A DNA stretch of 64,000 nucleotides. Source: Prochlorococcus sp. AG-409-M05. Its GTDB lineage: Bacteria; Cyanobacteriota; Cyanobacteriia; PCC-6307; Cyanobiaceae. Both the position numbers and the translations under genes were made by a program. The notes under the pieces were generated by a model. That model had not been told where the DNA came from. It made no database searches and saw nothing but the letters and a program-made list of their open reading frames with translations. Numbering within the stretch: position 1 is the first letter of the stretch; every line of letters begins with the position of its first letter. Where the stretch lies: the NCBI GenBank assembly GCA_003215435.1, contig QCKJ01000003.1, forward strand, positions 124,001 to 188,000, read 5' to 3'. Shown one piece after another: positions 1-64,000 of the stretch.

Positions 1-747
1 TTGAGAGACTTGGGTAGCCATAGAAGACATCAAGGAATCATAAAAATGGCGTCGTTCTTCTTGAGTGCTAACTGAATTAACCTCAGCCCAATCAGCTGTA
101 CAAATATGTGCTGAAAAAAACTTATCACTCATCAACAAGCCTGAATTTGACTCAAAAACTAAAAGTCCACCAGGCCATCGAGGTGTCGGAACAGGAAGAA
201 GTCCTAATTGATGAGCAAAACTCTTTAAAAGTAGTTCTTCTTGCCTAATGACTCTGATAAGCGGCAGCGATGGAGAAGATTGCTGAGTCCTTTCTTCATT
301 GTGAGATAAAGGAGGTCTAGATTGTATCCATAGATCCTTAATTAACTTAGCTCCTGGATTAGAGCTAATAAGCTCCATAAAAGGGTATATATAAGCCAAG
401 CGTCTAAGGAGTTCGACTCGATTAGGATTGACATGGCCTACAACCACCTTCAATCTAGTAGTAGCCTTTGGTAACGCCTTGGCTAAAGCAGGTAAAAAAA
501 CATCACCATATATATCTCCTGGCGGATGAACTAAAACCACATCCTTTGAAGCATTCTCAGATGTATCTGAATCGAAAAAAAGAAAACTATTATCAGTACT
601 ACCTCGTTCTAAGGCATATTCCAATTCAAAACGAGTACGTTCTGAACTAAGTCCTCGTAGGCATATCAACCCTGGATGAACCGGTATACTAACTACATCA
701 AGCCGAGTTGATTGGTCAGTGGATTGTTGAAAAAAAGGAATCTTCAT
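1..747 (-). CDS. Flavodiiron (diflavin) protein, N-terminal part; truncated by window edge
   Basis: Manual minus-strand translation from ATG at 747-745: MKIPFFQQSTDQSTRLDVVSIPVHPGLICLRGLSSERTRFELEYALERGSTDNSFLFFDSDTSENASKDVVLVHPPGDIYGDVFLPALAK... Open to the window edge. Similar in layout to the next gene; start overlaps its stop (TAATG). Lacks the HxExDH motif region seen in the partner, consistent with a Flv1-type paralog. Confidence 0.8.
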   Translation of the reverse strand, partial: MKIPFFQQSTDQSTRLDVVSIPVHPGLICLRGLSSERTRFELEYALERGSTDNSFLFFDSDTSENASKDVVLVHPPGDIYGDVFLPALAKALPKATTRLKVVVGHVNPNRVELLRRLAYIYPFMELISSNPGAKLIKDLWIQSRPPLSHNEERTQQSSPSLPLIRVIRQEELLLKSFAHQLGLLPVPTPRWPGGLLVFESNSGLLMSDKFFSAHICTADWAEVNSVSTQEERRHFYDSLMSSMATQVSQ

Positions 748-2516
748 TAATAATGGTTACCTACCTTACGATGATGAACAGCTGTTCTGGCTTCTGGATC
801 AGCAACGTTTCCCTGTTCAACAACGGCATAAATAATCCAATGGTCCGGACCCTCTAGCCTCTGTTCAACTCGACAACTCAAAAAAGCCAAAGCTTCAGTC
901 AGAACTGGTCCACCTTTAGCAAGGTTGTCAAGAATACTCAGTCCCTCAAAACGATCCGCACCAGGGGCAAATCGTTTCAAAAAATGCCTTAACAAGGGTT
1001 GGTAATTATCCTCTTTCAAAATATTCAATACAAAGTGATCACCAACTTGCATTAATCCCTCTATTGCCCGGTCCTTGGCTACTGCAACAGTTAAGCCGGG
1101 TGGTTTAAAACTAGCTTGTGTTACCCAACTAGCAACCATGGCACTTCGGCGTTGATCTCCCTTTTCCCCTTGACTCGCTGTCACGATATACAGACCTCCG
1201 CTAATACGTCCAAGAGCCTTATCTAAATCACCATCTAAACTTTTCATGGTCGCTATGGTTTTCTTTCGATTTAACAGTTGTCCAAGATCTGTTCCCGCTT
1301 CTTCAAATCGCTGATAAGTCATTGAATCCGGTGATTGACGAACTCTTAGAGGGCCAAAGGCTTCTTTCTCAGAGATATTTCGTAATTGATTCGCGACTGA
1401 ATCAATTGGCTCATCATTGCCGCCATATGCATCATAAGTTGACAACCATTGTTTAGAATTCAATGCAGCAAGCATAGTTCCTATCGATGCCTGTAAATCT
1501 GTTTCAGGATTAACGGGCCACGTTGGAACAACAACTGCATTAGCATCACCAAGCAAAGCACTTAACTCTTGATCATCAGATGCCCGTAGGTCTACCAATT
1601 GAACTTGCGCCTCTGCCTTCCCAATACCATGAGCCAAAGCTTGACTGAGTCGGTCACTAAAACCATATTGACTGATATAGCAAACAGCAACATAACTATT
1701 ACCTTTACTACGTTGACTACTCCAATCTCGATAACTATCAACCCAGTGCGTCAAATGATCTCGTAATAAAGGTCCATGGCCTACAGCAATAGTATTTATC
1801 TTTGGCAACCCATCAATTCGCTTCAAAGCTTGCAAAACACTTCTTGAATTAGGCCCCATTAAACAGTCATAATAAAAGCGAAAGTCTGGTGCAATTGCAT
1901 CGTAAGAAGTATCAAAAAGATCGTTAGAGCAATAATGTAAACCAAATGCATCGCATGTATAGAGGATGCCTGTGCCATGGTCATATGAAAAAATTGTGTC
2001 AGGCCAATGCAAATTAGGAGCACTTATAAACTCGAAAGAATGAGAGATACCGGATGATTTGTTGATACCTAAATCCAACTGATCACCACTTTTAACTGGT
2101 CTCGATCTAAAAGAACGATGAACTTGATCTTGCAAAAACTTAATGGCAACCTTAGATGCAATGATTTCAATTCCTGGATTGAGATCAAGCAAATCTCCAA
2201 TCAGGCCTGAATGGTCTGGTTCGGTATGGCTAACAATTAAAAAATCAATTTCCAAAGGATCAATTTGCTCTTTCAATAATGACAGCCAAGTGTCTTTAAA
2301 CTTGCTATGGCTTGTGTCAATAACTGCTACCTGAGCTCCTCTAATGAGAAAACTGTTGTAGGTAGTCCCATTTCGTAAACCAAACTCAATATCAAACCTA
2401 CTTCGATCCCAATCAAGAGAGCGAATTGCAGTTGTATCAATCGCGAGACCTTCGCATTGAAGCGACAAGTTTGAATCGTGGGAAATGGGTGAAGCGCCCA
2501 TTAATGACTTGTTCAA
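747..2516 (-). CDS. Flavodiiron protein (metallo-beta-lactamase + flavodoxin + flavin reductase domains)
   Basis: 589 aa; HTEPDHSG diiron-ligand motif, flavodoxin segment (VAVCYISQYGFSDRLSQALAHGI), C-terminal flavin-reductase-like domain (GLYIVTASQGEKGDQRRSAMVASWVTQASFKPPGLTVAVAKDRA). Flv3-like. Confidence 0.9.
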   Translation of the reverse strand: MNKSLMGASPISHDSNLSLQCEGLAIDTTAIRSLDWDRSRFDIEFGLRNGTTYNSFLIRGAQVAVIDTSHSKFKDTWLSLLKEQIDPLEIDFLIVSHTEPDHSGLIGDLLDLNPGIEIIASKVAIKFLQDQVHRSFRSRPVKSGDQLDLGINKSSGISHSFEFISAPNLHWPDTIFSYDHGTGILYTCDAFGLHYCSNDLFDTSYDAIAPDFRFYYDCLMGPNSRSVLQALKRIDGLPKINTIAVGHGPLLRDHLTHWVDSYRDWSSQRSKGNSYVAVCYISQYGFSDRLSQALAHGIGKAEAQVQLVDLRASDDQELSALLGDANAVVVPTWPVNPETDLQASIGTMLAALNSKQWLSTYDAYGGNDEPIDSVANQLRNISEKEAFGPLRVRQSPDSMTYQRFEEAGTDLGQLLNRKKTIATMKSLDGDLDKALGRISGGLYIVTASQGEKGDQRRSAMVASWVTQASFKPPGLTVAVAKDRAIEGLMQVGDHFVLNILKEDNYQPLLRHFLKRFAPGADRFEGLSILDNLAKGGPVLTEALAFLSCRVEQRLEGPDHWIIYAVVEQGNVADPEARTAVHHRKVGNHY

Positions 2517-2560
2517 CTAACTAGACTCTAGGGATAAGTTGGGTAGCACTGCGTAATTAG

Positions 2561-3931
2561 TCACGAGTAAGCAAGGTTGGGGAGCCAATTAACCAGTCCT
2601 GGAAAGGAAATTATTATTAGTAACACGAATACTTGCAAAGCAACAAAGGGCAAAGCTCCTCTATAAATTTCACGCGTACTAATTTCAGTAGGAGCGACAC
2701 CGCGCAAATAAAATAAAGCAAAGCCAAAGGGTGGAGTAAGAAATGAAGTTTGCAAATTTGCACCTATCACTACACCTAACCAGAGCAAGGCATCAACGCC
2801 TAGCAATTCTCGAGCAGCTGGAAGTAAAAGAGGTACAACAATAAAAGCTATTTCAAAGAAATCTATAAAAAATCCCAATAAAAAAATAGTAAGCATGCTT
2901 ACGGCGAGAAAGCCAAATCTTCCTCCAGGAATATTGAGCAAAAAATCTGCAATTAATTGATCCCCACCAACACCTCTAAAAACCAAACTAAATGCTGTTG
3001 AACCAATCAAAATCGCCATAACCATTGACGTAGTTCGCAATGTCTCATCACACACCCTTGTCAAAGACTTGCGACTAAAGCCACCGTTAAAAAAGGCTAG
3101 TGCCATTGCCCCAATAGCACCTAAAGTTCCTGCTTCAGTTGGAGTTGCTACCCCAAAAAAGATACTTCCAAGGACTAAGAAAATTAAGCCTAATGGAGGA
3201 AGCATTACACGAACTAATTTGACTAATTGCAAAGGAGCCAAGTTATTAGGTCTCTGCTGAGGTGCAAGGGAGGGTCTAAAAGCACTAATACCAACTACAT
3301 AAGCCGCAAACGTGAATGCCATTAACAATCCAGGAATCAAAGAGCCAAGAAATAAATCTCCTACTGAAATACCTAGCTGATCTCCAAGCACAACCAGAAC
3401 AATGCTTGGAGGAATAATTTGACCGAGTGTTCCAGAAGCTGCAATCACACCTGTCGCAAGAGATCGGTCATAACCTGCGCGAAGCATGGATGGCAAAGAA
3501 ATCAGTCCCATTGTCGTCACAGTGGCAGCCACTACTCCAGTAGTCGCTGCCAACAAAGAGCCCACAAGAACGACAGCAAGAGCAAGTCCACCACGAATTC
3601 TCCCAAGCAGTCTTGCCATACTCTCAAGTAAACGCTCTGCAATTCCCGAGGTCTCAAGCATTGCCCCCATAAACACAAAAGCAGGTATCGCTAATAAAGT
3701 GAAATTCGACATGATTCCAAAAATTCGCTGAGGAAGAGCTGTAAGAAACAAAGGCTCAAAAACCCCAAGAAAAATCCCAAGCAGTGCAAAAAAGACAGCA
3801 ATGCCACCTAAACAAAAAGCAACCGGATAACCACTCAATAGGGCTATAACTAGCCCTATAAACATTCCTGGACCTAAGAGGACTGAGAAGTCGAAGCTAA
3901 GAACATATCCAAGTAAATTAATCTCTATCAA
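2561..3931 (-). CDS. dctM: TRAP transporter large permease (DctM)
   Basis: 456 aa, multi-TM, DctM-like motifs (SGTLGQIIPPSIVLVVLGDQLGISVGDLFLGSLIPGLL; NLQTSFLTPPFGFALFYLRGVAP); 4-nt overlap with upstream DctQ. Confidence 0.92.
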   Translation of the reverse strand: MIEINLLGYVLSFDFSVLLGPGMFIGLVIALLSGYPVAFCLGGIAVFFALLGIFLGVFEPLFLTALPQRIFGIMSNFTLLAIPAFVFMGAMLETSGIAERLLESMARLLGRIRGGLALAVVLVGSLLAATTGVVAATVTTMGLISLPSMLRAGYDRSLATGVIAASGTLGQIIPPSIVLVVLGDQLGISVGDLFLGSLIPGLLMAFTFAAYVVGISAFRPSLAPQQRPNNLAPLQLVKLVRVMLPPLGLIFLVLGSIFFGVATPTEAGTLGAIGAMALAFFNGGFSRKSLTRVCDETLRTTSMVMAILIGSTAFSLVFRGVGGDQLIADFLLNIPGGRFGFLAVSMLTIFLLGFFIDFFEIAFIVVPLLLPAARELLGVDALLWLGVVIGANLQTSFLTPPFGFALFYLRGVAPTEISTREIYRGALPFVALQVFVLLIIISFPGLVNWLPNLAYS

Positions 3932-4500
3932 GATTCTTCTCCTGAACTATCTTCATGTATTAACTCTTGAAAAGATAAGCTCTTAAGAGCAAACCAACTT
4001 CTAATCGCTTTTGAAATTCCCTGTAAAGAAAGAAAGAAAAAGCCAACTGGAATAAGAGATTTTATCCAATAACGAGGTAAACCATCAGGGTCAGGAGAAA
4101 GTTCATTAATAGTCCAAGAATGAATTGCGGGTCCAAGCGAAATCAACATTACCCCGAGTGCAAAAGGTAAAAGCAAAAACACTGTGCCAAGAAATTCGGC
4201 CCTGGTCTTAGCTTTTAATGACCATCGATTTTGTAAAACATCTACTCGAACATGATTATTACGTTGGAGTGTCCAACTTAATCCCAATAAAAAAACAAAG
4301 TCAAAAAAATACCATTGCCCTTCTATTAATCCGTTAGAGCTGAGATTCATACCAATTACGACTCCCAAATACCTCCCAACCACATTCCAAAGGCCTAGCC
4401 CCAGCATTAGGAGAACTGACCAGCGAGCTAAAACGGCTACTACTCTTGTACAACTATCTATCCGATCAGCTATTACCAGCCATCGATTGCTTTGTCTCAT
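3928..4500 (-). CDS. dctQ: TRAP transporter small permease (DctQ)
   Basis: 190 aa membrane protein between DctP and DctM; DctQ-like (LGLSWTLQRNNHVRVDVL). Confidence 0.88.
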   Translation of the reverse strand: MRQSNRWLVIADRIDSCTRVVAVLARWSVLLMLGLGLWNVVGRYLGVVIGMNLSSNGLIEGQWYFFDFVFLLGLSWTLQRNNHVRVDVLQNRWSLKAKTRAEFLGTVFLLLPFALGVMLISLGPAIHSWTINELSPDPDGLPRYWIKSLIPVGFFFLSLQGISKAIRSWFALKSLSFQELIHEDSSGEES

Positions 4501-4502
4501 CC

Positions 4503-5615
4503 TTATTTGTTGTAGCTGTAATTCGCAAAGGAAAATTCATTCACTCTATTCCAGGCATATACCTCTTCACGGAATATTTGCCATTCTCTAAACAATGCAC
4601 GAAAGTCATTATCAGTATTAGCAATGTCTGAATAAATCTGAAATGCAGCTTCTTGAGCTGCCTGAAGAATTTGGTCATCATATGGAACCAATTGAGTGCC
4701 ACCTCTGAGAAGCCTCTGCAATGCAGAGCCATTCAGATTGTCATAACGATTAAGCATTGAAAGGTTTGCCTCATAACAAGCAGTTTTAAAGATCTCTTGG
4801 TACTCACTAGGCAATTTATTCCACGCACGCTGATTCACTAATGCAGTTAGCGTTGGTCCAGGTTCCCACCAGCCTGGATAATAATAAAAGCTCGCTGCAC
4901 GTGAGAGCCCTAATTTTTCATCGTCGTAGGGACCAGTCCACTCCGCTGCATCTATGGCACCTCGATCAAGCGCTAAATATATTTCACCCCCTGGAAGGAC
5001 TTGAACATTCACTCCAAGTTGAGCCATTACCTTTCCTCCTAAGCCAGGGATACGCATCTTTAAACCCTGGAGTGAATTCAGACCTTGAAGTTTGCGTTTG
5101 AACCAGCCCCCCATTTGGGCACCTGTATTACCTGCAGGAAAACTAAAAACACCAAAATCTGCATAAACCGCATTTAATAATTCATTCCCTCCTCCTTCAT
5201 ATAACCAAGCATTTTGCTGCTGAGCACTTAACCCAAAAGGAACCGAAGTGCCAAAGGCGAAAGCAGGGTTTTTCCCAATGTAGTAATAACTTGCACTATG
5301 ACCACACTCAACAGAACCAGCTTGGACTGCATCTAAAACCTCGAGTCCTGGAACAATTTCACCTGCTGCATAAGGCTTTATCTCAAAATTCCCACCACTT
5401 AATGCTTTAACACGTTGGCTTATGGTTTCAGCACCCCCATAAATAGTATCCAACGAATGAGGCCAACTAGTTGCCATCCTCCAAAGTATTTTGGGATTTG
5501 TGTTTACTGCGCTCGCATCCTCCTCTCGCCGGATTGTGCAAGAGCTTAAATAGCTAGCACCTAAAGCAGCAGTAAGCGCTGTTGCGCCTGTACCTAATAA
5601 CTTGCGACGTTGCAT
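4503..5615 (-). CDS. dctP: TRAP transporter substrate-binding protein, TakP/2-oxoacid-like
   Basis: 370 aa; N-terminal signal with RR and lipobox-like LSSC; MRIPGLGGKVMAQLGV, AEWTGPYDDEKLGL, YYYPGWWEPG motifs. Confidence 0.9.
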   Translation of the reverse strand: MQRRKLLGTGATALTAALGASYLSSCTIRREEDASAVNTNPKILWRMATSWPHSLDTIYGGAETISQRVKALSGGNFEIKPYAAGEIVPGLEVLDAVQAGSVECGHSASYYYIGKNPAFAFGTSVPFGLSAQQQNAWLYEGGGNELLNAVYADFGVFSFPAGNTGAQMGGWFKRKLQGLNSLQGLKMRIPGLGGKVMAQLGVNVQVLPGGEIYLALDRGAIDAAEWTGPYDDEKLGLSRAASFYYYPGWWEPGPTLTALVNQRAWNKLPSEYQEIFKTACYEANLSMLNRYDNLNGSALQRLLRGGTQLVPYDDQILQAAQEAAFQIYSDIANTDNDFRALFREWQIFREEVYAWNRVNEFSFANYSYNK

Positions 5616-5689
5616 GGGGTAAAAACAAAGAAAAAGATGAAGCTAAATCCGAGAAAATGCCGATAGTTAATAATAATTTGGTTAATTAA

Positions 5690-6166
5690 CTATATAAAGT
5701 CCCAGTTAGAAAACGATGCTGCTTGACCTAAAGCATCCCCATTTTCATTCCAGATTGTCCAAATCAGAGCATTGTAAATTAAAAATTTTCGACCAAGACG
5801 ATCCACGCGAATACCTGAATAACCAACTGCCGACCCCCTTCGCAAAGCATTCTCTAAAACAAAGGCCCTGCTTTTACGCTGGTCCACTGGTGCAGTAAGG
5901 CAAGAAGGCTTTCCAACCAGTTGATCCCATTTACAGGCCCATAATTGCAATGCAGAGGAATTTGCATAATTAATTAGATTCTCTTGGCTACTATCATGAG
6001 CCATAACAGGATTACTAAAGGCAAAAAGTTCTTGGCTTAACAGTCTCAAAGAAGATTGCGACTTTTCAACTGACAACAAATGATGGCCAAAAGCTTGTCT
6101 ATAAGAAACAAGAAGACAAGCGACAAATCGCATTTTCTCTGGTCTTAACCAAGGAGGGTCACTCAC
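5690..6166 (-). CDS. MEKHLA domain-containing protein
   Basis: 158 aa; PAS-like MEKHLA C-terminus (ENALRRGSAVGYSGIRVDRLGRKFLIYNALIWTIWNENGDALGQAASFSNWDFI). Overlaps the SWIM gene by 8 nt. Confidence 0.75.
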   Translation of the reverse strand: MSDPPWLRPEKMRFVACLLVSYRQAFGHHLLSVEKSQSSLRLLSQELFAFSNPVMAHDSSQENLINYANSSALQLWACKWDQLVGKPSCLTAPVDQRKSRAFVLENALRRGSAVGYSGIRVDRLGRKFLIYNALIWTIWNENGDALGQAASFSNWDFI

Positions 6167-7061
6167 CTGCTGCCATCGCTTGAATCATGGCCTGTTGAGC
6201 CAACTTTTGCGACTGATCACGTAAATGAGACAAGAAATTTTGCTTGGCTTCTGGAAATCTTGGTTCCTCTGCCAATGGCAGTTCCCCAGCAATGTCAAGA
6301 CCTGTTTCACCTTCTAGTGCAGGTGTTATAACGACCAGATCAGCATCCAAATTTGCTTCATAACGCCACCATAAACTTGGATCAAGTACCGCCGGATGAG
6401 GCGCAACAGCACTTTTAACACTAAAAGATGGTTGCTCTGAAATATTTATTTTTTCATTCAAGGAATCTGCAAGACCTGCTAAAACAACACGTCGTTGTTC
6501 TGCAAGATCTGCAAGCAATTTTGAGCGTGAACGGCCTCGCAATTGAAATAATACAAACGGGTCTTCACTAAAACGATCGCCCATAAGGAAATAAATAGCG
6601 CTGATATGTTTACAAGGATTTGCTTTATCTGGACAACTACATTCACTTCTAACTTCTTGTAACTTAAAAGGAAATAATCGTCGGCCGCTAGCAGCAAATG
6701 CTCTTTCAATATCAGCTGGCATAATTCCTGCTAACAATTGTGCCGACCAACGAGCTCTTTGAGTCAAAGCTTCTAAAACATATCCCCAGTCTTCATCATT
6801 AAGTACATCAAGCCATAACTTGACTTTATATGGGTCTTCCCCAGTTCCCTGTACCCTGGCATGAACCCGTCTTCCCTCAAATCGAATTGAGGTAACATTG
6901 CCTTCTCTTGCATAAGTCCACGCACGTTCAAGTCTTTTTTTAAACCGATAAGAATTAATAAGCTCCATCCATTGTTCAACCCACCAAGGCTGTTGACCTA
7001 AGCCCTCTTCTCCAAGAGCAGTTGTAATTTCTACATTGTTATTATTTTGTTGAGAAGTCAT
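6159..7061 (-). CDS. SWIM zinc-finger domain protein
   Basis: 300 aa; CSCPDKANPCKHISAIYFLMGD matches the SWIM CxC...CxH pattern; lies 15 nt downstream of the SNF2 helicase gene. Confidence 0.88.
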   Translation of the reverse strand: MTSQQNNNNVEITTALGEEGLGQQPWWVEQWMELINSYRFKKRLERAWTYAREGNVTSIRFEGRRVHARVQGTGEDPYKVKLWLDVLNDEDWGYVLEALTQRARWSAQLLAGIMPADIERAFAASGRRLFPFKLQEVRSECSCPDKANPCKHISAIYFLMGDRFSEDPFVLFQLRGRSRSKLLADLAEQRRVVLAGLADSLNEKINISEQPSFSVKSAVAPHPAVLDPSLWWRYEANLDADLVVITPALEGETGLDIAGELPLAEEPRFPEAKQNFLSHLRDQSQKLAQQAMIQAMAAGE

Positions 7062-7076
7062 ATATTTTGTCTCCGA

Positions 7077-10000
7077 TCAAGAATCATCTAGAGAAACTAA
7101 TTCACGTAATTGATCCACCCCAAGTCCACCTAGCCAATCTTCACCAGAGCCAATTATATCCTCAGCTAAACGAGACTTTTCACGAATCATTTGATCAATC
7201 TTTTCCTCGACTGAGCCACTAGTAATAAATTTATGAACCATCACGCGTTTATCTTGACCAATTCGATATGCCCTGTCAGTAGCTTGATTCTCCACTGCAG
7301 GGTTCCACCAACGGTCAACATGAAAAACATGACTTGCTCTAGTCAAGTTCAAACCAACTCCACCCGCTTTAAGTGACAAAAGAAATATTTGAGGACCTCT
7401 GGGATCCTCTTGAAATCGATCAACCAATGCTTGACGCTCTTTCTTAGTTGTACTGCCATGCAAAAATGGAACTTCAAAACGCCATCTCTTTTGCAAATAA
7501 GATTGTAAGAGGTGCCCCCACTCAGCAAACTGCGTAAAGAGCAAAGCCCTATCACCAGCATCAATAACCTCTTCCAGAATTTCTTCCAAACGTTGTAATT
7601 TAGCCGACCTAGAAATAAAACTCTCATCAATATCCCCTTGTTTTAAAGCTAAGGCAGGATGATTACAAATCTGTTTAAGGCGAGTAAGTAGTCCCAACAC
7701 TTTTCCATGTCGCTGACCTCTAGGGGAGCATGCAATAGCATCTAATGTATCTTCAACAGTTTTCTTATAAAGGCTCGATTGTTCTTGACTAAGACCAACC
7801 CACTCACTCAATTCAACTTTCTCAGGCAAATCAGAAATAATTGCTTTATCAGTTTTCAATCGTCTCAAAATAAATGGGCTTACTCTTGCTTTTAAATCTT
7901 TTAAAGAAGACATATCGCCATAGCGCTCTATAGGCATCCGATATCTTTGGCGGAAAAAATCTTCCTCACCTAAAACTCTTGGATTTAAAAAATCCATGAG
8001 GGCCCATAACTCACTTACTCGGTTCTCTACAGGTGTACCTGTTAAGGCAATTCTAAAGCGATTACTTTTTGTAGACATAGCCATTTCACGCGCTGCTTGG
8101 CTTTGTTTCGCACTTGGATTCTTTATTGCCTGCGCCTCATCTATAACAACACCTTGCCAATCTATTGTTTCCAGTAGTTCACTATCCCTTTGCAACAGTC
8201 CATAACTCGTCAATACAAGATCAACACCCTTCAATGCCTTTTGCAAGTCAGAAGTAGTCGACGGTCTTCGAGAACCATAATGCTCATAAACATTTAACTC
8301 CGGAGTAAATATCAAGGCTTCTCTTTTCCAATTAGTTAAAATCGAAGTTGGAGCAACTAACAAAGTCGCTCTCTTTAATTCATTCTCAACTTTTAAATGC
8401 TGAAGAAATGCAAGAAGTTGGATGGTTTTTCCCAAACCCATATCATCTGCCAAACATGCCCCTTGATCAAAGCGATGTAGAAAAGCCAACCAACCCAATC
8501 CTCTTTCTTGATATGGACGTAACTGCCCAATAAAGCCTTCAGGAGCTGGTAGTGGATCTGGTGCTTTTTGTTGATGATATTGCTCTAAAACACCTTGCAA
8601 TCTTGGGCCAGCTTCAAACTTATGAACTGGTAGTTTCTTCAACGTATCACCTTCGGTTGCTGTCAAGCGAAGGGCATCATCCAAACTCAGATCTTGATTT
8701 GCACTACAAAATTTTTCAGCATTTTTTAAATCATTCGGTCGTAATTCAATCCAAGCTCCTTTATGACGAACTAATGGACTTCTCTTACCTGCTAAACGCT
8801 CCAACTCCCTAAGGGTAAGGGTAACGCCTCCAATCATTAGTTCCCAATTCCAGTCAAGACTTTCCCCCAGAGTGAATCCTCGCGATCTCTGAGATAACTC
8901 TGCCTTAATTGCTAAACCCAATCGACTCGCTAGCCCGCCCGAGAGACTTAAAGGTAATTCCACCCCAACTCCTACATCACGCAATTGTGCCGAAGCTGTT
9001 CTCACCAGAACAAAAGCCTCAGCAGGAGTTAACTTCATGGATTCAGGAGTAGGACTGTCAAGTCCTCTTTCAATTGGAGGGAAAACAGTTAACGCTCTTC
9101 CCATACCTTCCAAAAGCACTTCTCCAGGGTGCTCAACACGTATTTCCCCAAGCTGAAGAATTGCAGAGCCAGCTGCCCAGGCCGACGACGCCGGCAACTT
9201 CAAAGTAGGGTCAGCCTCTGCCTGCAAAGCAAATCTCAACTCCCATAATTCCTCTTCCTCTAAAGGGGTAAAAAGTTCAAGACATGCACGTGCTGGAGCG
9301 ACGGTGCCAGCAACACCCTCTCGCCAGTGATTACTTGCCATTGCTAAGCGCTCAACCTCTTCATCCGCAAGAGCTAAGACTCCCGTATCTGAACCCAATG
9401 CCTCCTCCCACGCAGAAAGCATTGGATCAAGAGCCTTTGCTTTTGGTTCAAAATTCTTACGAATCTGTGCATCTACTAACTCCTCAAGTAAGTTGGCAAC
9501 TCGCAAACGACCACTTCTCGGCCTGCAAGAAGCAACAGGATTAGCCTCTCTCATTGCCTCTGGCCTCAATCGAGTCATGCGATTAGTTCGTCTACCCATA
9601 GGTTCACGCCAAGGGAGAGCACATGTCGCAACAAGAGGCAGTCTTGCAGCCAATTCCTCTAATCTTCTGCGATCATCCTCTCTATTCAGAAGCGGTACCC
9701 AACGTGCTCTATGTGGATAACCTTCTCCTTTACTTAATTCAACTTGTGGTAGCAAACGTCCACGAGCAATAATGCTCAAAGACCAACGCTGAAGATGGCT
9801 CCACCAACGCAATTCATCCCCTAAATCAAGGCATTTTCCAGAAAGGGGTAATTTAGAAAGCCATGTCGTAGCAGAGCAGGGTTCAACAGCTAATCCCTGA
9901 ACCTGCCAAGGCCACCATTCAGACTTTTTAGGAATAGGTTCACCTGCTTGTAGTGGCAACCCAGCCCAGGCGGGTTTACTTCCACCTTCTTCTACTTCTA

Positions 10001-10286
10001 ATAATCCATTTCCTTTTAAATTAGAAAGCTTGGTTGATCTCACTGCACGGCTTGGAAGAGTAAGGCAAGCCGTTGCATCAATAATTCCTTCAGGTAAAAG
10101 GTCTCTTTCAGTTAACCAACCCCGCAAATCCTCTGGAGAAAGCGTAAAAGGATGAAGTGCTGGAGTAATGCCTGGGCCCGCTGGAGTGGCTACTCGCCAA
10201 GTATCTGCCCAAACAAGAAGAGCAGGTCGACCAGAACTGGTCGGAGTTCGTATCGCTGGAAGCCAGGTGGCGTGCAACAGGCTCAT
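7077..10286 (-). CDS. SNF2-family helicase/ATPase
   Basis: 1069 aa; [12 protein letters not shown] (Walker A), [60 protein letters not shown]-type motif VI. Confidence 0.95.
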   Translation of the reverse strand: [1069 protein letters not shown]

Positions 10287-10568
10287 GGCCGCGACGCGGA
10301 AATCATGCTTTGGGTCCCTCGAAGCAGGAGTGAACTAGCAATCAGTAACAACCATGTCCAAAGAAGTTCTACTCCTAAAGGTGGAAGGCTGTCTATGACC
10401 TTTTCATAGCACCAGAAAGCACAGTCTGCACATCAAAAATGGCTGGACAAATAAAAAGTCAAGGAAAACATTGCAAGGAATTATTTAATGCGAGTGATGA
10501 AATTAACTCGTTTGGTGGTGATTTTTAGAAGAGATTTGTATGCTCAAAGAGGATCCTGGCTCTAGAGG

Positions 10569-13274
10569 GTGCCCCTTTCCACGCAAAATTTCACTATGGA
10601 TGATGCTAATAATTGCTATTCACGAGAATCGTCACCTCGAACGAGTCTTGAAATCCGTAACGCATTTGTAAATTATTTTGCTGAGCGAGAGCATGAAGTA
10701 GTTAACAGTGCATCACTAATTCCGGAAGACCCAACGGTATTACTTACTATCGCAGGCATGTTGCCTTTTAAACCTATTTTTCTTGGACAGGTAAAAGCAC
10801 CCTCTCAAAGAGCAGTAAGCGTACAAAAATGTATACGCACCAACGATATAGAAAATGTCGGACGAACTGCTAGGCATCAAACATTCTTCGAAATGCTAGG
10901 AAACTTTTCCTTCGGCAATTATTTCAAGGAAGAGGCGATTAGATGGGCTTGGGAGCTCAGTACGAATGTTTACAAACTAGATCCACAGAGACTCATCATC
11001 AGTGTGTTCAGAGAAGACGATGAAGCTGCATCTATTTGGCAAGACTTAATAGGTGTTAACCCAAAAAAAATCATCCGAATGGATGAAAAAGATAACTTCT
11101 GGGCATCAGGACCTACAGGGCCATGTGGCCCTTGCTCCGAGATGTATTACGACTTTCTCCCGGAATTGGGAGATGACTCAATTGACTTAGAAGACGAAAA
11201 CAGATTCATCGAGTTTTACAATCTGGTCTTTATGGAATTCAACCGAGACAATAAAGGAAAACTAACACCACTTAAAAATCGAAGCATAGACACTGGCATG
11301 GGCCTAGAAAGAATGGCTCAAATCCTTCAAAGAGTTCCAAACAATTATGAAACAGATCTTATTTTCCCAATCATTGAGAAAGCAGCAAGATTGGCATCAA
11401 TCGACTATCTAAAAGTAGATGTAAAAACAAAAACTTCCCTAAAAATCATAGGTGATCACAGCAGAGCTATTACGCATCTAATAGCAGATGGTGTTAGAGC
11501 AAGCAACCTAGGGCGTGGATATGTCTTAAGAAGACTCCTGCGAAGAGTGGTTCGACATGGACGATTGATTGGTATTAATCAAACATTCCTCACGCAGATG
11601 GGAGAATCAGTAATTGAATTAATGAGCTCAATTTACCCAAACTTAATTGAAAACAAGGTGTATATCCTGAAAGAACTTGAAACAGAAGAAGAAAGGTTTT
11701 TAGAAACCCTTGAGCGTGGAGAAAAATTACTAAATAGCCTTCTCAAAAGTAATCCAAGCAAAATCAAAGGTGAGCAAGCCTTTGAGCTCTATGACACATA
11801 TGGGTTCCCTTTAGAATTAACCGAAGAGATTGCAAGCGAATATGGAGTAGAGGTGGACTTGAAAGGCTTCAACAAAGCCATGAACGAGCAAAAAAAACGT
11901 GCCAAAGCGGCGTCTATATCTATAGATCTAACTGTCCAAAGCTCTATTGAACAAATCGTAAAAGAAATAGAGCCAACAACTTTTAAAGGGTATGAGACTT
12001 TAGAAGAAAGAAGCCAAGTCAAAGCCCTTATCGTCAATGGTAAACCCTCCAACATTGGAGTATCAGGAGATGAGATTCAAGTGATCCTTGATAGCACTCC
12101 CTTTTATGGTGAGAGTGGTGGGCAAGTGGGAGATCGGGGACATTTAAAAGGCATCATTCATGACAACGATGCAGTGAGCATAGCCATCAATGCTGTCAAC
12201 ACAAATAAGAACGTTTTTGTACATAACGGCTTTATCGAAAAAGGTCAGTTGTCAGTAGGAGATGTAGTCAATGGTCAAGTTGATCGAATCTCTCGTAGCC
12301 GAGCACAGGCTCATCACACTGCTACCCATCTATTGCAAGCAGCTCTTAAAAAAGTCAAAGGACCTGACATCAGTCAGGCAGGATCTCTCGTTGACTTCAA
12401 CCGACTTCGTTTTGACTTTCACGCACCAAATCCTGTTACCTCTAAAGAGCTTGAAGAAATCGAACAGCTAATTAATCTTTGGATTAATGAAGCTTATCCA
12501 TTAGAAATCAGTCAAATGTCACTTGAGAATGCCAAGTCAGCAGGTGCAATTGCAATGTTCGGTGAGAAATACGAAGATATAGTAAGAGTCGTAAATGTAC
12601 CAGGAGTCTCACTAGAGCTATGTGGTGGTACACATGTAAAAAACACTTCGGAGATAGGGTTCCTGAAAATCTTGAATGAAACTAGTGTCGCTGCTGGTAT
12701 TCGGAGAATAGAAGCCATAGCTGGGCCAGCAATCATGGGTTTCTTAAACGAGCGAGATAAAATCGTCAAAGATCTAGCGGAAAGATTTAAATCGCAGCCA
12801 AATGAAATTATTGATCGGGTGATCTCCTTACAAGAAGAGCTCAAACTCACAACAAAAAGCCTAGAAAGATCACGCGAAGAACTTGCACTAACAAAAGCAA
12901 TATCCTTCGCAAGCAATGCAATTCATATTAACAATAGTCAATTAATAATAGAACGCCTAGATGGAATAGATGGAACCGGATTACAGGGTGCCGCGCAAGG
13001 GCTTGTTGCTCGTTTAGGGAAGAATAGTGTCGTAATTTTTGGAGGGCTACCAAATCCAAATGATGAAAAAAAAGTTGTCCTTATAGCGGCATTTGGTGAG
13101 ACAGTAATTTCATATGGTCTACAAGCAGGCAAGTTTATAGGTGAAGTTGCGAAAATATGTGGTGGTGGTGGTGGTGGGCGATCAAATATTGCACAAGCTG
13201 GTGGTCGTGATGGATCGAAGCTAGATCATGCATTAAAAGTTGCACGAGAAAAACTTATTACAAAGCTTCAATAA
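10569..13274 (+). CDS. alaS: Alanyl-tRNA synthetase (true start may be ATG at 10596)
   Basis: 901 aa; AlaRS motifs (LLTIAGMLPFKPIFLG, HTATHLLQAALK, LELCGGTHV, CGGGGGGRSNIAQAGG). ORF-track start is GTG; MDDANNC at 10596 is an alternative. Confidence 0.97.
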   Translation: MPLSTQNFTMDDANNCYSRESSPRTSLEIRNAFVNYFAEREHEVVNSASLIPEDPTVLLTIAGMLPFKPIFLGQVKAPSQRAVSVQKCIRTNDIENVGRTARHQTFFEMLGNFSFGNYFKEEAIRWAWELSTNVYKLDPQRLIISVFREDDEAASIWQDLIGVNPKKIIRMDEKDNFWASGPTGPCGPCSEMYYDFLPELGDDSIDLEDENRFIEFYNLVFMEFNRDNKGKLTPLKNRSIDTGMGLERMAQILQRVPNNYETDLIFPIIEKAARLASIDYLKVDVKTKTSLKIIGDHSRAITHLIADGVRASNLGRGYVLRRLLRRVVRHGRLIGINQTFLTQMGESVIELMSSIYPNLIENKVYILKELETEEERFLETLERGEKLLNSLLKSNPSKIKGEQAFELYDTYGFPLELTEEIASEYGVEVDLKGFNKAMNEQKKRAKAASISIDLTVQSSIEQIVKEIEPTTFKGYETLEERSQVKALIVNGKPSNIGVSGDEIQVILDSTPFYGESGGQVGDRGHLKGIIHDNDAVSIAINAVNTNKNVFVHNGFIEKGQLSVGDVVNGQVDRISRSRAQAHHTATHLLQAALKKVKGPDISQAGSLVDFNRLRFDFHAPNPVTSKELEEIEQLINLWINEAYPLEISQMSLENAKSAGAIAMFGEKYEDIVRVVNVPGVSLELCGGTHVKNTSEIGFLKILNETSVAAGIRRIEAIAGPAIMGFLNERDKIVKDLAERFKSQPNEIIDRVISLQEELKLTTKSLERSREELALTKAISFASNAIHINNSQLIIERLDGIDGTGLQGAAQGLVARLGKNSVVIFGGLPNPNDEKKVVLIAAFGETVISYGLQAGKFIGEVAKICGGGGGGRSNIAQAGGRDGSKLDHALKVAREKLITKLQ

Positions 13275-13276
13275 AA

Positions 13277-15202
13277 CTACCCATGAAGATACGTACTTTG
13301 GCGCAAACTTGTCTCAACATGATCCAATAGACGTCGAGCGTCACTAATTTTCAAGGTCCCTCTTTGAATCGCAGATTCACTAGCTATGCGTAACCTTTCA
13401 AGTAATTGTTCAGGATCATGATCCATCGCTTCAAGTACCTCGGAATTTGTATTTCCACGAACAACATGATCAAGCTTATACCCACCAGTAGATGTCAATC
13501 GAACATTGACTGAGTTAGTGCTGCCAAACAAATTATGTAAATTACCCATTACTTCTTGATATGCACCACCCAGAAAGACTCCTATCAAGTATGGCTGATC
13601 CTCAAGAAATGTGTGGAGTTCTAGAAATGACTTTTTATTGCCATTATCAATAAAATTAGCAAGTTTTCCATCGGAGTCACAAGTTAAATCCGCAAAATGT
13701 CCAAGGTGAGTGGGCTCTTCATTTAATCGATGTATTGGCATCACAGGAAACAACTGTTCAATCGCCCAGGTGTCTGGCGCTGAGCGAAAAATCGAGAAGT
13801 TTGCATAATAGGTGCTTGTAAGTACAGACCGAAGAGCCTTCAGCTCATCTGGAATAGTTCTATCCAGGGGAAGTCGCTGTACAAGGGCTCTCGCACAAGC
13901 AGATGTGAGTTGCTCAGCCATCGCTCTCTGAGGCAATCCAAGATAGCCAAGTCGAAATGCTGTTAAAGCATCATCCCTAAACTTGACTGCATCATTCCAA
14001 GCCTCCTGAAGACTTGAGAATTCTGCATCAGAGTCCAAAGGAATAATTTGAATATTTGACAACGTCTCCCGTAAATTGCGAACAACAAGTGGCTCTTCAT
14101 CAGTAACCTCAGGAACCGCAACTTGCATACTTCCCGTCCCAAGAACATTAAATACCAAAATAGAAAAGTGACTAGCGATAGCCCGTCCACTCTCACTAAC
14201 GAGGGTTGGTACCTCTATTTGATTGGCATCACAACATTCACGTACAGTTGCAACCACATCATTTGCATAATTTTGAAGAGAATAGTTTGTTGAAGCTGAG
14301 GTAGCTGTTCTACTACCGTCATAATCAATACCTAAGCCACCGCCAACGTCTAAATACCCCATAGGGGCCCCTAAACGTCTTAATTCAACATAAATCTGGG
14401 AAGCTTCTTGTAAGGCATCTTTGAGAACAGCAATATCATTAATCTGACTGCCCAAGTGAAAGTGCAGCAATCGCAAATCATTTAATAAGTCAGCATCCCG
14501 CAATGCTTCAACGGTCAACAAGATATCAGGAACAGTCAGGCCAAACTTGGCAGTTTCACCTACTGATGAACCCCAACGACCACTACTACGGCTAGCAAGC
14601 TTTGTTCGGATTCCAATTAATGGTGATGCACCAAGCTCACGGTTAGCCGCAATAATTCTGTCAACTTCATCTGGTTGCTCAATCACTACAACTGGTTGCC
14701 GTCCAAGTTGGCGAGAAAGAGTAGCTGTTTCTATATAGCGTTGATCTTTATATCCATTACAAATCAACAAAGCATCAGGATCATCAATTAAAGACAAGGC
14801 AATTAATAATTCCGCCTTACTACCCACCTCTAAGCCAAAATGCCAACGTTGACCACAAGTCATCAATTCTTCAACTACATGACGTTGTTGATTACATTTA
14901 ATAGGAAATACACCCTGAAAACGCCCCATATATTCGTAATGCTCAATAGCACTAGCAAAGGCCTCATGTAATCGACTCAGACGATCTTCAAGAATGTCAT
15001 CAAAGCGAATCAAAAGTGGTAGCTCTAGGTTTCTTCCTTCCAATCCATGTACTAATTCAACCAAATCAATTGTCGATCCTCCTTCTCCCTTAGGAGAAAT
15101 ACTGATATTTCCAAGCTCATTGATAGAAAAATAAGGAGACCCCCATTTCTCCAAACCAAACAATTGAGAACTATCACCAATAGACCAATCAGACTTTGGC
15201 AT
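13277..15202 (-). CDS. speA: Biosynthetic arginine decarboxylase
   Basis: 641 aa; PLP-binding GRFQGVFPIKCNQQRHVVEEL, LHFHLGSQI, YLDVGGGLGIDYDG. Confidence 0.95.
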   Translation of the reverse strand: MPKSDWSIGDSSQLFGLEKWGSPYFSINELGNISISPKGEGGSTIDLVELVHGLEGRNLELPLLIRFDDILEDRLSRLHEAFASAIEHYEYMGRFQGVFPIKCNQQRHVVEELMTCGQRWHFGLEVGSKAELLIALSLIDDPDALLICNGYKDQRYIETATLSRQLGRQPVVVIEQPDEVDRIIAANRELGASPLIGIRTKLASRSSGRWGSSVGETAKFGLTVPDILLTVEALRDADLLNDLRLLHFHLGSQINDIAVLKDALQEASQIYVELRRLGAPMGYLDVGGGLGIDYDGSRTATSASTNYSLQNYANDVVATVRECCDANQIEVPTLVSESGRAIASHFSILVFNVLGTGSMQVAVPEVTDEEPLVVRNLRETLSNIQIIPLDSDAEFSSLQEAWNDAVKFRDDALTAFRLGYLGLPQRAMAEQLTSACARALVQRLPLDRTIPDELKALRSVLTSTYYANFSIFRSAPDTWAIEQLFPVMPIHRLNEEPTHLGHFADLTCDSDGKLANFIDNGNKKSFLELHTFLEDQPYLIGVFLGGAYQEVMGNLHNLFGSTNSVNVRLTSTGGYKLDHVVRGNTNSEVLEAMDHDPEQLLERLRIASESAIQRGTLKISDARRLLDHVETSLRQSTYLHG

Positions 15203-15379
15203 GGAAATTAGGCCTCTGGAACTGACAAATGGGCAGAATCATCAAACACTATGCAATCGTCTACAGAACTCTTTAAGTAGGTCTAACATTCAGCCAGTAT
15301 TGGGGCTGCCAGGCTTGTACTTGCCAAGAAGGCAGGTCCCCGATGACTATAACCAGATTATTCACTTGCTTTAAATTTC

Positions 15380-15838
15380 ATGGACCGAGAAAAGACTTTT
15401 ATTGCTATCAAGCCAGATGGTGTACAACGTGGACTAGTGAGTGAAATCCTAGGGCGTTTTGAGCAAAAAGGTTTCAAATTAATAGGACTCAAATTTCTAA
15501 CCCCTAGCCGGGAGTTAGCTGAGCAACATTATGGTGTTCATAAAAACAAGCCTTTTTTCAATGGTTTGGTGGAATTCATAACCAGCGGTCCAGTAGTCGC
15601 TATGGTCTGGGAAGGAGAAGGAGTGATTGGAAGTGCGCGAAAATTAATTGGATCTACCAAACCCTTAGAAGCTGAACCAGGAACAATAAGAGGGGATTTT
15701 GCTGTGAATATCGGCCGAAATGTAATTCATGGCTCGGATGGTCCAGAAACAGCAAGTTTCGAAATCAGCCTTTGGTTCAAAGATTCTGAATTAACTAATT
15801 GGACACCTTCTGATGAAATTTGGCGTTTAGAAAACTGA
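15380..15838 (+). CDS. ndk: Nucleoside diphosphate kinase
   Basis: 152 aa; [43 protein letters not shown]. Confidence 0.97.
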
Positions 15839-15896
15839 CTAAACAATCATTTGATTCGTAATTACTGATTTAAATAATCATGTAATAAAACCAAAG

Positions 15897-17006
15897 TTAA
15901 GTTTCAACTTCAAACCTGTCCCAACGAAATGTTTGCAATAACTGCAGCAACTGATTACTGATCTGCTGACCACTTAAACAAGTAGCAATCAACTCTGCAG
16001 TTATTGCAGCTAGCAATACCCCATTTCGATGATGACCAGTAGCTAGCCATAACCCCTTTAAAGGAGATGGGCCAAGTAAAGGAGCCTCATCAGGAGTGCA
16101 AGGCCTAAAACCCCACCAACGTTCCATTGGAGGCCAGTTCCTTGCGTCTGGCAAAAGAGTGGTAATCCCATCTAAAAGTTCCTTCTGACCTAAGGGAGTT
16201 AAGCCTTCAGTAAAGCCAACAGAACGTTCACTGGTTGCACCAATAACAATTAAGCCATCCTCTCGAGGCACCATGTATGTACCCGGTCCAAAAATTACTC
16301 TCTTCAATGCATCTCGAGGAGCCTGTAAAGAAAACATCTGTCCTTTAACTGGAAATATTGGTAATCGATTCAAAACTTGGCCACTCCAAGCACCACTACA
16401 GAGAACTGCTTCATTACTCAGTATTATCTTCCTCTCTCCAGTTGCATCGCGTATTTCCACTCCATGAAAACGCTCCTGCTCATTCACTAGCTCAAGAACT
16501 TCAACCCCCTCTTGAAAATGAACACCAAGGCCAACACAAGCTTTCTCAAGAGCTCGCATTAGTCGCCTTCTATTATCTATCTGACCATCTTGGCTAAAAA
16601 GTAAACCAGCTTTCCAACAGGAACCAATTCCTAAAACTTCCTCTTCGAGTTCAGCACGATTCAAACATTGGCCAAAATCAGCGGTGGGATAAGAATCTCT
16701 TTCCTTCTCAGAAAGAAAAGGCACAACGATGCCACACAATCGGAGTCCACATGAAATGCCACTGTCATCTTCAATGGTCTTCACCCATGAAGGAATACGC
16801 TTCAAACTCAATTGACCTAACTTCAATAAATCCCCATTCAAACCTTCAGCATGAGGAGCAAGCATCCCAGCTGCTACAAAACCAGCAGCCTCGCTTCGCT
16901 GTCTACTTAAAATCTCAACTTTCCTGCCTTGACGGGCCAATTGATGCGCCACTGAAAGACCCATCAGCCCACCACCTAAAACCAATAAAGGATTATCAGA
17001 AATCAC
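15897..17006 (-). CDS. thiO: FAD-dependent oxidoreductase, glycine oxidase ThiO-like
   Basis: 369 aa; N-terminal GGGLMGLSVAHQLARQGRKVEIL Rossmann motif; C-terminal GFRPCTPDEAPLLGPSPLKGLWLATGHHRNGVLLAAITAELI. Confidence 0.83.
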   Translation of the reverse strand: MISDNPLLVLGGGLMGLSVAHQLARQGRKVEILSRQRSEAAGFVAAGMLAPHAEGLNGDLLKLGQLSLKRIPSWVKTIEDDSGISCGLRLCGIVVPFLSEKERDSYPTADFGQCLNRAELEEEVLGIGSCWKAGLLFSQDGQIDNRRRLMRALEKACVGLGVHFQEGVEVLELVNEQERFHGVEIRDATGERKIILSNEAVLCSGAWSGQVLNRLPIFPVKGQMFSLQAPRDALKRVIFGPGTYMVPREDGLIVIGATSERSVGFTEGLTPLGQKELLDGITTLLPDARNWPPMERWWGFRPCTPDEAPLLGPSPLKGLWLATGHHRNGVLLAAITAELIATCLSGQQISNQLLQLLQTFRWDRFEVET

Positions 17007-17114
17007 AAGTAGCGTATAAGTACGTAGGCTAAGGAAGTCAAAAGATCCATACCAATCAAATTCTGAAAGGTTAAAAGCCTTTTCATAAGATTCGACCCTC
17101 TAACAGGATAAGTA

Positions 17115-18587
17115 ATGTCATCAAAAACTCATTGGGAAGCTGTAATTGGTCTTGAAACCCATGTCCAATTAAATACACAGAGCAAAATCTTCACCGCTGC
17201 CTCTACAACATTTGGGGATGATCCAAATACCCATATTGACCCCGTAGTTTGCGGGTTACCAGGAACACTCCCAGTATTAAATCAAAAAGTTCTGGAATAT
17301 TCAGTCAAAGCAGCTATGGCACTCAACTTAAATATCGCAAGTCATAGCAAGTTCGATAGAAAGCAATATTTTTACCCTGACCTCCCTAAAAATTATCAAA
17401 TTTCTCAATATGATGAACCTATTGCAGAGGAGGGCTGGATTGAAGTAGAAGTTGCAGAGAAAGGGAAAGAAACCTATATCAAAAAAATTGGGATTGAACG
17501 TCTACATATGGAAGAAGATGCAGGAAAATTAGTTCATGCAGGTAGCGATAGGCTCGATGGCTCCACACACTCACTCGTAGACTACAACCGAGCTGGAGTC
17601 GCACTAGCAGAAATCGTAAGCAAGCCTGATCTTCGGACAGGTCGAGAGGCAGCTGAATACGCGTCTGAAATCCGACGAATCATGCGATACCTAGGCGTCT
17701 CTGATGGAAACATGCAAGAAGGCTCATTACGTTGCGATGTAAATATCTCAGTAAGGCAAGGCCCAAATGAACCCTTTGGAACAAAAGTAGAAATTAAAAA
17801 TATGAATTCGTTTTCAGCTATCCAAAAAGCCTGTGAATACGAAATTCAACGACAAATCAAGGCCTATGAAGAAGGTGAACCAATACTCCAAGAAACTCGT
17901 CTTTGGGATGAAAGCAAGCAATTTACTAAAAGTATGCGTAGCAAAGAAGGTGCAAGTGACTACAGATATTTCCCAGACCCAGATCTTGGTCCTATTGAAA
18001 TCAGCATCGAACAAAAAGAAGCATGGCGAAAAGAGCTTCCTGAATTACCTGCTCAGAAACGTAATCGTTATCGAGAAGAGCTTGGGCTTTCTCAATACGA
18101 CGCAAGGGTACTAACAGAAGAACTAGCTGTTACTAACTACTTCGAAGCAGCTGTCTTAGCAGATGCGGATCCAAAAACAGCATCGAATTGGATCACAGGA
18201 GACTTGGCAGCATACGTAAATTCAAACAAAATGACTTTCGCAGAACTACCTTTTTCCCCTGAATCATTAGCTGAAATGGTTCAAATGATTGAAGGAGGTA
18301 AAATTAGCGGGAAAATTGCTAAAGAAATACTTCCTGAACTCCTCAGTAAAGGTGGCTCTCCGAAGAACATTGTTGAGGAGCGTGGATTAGGAATGATAAG
18401 TGATCCAGACACTATTACCTCATTAATCGATGAGATTTTAAACAACCATCCAGAAGAAGTAAATGCTTTTAAAGGTGGGAAAAAAAAGCTTCAGGGATTC
18501 TTTGTAGGCCAATTAATGAAAAAAACTGGAGGTAAAGCTGATCCGAAGCTTAGCAATCAAATCCTTAATGAAAAGCTCAATAAATAA
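17115..18587 (+). CDS. gatB: Aspartyl/glutamyl-tRNA amidotransferase subunit B
   Basis: 490 aa; VIGLETHVQLNTQSKIF, MEEDAGKLVH, SDYRYFPDPDLGP. Confidence 0.97.
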   Translation: MSSKTHWEAVIGLETHVQLNTQSKIFTAASTTFGDDPNTHIDPVVCGLPGTLPVLNQKVLEYSVKAAMALNLNIASHSKFDRKQYFYPDLPKNYQISQYDEPIAEEGWIEVEVAEKGKETYIKKIGIERLHMEEDAGKLVHAGSDRLDGSTHSLVDYNRAGVALAEIVSKPDLRTGREAAEYASEIRRIMRYLGVSDGNMQEGSLRCDVNISVRQGPNEPFGTKVEIKNMNSFSAIQKACEYEIQRQIKAYEEGEPILQETRLWDESKQFTKSMRSKEGASDYRYFPDPDLGPIEISIEQKEAWRKELPELPAQKRNRYREELGLSQYDARVLTEELAVTNYFEAAVLADADPKTASNWITGDLAAYVNSNKMTFAELPFSPESLAEMVQMIEGGKISGKIAKEILPELLSKGGSPKNIVEERGLGMISDPDTITSLIDEILNNHPEEVNAFKGGKKKLQGFFVGQLMKKTGGKADPKLSNQILNEKLNK

Positions 18588-18591
18588 ATAA

Positions 18592-19230
18592 TTATAGTAA
18601 TCCTTTTACTTGAGAAATCCAACTAAAATGATCACCACTATTATCTATAACTACATCAGCGAAACTAATTTTCACATCTAAGGGCAACTGAGCAGATATA
18701 CGTGCATTAGCATCTGCTACTGTAAAGCCTTCTCGATCAATTAAGCGTCTTATCTGTTGATCTGGATTACATGAAACAACCCATATCTCAGAGCACATTT
18801 CTGTATATTTAGCCTCAAATAATAAAGGAATTAGCAAAACAACGATTGGCTCTTTTCTAAGATTCGTAAGCTCTTGTACGATGAGCTGAAAAACCTGAGG
18901 ATGGATAAGTTCCTCCAACCATCGCCTCTCTTGTGGGTCAGAAAAAATAATGTGACTTAAGGCAGAGCGATCTAACACATCATTATTTTCACAGCCATCA
19001 ACCACTACTGTTTTTCCATATCGATGAATGACAGCCAAAGTAGTTTTAGAACCTTTTGTGAGGAGATTTCTAGCTAAAACATCAGCGTCAAGGACCGGGA
19101 GGGCTTGCACGTTTTGAAGGTAATGAGCCACACTGCTCTTACCTGTGGCTATTCCACCAGTAATGCCAATACGTCGTTGTTTGCCGTCCCAACGAAATTG
19201 GCTGGAAGAGCTTTTCTGATGATGGGTCAT
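18592..19230 (-). CDS. coaE: Dephospho-CoA kinase
   Basis: 212 aa; IGITGGIATGKSSVAHYL P-loop, LDADVLARNLL, LIPLLFEAKY. Confidence 0.93.
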   Translation of the reverse strand: MTHHQKSSSSQFRWDGKQRRIGITGGIATGKSSVAHYLQNVQALPVLDADVLARNLLTKGSKTTLAVIHRYGKTVVVDGCENNDVLDRSALSHIIFSDPQERRWLEELIHPQVFQLIVQELTNLRKEPIVVLLIPLLFEAKYTEMCSEIWVVSCNPDQQIRRLIDREGFTVADANARISAQLPLDVKISFADVVIDNSGDHFSWISQVKGLL

Positions 19231-19247
19231 TGTTATAGGAGCTTAGT

Positions 19248-20510
19248 TTGAATCACCCAGAAAAAAAATTAGAAAACCACTTTGATGAATTGTGGTCTCT
19301 TACATCAGGAGGAATTGCGGCTCCAAAAGGCTTTCAAGCAGCTGGCATCAAAGCTAACTTAAAGCAATCAGAAAACTCAGATCTTGCATTACTAGTAGTA
19401 CCAAAAGGAACAATTTGTTCCGGTGTATTTACACAATCAATGATGAAGGCAAATTGTATAGAGCTTTGTCAAGAACGTCTAAAAGCTAGAAATGGCCTTA
19501 TTAGAGCTGTGCTAATAAATTCTGGTCAAGCAAATGCATGTACTGGGGAACAAGGAATACAAGATAATCTAAAAATCACGAATGCATTAAGTCAGAAGCT
19601 TGGATTAAGCAATAAGGAGATTTTAATCTGTTCTACAGGGGTTATTGGAGTTCGTATTCCGACAGGAAACTTACTACGTCATCTTGATAAACTAATAATG
19701 TCTCTAAACGAGATCTGTGGAAAAGATGCTGCTAAAGCAATAATGACTACAGATTTAAAGGAAAAAGAAATATCTATAGAAGCTAATTTGGGCAATAGAA
19801 GGGTGCGAATTGGTGGAATGGCTAAAGGTTCAGGAATGATTCACCCAAATATGGCAACGATGCTAGCTTATTTAACATGTGACGTGAAAATACCCAAGGT
19901 TATTTGGGATGAGATAATTAAAGACTCTGCACAAAAATCATTTAATGCGATAACCGTTGATGGGGACACCAGTACAAATGATACCTTTTTAGGGTTTTGC
20001 ACAGGAGAACCATTAGAAGCAAGTCATATAGAAGCCTTAAAATATGGTGTCGATAAAGTAACAAACTATCTAGCAAAAGAAATCGCAAGAGACGGCGAAG
20101 GTGCGACTTCTTTAATTGAAGTTAATGTAGAAGGTTGCGCGAATGATGATGAAGCAAGGCTAGTTGGAAGAAAAGTATGTAGTTCCTCATTAGTAAAAAC
20201 AGCTATTCATGGTTGTGATCCGAATTGGGGCAGAATAATATCCGCAATAGGAAATTCAGGAGTAGCAATTAATCCAAAAGAAGTAAATCTTTGGGTAGGT
20301 GAATTCCTGATTCTAAAAGATGGACTTCCAGTAGACTTTGACAAATCTGCATGTGTTCAATACATGAAAGAAACAAGGAAGAATATTGATGTTTCACATA
20401 ACAAAATAGGTATAAAGATTAGAATTGGTAATGGAATAGGGAAAGGCAGTGCATGGGGGTGTGATTTGTCAAAGGATTACATAACTATAAATGCCGATTA
20501 CACAACTTAA
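19248..20510 (+). CDS. argJ: Bifunctional glutamate N-acetyltransferase/amino-acid acetyltransferase ArgJ (TTG start)
   Basis: 420 aa; autoprocessing motif KGSGMIHPNMATMLAYLTCD; AGGAG 6 nt upstream of TTG. Confidence 0.95.
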   Translation: MNHPEKKLENHFDELWSLTSGGIAAPKGFQAAGIKANLKQSENSDLALLVVPKGTICSGVFTQSMMKANCIELCQERLKARNGLIRAVLINSGQANACTGEQGIQDNLKITNALSQKLGLSNKEILICSTGVIGVRIPTGNLLRHLDKLIMSLNEICGKDAAKAIMTTDLKEKEISIEANLGNRRVRIGGMAKGSGMIHPNMATMLAYLTCDVKIPKVIWDEIIKDSAQKSFNAITVDGDTSTNDTFLGFCTGEPLEASHIEALKYGVDKVTNYLAKEIARDGEGATSLIEVNVEGCANDDEARLVGRKVCSSSLVKTAIHGCDPNWGRIISAIGNSGVAINPKEVNLWVGEFLILKDGLPVDFDKSACVQYMKETRKNIDVSHNKIGIKIRIGNGIGKGSAWGCDLSKDYITINADYTT

Positions 20511-20532
20511 ACTTTGACTAATAAATTTTCTT

Positions 20533-21414
20533 TTGAATATCAATTATCAAGACTCTTTTAATAATATGAACAGCATTAAGATGTCAAGTCTTGCCGATCT
20601 TCCATTACTACCCAAGCTAAAACTTGCAGTGGTTGGTCATGTTGAATGGGTAAACTTCTTGGCTTTAGACAAACTTCCTCAAGCAGGAATAATTGGTCAC
20701 GCAAACAATTCTTTCGAGGCCCCAGCAGGTGGAGGAGCTGTAATAGCTGTGAAAATGGCAGAGATCCTTAAACAGCCTGTTCACTTCATCACAGCTCTTG
20801 GGAATGATGAGTTAGGCGAAAAATCTCACCAAAGACTAAAAGAACTTGGCCTTGTCATGCATGTTGCTTGGAAAAATAAGCCAACACGGCGAGGGATAAG
20901 TATGGTAGACCAACATGGCGAAAGAGCTATTACCGTTGTTGGCGAAAGGCTAACTCCTACTTCAAATGATGAGCTTCCTTGGAATGAACTAGGAGATTTT
21001 GATGGGATATTTGTGACGGCAACAGATGCAAAAGGACTTCAATTTTGTAGAAAAGCTCGTTTAATTGCAGCAACCCCGAGAATAGGAATAGACATACTTC
21101 AAAAATCAAATGTTCATCTAAATGCTTTGATTGGCAGTGGACTAGATCCGGGAGAAACGATCGATCCTAAAAATCTTAAAAAAGAGCCAGAATTTCAAAT
21201 TGCTACTCTAGGGGCGAAAGGTGGAAAAATACTTCCAAATAAATACTTCGAGGCTGTAAATTTATCCTCTCCTATGGTTGATACCTATGGATGTGGGGAC
21301 ACTTTTGCTGCAGGAGTTACGACAGGACTTGCTGCTAATTGGAGCCTTAATCATGCAATAACTCTTGGAGCTCACATGGGAGCAAAATGCACAACTTATT
21401 TTGGCCCATATTAA
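20533..21414 (+). CDS. PfkB-family carbohydrate/nucleoside kinase
   Basis: 293 aa; NSFEAPAGGGAVIAVKMAEI and PMVDTYGCGDTFAAGVTTGLA PfkB signatures. Confidence 0.88.
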   Translation: MNINYQDSFNNMNSIKMSSLADLPLLPKLKLAVVGHVEWVNFLALDKLPQAGIIGHANNSFEAPAGGGAVIAVKMAEILKQPVHFITALGNDELGEKSHQRLKELGLVMHVAWKNKPTRRGISMVDQHGERAITVVGERLTPTSNDELPWNELGDFDGIFVTATDAKGLQFCRKARLIAATPRIGIDILQKSNVHLNALIGSGLDPGETIDPKNLKKEPEFQIATLGAKGGKILPNKYFEAVNLSSPMVDTYGCGDTFAAGVTTGLAANWSLNHAITLGAHMGAKCTTYFGPY

Positions 21415-21437
21415 TCTCAATCAAAAAGGTAAAAGAC

Positions 21438-21707
21438 ATGCAGATTCAAAACAAACTTGCAAAAGGGGTCAAAAGGCTTAACACTCCAAAAAATATTTCG
21501 GTATTATTTGTCTTGTGTGGTAGCACTATCTTCTTTGGGTTGAACTTTAATAGCTACTCATCTAGGTTTGAAGCTGAAGTAGCCTGTAACAGATCCTCCC
21601 ATTATTGTCATCATGATAAAGAAACCAGGCAAATTCTAGGTTTAGATTATCAAGAGACTAAGGAGTTTAAACTTGGCTGGCCTGTGATGCAAAGATATCG
21701 ATACTAA
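21438..21707 (+). CDS. Hypothetical small protein, one predicted N-terminal TM segment
   Basis: ORF-track 21387..21707; more likely start is ATG at 21438 (AAGGT upstream): MQIQNKLAKGVKRLNTPKNISVLFVLCGSTIFFGLNF.... Confidence 0.5.
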   Translation: MQIQNKLAKGVKRLNTPKNISVLFVLCGSTIFFGLNFNSYSSRFEAEVACNRSSHYCHHDKETRQILGLDYQETKEFKLGWPVMQRYRY

Positions 21708-21764
21708 TCAACCATCAATAGATGGAAAAATTATTCAATGCAGAATTAAATTTGTAGATTAAAA

Positions 21765-21917
21765 TTACTTTCTTATATTTTTTCTATTCTTCCTTCGAAG
21801 TTTTTTTACCATTCTTCCTGATTGATGTGAATTCTTTAAAAGCTCCAACTGATTCCACTGGAAACCTAACCATGAGAGCACAAGAACTAGTAAGAACAAC
21901 AAAAAATAAATTAACAT
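21765..21917 (-). CDS. Candidate small membrane protein, 50 aa (below the ORF-track length cut-off)
   Basis: Manual minus-strand translation: MLIYFLLFLLVLVLSWLGFQWNQLELLKNSHQSGRMVKKLRRKNRKNIRK*. One clean TM helix then a strongly basic tail; AAGGA just upstream of the ATG. Confidence 0.5.
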   Translation of the reverse strand: MLIYFLLFLLVLVLSWLGFQWNQLELLKNSHQSGRMVKKLRRKNRKNIRK

Positions 21918-22060
21918 CAGTCCTTGATTATGAGGTGAAAGAATTTAAATAAACCTTTTTAAAATTAGAAAGAGATCTTAATTCATTTTCATAATATATT
22001 TCTCTAAGCTACGTAATCAATGATGGCTCAATGGATAAACAATCATTACGATCTAAGAAA

Positions 22061-22399
22061 TCACTGATCAACATGAAGAACATGACGAAAACCGCCTCCA
22101 CAAGCGCAAATTTCTGTTCCTTCTGGAGGACTAATCAAAAATCCACCACCACTTAAATCCCCAAAATAATTAAGTATCAAGTCTTTTAAAAGTGGATATT
22201 GTTTTTCCGGTACAAACAAAGTAAGCCCATCTGTACGAGCCATGGGAACCCCAGAAAACTGCCCTGGCCGTAAGCGAATATGTAACCAACCCTCCCCACA
22301 TGGATCTTCAACTAAATCAAGATGCATCTGACCGGCAGATCCAGCAAAAGAAGCTTGTCTGCCAAGCTCAGCTGCAGCAGTTGAAGTAATTCTCATCAA
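22061..22399 (-). CDS. HesB/IscA-like (Fe-S biogenesis fold) protein
   Basis: 112 aa; MRITSTAAAELGRQA... DGLTLFVPEKQYPLLKDLILNYFGDLSGGGFLISPP...CACGGGF. Only the terminal CxCG-like cysteines are present. Confidence 0.65.
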   Translation of the reverse strand: MMRITSTAAAELGRQASFAGSAGQMHLDLVEDPCGEGWLHIRLRPGQFSGVPMARTDGLTLFVPEKQYPLLKDLILNYFGDLSGGGFLISPPEGTEICACGGGFRHVLHVDQ

Positions 22400-22768
22400 G
22401 CCTAAGCCTAAGTGAATAAAACTTAAGCTAGCACCAAAACTTCCCTATTGATTAAATGTAATGCAAAAATATGATTAATTATTCCATAGAGATAGGATCA
22501 TTTAATCAACTAATTTATGTGTGTCAAATAAGAGCGAAGCTAATATTTGTCTATTCTTTTTTAGCTAAATGATTTAAAAATTTTGCAATCTTGATAACTA
22601 TGGAACGGACATTAATAATAATATAGAAATTTAAAAATTGATCTTCCAATAACAGTTAATTTTTTCTTGAATATGAAAGAAAGTCAAAGTAATCAACAAT
22701 ATGCAGGCTTTGACTCAAGCGTTTAAGTAGAAAATTACTTATGTTTCCCAGTAAGAAGGTATTTAAAA

Positions 22769-22840
<72 letters not shown>

Positions 22841-22895
22841 ATTAATCCATTTTGACCTATGAGGGCATTGGAAGTATTCACAGTACCAAAATCGA

Positions 22896-23384
22896 ATGAC
22901 ATCCGGCAAAAATCATGAAACCGCAACCAAGTTTTGTTGCGTCCCTGTAGGAGTTTGTCTTTGGCTATTACTTGATTTGCAAAGTGGGCTAATAGGAGGG
23001 CTTGCCTTTCTTATAGGAGGGCTATGGCTCTCTCCTGACCTAGACACAAAATCAAAAGCACAACAACGCTGGGGAATTTTTCAAGTGTTGTGGTGGCCGT
23101 ATAAAAAACTTATTCCACACCGCTCAATATGGTCACATAGTCCAGTGATAGGAACAACCCTTAGGTTGACCTATTTGATTGGTGTGATGACAGTATGCCT
23201 TGTGCTTATAAGCCCAACTAATCTTGCGTCACCTCAGATTATTTTCGAATGGCTAAGAAAACTCATTGAATTTTATCCAAAGCCAATGCTTGCTTCTCTA
23301 ATTGGAATAGAAGCAAGCGTATGGCTGCACCTGATTCAGGATGGTGACCCTATTCCAAAAGAACTAAAGCGTTGGAAAAATTGA
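22896..23384 (+). CDS. DUF2227-type putative metal-binding membrane protein
   Basis: 162 aa; WLSPDLDTKSKAQQRWG...LIPHRSIWSHSPVIGTTLRL, typical of DUF2227. Confidence 0.75.
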   Translation: MTSGKNHETATKFCCVPVGVCLWLLLDLQSGLIGGLAFLIGGLWLSPDLDTKSKAQQRWGIFQVLWWPYKKLIPHRSIWSHSPVIGTTLRLTYLIGVMTVCLVLISPTNLASPQIIFEWLRKLIEFYPKPMLASLIGIEASVWLHLIQDGDPIPKELKRWKN

Positions 23385-24244
23385 TAAGCGTTTATCGAAC
23401 AACTTCCCACCAAATAACGATGGAATCCACTGACGCATCAGAAATCACGAAATTACTAGACCTAATAGCCAGGTTGCGCAATCCAAAAGATGGATGTCCG
23501 TGGGATTTAGAGCAAACACATCACACTTTGATTCCTTACGTTCTTGAAGAAGCACACGAAGTAGTAGATGCGATCAGAAACGGAAATGACAACGACCTCA
23601 TTGAAGAACTTGGCGATTTGCTATTACAAGTTGTTCTGCATGCTCAAATCGCCAATGAACAAGGCCGATTTGATTTTGGAGACATAACAAAAGCAATAAG
23701 TCAAAAAATCATCAGAAGGCATCCTCATGTTTTCATAAAAACAAAGTCTCTCAACTGCAATGAACTCAAAAAAAGCTGGGAAGCAATTAAAGCATCAGAA
23801 AAACCGCAAGCCCAATCAAATAGTCCATTAACAGAACATCTTCAAAAAAAGATAAGGGGGCAGTCAGAATTAGCCGGGGCAATGTACATCTCTAAAAAAG
23901 TGGCGGAGATTGGGTTTGAATGGGAATCAATAAATGGCGTTTGGGACAAAGTTAATGAAGAAATTGACGAGCTAAAAAAGGCACTCTCAGAAAATAATCG
24001 AATTGAAGCTGAGAGTGAGCTGGGAGACTTACTTTTTGCTCTTGTAAATATTGCAAGGTGGGCTGAACTAAACCCTGAAGAAGGTTTGGCAGGGACAAAT
24101 CAACGGTTTCTCAAGCGGTTTTACATTGTCGAGGAAACTCTTGACGGGAAATTTTCGGGCCATTCTCTTTCAAAACTTACTGATTTATGGAAAACTGCAA
24201 AAGCAAGACTCGAGGACAAAAAGAAGAAAACCAATCCATCATAA
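23372..24244 (+). CDS. mazG: Nucleoside triphosphate pyrophosphohydrolase MazG (start likely ATG 23420)
   Basis: LLDLIARLRNPKDGCPWDLEQTHHTLIPYVLEEAHEVVDAI...EELGDLLLQVVLHAQIA, repeated second domain ESELGDLLFALVNIARW. Confidence 0.93.
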   Translation: MEKLISVYRTTSHQITMESTDASEITKLLDLIARLRNPKDGCPWDLEQTHHTLIPYVLEEAHEVVDAIRNGNDNDLIEELGDLLLQVVLHAQIANEQGRFDFGDITKAISQKIIRRHPHVFIKTKSLNCNELKKSWEAIKASEKPQAQSNSPLTEHLQKKIRGQSELAGAMYISKKVAEIGFEWESINGVWDKVNEEIDELKKALSENNRIEAESELGDLLFALVNIARWAELNPEEGLAGTNQRFLKRFYIVEETLDGKFSGHSLSKLTDLWKTAKARLEDKKKKTNPS

Positions 24245-24269
24245 AAATAATAAAAGCTAATTTCTCTCA

Positions 24270-25124
24270 ATGAATAAAAACACAACCAACTGGATAGATG
24301 AATATCACAAAGGAAGCCGTTATGGGCTTGAAGGTCAAATATTAATTGACAAAAGAAGTAGGTTCCAGAGAATTACAATTATCGACAGCAAGCGATATGG
24401 AAAAGCACTGTTATTAAATGGCTGTTGGATGACAGCGGAGCGGCAAGAAAAAACTTATCACGAATGTTTAGCCCATCCTGCTCTATGTAGTGCGGGTGAT
24501 CTGAAGCGAGTATTAATAATTGGCGGAGGAGACGGAGGAACAGCAAGAGAGTGTTTAAGACATAGTGCTCTTGAATATCTAGATCTTGTAGAAATTGATG
24601 AGGTTGTTGTTGAAACAAGCCAAAAGTACTTACCTACTCTTGGAGGAAGTATTTGGAATGATCAAAGAATGAATCTAGCAATCGAAGATGGAGTTTCATG
24701 GGTTTCAAAAGCCAAGAATGACTATTACGACGTAGTCATTGTGGATGGCTCTGATCCTGTAGGTCCAGCAAAGGGATTATTCAATAAAGAGTTCTTTGAG
24801 AACTGCCGTCGAATACTGAAGACGAATGGAGTATTTGCTACACAAAGTGAATCCCCAGAATCATTCCATGAAGTCCATGTAGAGACCGTCAACCTACTGA
24901 AGAACATCTTCGAATATGCACAACCACTTTATGGCTGGGTACCAATATATCCAAGTGGATGGTGGAGCTGGACATTTGGAGCTATCGACAGTCCTCGTTT
25001 TCACAACCCTATAAATAGCAGAATTCAAGACATAGCTAGTAAATGTGAAATCTGGAGTCCTCGGTGGCAAAAGGGTGCTTTTGAAGCCATCCCGGCATGT
25101 ATCGAAAGAGAGCTAGAAAAATGA
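24270..25124 (+). CDS. speE: Spermidine synthase
   Basis: 284 aa; [52 protein letters not shown]. Confidence 0.95.
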
Positions 25125-26002
25125 CTAACAATCTCAACGCATTCGAAACTGATGGAGGTCTCTTTCTGGGGGCACAACGAAAACCTGCTGGATGCAAAAT
25201 CGGTCTTTATGGTGTTCCATACGATGGAACAACTTCTTTTAGGCCAGGAGCAAGATTTGGACCATCAGCAATAAGGGAGGTAAGTGCTGGGATAGAAACC
25301 TATTGTTCACAACTAGATCTTGATCTAAATGAGTTGAAATTCGCAGACCTTGGTGCTGTTTCAATTCCTTTAGGTGCACCTGAACCTGTTATTAGAGCAG
25401 TTCAAAACTCAACCCAAACAATTCTGAAACTAGGTCTCAAGCCATTAATGCTTGGTGGGGAACATTCCATCAGCAGCGGAGCAATTTCAGCTATCACCAA
25501 TATCCATAAAGACTTGATTTTGGTACAACTAGATGCCCATGCAGACCTTCGTGAAGAATGGCTGGGCTCAAAACATAGTCATGCTTGTGCTATGCGGCGA
25601 TGTCTAGAAGTACTTCCAAGTGGCAAACTTTTTCAAATAGGAATTCGTAGTGGAACCCGAGAAGAATTTGCCGAATTAAAAAAGGAAAGTCGACTGATAA
25701 AACATTTTCCTGGCAAAGCCGCTACTGAACTATCAACAACACTTCAAAAATATATGGGACAACCTATTTATCTAACAGTCGATCTAGATTGGTTCGACCC
25801 AAGTGTACTTCCTGGAACTGGTACCCCAGAGCCTGGGGGATTTTTCTGGAATGATTTCGCTGCCATAATTAACGTTCTTCGAAAACACAATCTCATTGGA
25901 GCTGATGTAGTGGAGTTATCGCCACAGCTAGACATCACTGGTATCAGCAGTGTATTAGCCGCAAAAGTTACACGTAGCCTAATAATGCTTTTAAGCCTCT
26001 AA
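25121..26002 (+). CDS. speB: Agmatinase (ureohydrolase family)
   Basis: ORF-track start 25097, but ATG at 25121 overlaps the speE stop (ATGA); [44 protein letters not shown]. Confidence 0.93.
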
Positions 26003-26020
26003 CAAAAGGTCCCGAAAAAA

Positions 26021-26245
26021 TCACTTAAAAGGTCGTCCCAACTCCAACTGCCTATCAATAAGGATGTCTGAAGGGTCAGGCTCAAAAATAGGCAATGAAG
26101 GTGGTTTTTCTGTCCAGTGATGACAAAAAGCCAATTTAGCTACATCATAAGAAAATTTAATTTTACGAAGACGGCACCAACACTCAGATAAATTTTCTTT
26201 TGCATTGCAATGCTCACAAGTTCTGCAGCACTCTTGAGTGGACAT
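26021..26245 (-). CDS. Small Cys-rich hypothetical protein
   Basis: MSTQECCRTCEHCNAKENLSECWCRLRKIKFSYDVAKLAFCHHWTEKP...; likely start is the internal Met of ORF 26021..26266. Confidence 0.55.
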   Translation of the reverse strand: MSTQECCRTCEHCNAKENLSECWCRLRKIKFSYDVAKLAFCHHWTEKPPSLPIFEPDPSDILIDRQLELGRPFK

Positions 26246-26381
26246 TTGAAATCCTCTAAGAAACACAGGGTAAAGAGTCTTGATGGTTTCAACATGTATT
26301 ACTTCAAAATCTGCTGCTTTCCTTCCGCTTCTTAAGCGAAGATTTAGAAATTCCTAGCTTTTTACTCAAGACAAACGACTT

Positions 26382-27497
26382 ATGAAGCTTCAACGCACCC
26401 CCCTATATAAAGAATGTCTAGATGCTGGAGGACGGATGGTTCCCTTCGCAGGCTGGGAAATGCCCGTGCAATTTTCAAGTGTGATCAAAGAACATCAGGC
26501 AGTCCGTAACCAATCAGGAATGTTTGATATCTCTCATATGGGAATCATTCGAATTGAAGGAACAAACGCTAAACAGCACCTACAAAAACTTGTTCCATCC
26601 GATTTACAAAGAATTGGAAAAGGTGAAGCATGCTATTCGGTATTACTAAATGAAAATGGTGGAATCCTGGATGATCTAATTATTTACGATTTAGGAATAA
26701 GCAAAGACAATCAAGAGATGCTGCTTTTAATAATTAATGCAGCTTGTACAGACACAGACACTGAATGGATAAAGCAACATCTATCACCTGAAGGAATTTC
26801 GATATCAAAAGAAAAAGAGAATTATATTTTCCTTGCAATTCAAGGTCCAAAGTCCTGTACTTTGTTGCAAGGTCTTACCGAAGAACCAGTAATCAATATG
26901 CCGGCATTTAGTCACAAAAACATCTGTCTAAACGAACTCAACGGGAATGATTCCAATTCAACCTTCATTTCACGTACAGGTTATACAGGTGAAATTGGTT
27001 TTGAGCTCCTTTTGACTGAAGAAATGGGCCGAACACTTTGGTTCAAACTGCTTGAGCTAGGCGTTACACCATGTGGACTTGGTTGCAGGGACACATTGCG
27101 TCTGGAGGCAGGTTTCCATCTATATGGAAAAGAAATGGACAGCTCTACTACCCCATTTGAAGCAGGCCTGGGGTGGCTAGTCCATTTAGAAATGCCTAGT
27201 GAATTCATTGGGAGGAAAGTACTTGAGACCCAAACAAAAACTGGCGTTCATCGACGTCTTGTAGGCCTAGAGCTCGAAGGTAAAGCAATAGCGAGAAATA
27301 ATTACGATGTCTTTCATGAAGAGAAGCTGGTTGGAAAAATTACAAGCGGCTCTTGGTCACCTACGCTCAACAAAGCAATTGCGATGGCCTACGTACCACA
27401 AACACTTGCCTCACTAGGGAACAAGCTAGAAGTGGAGATCAGAGGTAAAAAACATCTTGCAACACTAATCAAACGCCCCTTCTATAGGCCCTCATGA
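26382..27497 (+). CDS. gcvT: Aminomethyltransferase, glycine cleavage system T protein
   Basis: 371 aa; [46 protein letters not shown]. Confidence 0.96.
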
Positions 27498-27573
27498 ATC
27501 AATTTCAATGCCTCGTCAAGTCAGCTGAAAGGCTGTCTTATGAGAAACTTTCCTTTCATAATTAATTTTTCCT

Positions 27574-29394
27574 ATGCGCAGCAACGGTTGCGGTGAAATA
27601 AGAAATAAAGACATCTCATCCACAGTTGAGCTTTGTGGATGGGTTGATCGGTGTCGAGATCATGGAGGAGTGATCTTCATCGATCTCAGAGACCAAAGTG
27701 GAACAGTGCAGATCACTATTGACCCTGAGCAAGGGGAAGAGCTTTTTAACAAAGCAGAAAGCCTTAGGAGTGAAACAGTTCTCCAAATCACTGGTCTTGT
27801 GCAACCAAGACCATCTGAATCAATTAATAGAAAAATAGAAACAGGCGAAGTAGAAATCTTCGTTAAGACACTAAACATTCTTAACCCCGTTAGAAAGAAT
27901 TTACCTTTTTCAATTTCAATTCACGATGAAGAGCCAGTCAGAGAAGAGCTGAGGCTCAGACATAGATACCTGGATCTACGCAAAAGACGTATGAACCAAA
28001 ATCTAAGAACTCGACATGCAACACTTCGAGCAGCTCGAGAGTTCCTTGAAAAAGAAGGTTTTATTGAAGTTGAAACACCAATTCTTACAAAATCCACTCC
28101 AGAAGGTGCTCGCGATTATCTAGTCCCTTCAAGAGTATGTGGAGGTGAATGGTTTGCCCTACCCCAATCACCTCAACTATTCAAACAATTACTAATGATA
28201 GGTGGATTAGAACGTTATTACCAAATAGCTCGTTGCTTTAGAGACGAAGATTTAAGAGCTGATAGACAACCTGAATTTACACAATTAGATATAGAGATGA
28301 GTTTTATGAGTCAAGAGCAAATACTTGAACTTAATGAAAAGCTAATCTGTACAATCTGGAAAGAAGTTAAGGGGTGCACACTAAAACAACCTTTTCCAAG
28401 AATGACTTGGCATGAGTCTATGGAGCGTTTTGGGACCGATAGACCAGATACTCGCTATGGGATGGAATTAAAAAATGTAAATGACATCCTCGAAAATATT
28501 GGTTTCAAAGTTTTTTCAGGAGCCATTGCTAATGGAGGATCCGTAAAATGCATTACTATTCCAGGTGGAAACAAATTCATAAGTAATGTCAGAATTAAGC
28601 CAGGGGGAGACATTTTTACTGAGGCCCAAAAAGCAGGAGCCGGAGGTCTAGCATTTATAAGAGTTCGAGAAGAAAATGAAATCGATACAATTGGTGCAAT
28701 AAAAGATAATCTAAGCAATGAACAAAAAAGAGATCTCCTTAAAAGGAGTCAAGCAAAGCCAGGAGATTTAATATTATTTGGTGCAGGAAAAACCTCTATT
28801 GTTAATAAAAGTCTTGACCGAGTAAGGCAATTTCTTGCTCAAGAGCTAAAGTTAGTTCCTGATCAAAATAACAGCTCTAGTTGGAACTTTCTTTGGATAA
28901 TTGACTTTCCAATGTTCGAGTTTAACCCTGAAGAAAAAAGACTAGAAGCTCTTCACCATCCTTTTTGCGCCCCTAAAGAAGAAGATATTGGGAAAGATCC
29001 AAATCTCTGGATAAAACAACTTCCAAAAGCAAATGCACATGCATATGACCTTGTTCTAAATGGCCTAGAGCTCGGTGGAGGTTCTCTTCGCATTCATAAC
29101 TCTGAATTACAGAAAGCAGTACTGAAAGCGATTGGCATGAAGGCTAATGAAGCTGAAAATCAATTTGGCTTTCTCTTGGATGCTCTTGATATGGGGGCAC
29201 CGCCTCATGGAGGACTTGCGTTTGGTATTGACCGAATAGTGATGCTGCTCACTGGTGAAGATTCAATTAGAGACACTATTGCTTTCCCAAAAACTCAAAA
29301 TGCTCGTTGCCTAATGACAGGGGCTCCATCAGGAGTATCCGAAGAGCAAATGAAAGAGCTAAATGTCATAAGTACCTATCAAGATACTGAATAG
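27574..29394 (+). CDS. aspS: Aspartyl-tRNA synthetase
   Basis: 606 aa; [44 protein letters not shown]. Confidence 0.97.
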
Positions 29395-29461
29395 ATTCTG
29401 AGCATTATGGCAAGCTGGTCAAAAAAAAGTAAACCATTAACTTATAAGCTGCTTCAAACCC

Positions 29462-30592
29462 TTGAAAAAAAGGTCTCATCCAAAAGGGGAAGCCCGACTA
29501 CCAAGAAAAAACACAACGGACCTAGTTCGTCTCTATCTACACGAAATTAGTCGAGTAGATCTGCTGAGCTCAGAAGACGAAGTGATTTTGGCAAGACAAA
29601 TCCAAAGAAGAAAAGTCTTGCTTAAACAGGAAACAGAACTGGCAACACAAAATAATGCCATAAAGGACTTAAAACATCTTCAAGAGCTTCAACAACGAGA
29701 AGCCCAACATTTTTGTCATTGGCCAACAAAAATCGAATGGTCTCGTGCTGCAGAAATCAGTATTTCTGAATTAGAAGACAAAGTGACTAAAGGCTACAAA
29801 GCCTGGGGAGATATATCTGGGTTAGAGCCAAAAACACTCAAGAAAGCACTGCGAGATGGCAGAAGAGCAAAAGATCAAATGATGCAAGCAAATCTCCGCC
29901 TTGTTGTTGCCGTTGCCAAAAAATACCAAAAACGAGGCATAGAATTATTAGATCTAGTCCAAGAAGGAACTCTTGGTCTGGAAAAAGCTGTTGACAAGTT
30001 TGATCCAACAAGAGGATTCCGCTTCAGCACTTATGCCTACTGGTGGATTCGTCAAGGAATAACAAGAGCTATTGCCACCCAGAGTCGCACAATCCGTCTG
30101 CCAGTACATATCAATGAGAAACTCACCCGTATCAAAAAAGTTCAACAAGAAATAGCAAGTCAGCAAGGTCATCTAGCCTCAATTTCAGACCTTGCAAAGG
30201 CTATGAAACTTAGTGAGGAAACAATCCGTGAAACGATGATGAGAATGCCAAAATCAATCTCTTTAGAAACACCTGTGGGGCCAAATAAAGACTCTCGAAT
30301 AATTGATCTGCTTGAAGATGACAACAAAACCCCTGAAGAATTACTTACACTTAATCAATTACATCATGATCTTGAAGCACTTCTTCAAGGGCTCAATAGT
30401 AGAGAAGCAACCATAATCAGAAAACGTTTTGGATTAGATGATGATCTGCCTCAAACCCTTACGCAAATCGGGGCAGATATGCACCTATCCCGAGAACGAA
30501 TCCGTCAGCTTGAGACTAGAGCCCTCTTGAAATTGCAACAACCAGAAAGACGCTGCAAAATTAACGACTACATCCAAAATCTAGACAGTTAA
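29462..30592 (+). CDS. RNA polymerase sigma-70 family factor, group-2-like (TTG start)
   Basis: 376 aa; DLVRLYLHEISRVDLLSSEDEVILARQIQ, LLDLVQEGTLGLEKAVDKFDPTRGFRFSTYAYWWIRQGITRAI, LSRERIRQLETRALLKL. Confidence 0.93.
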   Translation: MKKRSHPKGEARLPRKNTTDLVRLYLHEISRVDLLSSEDEVILARQIQRRKVLLKQETELATQNNAIKDLKHLQELQQREAQHFCHWPTKIEWSRAAEISISELEDKVTKGYKAWGDISGLEPKTLKKALRDGRRAKDQMMQANLRLVVAVAKKYQKRGIELLDLVQEGTLGLEKAVDKFDPTRGFRFSTYAYWWIRQGITRAIATQSRTIRLPVHINEKLTRIKKVQQEIASQQGHLASISDLAKAMKLSEETIRETMMRMPKSISLETPVGPNKDSRIIDLLEDDNKTPEELLTLNQLHHDLEALLQGLNSREATIIRKRFGLDDDLPQTLTQIGADMHLSRERIRQLETRALLKLQQPERRCKINDYIQNLDS

Positions 30593-30657
30593 TTCAAAAA
30601 ACTTTCAGAATTCCTAATGTTCACCTGCAGATTCTATGCGAATCCGAGGTAAGTTGA

Positions 30658-32330
<1,673 letters not shown>

Positions 32331-32331
<1 letters not shown>

Positions 32332-32996
32332 TGGCAACCACCCTGCCAATAGTGGAAAGATTCCATTCCATTCAAGGAGAGGGCGCTCATGTAGGAAGAA
32401 GTGCATTTTTTATACGTCTAGCTAGCTGTAAAGTTGGTTGTCCATGGTGCGACACTAAAAACTCATGGGATGCAAGTGAACACCCCAACATCTCACTCAA
32501 TGTACTTGCAGTAGAAGCAAAAAATGCATTTAATAATGGTGCCGCTTTTGTAGTCATTACAGGAGGGGAACCCTTACACCATAATCTAGATCAACTTTGT
32601 AATGAAATAAATAAAAGGACAATAACTACGAAGAACGAATCAATGCCAATTCATCTTGAAACAAGTGGTGTTAATCCTATGAGTGGGAGCCTAAACTGGA
32701 TCACGCTCTCCCCAAAACGTCATGCACCTCCTTGCCAGGAATTATTGAGCAAATGTCATGAGCTAAAGCCAATCATTCATGAGAAAGAAGATCTTATTTT
32801 CGCAGAGGAAATGGCAATAGCAGCACAAAAAAGCAGAGGTCGCACAAATAAAAGTCAGATCAAAAAATCTCCATTGCTTTTTCTACAAGCAGGTTGGAAT
32901 AGCAAAATGGCCCAAGAACTAACATTTAATTATGTAAGGGAGCATCCCCAATGGCGGTTAAGCATGCAAACCCACAAATGGCTTGGGGTCAGCTAA
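32331..32996 (+). CDS. queE: 7-carboxy-7-deazaguanine synthase
   Basis: 221 aa; FHSIQGEGAHVGRSAFFIRLASCKVGCPWCDTKNSW (CX3CX2C), VVITGGEPLHH. Confidence 0.93.
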
Positions 32997-33066
32997 ATGA
33001 TCTTTCAAAACCTATCATTGAAAAACATTTTTTAATTTAGAGGACTGCCTCACAACCCACATACCA

Positions 33067-33756
33067 ATGAAGAGGTACCAAGAAACAACAACTATTTCCC
33101 TTCTATCAGGAGGATTAGACTCTGCAACTGCAACAGCTTTAGCTCTTGAAGCAGGTCAAAAAGTAATAGGGTTGTCATTCGAATACGGCCAGAGACATCG
33201 ACGGGAACTAAATGCAGCTAGAGAAATCGCTAATTTCCTTAAGCTCGAAGAACATCATGTAATGAAAGTCGATCTTGGCTTATGGGGAGGATCATCGCTA
33301 ACTGACTTAGATCAAAACTTACCTAAGCAAGGAACAAGAGATGGCGAAATCCCAAATACCTATGTGCCTGGGAGGAATACTGTTTTTATAGCGATAGCCC
33401 TAAGTCTTGCTGAAGCAAAAAATGCCAATCAGATCGTATTAGGTGTAAATGCTATGGACTATTCAGGGTATCCGGATTGTAGAGCTGACTACCTCGAGGC
33501 GTACCAAAAGCTAGCAAATCTAAGTAATAAAGCTGGTCGACAAGGAAATGGAATAAAGCTATGGGCCCCTTTAATTGAATGGAGAAAAGTTAAAATTATT
33601 CAGGAAGCTATTCGACTCAATATCCCAATTGATCGAACTTGGAGCTGTTACAGCGGACAAAACAGCCCATGTGGAAAATGCGAAAGCTGTCAAATTCGTA
33701 ATGAGGGGTTAATCAAAGCTGGAAGGCCCGAAATGTGTAGTCATGGTCAAGAATGA
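33067..33756 (+). CDS. queC: 7-cyano-7-deazaguanine synthase
   Basis: 229 aa; [44 protein letters not shown]. Confidence 0.95.
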
Positions 33757-35093
33757 TCACACCTGAGAAAAGAAGGTGTCCCTGGATTGAACCAAGTCTT
33801 TTAGTTCAAAACCTCGTAAAAACATGGGGAGAGGAAGGGTTGGTATGGCTAGATGGCGATGGCAGCAAACTGGGTAGATGGGTCATCCTTGGAGTCGACC
33901 CAATAAACCATATTTATTGTGATGGATTACCTAGTAAGGAAAGTACTAAAAACCCATTCGAAGAACTGAATAATCTTGAACCTGGTCACTGGACTGGATG
34001 GTTGAGCTATGAAGCAGGTGCCTGGCTAGAGCCCAAAAACTCGTGGAAATCCGATCAGATGGCAATGCTATGGATGGTCAGCCATGACCCTGTAATCAAA
34101 TTCGATCTTCAACTGCAACAACTGTGGCTTGAAGGATGCAACAAAAAGCGACTTGATCAATTTGATCACTGGTTACAAGCAATCTCAAAGGAAAAAACAA
34201 ATCTTGAGATGCAAAAACTCGATTTGTCTTCGAAACATGAAATAAAAATTCCTTTAGAGAATTGGAAATGGCTAACTAATCGAGATGAATACTCCTCAAA
34301 TGTCAAAGCAATCAAAGAATTAATAGCTCAAGGGGATATTTTCCAAGCAAATCTCACTGCATGCTGCATTACATCAGTACCCAAAAAACAGATTGCATTA
34401 GAGCTTTTCCTAAGACTAAAAGCTCACAGTCCCGCACCCTTTTCGGGATTAGTAATAGGCACAGCCGAAGCAAGTGGTCAAGCAGTCATCTCTAGGTCGC
34501 CAGAGAGATTCCTAAAAGTACTCCCTAGTGGAGAAGTAGAGACTAGACCTATTAAAGGGACTAGACCACGTCATCAAAATCCAATTAAAGATGCCGATCT
34601 TGTAGGAGATTTGATTTGTAGTCCTAAAGATAGAGCAGAAAATATAATGATCGTAGATCTACTACGCAATGATCTTGGCAAAGTATGTAAACCCGGCTCA
34701 ATCATCGTTCCACAATTAGTAGGCCTTGAAAGCTACAGGCAAGTGCATCACCTCACATCAGTAATCCAAGGATCATTGATTGAAAATAAAACATGGGTTG
34801 ACTTATTAAAAGCTTGCTGGCCCGGAGGATCTATAAGTGGGGCGCCAAAACTAAGGGCCTGCGAACGACTCAATGAAATTGAACCCACATCTAGAGGACC
34901 GTATTGTGGATCATTAATGCACCTTGATTGGGATGGTCGATTTGACAGTAGTATTGTTATTCGTTCTCTTATACTTCACGGAGAGACATTAAGAGCCCAT
35001 GCGGGTTGTGGCATAGTTGCTGATTCCTGTCCCCAAAGAGAAGCAGAAGAGCTTACTTGGAAAATAATGCCTTTACTCCAAGCACTTGAATGA
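33753..35093 (+). CDS. pabB: Para-aminobenzoate/anthranilate synthase component I
   Basis: 446 aa; [54 protein letters not shown]. Confidence 0.88.
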
Positions 35094-35923
35094 AAAAAAG
35101 CATTGCATGGGTCGATGGCAAATGGGGAGTTCCAGAAACTTTAGTGATCCCTCTAAAAGACCGAGGTTTACAGTTCGGGGATGGAGTTTTTGAAACCATC
35201 CTTATTCTAAATAAACAGCCTCAACTTATCCAAGCTCATTTAAAACGATGGCAAAAAAGCGCAGCAATAATGGGAATGGACTCACCTCCAAGAGAGGAAT
35301 GGTTAACACCGCTTGTTAATGAAGCAATCGACCGAATTGAACTAAAAGATGAGCATGCATCACTACGTCTCAATTGGAGTAGAGGTAATAATTATCAACG
35401 TGGGATAGACATCCCTATAGACAAAAAGTTGGAAGATACAACCCATCGATTCTGGCTAGAGCTTAATGCATCCCATTGCAGTTTTACACCTGTCAAAGTA
35501 CTAGTTAGCGAAAATGAATTTAGAAACGCAAGTAGTCGTATAAGTTTGTGTAAAACCTTTAACTATAGCCAATCTATTTCAGCTCGTTATGAAGCACTAT
35601 CTGTAGGTTTAGATGATGCATTAATGCAAAGTACAACAGGAGAATTATGCTGTAGTACTACAGCAAACATATTTATAAAAAGGAATAATCAATGGATTAC
35701 ACCAAGACTAAAAAGTGGGTGTTTGCCAGGAATAATGAGAGAACAAGCTTTAAAGAGAGGGATCGTTAAAGAGGATTTAATAAGTCGTAATCCAAAAGAA
35801 AATGATGAATGGATACTAATTAATAGTCTTAGCTGCCATCCAGTTGTTGAGCTAGATGGTAAGTCGATGAAGCGATTTCCTGATGCTCAAGAATTTTGGC
35901 TTTCCTTATTAGCAATAGCATGA
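35090..35923 (+). CDS. pabC: Class IV aminotransferase, probable aminodeoxychorismate lyase
   Basis: 277 aa; IPLKDRGLQFGDGVFETILI; overlaps pabB by 4 nt. Confidence 0.82.
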   Translation: MKKSIAWVDGKWGVPETLVIPLKDRGLQFGDGVFETILILNKQPQLIQAHLKRWQKSAAIMGMDSPPREEWLTPLVNEAIDRIELKDEHASLRLNWSRGNNYQRGIDIPIDKKLEDTTHRFWLELNASHCSFTPVKVLVSENEFRNASSRISLCKTFNYSQSISARYEALSVGLDDALMQSTTGELCCSTTANIFIKRNNQWITPRLKSGCLPGIMREQALKRGIVKEDLISRNPKENDEWILINSLSCHPVVELDGKSMKRFPDAQEFWLSLLAIA

Positions 35924-35985
35924 AAGTATCTCATTGTTAGGCTCAAGAAATGTCTAAAATTTTTAGCTAATAAAATGCCCAAAGC

Positions 35986-36774
35986 TTAGTCAAAAGAAAT
36001 AGGCATTGTAACTTTGGCAGGCTCCGAGAAACAACTATCCACTTGATAATCAACTACTGATCCAATCATGACAATAGATGGAGAAACAAATTTCTTATCA
36101 GCAACGTTCTTTAATAAGCTAAAAATCGGCGTTTTTATGTAACGTTGGCCGACAACCGTACCCTGTTGAATCACTATCGAAGGGGTGGCAGGATCCATAC
36201 CTCCTAAAATCAGTTCTTGAACAATGTATTCAAGATTATGTATGCCCATATAAATTACAAGGCATGAACTTGATGTTGCTAAGCCTCTCCAATCAACTTC
36301 GGGCCTTTGCTGATCTACTCCCTCATGACCAGTAACAAAAGTAACTGACGAACCAGCAAAGCGATGTGTCACTGGAATGCCTAAATAAGCTGGAGCAGCA
36401 ATTCCTGCTGTAATCCCAGGAACGACTTTTACGTCAACTCCATTTCGTTGCATATAAGCGGCTTCTTCTCCTCCTCGTCCAAACACAAATGGATCTCCAC
36501 CCTTTAGACGAACAACCACTTCATATCGCTTCGCGAGTTCTACAAGAAGCTTATTAGTCTTAACTTGTGGAACCGAGTGGTGTCCTCGCCTTTTACCAAC
36601 AAATCTAAGCTCAGCAGACTTTGGAGCCAACTCAAGAATTTCAAGTGGGACTAATGAGTCATATACAAGAGCACCACACTGACTAATCAAACGAGTTGCC
36701 TTAACAGTCAATAAATCTGGATCGCCAGGCCCAGCACCAACCAGGTAAACAGTTCCAAGGACTTTTTTTGTCAT
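35986..36774 (-). CDS. cobA: Uroporphyrinogen-III C-methyltransferase
   Basis: MTKKVLGTVYLVGAGPGDPDLLTVKATRLI, VVRLKGGDPFVFGRGGEEA; ORF-track start 36834, homology-consistent start at 36774. Confidence 0.93.
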   Translation of the reverse strand: MTKKVLGTVYLVGAGPGDPDLLTVKATRLISQCGALVYDSLVPLEILELAPKSAELRFVGKRRGHHSVPQVKTNKLLVELAKRYEVVVRLKGGDPFVFGRGGEEAAYMQRNGVDVKVVPGITAGIAAPAYLGIPVTHRFAGSSVTFVTGHEGVDQQRPEVDWRGLATSSSCLVIYMGIHNLEYIVQELILGGMDPATPSIVIQQGTVVGQRYIKTPIFSLLKNVADKKFVSPSIVMIGSVVDYQVDSCFSEPAKVTMPISFD

Positions 36775-36836
36775 TATCAAAACATAGAATTTTTCAAGGT
36801 GAAGCGATGAAAACGAAATAAAAAAGATCGACAAAA

Positions 36837-36995
36837 ATGGACTTGGTCAAGAGTCTAGAGAATACGCAAAGGCCTTTAATGCTTCAATTAGTCATATCGA
36901 TGCCCATTTCAAGAAATCGTAGAGACAACATTGATGCTGTAGAAAACACCTTTAAAAATCACGTGAATATTCATTTCTTAAAAGATGAAAAATAA
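36837..36995 (+). CDS. Possible 52-aa small ORF in the cobA/trpD-like divergent spacer
   Basis: Manual translation MDLVKSLENTQRPLMLQLVISMPISRNRRDNIDAVENTFKNHVNIHFLKDEK*. No evident SD; may be a chance ORF. Confidence 0.2.
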   Translation: MDLVKSLENTQRPLMLQLVISMPISRNRRDNIDAVENTFKNHVNIHFLKDEK

Positions 36996-37050
36996 TCTAA
37001 AAGCAGCCTAAATTTCGTAATAGTGAAATTCTTGTTTAAGTCAACTGATC

Positions 37051-38124
37051 GTGATAATGGCGAGCAACACCTCATCTGGAAGAACACGTTTCAAAAGTCA
37101 CTTAGGCAAATTAGGCAGTGGGGAAAACACAAGTCGCGGATTAGAAAGAGAAGAAGCCGCAGATGCATTGCATTTAATGCTGACGGGAGAAGCTAGTTCT
37201 GCCCAAATTGGTGCTTTTATGATTGCCCATCGGATTCGGCGACCTGAACCTCAGGAACTTGCAGGAATGATTGATACATATAGAAAGTTAGGACCAAGGT
37301 TAAAATCACAACAGAGACAAAATCGACCAATTTGTTTTGGAATGCCATTTGATGGCCGAACAAAAACAGCGCCGATTTATCCATTAACAACACTAATTCT
37401 TTTAAGCGCTGGTCAACCAGTGGTATTACAGAGTGGAAGGCGTATGCCTGTTAAATATGGTGTGACTGGAGAAGAGTTATTCAACACATTAGGAATAAGT
37501 CTCAAAGGAATTTCTATTACAGAAGTCAACGACTGTTTAAGAATTAATGATTTCGGGTTTATTTATCAACCTGATCACTTCCCTCTGGCAGAAACACTAA
37601 TTATTTATCGCGATGAAATAGGTAAGCGCCCACCATTAGCTAGCATGGAACTTATATGGACGGCACACGAAGGGGAACATCTAATAGTTAGTGGTTTTCT
37701 GCATCCACCAACTGAAAATAGAGCATTAAAAACATTAGGTCTCTTGAAAGAAAAAAATATTATTACTGTAAAAGGCCTTGAAGGTGGAACTGATCTTCCT
37801 ATAAGTCGTACATGCATACTCACAAGACAGAAAAATGATATCGCTCAAAGGATAATGCTTCATCCTAAAGACTTTAACTGTTCAGGGAAAGATGCTCCAT
37901 GGACAAATATCGATGAATGGAAAATTGATGCAATGGAAGCCTTAAGTAATCGTGGTCCATATGCAAAATCACTTCGATGGAATAGCGGTACTTACTTATG
38001 GCTTGCTGGTCTAACATCAACTCTAAATGAAGGGATCGAGCAAGCTGATTTTTACATGCGATCAGAATCGTCTAAAGAAATATTAGAGAAGCTAATTAAA
38101 TGGAGAAGTTCGATAAACCAATAA
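37051..38124 (+). CDS. TrpD-like (anthranilate phosphoribosyltransferase superfamily) protein, probably TrpD2/YbiB-type
   Basis: 357 aa; N-terminal LTREEAADALHLMLTGEASSAQIGAFMIAHRIR-like fold, but canonical GTGGD and KHGN motifs replaced (FDGRTKT; LQSGRRMPVKYG). Confidence 0.75.
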   Translation: MIMASNTSSGRTRFKSHLGKLGSGENTSRGLEREEAADALHLMLTGEASSAQIGAFMIAHRIRRPEPQELAGMIDTYRKLGPRLKSQQRQNRPICFGMPFDGRTKTAPIYPLTTLILLSAGQPVVLQSGRRMPVKYGVTGEELFNTLGISLKGISITEVNDCLRINDFGFIYQPDHFPLAETLIIYRDEIGKRPPLASMELIWTAHEGEHLIVSGFLHPPTENRALKTLGLLKEKNIITVKGLEGGTDLPISRTCILTRQKNDIAQRIMLHPKDFNCSGKDAPWTNIDEWKIDAMEALSNRGPYAKSLRWNSGTYLWLAGLTSTLNEGIEQADFYMRSESSKEILEKLIKWRSSINQ

Positions 38125-38198
38125 AGAAACAACAAGTCAAACAAGGATCTTTTTCATTCAATATGGCATAGTTGAATTCTGCACCATGATCACAATTA

Positions 38199-39458
38199 GT
38201 GAGAAAGCCTGATCTCCGTATTCTCCTCTGCGCGTTTATTACTTTGCTCAACGATCGACTGGGAGAAACCGTATTACTACCTTTATTGCCGAAACTAAAG
38301 CAAAATTTTGGTGTCAGTGCTATCAGTTTAGGTCTATTAGCAGGGACTTATGCACTAGCACAATTTACCGTCGCACCTTTAATAGGCGCACTAAGCGATC
38401 GTTTTGGAAGAAAGCCAATAATTACATTTTGCGTATTTGGTTCAGTCATAGGGCTCAGCATTTTTGCTATCACGATCGGAATCTGGAACTCATATCTACC
38501 TATATGGAGCGGTGGAGCGCCAATCATGCTGACATTGCTGTTTTTATCAAGAATCATTGATGGGGCAAGCGGTGGCACCGTCGCGAGCGCAACCGCCATT
38601 CTTGCTGATATATCTAGTCCTAGTAATAGAGCAAAAGCATTTGGACTTATAGGTGTTGCATTTGGCTTGGGCTTCGTGCTCGGTCCTTTCTTAGGTGGTC
38701 TTCTAACAAACAAAAATATTATATTGCCAGGGATTTTTGCGACTATATTTGCAATCATCAACTTGCTAGTAGTTCTTTTTATTCTTAAAGAAACACATCC
38801 ACCTGTAGCACGAAAATTAATTCCAAAAAAAAGAGAGTTAAATCCTCTAAACCAATTAGTCAAGGTATTTACAAATCCTTTAATTAGACGTCTAGGTCTT
38901 GCTTTTTTTCTGTTCTTTATGGCATTTAATGGCCTGACCTCTTTTTTATTACTTTATCTAGAAGAGGTTTTTGGTTGGGAAGGTATTCTTCCTGGGCTTA
39001 GCCTGGCATGGGTAGGGGTGGTTGCAATGATTGTACAAGGTGGATTAATAGGTCCACTTGTAAATAAGTTTGGAGAATTGCGCCTAACTTTATTTGGAAT
39101 AGGCTTTGTAATAATTGGGTGCCTACTATTAGCTATAGCTACAAAAGAAAATTCAATCCCTATTGTCTTCACAGCCGAGGGTCTACTCGCTTTAGGAACA
39201 GGACTAGTTGTTCCATGTTTAAGAGCACTTGTATCGAAGAAACTAGATAACTCTGGTCAAGGTGCAGCACTTGGTAGCCTCCAAGGACTACAAAGTTTAG
39301 GAACCTTCCTCGGCGCAGCGGCTGCAGGGCTAGTATATGAAGAATTAGGGGCAAGAAGTCCTTTCTGGATTGGAATGATCATTTTAATTATGGTTGGATG
39401 GCTCGTCCGAGGAGGGCTGCCATCCAATCGAACAAGAGTCAAAAATTTTTCAATCTAA
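38199..39458 (+). CDS. MFS transporter
   Basis: 419 aa, 12-TM-like; GALSDRFGRKPIITFCVFG signature. Confidence 0.9.
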   Translation: MRKPDLRILLCAFITLLNDRLGETVLLPLLPKLKQNFGVSAISLGLLAGTYALAQFTVAPLIGALSDRFGRKPIITFCVFGSVIGLSIFAITIGIWNSYLPIWSGGAPIMLTLLFLSRIIDGASGGTVASATAILADISSPSNRAKAFGLIGVAFGLGFVLGPFLGGLLTNKNIILPGIFATIFAIINLLVVLFILKETHPPVARKLIPKKRELNPLNQLVKVFTNPLIRRLGLAFFLFFMAFNGLTSFLLLYLEEVFGWEGILPGLSLAWVGVVAMIVQGGLIGPLVNKFGELRLTLFGIGFVIIGCLLLAIATKENSIPIVFTAEGLLALGTGLVVPCLRALVSKKLDNSGQGAALGSLQGLQSLGTFLGAAAAGLVYEELGARSPFWIGMIILIMVGWLVRGGLPSNRTRVKNFSI

Positions 39459-39471
39459 TCAATGGTGATAT

Positions 39472-41601
39472 ATGAATTCGCACGAAATTTCGGAAGGTAA
39501 TTATATTAATCGCGAAATTAGTTGGATCCAATTCAATGAAAGAGTCTTGGCCCAAGCAACCGATAAGCGAACGCCACTTCTAGAGCAAGCGAAATTCAGT
39601 TCTATTTTCAGCAATAACCTTGATGAATTTTTTATGGTGCGAGTGGCTTCATTAAAATCACAAGTGGATGCAGGCATAATCAAAAAGAGTGAAGATGGAA
39701 AAACTCCAATAGATCAATTAATTGCTATACGTAAAAAGATTATTCCTTTACTTGAAGAACAGCAAAATCATTTTGAATTAGACCTAAGAGAGAAATTATA
39801 TTCAGAAGGAATTTGTATCATTAACTATAATCAACTAACAAATAATGAAAAAAATTGGATAAATAATTACTTCAAAGAAACTATTTTCCCTATACTTACA
39901 CCACTAGCAGTAGATCCTACACATCCATTCCCATTCGTAAGTAATCTAAGCCTAAATATAGCCGCTGTTGTTCATGAGAAAGAAACAGGCCAAAAAGAAT
40001 TTGCGAGAGTAAAGATACCTCAAAGAAGTTTAAAGAGGTTTATTGAAATACCAATTGAATTATCTAGACAAAAGCGAAAAGCAGTTTTTATTGGGATTCC
40101 AATTGAACAAGTGATTTCAAACAATCTAAGTCAATTATTTCCTGGCATGGAAATCAAAGAATGTTACACATTTCGGGTCACTAGAGATGCTGACCTAGAG
40201 CTAAGAGATATAGAGGCTGATGATCTTATGATTGCTATTGAAGAAGGTTTGCAAAAAAGAAAACTGGGTGGAGAAGTAGTCCGGCTAGAGATCTCAGAAA
40301 ACATGCCTCCAAACATCAAAGATCTCTTAATGGATGGTATGGCAGTTAGTGAAGAAGATCTTTATAGAGTCAAGGGATTAATGGGATTAGATGATCTTTT
40401 TAGTCTCTCCAAACTACCATTTGAGAGCCTAAAATTCAGTGAATTTAAAGGTTCAACATCAAAACCATTAATTTCTATTCTCCGCCGAGATTCCTCAGCA
40501 GATCCGAGCAAAGAAGAAGAATCAAAAAATATCTTTTCGATAATTAAAAAACAAGATCTATTGCTTCATCATCCATATGATCTTTTTTCGACTTCCATAG
40601 AAGAATTTATTAATCAGGCAGCTGATGATCAAAGGGTTATGGGTATAAAAATGACGTTATACAGAACTTCTAAAGATTCCCCGATAATCGCAGCCTTAAT
40701 TCGTGCCGCTGACCAAGGTAAACAAGTTATGGCTCTTGTTGAGCTAAAAGCGCGGTTTGATGAAGATAATAATATCCAATGGGCCAAGCATCTGGAGCAA
40801 TCAGGTGTTCATGTTGTATATGGAGTGATGGGGCTAAAAACTCACACAAAAATTATCTTAGTAGTGAGAAAAGAAGAAGACAAATTACAGAGTTATGTTC
40901 ATATTGGTACAGGAAATTATAACTCAAAAACATCAAAACTTTATACTGATATTGGACTGTTATCTGCGAGAGAAGATTTAGGTGAAGATCTAGTCTTACT
41001 TTTTAACTATTTAACTGGTTTCTCAAAACAACAGTCATTTAAAAAATTGCTTGTAGCCCCTATAACATTGCGTAAGCAATTAGAAAGACTCATATGTAGG
41101 GAGATGAAACATGTCCAAGAAGGTGGTGAAGGACATATTTGTGCAAAAATGAATTCTTTAGTCGACCCGAAGATTATCTCTCTTCTATACAAGGCCTCTA
41201 ATGCTGGAGTAAAGATTGATCTAATTGTCCGTGGAATGTGTTGCCTATACCCAAATAAAAAAGGATTAAGTGAAAATATTAAAGTAATCAGCATTGTTGG
41301 AAGGTTCCTAGAGCATTCACGAATTTTCTGGTTTTCGAATAATCAAAAGCCCGAAATATTTATTGGTAGTGCAGATCTCATGCGACGCAATTTAGATAGA
41401 CGAGTAGAAGCCATAACTCCTATAGAAGATACAAAACTAAGGAAACGATTAGAAAAGCTCCTATGGCGTTACTTAAATGACAACAGATCTGCTTGGGAGA
41501 TGAAAAGCAACGGAGAGTTTATTCAGCGTCAACCCAACGGCAAAACAAGATGTTCACAAGAAGACTTGATTGAACAATGGAAGGATGAACTGAATAAATA
41601 A
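39472..41601 (+). CDS. ppk1: Polyphosphate kinase
   Basis: 709 aa; NREISWIQFNERVLAQA, TLYRTSKDSPIIAALIRAADQGKQVMALVELKARFDEDNNIQWAKHLEQSGVHVVYG, LKTHTK. Confidence 0.96.
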   Translation: MNSHEISEGNYINREISWIQFNERVLAQATDKRTPLLEQAKFSSIFSNNLDEFFMVRVASLKSQVDAGIIKKSEDGKTPIDQLIAIRKKIIPLLEEQQNHFELDLREKLYSEGICIINYNQLTNNEKNWINNYFKETIFPILTPLAVDPTHPFPFVSNLSLNIAAVVHEKETGQKEFARVKIPQRSLKRFIEIPIELSRQKRKAVFIGIPIEQVISNNLSQLFPGMEIKECYTFRVTRDADLELRDIEADDLMIAIEEGLQKRKLGGEVVRLEISENMPPNIKDLLMDGMAVSEEDLYRVKGLMGLDDLFSLSKLPFESLKFSEFKGSTSKPLISILRRDSSADPSKEEESKNIFSIIKKQDLLLHHPYDLFSTSIEEFINQAADDQRVMGIKMTLYRTSKDSPIIAALIRAADQGKQVMALVELKARFDEDNNIQWAKHLEQSGVHVVYGVMGLKTHTKIILVVRKEEDKLQSYVHIGTGNYNSKTSKLYTDIGLLSAREDLGEDLVLLFNYLTGFSKQQSFKKLLVAPITLRKQLERLICREMKHVQEGGEGHICAKMNSLVDPKIISLLYKASNAGVKIDLIVRGMCCLYPNKKGLSENIKVISIVGRFLEHSRIFWFSNNQKPEIFIGSADLMRRNLDRRVEAITPIEDTKLRKRLEKLLWRYLNDNRSAWEMKSNGEFIQRQPNGKTRCSQEDLIEQWKDELNK

Positions 41602-41804
41602 AGCCACCCAGGCCAGTCATACCTGGAAAAGCCAACCCACTGGAGAAAGCAACTTTTGATACATCAAGGCAATACATGACCATCAAATTGCGCTATTTAC
41701 CTAGTAAAACTTTCCTAGTTCTACTGAAAGATTTTTGATTCATATCAACTCAAATGCTGTGAAAGTGCTAAATTTTGGCCAAACATATTATTTAGGAGGC
41801 CAGG

Positions 41805-42803
41805 GTGATGGGGATCCCTCTGGAATCTAACAAGGAAGTTTTTGATGGAAATTCATCACAAACATCCTCACCGTCTACTTCAAGACGGCGTTTAGATAAA
41901 GCTCATCGACAAAGCGGTCGACTTGGAACTGATGCTATCGGGTTTTACTTGAGTAGCATTGGACGGGTGCCCTTGCTCACTCCTGCTGAGGAAATAGAGC
42001 TAGCTCATCATGTTCAATCAATGAAAGATCTTTTGGCGCTGCCGGAAGCAGAACATACGCCAAGACAACGCCACCAAATTCGGATGGGCAAGCGAGCAAG
42101 AGACAGGATGATGGCGGCCAACCTAAGGCTAGTTGTGAGTGTCGCTAAAAAGTACCAAAATCAAGGGCTCGAGCTTTTAGATCTTGTCCAAGAGGGCGCA
42201 ATTGGCTTAGAAAGAGCTGTGGATAAATTTGATCCTGCAATGGGATACAAATTTTCTACATATGCATACTGGTGGATTCGTCAGGGTATGACGCGTGCAA
42301 TTGATAACAGTGCAAGAACAATACGTTTACCTATTCATATCAGTGAAAAGCTATCCAAAATGAGACGGATCTCAAGGGAGCTTTCGCACCGATTAGGTCG
42401 ACAACCAAATCGACTGGAATTAGCTCATGCAATGGGCATAGAACCAAAAGACCTGGAAGATCTTGTTGCCCAAAGTGCACCATGTGCGTCTCTTGATGCA
42501 CATGCAAGAGGTGAAGAAGATAGAAGTACATTGGGTGAATTAATACCTGATCCAACTGGTGGAGAGCCGATGGAAGGTATGGATCGAAGTATCCAAAAAG
42601 AACATCTGGGCGGCTGGTTGTCTCAGTTAAATGAAAGAGAGCAAAAGATCTTGAAATTACGTTTTGGACTAGACGGTGAAGAGCCACTAACACTCGCTGA
42701 AATTGGACGGCAAATCAATGTCTCCAGAGAGAGAGTCAGACAACTTGAAGCAAAGGCTATTCTAAAACTAAGAGTTATGACTAACCATCAACAAGCTGCG
42801 TAA
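41805..42803 (+). CDS. RNA polymerase sigma-70 family factor, group-2-like
   Basis: 332 aa; DAIGFYLSSIGRVPLLTPAEEIELAHHVQ, LLDLVQEGAIGLERAVDKFDPAMGYKFSTYAYWWIRQGMTRAI, VSRERVRQLEAKAILKL. Confidence 0.93.
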   Translation: MMGIPLESNKEVFDGNSSQTSSPSTSRRRLDKAHRQSGRLGTDAIGFYLSSIGRVPLLTPAEEIELAHHVQSMKDLLALPEAEHTPRQRHQIRMGKRARDRMMAANLRLVVSVAKKYQNQGLELLDLVQEGAIGLERAVDKFDPAMGYKFSTYAYWWIRQGMTRAIDNSARTIRLPIHISEKLSKMRRISRELSHRLGRQPNRLELAHAMGIEPKDLEDLVAQSAPCASLDAHARGEEDRSTLGELIPDPTGGEPMEGMDRSIQKEHLGGWLSQLNEREQKILKLRFGLDGEEPLTLAEIGRQINVSRERVRQLEAKAILKLRVMTNHQQAA

Positions 42804-42809
42804 AGCTAA

Positions 42810-43463
42810 TTGAATAATATCTACTCATCAATAGTAGTTATTGGATGGATAGCAACTGTCCTCTTTGGGGCGATTTTCTGTAAAAGAATTTGGCCCCATC
42901 AAAAAGAATTAAGTCGAAAAATAGTTCACATAGGAACAGGTCCAATTCTTCCCTTGGCTTGGTGGCTAGAAATTCCACAAAATTTGGCTGTTGGGATCGC
43001 CAGTTTAATAACAATATTACTTCTAATTAATAATCGATTAAGTCTTCTACCTGAAGTCGAATCTATAAAGCGGAAAAGCTATGGAACGGTGGCATACGGA
43101 TTGACCATCACTATTCTTTTAAGTATTTTTTGGCAAAAAAATCCTGAAATAGTGTGTATTGGTGTCCTAGTTATGGCTTTTGGTGATGGTCTCGCTGGAC
43201 TAATTGGACAAAATGTTTCTTCTCCTAAATGGAAAGTTTGGGGCCAAACAAAATCAATTGTAGGAACAATTACTTTAGCTTTAGTATCTTTTACTATCTT
43301 TGGAGTTTTCAACGAAATAACAGACGTCCATCTCAATTATCAACATTTATTAGCGATTACAATTGCAACAGTTGGTCTTGAGCAAATGAGTATGTGGGGC
43401 CTTGACAACCTCACTGTGCCAATAGGCGTTTCATTTGCTTGGGCTTGGTTGATTAGTCAATAA
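42810..43463 (+). CDS. Dolichol/phytol-kinase-like (phosphatidate cytidylyltransferase family) membrane protein (TTG start)
   Basis: 217 aa multi-TM; ELSRKIVHIGTGPILPLAWW, AFGDGLAGLIGQ...WGQTKSIVGTITL. Confidence 0.75.
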   Translation: MNNIYSSIVVIGWIATVLFGAIFCKRIWPHQKELSRKIVHIGTGPILPLAWWLEIPQNLAVGIASLITILLLINNRLSLLPEVESIKRKSYGTVAYGLTITILLSIFWQKNPEIVCIGVLVMAFGDGLAGLIGQNVSSPKWKVWGQTKSIVGTITLALVSFTIFGVFNEITDVHLNYQHLLAITIATVGLEQMSMWGLDNLTVPIGVSFAWAWLISQ

Positions 43464-44526
43464 ATTCAAGATTTGAATGAGACAACTTAACAGCTGCAGC
43501 TAATTCATTAATTAGTCTTGAAGTAGTGCTTATATCAATGCATGCATCTGTAATGCTTTGACCATATACAAGCTCTGATAAATCAGATGGTATCTTTTGA
43601 TTCCCTTCAACGAGATGGCTTTCGAGCATTACTCCCATAATTTGACTAGATCCTTCTTTTATTTGCTTAGCAACCTCAGATAAGACATCAGCTTGACGTC
43701 GAAAATCTTTGTTTGAATTGTCATGACTGCAATCAATCATTAAGCGATCTACTAACTGTGCTTTAGCAAGCTCTGATGAAACTTCTTGTACTGCTTCTTT
43801 ATGATAATTACTTCCTTGTTTGCCACCTCTCAAAACCAAATGTCCATCAGGATTGCCTGTAGTACTAACTATGGAAGCGTGTCCTTCACTATTAATGCCT
43901 AAGAAATGATGAGGTCTTGATGCAGCCTGCATTGCATTAATTGCAATTCCTGCAGTCCCATCTGTACCATTTTTATATCCAATTGGCATGGATAATCCTG
44001 ACGCCATTTCACGATGAGTCTGACTTTCTGTTGTTCTCGCTCCAATTGCTGTCCAACTTATTAAATCTGCAATGTATTGAGGAACAACTGGATCCAACAA
44101 TTCAGTTGCCGTGGGCATTCCTTGACGAGCAAGCTCAAGAAGTAAGGTCCTAGCCCGCCGGAGTCCAGTATTGATGTCATAAGACCCATCCAAATGAGGA
44201 TCATTGATCAAGCCTTTCCAACCAACTGTCGTACGCGGTTTTTCAAAATAAACCCTCATAACAATCTCTAGCTGAGGAGAATATTTCTCTCGCAAAGGCT
44301 CTAATGCACAGGCATATTCTTTAGCGGCATCAACATCATGAACAGAACATGGTCCAACTATGACCAGTAGTCTCTGATCATCTCCTCGAAGGATTCGTTG
44401 AATATTGTTGCGAGCTGTTGAAACAGTTTTGATAGATACTGAGTCAATGGGTAAGTCACTGTGAAGCAATACAGGCGACACCAAAGGCCGTGTATCCACC
44501 ACATGTAAATCTGAAGTGGTGATCAT
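43453..44526 (-). CDS. 3-deoxy-7-phosphoheptulonate (DAHP) synthase, class I
   Basis: 357 aa; LLVIVGPCSVHDVDAAKEYA, RVYFEKPRTTVGWKGLINDPHLDGSYDI, GYKNGTDGT. Confidence 0.95.
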   Translation of the reverse strand: MITTSDLHVVDTRPLVSPVLLHSDLPIDSVSIKTVSTARNNIQRILRGDDQRLLVIVGPCSVHDVDAAKEYACALEPLREKYSPQLEIVMRVYFEKPRTTVGWKGLINDPHLDGSYDINTGLRRARTLLLELARQGMPTATELLDPVVPQYIADLISWTAIGARTTESQTHREMASGLSMPIGYKNGTDGTAGIAINAMQAASRPHHFLGINSEGHASIVSTTGNPDGHLVLRGGKQGSNYHKEAVQEVSSELAKAQLVDRLMIDCSHDNSNKDFRRQADVLSEVAKQIKEGSSQIMGVMLESHLVEGNQKIPSDLSELVYGQSITDACIDISTTSRLINELAAAVKLSHSNLEFID

Positions 44527-44661
44527 TTCACCTTAATGAATGCCACTCAGGTTAGGAAAGATGCAAGCTTAAGGCAGGGCTTAATCTAATTTCACGACCT
44601 ATCTACAACAAATAGAGCCCCCAAACAAAGCAAAAGGGTAACTAATCAACACTTCAGGACA

Positions 44662-47268
44662 TTGAGCATGCTAAGTGCCTATCGCCAACTTGCTGCAGAA
44701 AGAGAAGCTTTGGGAATTCCCCCACTTCCATTAACTGCAGAACAAACTCAAGCGCTTACAAGACTCCTACAAGACCCACCGCTTGGGGAGGACCAGTTTT
44801 TACTTGATCTGCTAAGGAATCGGATACCACCAGGTGTAGATGAGGCTTCATATGTAAAAGTCAGCTGGTTAAGCTCCATAGCTGACCAAAAAAAACACAG
44901 CCCATTAGTGACTCCAATAGAAGCGACAGAACTTTTAGGAACAATGATCGGTGGTTATAACGTAGGGGTACTTATTGAATTACTGAAAAACAATGATGAA
45001 GACCTTGCAAATTGTGCAGCTAATGGTCTAAGCAAAACCTTACTTGTCTACGACGCTTACAACGAAATAATTGATCTTGCAAAAGCTAATCGATTCGCAA
45101 AAAAAGTTATACAAAGTTGGGCAAATGCGGAATGGTTCACCTCTAGACCAACACTTGCAAAAGAAATCACAGTAACTGTTTTTAAAGTCGAAGGAGAGAC
45201 AAATACAGACGACCTTTCGCCAGCCACTCACGCGACTACAAGGCCAGATATTCCTCTTCATTCTCTTGCAATGTTAGAAACTAGAGCCCCAGATGGTTTA
45301 GAAGATATAAAAAGATTAAAAGAGAAAGGCTATCCAATTACTTACGTTGGAGATGTTGTAGGTACTGGAAGTTCGCGTAAATCAGCTATAAATTCAATGC
45401 TTTGGCATATTGGCAATGATATTCCTTATGTGCCAAATAAGCGTAATGGAGGAATTATCCTTGGAGGGAAAATAGCTCCTATTTTTTTCAATACAGCAGA
45501 GGATTCAGGCTCTCTACCTATTGAATGCGACGTAAGTAGACTAAAAAGCGGTGATGTAATAACAATTAAGCCTCAAAAGGGAACAATTGAAATAGCTAAA
45601 GGAGAAAAAAATGAAGGAGAAATTATAGCCACCTTTGAGCTTAAACCAATCACAATTAATGATGAAGTTCGCGCCGGTGGACGCATACCTCTGATGATTG
45701 GCAGAGCATTAACAGATAAAGTACGGGCTCTTCTTGGTGTAGAGCCTTCTGACATATTCATTCGTCCTAATGTCTCAAATGAAGAGAAAAAAGGGTTTAC
45801 CCAAGCCCAAAAAATTGTTGGCCGTGCATGTGGTTTGCCAGGGATAAGGCCAGGAACAAGTTGTGAACCTCTAATAACAACTGTTGGAAGTCAAGACACA
45901 ACAGGGCCAATGACAAGAGACGAGATGAAAGAGCTTGCTTGCTTAGGTTTTTCGGCAGATTTAGTAATGCAAAGCTTCTGTCATACAGCCGCTTATCCGA
46001 AGCCTGTAGACCTACAAACACAAAAAGAACTCCCTGATTTCTTTGAGGAACGAGGGGGAGTAGCGCTCCGCGCTGGAGACGGAATTATTCATAGTTGGTT
46101 AAATCGAATGCTCTTGCCTGACACTGTTGGAACTGGGGGAGATAGCCATACTCGATTTCCACTAGGAATCTCTTTCCCTGGAGGTTCAGGAGTAGTTGCG
46201 TTTGCTGCTGCAATTGGAGCTATGCCTCTAGACATGCCTGAATCTGTATTAATTAGCTTTAGTGGTTCACTTCAACCTGGCATCACCCTTCGGGATGTAG
46301 TTAATGCAATCCCATGGATGGCAATTCAAAAAGGATTACTCAGTACAGATACAACCAACAAAATCAATATCTTCAACGGAAGAATAATGGAGATTGAAGG
46401 GTTACCAGATTTAAAGCTTGAACAAGCTTTTGAATTAACTGATGCAAGCGCTGAACGCTCTTGCGCAGGGTGCACAATCAAACTCTCAGAAAAAACCACA
46501 AGTGAGTACTTACAAAGCAATGTGGCATTGCTAAAAAACATGATCGCGAGAGGCTACAAAGACCCCAAAACACTTGCCCGAAGAATCAAAGCAATGGAAG
46601 CTTGGATAGCAAAACCACAATTGATCAGTGCCGATTCAAATGCAAGCTATGCAGGCATCATCAATATCAATCTAGACAAATTAGAAGAACCTGTTCTGGC
46701 ATGTCCAAATGATCCAGATAATGTGAAATTACTCAGTGATGTTGCAGGAGATTCAATTCAAGAAGTTTTCATTGGATCATGCATGACAAATATTGGCCAT
46801 TATCGAGCTGCTGCAAAAATTCTTGAAGGCGCTGGTACTAGCAAAGCAAAGCTATGGGTATGTCCACCTACAAGAATGGATGAAGCAATGCTCAAAAAAG
46901 AAGGATATTACAAAATCTTTGAGCAAGCTGGTAGTCGAATGGAAATGCCAGGATGCTCTTTATGCATGGGGAATCAAGCGCGAGTTGCAGATAACGCAAC
47001 CGTATTTTCGACAAGTACTCGAAATTTCAATAACCGCTTAGGGAAAGGAGCCCAGGTATATCTCGGAAGTGCTGAACTTGCAGCCGTTTGTGCACTGTTA
47101 GGACATATCCCTACCGTTGAAGAATATAAATCTATTGCAGCGGAGAAAATTGAATCTATTTCTTCCGAGCTATATCGCTATCTGAATTTTAATCAAATAC
47201 CCGGATTTGAGGATGAAGGTCGAATAATTAGTAGCTCATTAGAAGCTGAAGTCTTGCAAAACCTTTAA
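44662..47268 (+). CDS. acnB: Aconitate hydratase B (ATG start at 44668 likely)
   Basis: 868 aa; MLSAYRQLAAEREALGIPPLPLTAEQT, GDSHTRFPLGISFPGGSG, GCSLCMGNQARV. Confidence 0.96.
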   Translation: MSMLSAYRQLAAEREALGIPPLPLTAEQTQALTRLLQDPPLGEDQFLLDLLRNRIPPGVDEASYVKVSWLSSIADQKKHSPLVTPIEATELLGTMIGGYNVGVLIELLKNNDEDLANCAANGLSKTLLVYDAYNEIIDLAKANRFAKKVIQSWANAEWFTSRPTLAKEITVTVFKVEGETNTDDLSPATHATTRPDIPLHSLAMLETRAPDGLEDIKRLKEKGYPITYVGDVVGTGSSRKSAINSMLWHIGNDIPYVPNKRNGGIILGGKIAPIFFNTAEDSGSLPIECDVSRLKSGDVITIKPQKGTIEIAKGEKNEGEIIATFELKPITINDEVRAGGRIPLMIGRALTDKVRALLGVEPSDIFIRPNVSNEEKKGFTQAQKIVGRACGLPGIRPGTSCEPLITTVGSQDTTGPMTRDEMKELACLGFSADLVMQSFCHTAAYPKPVDLQTQKELPDFFEERGGVALRAGDGIIHSWLNRMLLPDTVGTGGDSHTRFPLGISFPGGSGVVAFAAAIGAMPLDMPESVLISFSGSLQPGITLRDVVNAIPWMAIQKGLLSTDTTNKINIFNGRIMEIEGLPDLKLEQAFELTDASAERSCAGCTIKLSEKTTSEYLQSNVALLKNMIARGYKDPKTLARRIKAMEAWIAKPQLISADSNASYAGIININLDKLEEPVLACPNDPDNVKLLSDVAGDSIQEVFIGSCMTNIGHYRAAAKILEGAGTSKAKLWVCPPTRMDEAMLKKEGYYKIFEQAGSRMEMPGCSLCMGNQARVADNATVFSTSTRNFNNRLGKGAQVYLGSAELAAVCALLGHIPTVEEYKSIAAEKIESISSELYRYLNFNQIPGFEDEGRIISSSLEAEVLQNL

Positions 47269-47274
47269 AAGTTC

Positions 47275-48648
47275 ATGGAAAACAAAAATCCAAGACAAGA
47301 ATCTAATAAAAGCATACGAAAGCTCCTACAAAAAAATTGGCTAAGAGTTGTTTTAGCTCTTGTTTTAACAGGCTTAGGAGCTGCACTAACTGGCGTTTTA
47401 TTCAAAGCTGGTGTTCATTTACTTGATGAATGGCGCCTAACACTTTTAAAACAATTACCTGCATGGTTTGTCTTACCAGCACTTGGAGGTCTTGGTGGTT
47501 TTATATCAGCCACATTAATTTCTAAACTTTCACCATCTGCAGGAGGTTCAGGGGTTAGTCACATTATGGCTTTTCTCCGACATCGGACTGTGCCAATGGG
47601 ACTAAGGGTTGGTCTTGTAAAGCTTGCTGCAGGAATACTTGCTATTGGTAGCGGATTTCCACTTGGGCCAGAAGGACCATCCGTTCAAATGGGAGGATCA
47701 GTTGCTTGGAAAATGGCACAATGGCTAAAAGCTCCTATAGCCTTTCGAAGAGTCATTGTCGCAGCAGGAGGGGGTGCGGGAATAGCAGCAATTTTTAGCG
47801 CTCCAATAGGAGGCTTTATCTACGCAATTGAAGAACTTCTCAATTCAGCCAGACCAGTCGTACTGTTATTAGTAGTCGTTACTACCTTTTGGGCAGATAC
47901 TTGGGCAGATGTTCTACAAAATATAGGTCTTAATCAGGGTGCTGGAGGATACGATACAAACTTAGGGTTTCAACTTGAGCGTGAATACACCCCATTAGTT
48001 CACTTTCTTCCGATTGATCTTGGATACCTAATTGTATTAGGAATAGTTGTTGGTTTTTTAGCAGAGTTGTATTGCCGATATGTTTTAACAATGCAGAAAA
48101 AAGGCAACAAGTGGTTTGGGGACAAACTAGTTTTACGTATGGTAATTAGTGGTGTATTACTTGGGTGCACATACGCTTGTCTGCCAAAAGAGTTTCACCA
48201 TTTAGGTGAGCTACAAAAAGTAATAGCAGGGGGAGATGCAAGTATTTCTTTAGCAATTTGCACTTTTATTGTCCTATTCTTTAGCACTGGACTTGCAGCA
48301 GCTTCTGGCGCTCCTGGTGGATTATTTTACCCAATGTTAACTCTAGGGGGTTCAATAGGTTTAGCTTGTGGAATATGGGTTGAAGCATTAACAGGGCACG
48401 TACCAAGTACATATATTTTTGCTGGAATGGGGGCATTTATTTCTGCCTGTTCAAGGACTCCTATAACAGCAATGTTTCTAGCATTTGCACTTACCAAAAA
48501 TCTTCTTATCCTAAAACCAATACTTATTTCTTGTATTGCAAGTTTTCTAATTGCTCGATTATTCAATGAACATTCTATCTATGAACGTCAAATAGATATT
48601 GAGTACAATGATGGAAAACATAGAAAAGCTTTAATACACAATAAATAA
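47275..48648 (+). CDS. ClC-family chloride channel/transporter
   Basis: 457 aa; GSGFPLGPEGPSVQMGG (GREGP-like), GAGIAAIFSAPIGGFIYAIEE, SGAPGGLFYPMLTLGG. Confidence 0.93.
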   Translation: MENKNPRQESNKSIRKLLQKNWLRVVLALVLTGLGAALTGVLFKAGVHLLDEWRLTLLKQLPAWFVLPALGGLGGFISATLISKLSPSAGGSGVSHIMAFLRHRTVPMGLRVGLVKLAAGILAIGSGFPLGPEGPSVQMGGSVAWKMAQWLKAPIAFRRVIVAAGGGAGIAAIFSAPIGGFIYAIEELLNSARPVVLLLVVVTTFWADTWADVLQNIGLNQGAGGYDTNLGFQLEREYTPLVHFLPIDLGYLIVLGIVVGFLAELYCRYVLTMQKKGNKWFGDKLVLRMVISGVLLGCTYACLPKEFHHLGELQKVIAGGDASISLAICTFIVLFFSTGLAAASGAPGGLFYPMLTLGGSIGLACGIWVEALTGHVPSTYIFAGMGAFISACSRTPITAMFLAFALTKNLLILKPILISCIASFLIARLFNEHSIYERQIDIEYNDGKHRKALIHNK

Positions 48649-48721
48649 GCATGACAAATGTTAAATCTAGGATTGAAATTAATGAGTTTAATCATGACTC
48701 TATTTGCATGGAGATTAAACA

Positions 48722-50347
48722 CTGAAGAACGAAACTCTACTTTTTAATCCAAGCCTCCCTAAACAAGAAGCACTAAAAACTATTCTTGCATTTCCAAGTA
48801 CATACTCAGTTGGTATTACTAGTCTCGGATATCAACTAATATGGGCAACTCTTGCAAAAAGAAAAGATGTCGATGTAAGGCGAGTCTTCACTGATCTACA
48901 AGAAACCATCCCAAGAAGATGCGATCTTTTCGGGATCTCTCTAAGTTGGGAACTCGATGGACCAGTATTGCTAGAGCTATTAGAACAGCAAAGGATACCT
49001 ATATGGAGTCATGAAAGAAAGAATAATGACCCAATAGTGTTCGGTGGAGGTGCAGTTCTAACGGCAAACCCGGAACCATTCGCACCGTTTCTAGATGTGG
49101 TCTTAATGGGAGATGGTGAGGAAGTACTGCCCAAGTTTATCGAAATTATTCAAGAAACAAAAAATGAAGAAAAGTATTTCCGGCTCAAAGAGCTAGCAAA
49201 AATTCCTGGTATTTATATTCCATCATTTTATAAACCAATATATAACTCAGATGGACAATTACTCTCTATCAAGACAATTGAAAATGACATACCCAAGTCA
49301 GTTAGCAAACAAACCTGGAATGGCAACCTAACTCACTCTCAAGTCATTACACCAGATGCTGTATGGCCAAATATCCACATGGTTGAAGTAGTTCGAAGCT
49401 GTCCCGAAATGTGCCGTTTTTGCCTAGCAAGTTATTTAACACTTCCCTTTAGATACCCGTCAGTAACCAACGAATTAATACCTGCAATAGAAAAAGGGTT
49501 GAAAGTCACAAAAAGATTAGGTCTATTAGGTGCATCTGTAACTCAACACCCTGAATTTCCAGATTTAATTCAATGGCTTAATGAAGATTGCTTGCAGGAA
49601 ATTCGCTTGAGCATAAGTTCTGTAAGAGCATCAACCGTCAATCCAGAACTCACAAAGGTTCTAAAAAAACATGGGAGTAAGTCAATCACAATCGCGCTCG
49701 AAAGCGGAAGCGAGCGGCTCCGAAATGTAATCAACAAAAAACTATCTACTGAAGAAATTTTTACAGCAGCAAAAAATGCCAAAGAAGGCGGCTTAAAGCA
49801 CCTAAAGCTATATGGAATGGTTGGAATACCAACAGAAAGCGAAGAGGATGTTGAAGAAACAGCTGACCTTCTTTTAAAAATCAAACAAAAAACACCAGGT
49901 CTAAGGCTCACACTTGGGGTAAGTACGTTTATACCAAAAGCACAAACTCCCTTCCAATGGAATGGTGTACAAACAGACGCTCAAAAACGGCTCAAAATTT
50001 TGAACAAGCGTCTAAAACCAAAAGGAATTGAACTTAGAGCAGAAAGTTATCGGTTGAGCCTTATACAAGCATTGATATCCCGCAGCGATCGTCGCTTAGC
50101 AAGAGTCATTGCACTGCTTCGCGGAACAGAAAACAGCTTAGGAGAATGGAAGAAAGCTTACAAAACCATAAGTGAAGAAGAGAACACATCTCTAACGACT
50201 CTGAAGAGTACCCTTGCACCACTGCCAAGATGGGAAGAAGTTATTCATGAGAATTGGCAAGCAGAAAAAGTTTTACCCTGGACTCATCTGCAAGGTCCTG
50301 TAGATGAAAGCTTACTAATAAAACATCAAAAAAGATCTATAACCTGA
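48722..50347 (+). CDS. B12-binding/radical SAM protein; proposed CTG start (ORF track begins only at TTG 48968)
   Basis: Upstream in-frame translation LKNETLLFNPSLPKQEALKTILAFPSTYSVGITSLGYQLIWATLAKRKDVDVRRVFTDLQETIPRRCDLFGISLSWELDGPV joins the ORF; radical-SAM CPEMCRFCLAS motif downstream. GGAG 8 nt before the CTG. Confidence 0.8.
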   Translation: MKNETLLFNPSLPKQEALKTILAFPSTYSVGITSLGYQLIWATLAKRKDVDVRRVFTDLQETIPRRCDLFGISLSWELDGPVLLELLEQQRIPIWSHERKNNDPIVFGGGAVLTANPEPFAPFLDVVLMGDGEEVLPKFIEIIQETKNEEKYFRLKELAKIPGIYIPSFYKPIYNSDGQLLSIKTIENDIPKSVSKQTWNGNLTHSQVITPDAVWPNIHMVEVVRSCPEMCRFCLASYLTLPFRYPSVTNELIPAIEKGLKVTKRLGLLGASVTQHPEFPDLIQWLNEDCLQEIRLSISSVRASTVNPELTKVLKKHGSKSITIALESGSERLRNVINKKLSTEEIFTAAKNAKEGGLKHLKLYGMVGIPTESEEDVEETADLLLKIKQKTPGLRLTLGVSTFIPKAQTPFQWNGVQTDAQKRLKILNKRLKPKGIELRAESYRLSLIQALISRSDRRLARVIALLRGTENSLGEWKKAYKTISEEENTSLTTLKSTLAPLPRWEEVIHENWQAEKVLPWTHLQGPVDESLLIKHQKRSIT

Positions 50348-51689
50348 CTAGCTGACGTTCTTCTGCAGGAAGAATCATGCAACGCAAGCCAGCCAAAAGA
50401 ATCCACCCTGCAATATTCAAACGGCTATCAAAAGAAGGAATATCAGTACCATGAATGACAATTAGTATGAGACTTGACGTCCACCAAGCCCTATCAAAAG
50501 CGTTAAAAGATACACCTTCTGCTAAAAGTACTCCACGTCTTAAAGCCATTATAAGTAGAGCAAGAGCTGTTCCTACCACACAAATAGAAGCTGGGATACC
50601 ATGACTGACCGATAATTCCAGAGGAAGATTATGGGGGTGTCCAAACCAATTAGAGGTAATTGTGTAATAAAGAACTGGAAAAGCAGCTGCACCCCAACCC
50701 AACCAAGGCCGTTCAGCTATGAGAGTTAATGCAAAACCCCACTGACTCAGTCTCGTTTGAGAAAATGTTCGTTCTTCTGCATAACGAATATCGGTTAAAC
50801 GAGCCCAAATGTTATCTGGCACAAACTTGCGTGCCAATGACTGCAAGTTTGAATCAATTCCTGGTAAAGATGCGAGTGTCACAGGTACCAAAACAAAAGC
50901 CATTAATGGGAGTATTAACAACCAGCGAGACGGTCCTAAAACAAATGGAAGCGCAAGAATTAAACCACCCCAAGCGTTCCTAGAATCAGTCAAAACTAAA
51001 GCAGTAACTATCGAAATAGCTAAAATCAAAACCAACATACGTTGAGATTTCTTCAAGCTTGGTTGCACTAAACATGCCAAGCTAAAAGGCCAAACAAAAG
51101 CCAACCAGGTACCTGCAATATTTGCATAATCAAAAAGACCGGACAACCTACCCATAGGTTGTCCTCCAGGAGCAACAAACCAAACAATTAATCCATCGAA
51201 AATCTGCCATGGACCTTCCCAACCAAGCCAAAGTTGACCAAAACCTGTAATAAGAACAGGTACTGTTCCAGCAACAAACCAAGCAGCACATCTAGTACGC
51301 GAAAAACTATTCATTAAATAAGGCTGCAATGCCCAAAATGCCCAAAAAAATGGCAACCAATTAGCTAATCCAACCCATGCAGTCCATCCGGAATAAGCAA
51401 AGAAAGAACCACAAAGCATGAAAATACCAGCAACTAAAAACGGCCAATTCCAGCGATCGCGCAAAAATGGTTCTGTACGGGACCGACTACCTAAAACCAT
51501 TGATATCAATAGAAAGATGCCTGCCAAAAAAGCACTCGAAGGCAAAAAAAACAGACTCAACTGAAAAGCAGCCCAGCCAAATTGAAATGCTCCAGGAGGA
51601 CAAGCTCCACTCAATCTTTTCAACAGAGTCATGCAAAAACAGCCGCACAACCGCGGTAAACCATTACCTGCCTTCGCAGAGGAATTCAT
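50337..51689 (-). CDS. O-antigen ligase-like / IctB-family membrane protein
   Basis: 450 aa, multi-TM; SGLFDYANIAGTWLAFVWPFSLAC, DSRNAWGGLILALP, RPWLGWGAAAFPVLYYTITSNWFGHPHNLPLEL (Wzy_C/IctB pattern). Confidence 0.82.
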   Translation of the reverse strand: MNSSAKAGNGLPRLCGCFCMTLLKRLSGACPPGAFQFGWAAFQLSLFFLPSSAFLAGIFLLISMVLGSRSRTEPFLRDRWNWPFLVAGIFMLCGSFFAYSGWTAWVGLANWLPFFWAFWALQPYLMNSFSRTRCAAWFVAGTVPVLITGFGQLWLGWEGPWQIFDGLIVWFVAPGGQPMGRLSGLFDYANIAGTWLAFVWPFSLACLVQPSLKKSQRMLVLILAISIVTALVLTDSRNAWGGLILALPFVLGPSRWLLILPLMAFVLVPVTLASLPGIDSNLQSLARKFVPDNIWARLTDIRYAEERTFSQTRLSQWGFALTLIAERPWLGWGAAAFPVLYYTITSNWFGHPHNLPLELSVSHGIPASICVVGTALALLIMALRRGVLLAEGVSFNAFDRAWWTSSLILIVIHGTDIPSFDSRLNIAGWILLAGLRCMILPAEERQLVRL

Positions 51690-51797
51690 ACAATTCAGTT
51701 TAAAGCCTATTTTTTCCCAAATGAAGTAGATGAAAAGACATCTAAAATAGGTATCAAATAATGTTTAATATCAAAAACATATCTTAAAGGTTCTCAA

Positions 51798-52874
51798 CTG
51801 ACACAAAAAATTGCTGTTATAGGGGCAGGAGTAATTGGATGCACTACTGCTTGGCAACTAGGGTGCCACGGACAAGAGGTAATGATTTTCGATATAGGTC
51901 TTGATAAGCAAATAAATAGAATAGGTAATCTCAACGGATCATCAGCATCTCTAGGTGTTCTCATGGGAAACACTTTTAAGAGAAATAAAGGAAGGGCCTG
52001 GGCACTAAGAAAAAGAAGTATGGAAATCTGGCCAGAGTGGATAAAGCAATTATCAACAAAAGAGAGTCCTTTAGAAATCAAGACACCACTAATTGCATTA
52101 GCAAGATCACAAGAAGAAGGAAAGTCAATGGAGAGACTGTGTAATGAAAGGAAAGATTGTGGGCTTGAAATAATACGAAGGAACGCGAAATTAAACTTAG
52201 TTGAGAAATGGCCAAGAACAGAATTTGGAGGACTAGTTTCACACAATGATGGAAGAATTGATCCTATTCAACTACAACAATCTATTAGGTTAGACATGAA
52301 AGATTTAAGAATAAGTGAAATAGCAGAAAATATAATCTCAATAAAAAGAGGGTTGTCAAAAAATCATTTCCGTTGGATACTTGAAGTAAAGGATGAAAAG
52401 CAATATTACTTCGACACAATAATAATTTGCTCAGCACTTAATAGTGAAATATTACTTAAGCAGATAGGATACGAAATTCAATTAGAACCTGTTCTAGGAC
52501 AAGTAATAGATCTTGAAATACAAACTGAGGGTTTTCAATGGTCAGACTGGCCAGCTGTACTTCAATTTAATGAAGTTAATTTAATCCCATACGCATCCAA
52601 TAGGTTATTAATGGGTGCAACACTTGAACGAGGAAAAACCGCATCAAAAGATGCATTAAAAGAAATGCACTACCTAAAAGGTAATTGCCCAATTTGGTTA
52701 CAACGAGCTATCATAAAAAATAAATGGTATGGAATACGAAGCAGACCAATAAATAGAAGTGCACCTATTCTAGAGACTTTAGAAAATGGATTAATAGTTG
52801 CCACTGGACATTATCGAAATGGAATATTATTAGCTCCTGCAACTGCTGAATGGGTGGCAAATCAAATTGATTAG
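51798..52874 (+). CDS. FAD-dependent oxidoreductase (DadA/ThiO-like); proposed CTG start
   Basis: ORF track begins at ATG 51882, but upstream in-frame sequence (CTG)TQKIAVIGAGVIGCTTAWQLGCHGQEV supplies the FAD-binding GxGxxG motif. C-terminus WYGIRSRPINRSAPILETLENGLIVATGHYRNGILLAPATAEWVANQID. Confidence 0.8.
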   Translation: MTQKIAVIGAGVIGCTTAWQLGCHGQEVMIFDIGLDKQINRIGNLNGSSASLGVLMGNTFKRNKGRAWALRKRSMEIWPEWIKQLSTKESPLEIKTPLIALARSQEEGKSMERLCNERKDCGLEIIRRNAKLNLVEKWPRTEFGGLVSHNDGRIDPIQLQQSIRLDMKDLRISEIAENIISIKRGLSKNHFRWILEVKDEKQYYFDTIIICSALNSEILLKQIGYEIQLEPVLGQVIDLEIQTEGFQWSDWPAVLQFNEVNLIPYASNRLLMGATLERGKTASKDALKEMHYLKGNCPIWLQRAIIKNKWYGIRSRPINRSAPILETLENGLIVATGHYRNGILLAPATAEWVANQID

Positions 52875-52918
52875 GAAAACCCTTTTAGCTTAGACTTAGT
52901 TGAAATTATCTCAATAAT

Positions 52919-54817
52919 TTATTTTGTTTCTGTGAATTCAGCATCTATAACATCATCCCCTGAAGCCGAATCATTACTAGTAGATGATTCATTAGAGTCA
53001 GAAGGTGGAGGTGTTCCAGCTTGTTGATAAACAGATGCTCCTAAAGAATACAATTCTTGCTGAAGTTCCTCAAGAAGTGATTTCATTAATTGGAAATCAT
53101 CCTTATCAACAGCTTCTTTCAACTGTCCTCGCTTTTCTTCAACTTTAGATTTCGCAGAATCATCTACTTTGTCACCTAGTTCCGAAAGTTGCTTCTCACA
53201 CTGATATACAAGTGTTTCGGCTTGGTTTTTTACATCTATACGTTCACGTTTCTCTTTATCAACAGAAGCATTAGCCTCTGCATCTTGCACCATCTTGTCA
53301 ACTTCTTTATCAGAAAGAGTCGAAGCGCCAGTAATGGAAATGCTCTGTTCCTTACCGCTCCCTTTATCCTTAGCTGTAACACTAAGGATCCCATTAGCAT
53401 CTATATCAAAAGTAACCTCTATCTGAGGTACACCTCTTGGTGCAGGAGGAATCCCATCAAGGCGGAAGGTCCCCAAACTTTTATTATCTGACGCCATTTC
53501 ACGTTCACCCTGAAGCACATGTATCTCAACATTTGTTTGCCCATCCACAGCAGTTGAATACGTTTCCGACTTCTTTGTAGGAACAGTTGTATTTCTAGGG
53601 ATCATTTTCGTCATAACCCCTCCAAGAGTCTCGACACCCAAAGAAAGAGGAGTTACATCCAACAACAAAATATCCTTAACCTCTCCAGCAAGAACACCGC
53701 CCTGGATTGCTGCACCAACAGCTACAACTTCATCGGGGTTTACCGTCTGATTAGGGTCTTTACCCGTTACACGTTTGACCAACTCCTGAACAGCAGGCAT
53801 ACGCGTAGACCCACCGACCATTACTATTTCATCAAGCTCACCAGAAGAAAGCTTTGCATCTTTTAAAGCTTGCTCAACTGGGACACGACAACGATCTATC
53901 AATTGAGCAGCTAATTCCTCAAATTTAGCTCTTGTTAAAGTCAAATCAACATGTTTAGGCCCCTCAGAAGTAGCGGTTATAAAAGGCAAGTTGATCTCAC
54001 TCTGAGTTGCACTTGATAATTCAATCTTGGCTTTTTCAGCAGCCTCAGTAAGACGTTGAAGAGCTTGTTTATCCTGACGCAGATCTATACCTTCATTACT
54101 TTTAAAGGTATCTGCAAGGTGATCAACTATCACCTTATCGAAATCATCACCACCTAAATGAGTGTCACCTGATGTTGAGAGAACTTCAAAGACTCCATCA
54201 CCTACTTCCAAAACAGAAACATCAAACGTTCCACCACCAAGGTCAAAAACAAGAATGCGTTCATTACTCTTCTTATCTAAGCCATAGGCAAGCGCTGCAG
54301 CAGTTGGCTCATTAATGATGCGCAAGACCTCTAGGCCTGCAATTTTGCCAGCATCTTTCGTGGCCTGACGCTGAGAATCATTGAAATATGCAGGAACAGT
54401 TATTACAGCCTGAGTGACATTTTCACCAAGATATTTACCTGCATCATCCGACAACTTGCGTAAAACTTGCGCACTCACCTCTTCCGGAGAAAACTGTTTA
54501 TCAAGAACTGGGCATTTTAATTTCAATTTAGACCCAGCTTTCTCAACTCCATAACTCACTTCCTTGGACTCTTCATTTACCTCATCAACCCGTCTTCCAA
54601 CAAAGCGTTTAGCGGAATAAAAGGTATTCTCTGGATTCATAACCGCCTGACGTTTCGCAATCTGACCAACTAACTGGTCTTGATTTTTTGTATACGCAAC
54701 AACTGAAGGCGTTGTTCGGAACCCTTCAGCATTAGCAATCACAATAGGTTTACCGCCCTCCATAACAGCTACACAGCTGTTTGTAGTTCCAAGGTCAATA
54801 CCAACAACCTTTCCCAT
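52919..54817 (-). CDS. dnaK: Chaperone DnaK (Hsp70)
   Basis: 632 aa; [50 protein letters not shown]. Confidence 0.98.
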
Positions 54818-54946
54818 GAATTCCCAGCTCCTAAAAATTTCTTTCTTAAAACAATTGCATCCTCGGCAGTTAAGCCACTTACAGGCGAGGTGTGGTTCCC
54901 GAACAGCTAAGGATCAACCTTTGTTGAAATCGATGGAGATAGCGAA

Positions 54947-55864
54947 ATGATTACCGGCAAAACTGCCTTAGTGGGCCTCATAGGTCAGCCTGTTCAACAT
55001 TCACTTTCACCTGTCATACATAACGCTGCACTTAGAGAAATGGAGCTTGACTGGTGTTACTTAGCTTTACCCTGCGAATCCTTAGAACTAGGTAATATTT
55101 TGAAATCCCTGCGAGCTCTGAATTGCAAAGGTTTAAATGTCACGATCCCTCATAAGCAAACAATCACAAAATTCTGCAGCAAACTAAGTCCTGTTGCTCA
55201 ACGGGTTGGCGCGGTAAATACCCTGATCCCCAACAAAAGCGATGGTTGGATAGGCACTAACACTGATGTAGCAGGGTTTATAGCACCACTAATAGAGAAA
55301 AAAAAAGACTGGAAAGGAAATAAATCTATTATTTTGGGTTGCGGTGGTAGTGCCAGAGCCGTAGTCGCTGGACTACAAGATATGAAGATATCTGATATCA
55401 CTGTGATAGGAAGGAATCAAGAAAAACTTAAGCATTTCCTTAATCACTTCAAAAATGAAAAACTAAAAAACAATCTCCAAATGAAACCAACTCCATTAAA
55501 AGGACTTTTAGAGTCTGAAGGAAATCTCTCTAAAGATTTAAAAGAAGCTGACCTAATTATCAATACAACTCCTATAGGGATGAAAATGTTCAACAAGAGT
55601 GATTCTGATAACAAGAATATTCCACTCGGGATTAATTTCTGGAATGATCTAAAAGAAAATGTGACTCTTTATGACTTGATATATACACCACGGCCTACAG
55701 CTTGGTTGCAATATGGTGAGAGAAGAGGTTACAACTGTATCAATGGGCTAAATATGCTTATTCACCAAGGAGCCGCCGCTTTAAAGCTATGGAGCAATTA
55801 CAACGAAATTCCTATAAATGCTATGGAGAGTGCTGCAGAAAACTTCCTTATGCTTAATAGCTAA
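54947..55864 (+). CDS. aroE: Shikimate dehydrogenase
   Basis: 305 aa; LIGQPVQHSLSPVIHNAAL, GLNVTIPHKQ, GAVNTLI, INTTPIGM. Confidence 0.95.
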   Translation: MITGKTALVGLIGQPVQHSLSPVIHNAALREMELDWCYLALPCESLELGNILKSLRALNCKGLNVTIPHKQTITKFCSKLSPVAQRVGAVNTLIPNKSDGWIGTNTDVAGFIAPLIEKKKDWKGNKSIILGCGGSARAVVAGLQDMKISDITVIGRNQEKLKHFLNHFKNEKLKNNLQMKPTPLKGLLESEGNLSKDLKEADLIINTTPIGMKMFNKSDSDNKNIPLGINFWNDLKENVTLYDLIYTPRPTAWLQYGERRGYNCINGLNMLIHQGAAALKLWSNYNEIPINAMESAAENFLMLNS

Positions 55865-55879
55865 AAATAATAAAGATCA

Positions 55880-56341
55880 ATGAAAATCCCAGTTTTTCAA
55901 AGGATACTTGCAATTCTAATTTACCTGCTTCCTTGGAGTGATTCAATCCCATTTGGGTGGCATTTATTTCAAATATTTCCAACGCTGAGATTACTAATCA
56001 TTCCCGCCACCCCTATTTTCATCCTAAAGCAAGCAATCCCTTTTGGCAGTTTAATATTATTCTTTCTGCTTTTTATAGGTGTTATACGCAATCAAAATGT
56101 TCCTTATTACCTGCGCTTTAATGCCTTACAGGCACTATTACTTGACATAATCATTGTTTTATTGAGTTATGCATTAAGAATACTAATAGCGCCAATTGGA
56201 AGCAGTCTAATTCTGAGGGCTTTCTCCAGTACATTGTTAATTAGCATGCTCACAATAATGATCTTTATAATTATCGAAAATATTCAAGGGAAAGAACCAG
56301 ACCTGCCAGCCATCACTCAAGCTGTTCGGATGCAACTCTAA
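55880..56341 (+). CDS. Tic20-like membrane protein
   Basis: 153 aa, 4-TM pattern; VPYYLRFNALQALLLDIIIVL typical of the Tic20/Ycf60 family. Confidence 0.8.
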   Translation: MKIPVFQRILAILIYLLPWSDSIPFGWHLFQIFPTLRLLIIPATPIFILKQAIPFGSLILFFLLFIGVIRNQNVPYYLRFNALQALLLDIIIVLLSYALRILIAPIGSSLILRAFSSTLLISMLTIMIFIIIENIQGKEPDLPAITQAVRMQL

Positions 56342-56373
56342 GTGGAAAGCACCATGAAGAGATAATGTAGTTA

Positions 56374-56414
56374 ATCCGTCGCTCATTTCGATGAGCCTTA
56401 TGTCCTAGTCGGAT
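56374..56414 (+). promoter_or_regulatory. Candidate rpsF 5' leader structure
   Basis: ATCCG (56374-56378) complementary to CGGAT (56410-56414), enclosing hairpin GCTCA(56381-85)/TGAGC(56392-96), directly before the rpsF ATG at 56421. Confidence 0.4.
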
Positions 56415-56420
56415 CTCCAA

Positions 56421-56849
56421 ATGACTATTCAGCCCTACTACGAAACAATGTACATTCTCCGTCCGGATATCCCGGAGGAAGAAGTAGAGAGCCATCTAAA
56501 AAAATACAGCGAAATCCTCGTAAAAGAAGGTGCAGAGGTTCTCGATAACCAAATGAGAGGCAAAAGAAGACTTGCCTACACAATTTCAAAACACAAGGAA
56601 GGAATTTATGTCCAGCTAAGTCATCAAGGAGATGGTCAACAAGTATTTGCTCTAGAAAAAGCCATGCGGCTCAGTGAAGATGTGATTAGGTATCTCACAA
56701 TCAAGCAAGAAGGTCCACTACCAACACCTCGACCAACACCTTCTCCGAATCCAAGCGAACCAGCAACAGCTAAAGAAAATTCAGAGAATAAAGAAAAAGC
56801 AACTGACAATAATCCAGCCTCCGAACCTGCTAATGAAGAAAGCAACTAA
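56421..56849 (+). CDS. rpsF: 30S ribosomal protein S6 with low-complexity C-terminal extension
   Basis: 142 aa; [43 protein letters not shown]; Pro-rich then acidic tail. Confidence 0.95.
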
Positions 56850-58069
56850 ATAGGTTTATTTTTGTCATCTTTTTTCCTTAATGCTGACCAAAGTCGAGTT
56901 GGAAGTCCCCATACATAAATAAAGCCCTTTGCCGCTTGATGATCAAAAATATCGTCCCTTCCATAAGTAGCCATTTCTGATGAATAAAGGCTGGTATCAG
57001 ATCTTCTGCCAATAACAATACAATTTCCTTTATGTAATTTTAAGCGAACTGTGCCATTTACATCTACTTGAGTTCGCTCAAAGAAACCATCTATCGCTTC
57101 CTTTAAAGGACCAAACCAAAGGCCCTGATATACCAAATCGGCCCATTTAGATTCTAAATTTCTTTTCATGCTAAGAACATCTCCTGACAAAGTTAGGCTT
57201 TCCATTTCCTGGTGAGCATTAATAAGAAGAAGCAAGCCAGGAGTTTCATAAATCTCCCTGCTTTTAATACCTACGACACGATTCTCAATGATGTCAAGTC
57301 GACCAAAACCATGTCTACCAGCAATCTGATTTGCTTCCTTGATCATCTCTACTGGTTTTAAAAAAACACCATCTAGCGCAACTGGATTACCACAATCAAA
57401 AGTAATCTCGAGTTCTTCTCCCTCCTCAGGTGAGTCATCTATAGAAGCAGTCATTGAAAAGACATCTTCTAATGGTGGTGTCATCAGATCTTCAAGAGGA
57501 CCTGCCTCAACACTTCGACCCAGCAAATTAAGGTCTATCGAATAAGGAGACTTTTTACTCACTGGAGCAGGAATACCACAGCGCTCTCCATAAGCAATTG
57601 TCTCTTCTCTACTCATGCCCCATTCCCTAGCAGGCGTAAGGACCATTAAATCGGGCGCCAAAGAAGCAATTGCAATGTCAAATCGCACCTGATCATTCCC
57701 TTTCCCTGTACAGCCATGTGCAACTGCATCCGCCCCTTGATCACGAGCAACCTTTACTAATTGCTGTGCAATTAATGGCCTTGCAAGGGCTGTAGAAAGT
57801 GGATATTTCCCCTCATAAAGAGCATTGGCTCTAATCGCAGGAAACGCAAAGTTTTCTATAAATGGCTGAATCAAATCACCTACTAAAGAAACGGTTGCTC
57901 CTGAATCCAAAGCTTTTTGACGAATTAATTGCAGTTCATCTCCTTGCCCAAGATCTGCTGCAAACGTAATAACCTCTTCAACTCCCCATTCTTTCTTCAA
58001 AAAAGGGATACAAACACTAGTATCGACCCCACCTGAATAAGCAAGTACGACTTTTTTAGCTCGCCCCAT
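56846..58069 (-). CDS. argG: Argininosuccinate synthase
   Basis: 407 aa; [32 protein letters not shown]. Confidence 0.98.
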
Positions 58070-58219
58070 TAAATGATCTCATGCCCAACAAATATACGAT
58101 TTAACATTCAGAGTTGAAAGCTTATCCAAAGAGCGTAAAAAACGAATGAGAAACTTTTTGATATTCAAAGCACGCCATTACCATCTTGGATGAATCACAC
58201 GAAAAAGGCAATGCGTGTA

Positions 58220-58545
58220 AAAACCGATTGCACAAACATCAAAAGTGGAGGAACCTTTAATTAATCGAACACGGAGGCGTCCATGGACGACACGCCACCT
58301 GAGAATCTCTAGAAGCAGCTGACTGCGGCCCCTGCTCCAACAGTCTTAACCTAAAAGTGGGCTTTCGTCTGATGCGACATTTATAAGGTGCGTCAATTCA
58401 GTCGATACTCCTCTGCATCGTGATAGGTGCCCTTAAAGGAGAACAAGCTCAACACCTGGAACTCTGGCCCCAGGTGCCAATTTTCAGAAGCTTCGAAACT
58501 TTTCAAACCAATAAAAACCGACTCCATTAAGGGGTCGGTTTTTTT
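58220..58545 (+). ncRNA. Candidate non-coding RNA gene (boundaries approximate)
   Basis: Locally GC-rich, multi-hairpin, no substantial ORF; ends with a strong plus-strand rho-independent terminator although the flanking upstream gene (argG) is on the minus strand. Confidence 0.45.
58513..58545 (+). terminator. Rho-independent terminator (possibly bidirectional)
   Basis: ACCGACTCC-ATTAA-GGGGTCGGT stem-loop followed by T7. On plus the stem is complete with one U-G pair; on minus there is a C-A mismatch. Confidence 0.8.
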
Positions 58546-58747
58546 AATCAGAAGTAGAAAATCCCTCAAAAGCTATCCAAATTCCCAAAATAATTGAAGG
58601 GAAAAACAACAAAGTCAAAACCAGAAAAGGCCTAATAACAAAAGGGTCAGGATGATAAGAGCCCCAAACCCTTAAAGCAAAGCTCAACAAGGCTGCCAGG
58701 CCTAAAGAAAGAAACAATAAAAAAGACTTAGAAAACAAGGAGCGCAA
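58544..58747 (-). CDS. Hypothetical two-TM membrane protein
   Basis: 67 aa MRSLFSKSFLLFLSLGLAALLSFALRVWGSYHPDPFVIRPFLVLTLLFFPSIILGIWIAFEGFSTSD; stop abuts the terminator hairpin. Confidence 0.65.
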   Translation of the reverse strand: MRSLFSKSFLLFLSLGLAALLSFALRVWGSYHPDPFVIRPFLVLTLLFFPSIILGIWIAFEGFSTSD

Positions 58748-58795
58748 AAAGCAAGTTCATGGTCTATGTTGACTTATTGAATGAATTTGATAGCA

Positions 58796-59071
58796 ATGAG
58801 CGGCCTCAATAAGGTCAACCTAAGTTCCCTTGACGATATTAATCCTGCACTTACGCGGTATGGGAGAACAGAACCAGCCCCTGTACTTCCACTTCGGGAG
58901 GAACCAGACCTACTTTCATGGCTTGAAGCCAGTGGGCGTCTAGTAGCAGATGAAGAATCAGAGTCTCCGGAAATTAATACCGTTGAAGAGGAAGAACTAT
59001 CTGCTTTGATGGGAGAAAAAGAAGATTACAAAGGAGATGAGGAGCAAACCGAGGAGGAATGGGAAAACTGA
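58796..59071 (+). CDS. DUF3134-like acidic protein
   Basis: Likely start is the internal Met of ORF 58781..59071: MSGLNKVNLSSLDDINPALTRYGRTEPAPVLPLREEPDLLSWLEASGRL..., acidic tail. Confidence 0.7.
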   Translation: MSGLNKVNLSSLDDINPALTRYGRTEPAPVLPLREEPDLLSWLEASGRLVADEESESPEINTVEEEELSALMGEKEDYKGDEEQTEEEWEN

Positions 59072-59096
59072 ATTGATCATATTTAGCTAAACGGCA

Positions 59097-60203
59097 ATGA
59101 AGTTGCCGATTCAGACATTAAAAGTTCAATTCGATCTAGCGAAAGGAAAGTTTCCTGCTGGTCTGGTTGCTTTTATAGTTTTCACCTCAAGCTTTATCTC
59201 AGATCGCTTCATACCCAACAGCTTCCTAAGTTTCCCTCTAATAATTTCAACACTGATTTCAGCAATAGTTACCCAATGGGGCATTCCCAAACTTGCTTTA
59301 TTTCATATAAATCAATCAATTAGAAAAGAAGGGCCTAAATCACATCAAAAAAAATCTGGAACACCCACAATGGGAGGTCTATTAGTAGTTCCTATCGGTG
59401 TAGTGATTGGAAGTTTAATTAGCGTCCGAGGGACAAGTAGTGAGCAATTAATTGCATTAGGGTGTATTACCCTTAGCTACATGTTTATAGGTGGCTTAGA
59501 TGACTTAAGAAGTATCACTTTAAATACGAATACAGGCCTTAGTCCTGAAAAAAAATTAATCCTACAAGGAATAGCTGCAAGTCTTTTCCTCGCTTTTGCA
59601 AACTGGAAGAACTGGATTAATTCAAGCATTGCAATGCCATTCGATTCCTCTATTGAATTAGGATTCCTAATATGGCCTTTAGCAATATTTGTCTTTCTAG
59701 CAGAAAGTAATTCAACCAATCTCACTGATGGCTTAGATGGACTCGCAAGTGGTTGTTCTGTTCTTGTTTTTACTGGCTTGGCAATAGAGCTAATGCTACG
59801 AGGCAATGAAGGTAACCCTGCAATAGCTGGGTACTGCATGGCAATGGCTGGAACATGGATAGGCTTCCTCATCCACAATCAACATCCAGCTAAAGTTTTT
59901 ATGGGGGATACCGGTTCGTTAGCAATAGGAGCTGCTTTAACAGGAGTTGCTCTTCTAGCTAATAGCTTATGGCCACTATTGATAATGGGAGGAGTATTTG
60001 CTGCAGAATCAATATCTGTAATCCTGCAAGTATCTATTTTTAAAATCACTAAACAAATAAATGGTCAGGGATATCGACTACTAAAAATGGCGCCACTACA
60101 TCATCATTTTGAATTATCAGGGGTAAATGAAAAGAACATAGTGCAAAGTTTTTGGATAGCGACATTAATCTGTATCCTATTAAGTCTCATAATCCGACAC
60201 TAA
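59097..60203 (+). CDS. mraY: Phospho-N-acetylmuramoyl-pentapeptide transferase
   Basis: 368 aa; [39 protein letters not shown]. Confidence 0.97.
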
Positions 60204-60219
60204 CTCTGATTTACCTTTT

Positions 60220-60468
60220 ATGAGTTACTTTACCTGGAAAGAAGCTGGCTTAACAAGCGATTGTTCGAGCCTAGAGGCAATGGCATCGCGATTTGAAGAA
60301 GCTGCAAAGTTAATGCGTCGAATGAGCAAAGATGGTTTTAAGCTAAGTCGAAAAAACAATAAACAAATAATCCAACATAAGAGTCATAATATTTTTAATT
60401 CTTGGGGCTTTATTAGTGAAGAACCTCCATATAGACAACTTGAGCTTATTGAAGATACTATAAAATAA
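60220..60468 (+). CDS. Hypothetical protein
   Basis: 82 aa ORF immediately downstream of mraY, same strand. Confidence 0.55.
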   Translation: MSYFTWKEAGLTSDCSSLEAMASRFEEAAKLMRRMSKDGFKLSRKNNKQIIQHKSHNIFNSWGFISEEPPYRQLELIEDTIK

Positions 60469-60512
60469 CGAAAATCTAAATCAAACTATTTAATTGATTA
60501 AATAGAATTAAA

Positions 60513-62693
60513 TCATCTCGAAAGGAATCGATAATGATTAAGACCATCTATTATGCCATTATGTTTAGATCTTGATGCAAAAAATACCCTTTGCTGATTT
60601 TTTAAACCCTCCAAAGAAGGATCATGTTCTGCAGGAACAACAGCAGCTATTAATCCTCTTATCAATTCACCATCTCCTTGTTCGCTAGCAATAACTACAA
60701 CTTTACTCAAAGACAAGCCCCATCGAAGAGAAAGATACCTAATGGCTTCTGTTCTAGAAGCACGCAGAGGTACAACATCCAAATACCAATGACAGCGTAG
60801 ATGTGGGGAAGCTGCTTGAGAACGTTGTCTCAGGCGTTTACGAACCAAAGGCAAAATCATTTCATCTGGACGTTTTAACAAATAACTAATTTTATAAGGG
60901 CCTTGATGTTCTAAATCCTGAAGAACAATGTAATCCTTTAAATCAGACAAAGCATTCTCTACATTCTCTCTTTGCCAATTAACAGAAATTGATGATCTCC
61001 ATAAATCATCTTGTTGATTTTGTTGCCCATAATAAATTTCAGTGCCTGATCTAGTAATCCAGACTGCAGGGTCAGGAAGATGAAGCTCTGCATATCTATA
61101 TCTCGCTAATTTTAAAGAGCGACCGGTTAAAACCCCTAATGCATGAGATTTTTCGGATTGATTCGAATCAAGGAACTCCCTTAAAGCTCTCAAATTCTCT
61201 TCTTCTTGCTTATCAAGACTGCTGTCCAAATCCAAAAGCAGCAAATTCTCACCAATAGGATTCGCCAAAGCATCCTGATTAATAACACTTGGTCTTATTG
61301 GAAGTGTCTTTAAGCGTTTTTTCATAAGTGCCAAATAACGACACACGTGCGCGTCCCAACTGAAATGTCTTGTTATTGCCTCAATCCCGTTCTCACTCCA
61401 TTTATCCCATTGATGTTGATCTGATCCAGCCTGTTCCAAGACGTCTTGCAATGCCTCTAGGTCAGTTACATCAACCAACATGCCATTTTTACATCGAGAT
61501 AAAATATCTCTGGGACCCCCATCATCTGTTGCTACAACAGGTAAACCAGAAGCTGCTGCTTCTAATAAAGTTAAACCAAATGGTTCAGTTAAAGCAGGAT
61601 TTACAAACAACCCATGTTGATTAGCTGCCCATCTATAAATAGCAGGAATCTGCTCTCTTCGATGATATTTTGGATAAGCAATTTTTCCATACAGATCAAA
61701 ACGATCAACTAAATCAAAAATCTGTTGAAAAACATCACGTTGTTGCTTCTCCTGGTGACGAAGATCATCACGACAACCTAATAAAAGAACCAAGTTATAC
61801 CGTTCACGCAACACGGACGACCGACCAAAGGTTTCTACCAATGCAGGAATATTCTTTCTCCGAACAGCTCTGGAAATAGCTAGCAAAGGAGGTAAAGAAG
61901 GATCTCGTAAAAAAGGAGTTAAAAAATCAAGTACTTCAGATGACTCTGACTTCAAAGTAGCTGTATGAAAGCGAGAAGAGTCAACACCAGGGGGCACAAC
62001 CTCTGCCCTATTCTGCTCGAAACATCCATAGCGTGAATATTGTTGTTCAGATTCTTGTTGAGTACTAGTAATAACTAAATCACTATGAGCAAGAGCAAGT
62101 TCTTCTGCATCTATACGGCGACTAATCGAATATGATTGTTCTATCTGATGGTGATCAACCCCTGCAGCAATAAGCCTTCTTTGCTTCTCCCTGCCTAAAG
62201 AATGTCCAGTGAAAATCAATGGAATACCTAGTCTCCTAGATACAAGAGCACCTACATACCCAGCATCTGCATAATGAGCATGTATCCAATCAGGGAAACT
62301 ATTTTGCTCTTGTAAACGATTAACTAACTGATCGGCTAAATCATCTAAATAAGGCCAAAGCAGCTCCTTTCGCAAATACCTCTTAGGGCCAAATGGAAGA
62401 CGAATGATATTTGCTCCTGGAACAATCTCTTCCTTTGGCTGGGAATAATCTATTGAAACTCTACGATCTTGAATTAAACGGGTGATTAACTCAACCTGAT
62501 CTACTTCAGGTCGCAAAGCTAACCCTTTTACCAATTCAAGGACATAAAGGGTTTGTCCACCAGTATCTGCATCACGGCCTAATTCAAGATCGCGAGACCT
62601 AAGTAGGCCATGGAGATTCAGATGTAAGAGTCGAAGACCCATCTGATCCCGGGATGAAAGTAGAAAGGTATTAAATGATTTTTCGCATTTCAA
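60513..62693 (-). CDS. Sucrose-phosphate synthase with SPP/HAD-like C-terminal domain
   Basis: 726 aa; LHLNLHGLLRSRDLELGRDADTGGQTLYVLELVKGLA, glycosyltransferase-1 EPFGLTLLEAAASGLPVVATDDGGPRDI, C-terminal HAD-like LLLDLDSSLD...GVLTGRS. Confidence 0.92.
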   Translation of the reverse strand: MKCEKSFNTFLLSSRDQMGLRLLHLNLHGLLRSRDLELGRDADTGGQTLYVLELVKGLALRPEVDQVELITRLIQDRRVSIDYSQPKEEIVPGANIIRLPFGPKRYLRKELLWPYLDDLADQLVNRLQEQNSFPDWIHAHYADAGYVGALVSRRLGIPLIFTGHSLGREKQRRLIAAGVDHHQIEQSYSISRRIDAEELALAHSDLVITSTQQESEQQYSRYGCFEQNRAEVVPPGVDSSRFHTATLKSESSEVLDFLTPFLRDPSLPPLLAISRAVRRKNIPALVETFGRSSVLRERYNLVLLLGCRDDLRHQEKQQRDVFQQIFDLVDRFDLYGKIAYPKYHRREQIPAIYRWAANQHGLFVNPALTEPFGLTLLEAAASGLPVVATDDGGPRDILSRCKNGMLVDVTDLEALQDVLEQAGSDQHQWDKWSENGIEAITRHFSWDAHVCRYLALMKKRLKTLPIRPSVINQDALANPIGENLLLLDLDSSLDKQEEENLRALREFLDSNQSEKSHALGVLTGRSLKLARYRYAELHLPDPAVWITRSGTEIYYGQQNQQDDLWRSSISVNWQRENVENALSDLKDYIVLQDLEHQGPYKISYLLKRPDEMILPLVRKRLRQRSQAASPHLRCHWYLDVVPLRASRTEAIRYLSLRWGLSLSKVVVIASEQGDGELIRGLIAAVVPAEHDPSLEGLKNQQRVFFASRSKHNGIIDGLNHYRFLSR

Positions 62694-62869
62694 ACATAAA
62701 GAAAGAATTAGAAAAAATGACTATTCAATCAAGCTCGCGAAAATCATTGCTATGAAAGGCTTTTCAAAAAAAGAAAAAGCAAAGAAAGTACAAATAATGG
62801 CAAATTGCTAAGAAAAATGCTTGGAGCCACTGCCAACCCGATTATTCAATCTGTAAAAACCAAGGATGT

Positions 62870-64000
62870 TTATGAAGAATGAGCAATCAAGACTTTTTTT
62901 AGATAGCTAGCGGTATAACTCGACGAAATATCTACTAGATCCTCTGGAGTACCTGTAGCTAAGACCTCTCCACCACGCTCTCCACCCTCAGGACCCAAAT
63001 CAATAATCCAATCTGAACAACGAATAACATCCAGATTGTGTTCTATCACAATAATTGAATTCCCTTTATCTACTAGACGCTGGATGACGTCCATTAATTT
63101 ATGCACATCATAAAAACTTAAACCGGTTGTTGGTTCATCAATCAAATAAAGAGTTTTACCAGTGGCTCTACGAGACAACTCTGTCGCGAGCTTAACTCTT
63201 TGAGCCTCTCCACCAGAAAGCGTTGGGGCAGGCTGACCAAGTTTTATATATCCCAAACCAACATCAACAAGAGTTCTTAAACGATCGGAAGCTTGAGGAA
63301 TCGCAGAAAAAACATTAGCTGCCTGTTCTACGGTCATTTCCAAGACATCTGCAATAGTGTGACCCTTATATCTCACTTGCAGAGTTTCACGATTAAAGCG
63401 AGCTCCCTTACAAACGTCACACTGAACATAAACATCTGGTAAAAAATTCATTTCAATGACATTTACTCCTTGACCGCGACAAGCCTCACACCTTCCGCCC
63501 TTGACATTGAAACTAAATTGACCGACCTGATAACCCCGTGCTTTGGCTTCGATCGAAGCAGCAAAAATCTGTCTAATAGGATCGAAAGCCCCTGTATATG
63601 TAGCAGGGTTAGAGCGTGGTGTACGACCTATAGGAGACTGGTCAATAACAATTACTTTATCGATTGATTTAATTCCACGTAACTCATCCAAGCCTTTCGG
63701 AAATGGGACCTTTAAACCCAAAGAGTGATTTAAAGCAGGATGCAGTAATTCATTAATTAGTGTACTTTTTCCACTCCCACTGACACCAGTGATGGCAACC
63801 AGTCGACCAAGAGGGAATTTAACATCTATATTTTTAAGATTATTTCTATGGCAATTGATTAAATGTAAAAATCTATCACCTGTATCACGGCGTTTAATAG
63901 GTGTAGGAATAGAAGCTCTACCACTTAAATATGCGCCAGTAAGAGAATCCTTTGCTTTCAACAATTGATTTATAGAACCTTCAGCAACAATTTTTCCTCC
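62870..64000 (-). CDS. uvrA: Excinuclease ABC subunit A, C-terminal part (truncated by window edge)
   Basis: [81 protein letters not shown]; the frame appears to continue to the window end. Confidence 0.97.

Follow-up and report, generated by a model that had tools for sequence, protein, structure and literature searches.

A copy of the Yfr103 RNA family beside argG in Prochlorococcus carries a conserved, very probably translated micro-ORF

The window used for the analysis is a stretch of 64,000 nucleotides from Prochlorococcus sp. AG-409-M05. The interval studied here lies between argG and a gene for a 67-aa membrane protein. The features found at this locus are listed in Table 1. The GC enrichment reported for the interval in an earlier sequence-only reading was borne out, with 46-53% inside and ~33-40% on the flanks. 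More than 20 related genomes share the gene order beside the argG-linked RNA. No co-directional gene is present downstream of the RNA, which ends in the terminator and is followed by a gene on the opposite strand.

Table 1. Genes and RNA features in the argG-Yfr103 region of the window.
Feature	Position	Strand	Remarks
argG	56846..58069	-	Divergent neighbour
24-nt imperfect palindrome GCAATGCGTGTAAAAACCGATTGC	58208..58231	+	Upstream of predicted RNA start; probable regulator-binding site
Yfr103 family RNA	58264..58546	+	~283 nt; start inferred to within a few bases, end set by the terminator
5' hairpin GGaGGCGT/ACGCCaCC	58273..58299 (58273-58280/58292-58299)	+	Holds Shine-Dalgarno sequence and start codon; consensus fold of 22 sequences
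Shine-Dalgarno GGAGG of micro-ORF	58273..58277	+	Nearly all copies have it, 4-9 nt upstream of the start codon
Micro-ORF ATGGACGACACGCCACCTGAGAATCTCTAG, MDDTPPENL, 9 codons	58283..58312	+	156 of 166 copies have the ORF in frame
Core domain	58331..58474	+	Closing helix CCUG 58331-58334 / CAGG 58471-58474
Central hairpin	58365..58405 (58365-58378/58392-58405)	+	All ten pairs counted in alignment A1 change on both sides
Second hairpin CUCCU/AGGAG + GCAUC/GGUGC	58408..58441	+	Consensus fold; 99.6% of inner-stem cells paired
Terminator hairpin and T tail	58514..58546		Common to Yfr103 RNA (+) and convergent 67-aa gene (-)
67-aa membrane protein gene	58544..58747	-	Convergent neighbour; homologues 45-64% identical, same place in relatives
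96-aa conserved protein gene	58781..59071	+	Next neighbour; homologues 74-88% identical, same place

The extent of the RNA was derived from the family alignment, a covariance-model match of 155 bits and a spacing to the palindrome that agrees with the published one. The terminator named in the sequence-only reading is present; the argument for the plus strand drawn from it is weak, as the hairpin folds on both strands. Both hairpins pointed out in the same reading, GGCGT/ACGCC (58276-58280/58292-58296) and CACCTGG/CCAGGTG (58453-58459/58470-58476), are found in the sequence, but the second is not a conserved pairing. Folding energy was mildly below chance expectation, with z of ~ -2.1 for 58220-58546 on either strand and -2.5 for 58264-58546. 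Judged by BLASTN and covariance-model matches across Cyanobiaceae genomes, it is conservation, rather than folding, that exceeds chance.

Analysis of an alignment of 50 sequences revealed that 95.7% of pair cells are standard pairs and that 11 of 21 pairs change on both sides. Covariation of the hairpins across picocyanobacteria, proposed earlier as a check on a structured RNA, was thus observed: none of 500 shuffles reached the observed values for pairing or covariation, and pairing was destroyed when partners were slid by one to three columns. The core holds two near-invariant motifs, CUGCUCCAACAGUC (58332-58345) and GGCCCCAGG (58466-58474). Its closing helix is near-invariant as well, with a single compensatory change from C-G to U-A (in copy L022), and the second hairpin shows CUUC/GAAG partner changes in two copies (L017 and L062). 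CACCTGG/CCAGGTG was rejected as a conserved pairing since CAGG at 58471-58474 pairs with CCTG at 58331-58334, and the compensatory change in L022 would break that hairpin.

The upstream palindrome GCAATGCGTGTAAAAACCGATTGC is shared by 121 of the 166 copies, most of them marine, and this is its sole match in the window's genome at up to two mismatches. It fits the imperfect palindrome published for Yfr103 at -29 to -58 (PMC5069720), the exact offset depending on the inferred RNA start. An inverted repeat, GCACGCCATT (58170-58179) / AATGCGTGT (58210-58218), also occurs in the promoter region shared by argG and Yfr103, and its first half is likewise kept in relatives.

Of 300 genomes from the window's family, 244 were matched by BLASTN of the interval. 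When 50 sequences were used to build a covariance model of the core, the model matched 348 of the 400 family genomes sampled, from 55 of 59 genera (Prochlorococcus, Synechococcus and Cyanobium among them), with one to nine copies in each matching genome. In a phylum-wide sample of 244 genomes 24 matched, all of them in the window's family. The window's genome has three copies, namely the window copy, C1:39997-40140 and C19:9511-9653; BLASTN alone recovered a second copy elsewhere in this genome, split in two pieces. Among the matches listed in a scan of named genomes were Prochlorococcus, Synechococcus, Cyanobium, Vulcanococcus, cyanobacterial MAGs and one proteobacterium-labelled MAG; the last match (L297, CAJXNF010000161.1) probably lies on a mis-binned picocyanobacterial contig. 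Searches of phages, plasmids and IMG/VR found zero Yfr103 copies, and a mobile-element or cyanophage-borne origin was dropped for this reason.

In high-light Prochlorococcus, a group absent from the published list of Yfr103 strains, each matching genome has a single divergent copy. The high-light copies examined (e.g. L138 and L140) keep the palindrome, the Shine-Dalgarno sequence and an ORF that mostly reads MIDSLPEISE. The copy in a freshwater genome has the same layout, with the ORF MEETPPGQISGVC. Genera were presumed to be of high-light or freshwater type, judging in part by the type of copy. This extension of the family includes complete cultured genomes and is open to testing. Several genomes (L055, L056, L072/L012) hold two copies that are identical across the whole RNA and beyond, and in G055 ~660 identical bases are shared by two copies ~10.9 kb apart, which suggests a recent duplication or a gene conversion event. 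At one further locus (L144, G074:C1:2268060-2269115) the RNA is present in three tandem copies with 450-base spacing.

Exactly seven covariance-model matches were found in a genome of 2,510,659 bp, which we take to be that of Synechococcus CC9605. Homologues occur in SS120, MIT9313, CC9311 (the genome being assigned to this strain by presumption) and RCC307, all of which are on the published Yfr103 list, and in WH7803. Near a Yfr103 copy in the genome taken as CC9311, the Rfam Cyano-1 RNA was found at L051 2455-2519 (-). Yfr103 is described as an RNA of 290-328 nt with strongly conserved structure and a function called enigmatic; it has seven paralogs in CC9605, accounts for 55% of the CC9605 5'-end (mdRNA-Seq) reads in the Red Sea, and is expressed at very high levels in CC9605 and MIT9313 (PMC5069720). 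The RNA in the window measures ~283 nt from its inferred start, against the 290-328 nt published. It is on the agreements in copy number, strains, structure and palindrome that the RNA of the interval is identified as a Yfr103 copy. The earlier suggestion of an independent, structured plus-strand RNA of the Yfr type therefore stands in its main part. Its alternative of a new RNA does not, as this transcript family has already been published (PMC5069720), and 'non-coding' is probably wrong owing to a conserved, Shine-Dalgarno-led micro-ORF at the 5' end.

The sequence-only reading saw no ORF of meaningful size and overlooked this conserved 9-codon ORF at 58283-58312. A Shine-Dalgarno sequence, a start codon and an ORF are present at the 5' end of the RNA in 156 of 166 distinct copies. 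The ORFs follow the pattern M-(T)-x-[D/E]-T-P-P-E... and span ~8 to 14 codons, 115 of the 156 having 13 or 14. Start codons, as scored, are ATG (146 ORFs), TTG (9) and GTG (1). The start codon shifts between M-x-D and M-T-x-D forms with the frame retained. At least two acidic residues occur at positions 2-8 in 146 of the 156 ORFs, and Pro-Pro is present in the same number; the two paralogs in the window's genome encode MVDTPPEY and MDDSPPEV. There is no mention of an ORF in the main text of the Yfr103 paper (PMC5069720). No report of a Yfr103 peptide was found in the open-access literature searched. Hence, the micro-ORF and the spread of the family to high-light and freshwater lineages appear to be new with respect to the accessible literature.

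Because picking ORFs by a protein motif would bias the codon test, all 166 copies were aligned as nucleotides and tested without selection on protein sequence. In codons 3-6, parsimony changes at the first, second and third positions numbered 26, 18 and 106. The binomial p value of this skew (~1e-20) is indicative only, as the copies are related and changes on the tree are not fully independent. In a protein-filtered set the changes by codon position were 4/4/86, and Pro6 underwent 30 codon changes and no residue change. Over the first six aligned codons, the pN/pS ratio was 0.35 for the ORF frame, against 1.86 and 1.51 for the two alternative frames; the tail of the ORF gave 1.02. The predominance of third-position changes indicates that selection acts on the peptide sequence of the micro-ORF, and hence that the RNA is very probably translated.

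Exceptions to this pattern were also identified. About ten copies have no recognisable ORF or a broken one. In two identical CC9605 copies the ORF is broken by a one-base deletion that shifts the frame, and in three other CC9605 copies (L134, L224, L226) the subtype MRDDGPTEQ...EA[DS], which has no Pro-Pro, replaces DTPPE. Five copies (L195, L204, L207, L213, L177), from genomes that look freshwater, have a related core and no recognisable micro-ORF. Most members of the window's clade have an early stop, caused by a one-base deletion located 3' of the D-T-P-P-E codons. The tail-truncating deletion and the copies with no ORF suggest that the beginning of the ORF is more important than its end, and that not every copy needs one.

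Overall, we consider it likely that the argG-linked Yfr103 is a stand-alone, dual-function RNA with its own regulated promoter, a terminator shared with the neighbouring gene and a micro-ORF that is very probably translated. As the structured core is conserved separately from the micro-ORF, a dual-function RNA is the best interpretation of the molecule. The serious rival is that the transcript serves chiefly as an mRNA, encoding a functional micropeptide 8-14 residues long that acts as a free peptide, with the remaining RNA stabilising the message. Strong purifying selection on D-T-P-P and the uniform length of most ORFs are in agreement with it, and we regard it as possible though distinctly less probable. 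Several results do not fit: the C-terminal half lacks residue-level constraint (pN/pS ~1.0), the window's clade stops the ORF early after a 1-nt deletion, and the best-conserved part is the downstream core, with invariant motifs and covarying stems that would be superfluous in a message.

A purely regulatory or structural ncRNA, in which the ORF-like segment is a part of the 5' hairpin or an untranslated docking site for the 30S subunit, is improbable. The segment does pair within the hairpin at 58273-58299, the ORF is missing from some copies, and Yfr103 was published as an ncRNA (PMC5069720). A hairpin, however, cannot explain the third-position skew (26/18/106), a Pro6 kept through 30 codon changes or a moving start codon with the frame kept.

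A known RNA of another kind was also considered in the sequence-only reading. Rfam gave chance-level matches only for the interval, by gathering and E-value thresholds, and no family was assigned to it; no Rfam match overlaps the RNA at 14 further Yfr103 loci. A divergent 6S RNA or tmRNA would agree with an abundant, structured RNA of 200-300 nt throughout the family, but this has next to no probability. For 6S there is no match in the region and its own Rfam model matches another locus in 8/8 relatives, and in the MIT9313 and SS120 genomes the 6S genes fall on the published Yfr7 coordinates. In the window's genome itself 6S gave no match at E 0.001; this assembly is 88% complete and the relatives have 6S. 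For tmRNA, cyano_tmRNA lies at a separate locus of the same genome (G000:C2:80683-80978). Equally negligible is the reading of the interval as the argG 5' UTR only, the terminator serving no gene other than the minus-strand one: judged by its sequence the terminator does work on either strand, but comparative data already contradict this account, as many members lie at argG-less sites and keep the arrangement of palindrome, ORF and core, strand included.

Within the dual-function reading, the mechanism we favour, tentatively, is translation that acts in cis. The Shine-Dalgarno sequence within the 5' hairpin would start the micro-ORF MDDTPPENL, and the ribosome would open the hairpin. The acidic, double-proline start of the nascent chain may then slow or abort the ribosome at this hairpin, so that folding, stability or availability of the RNA would be coupled to its translation state. 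Constraint on the first codons, an unconstrained tail and the analogy with mgtQ of Salmonella favour such a nascent-chain or ribosome effect over a free peptide. The lack of a downstream gene to control speaks against a leader-peptide switch, and the RNA itself would be the controlled target, unlike in mgtQ. A pure proline-stall reading is weakened by the three CC9605 copies with DDGPTE and no Pro-Pro. More speculatively, Yfr103 may be a stand-alone translation sensor, in which the fate of the ribosome on a pausing or destabilising micro-ORF would determine how the attached RNA domain folds and acts. If true, a sensor ORF would lie inside a trans-acting RNA rather than a leader, in a highly abundant picocyanobacterial transcript. 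The conserved, apparently translated micro-ORF provides a concrete handle on Yfr103 function, and suggests that a simple 'non-coding' annotation of this RNA is inadvisable.

Comparison with published Yfr103 (PMC5069720) revealed agreement in length class, multi-copy nature, structure, upstream palindrome, strain distribution and the seven CC9605 copies; the differences are the copies in high-light Prochlorococcus and freshwater Cyanobium-type genomes and the conserved micro-ORF. 6S RNA (Yfr7/SsaA) is likewise an abundant structured cyanobacterial RNA, but differs in locus, sequence and copy number and is present separately. The dual-function sRNAs SgrS/SgrT, SR1/SR1P and RNAIII are likewise structured RNAs in which a short ORF close to the 5' end is translated, translation being predicted in the case of Yfr103. 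In contrast to these, the Yfr103 ORF is far shorter (8-14 codons) with constraint limited to approximately codons 2-7, and Yfr103 is multi-copy in most genomes and has no known target. The mgtQ ORF of Salmonella is 8 aa long and comes with AGGAGG, acidic residues and a stem-loop, which is switched by the Asp and Glu codons of the ORF, codons that also destabilise the ribosome (PMC8092293). Yfr103 resembles it in a strong Shine-Dalgarno sequence, a very short ORF, early acidic residues and proline, and a sequence that also forms a stem-loop. The mgtQ/MgtL-type trait of acidic, proline-rich first codons after a strong Shine-Dalgarno sequence was thus found, whereas the Yfr103 transcript at the window locus has no downstream gene for such an ORF to control. 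The gene that follows mgtQ is under its control; Yfr103, by contrast, runs into a terminator, and Pro-Pro is conserved in Yfr103.
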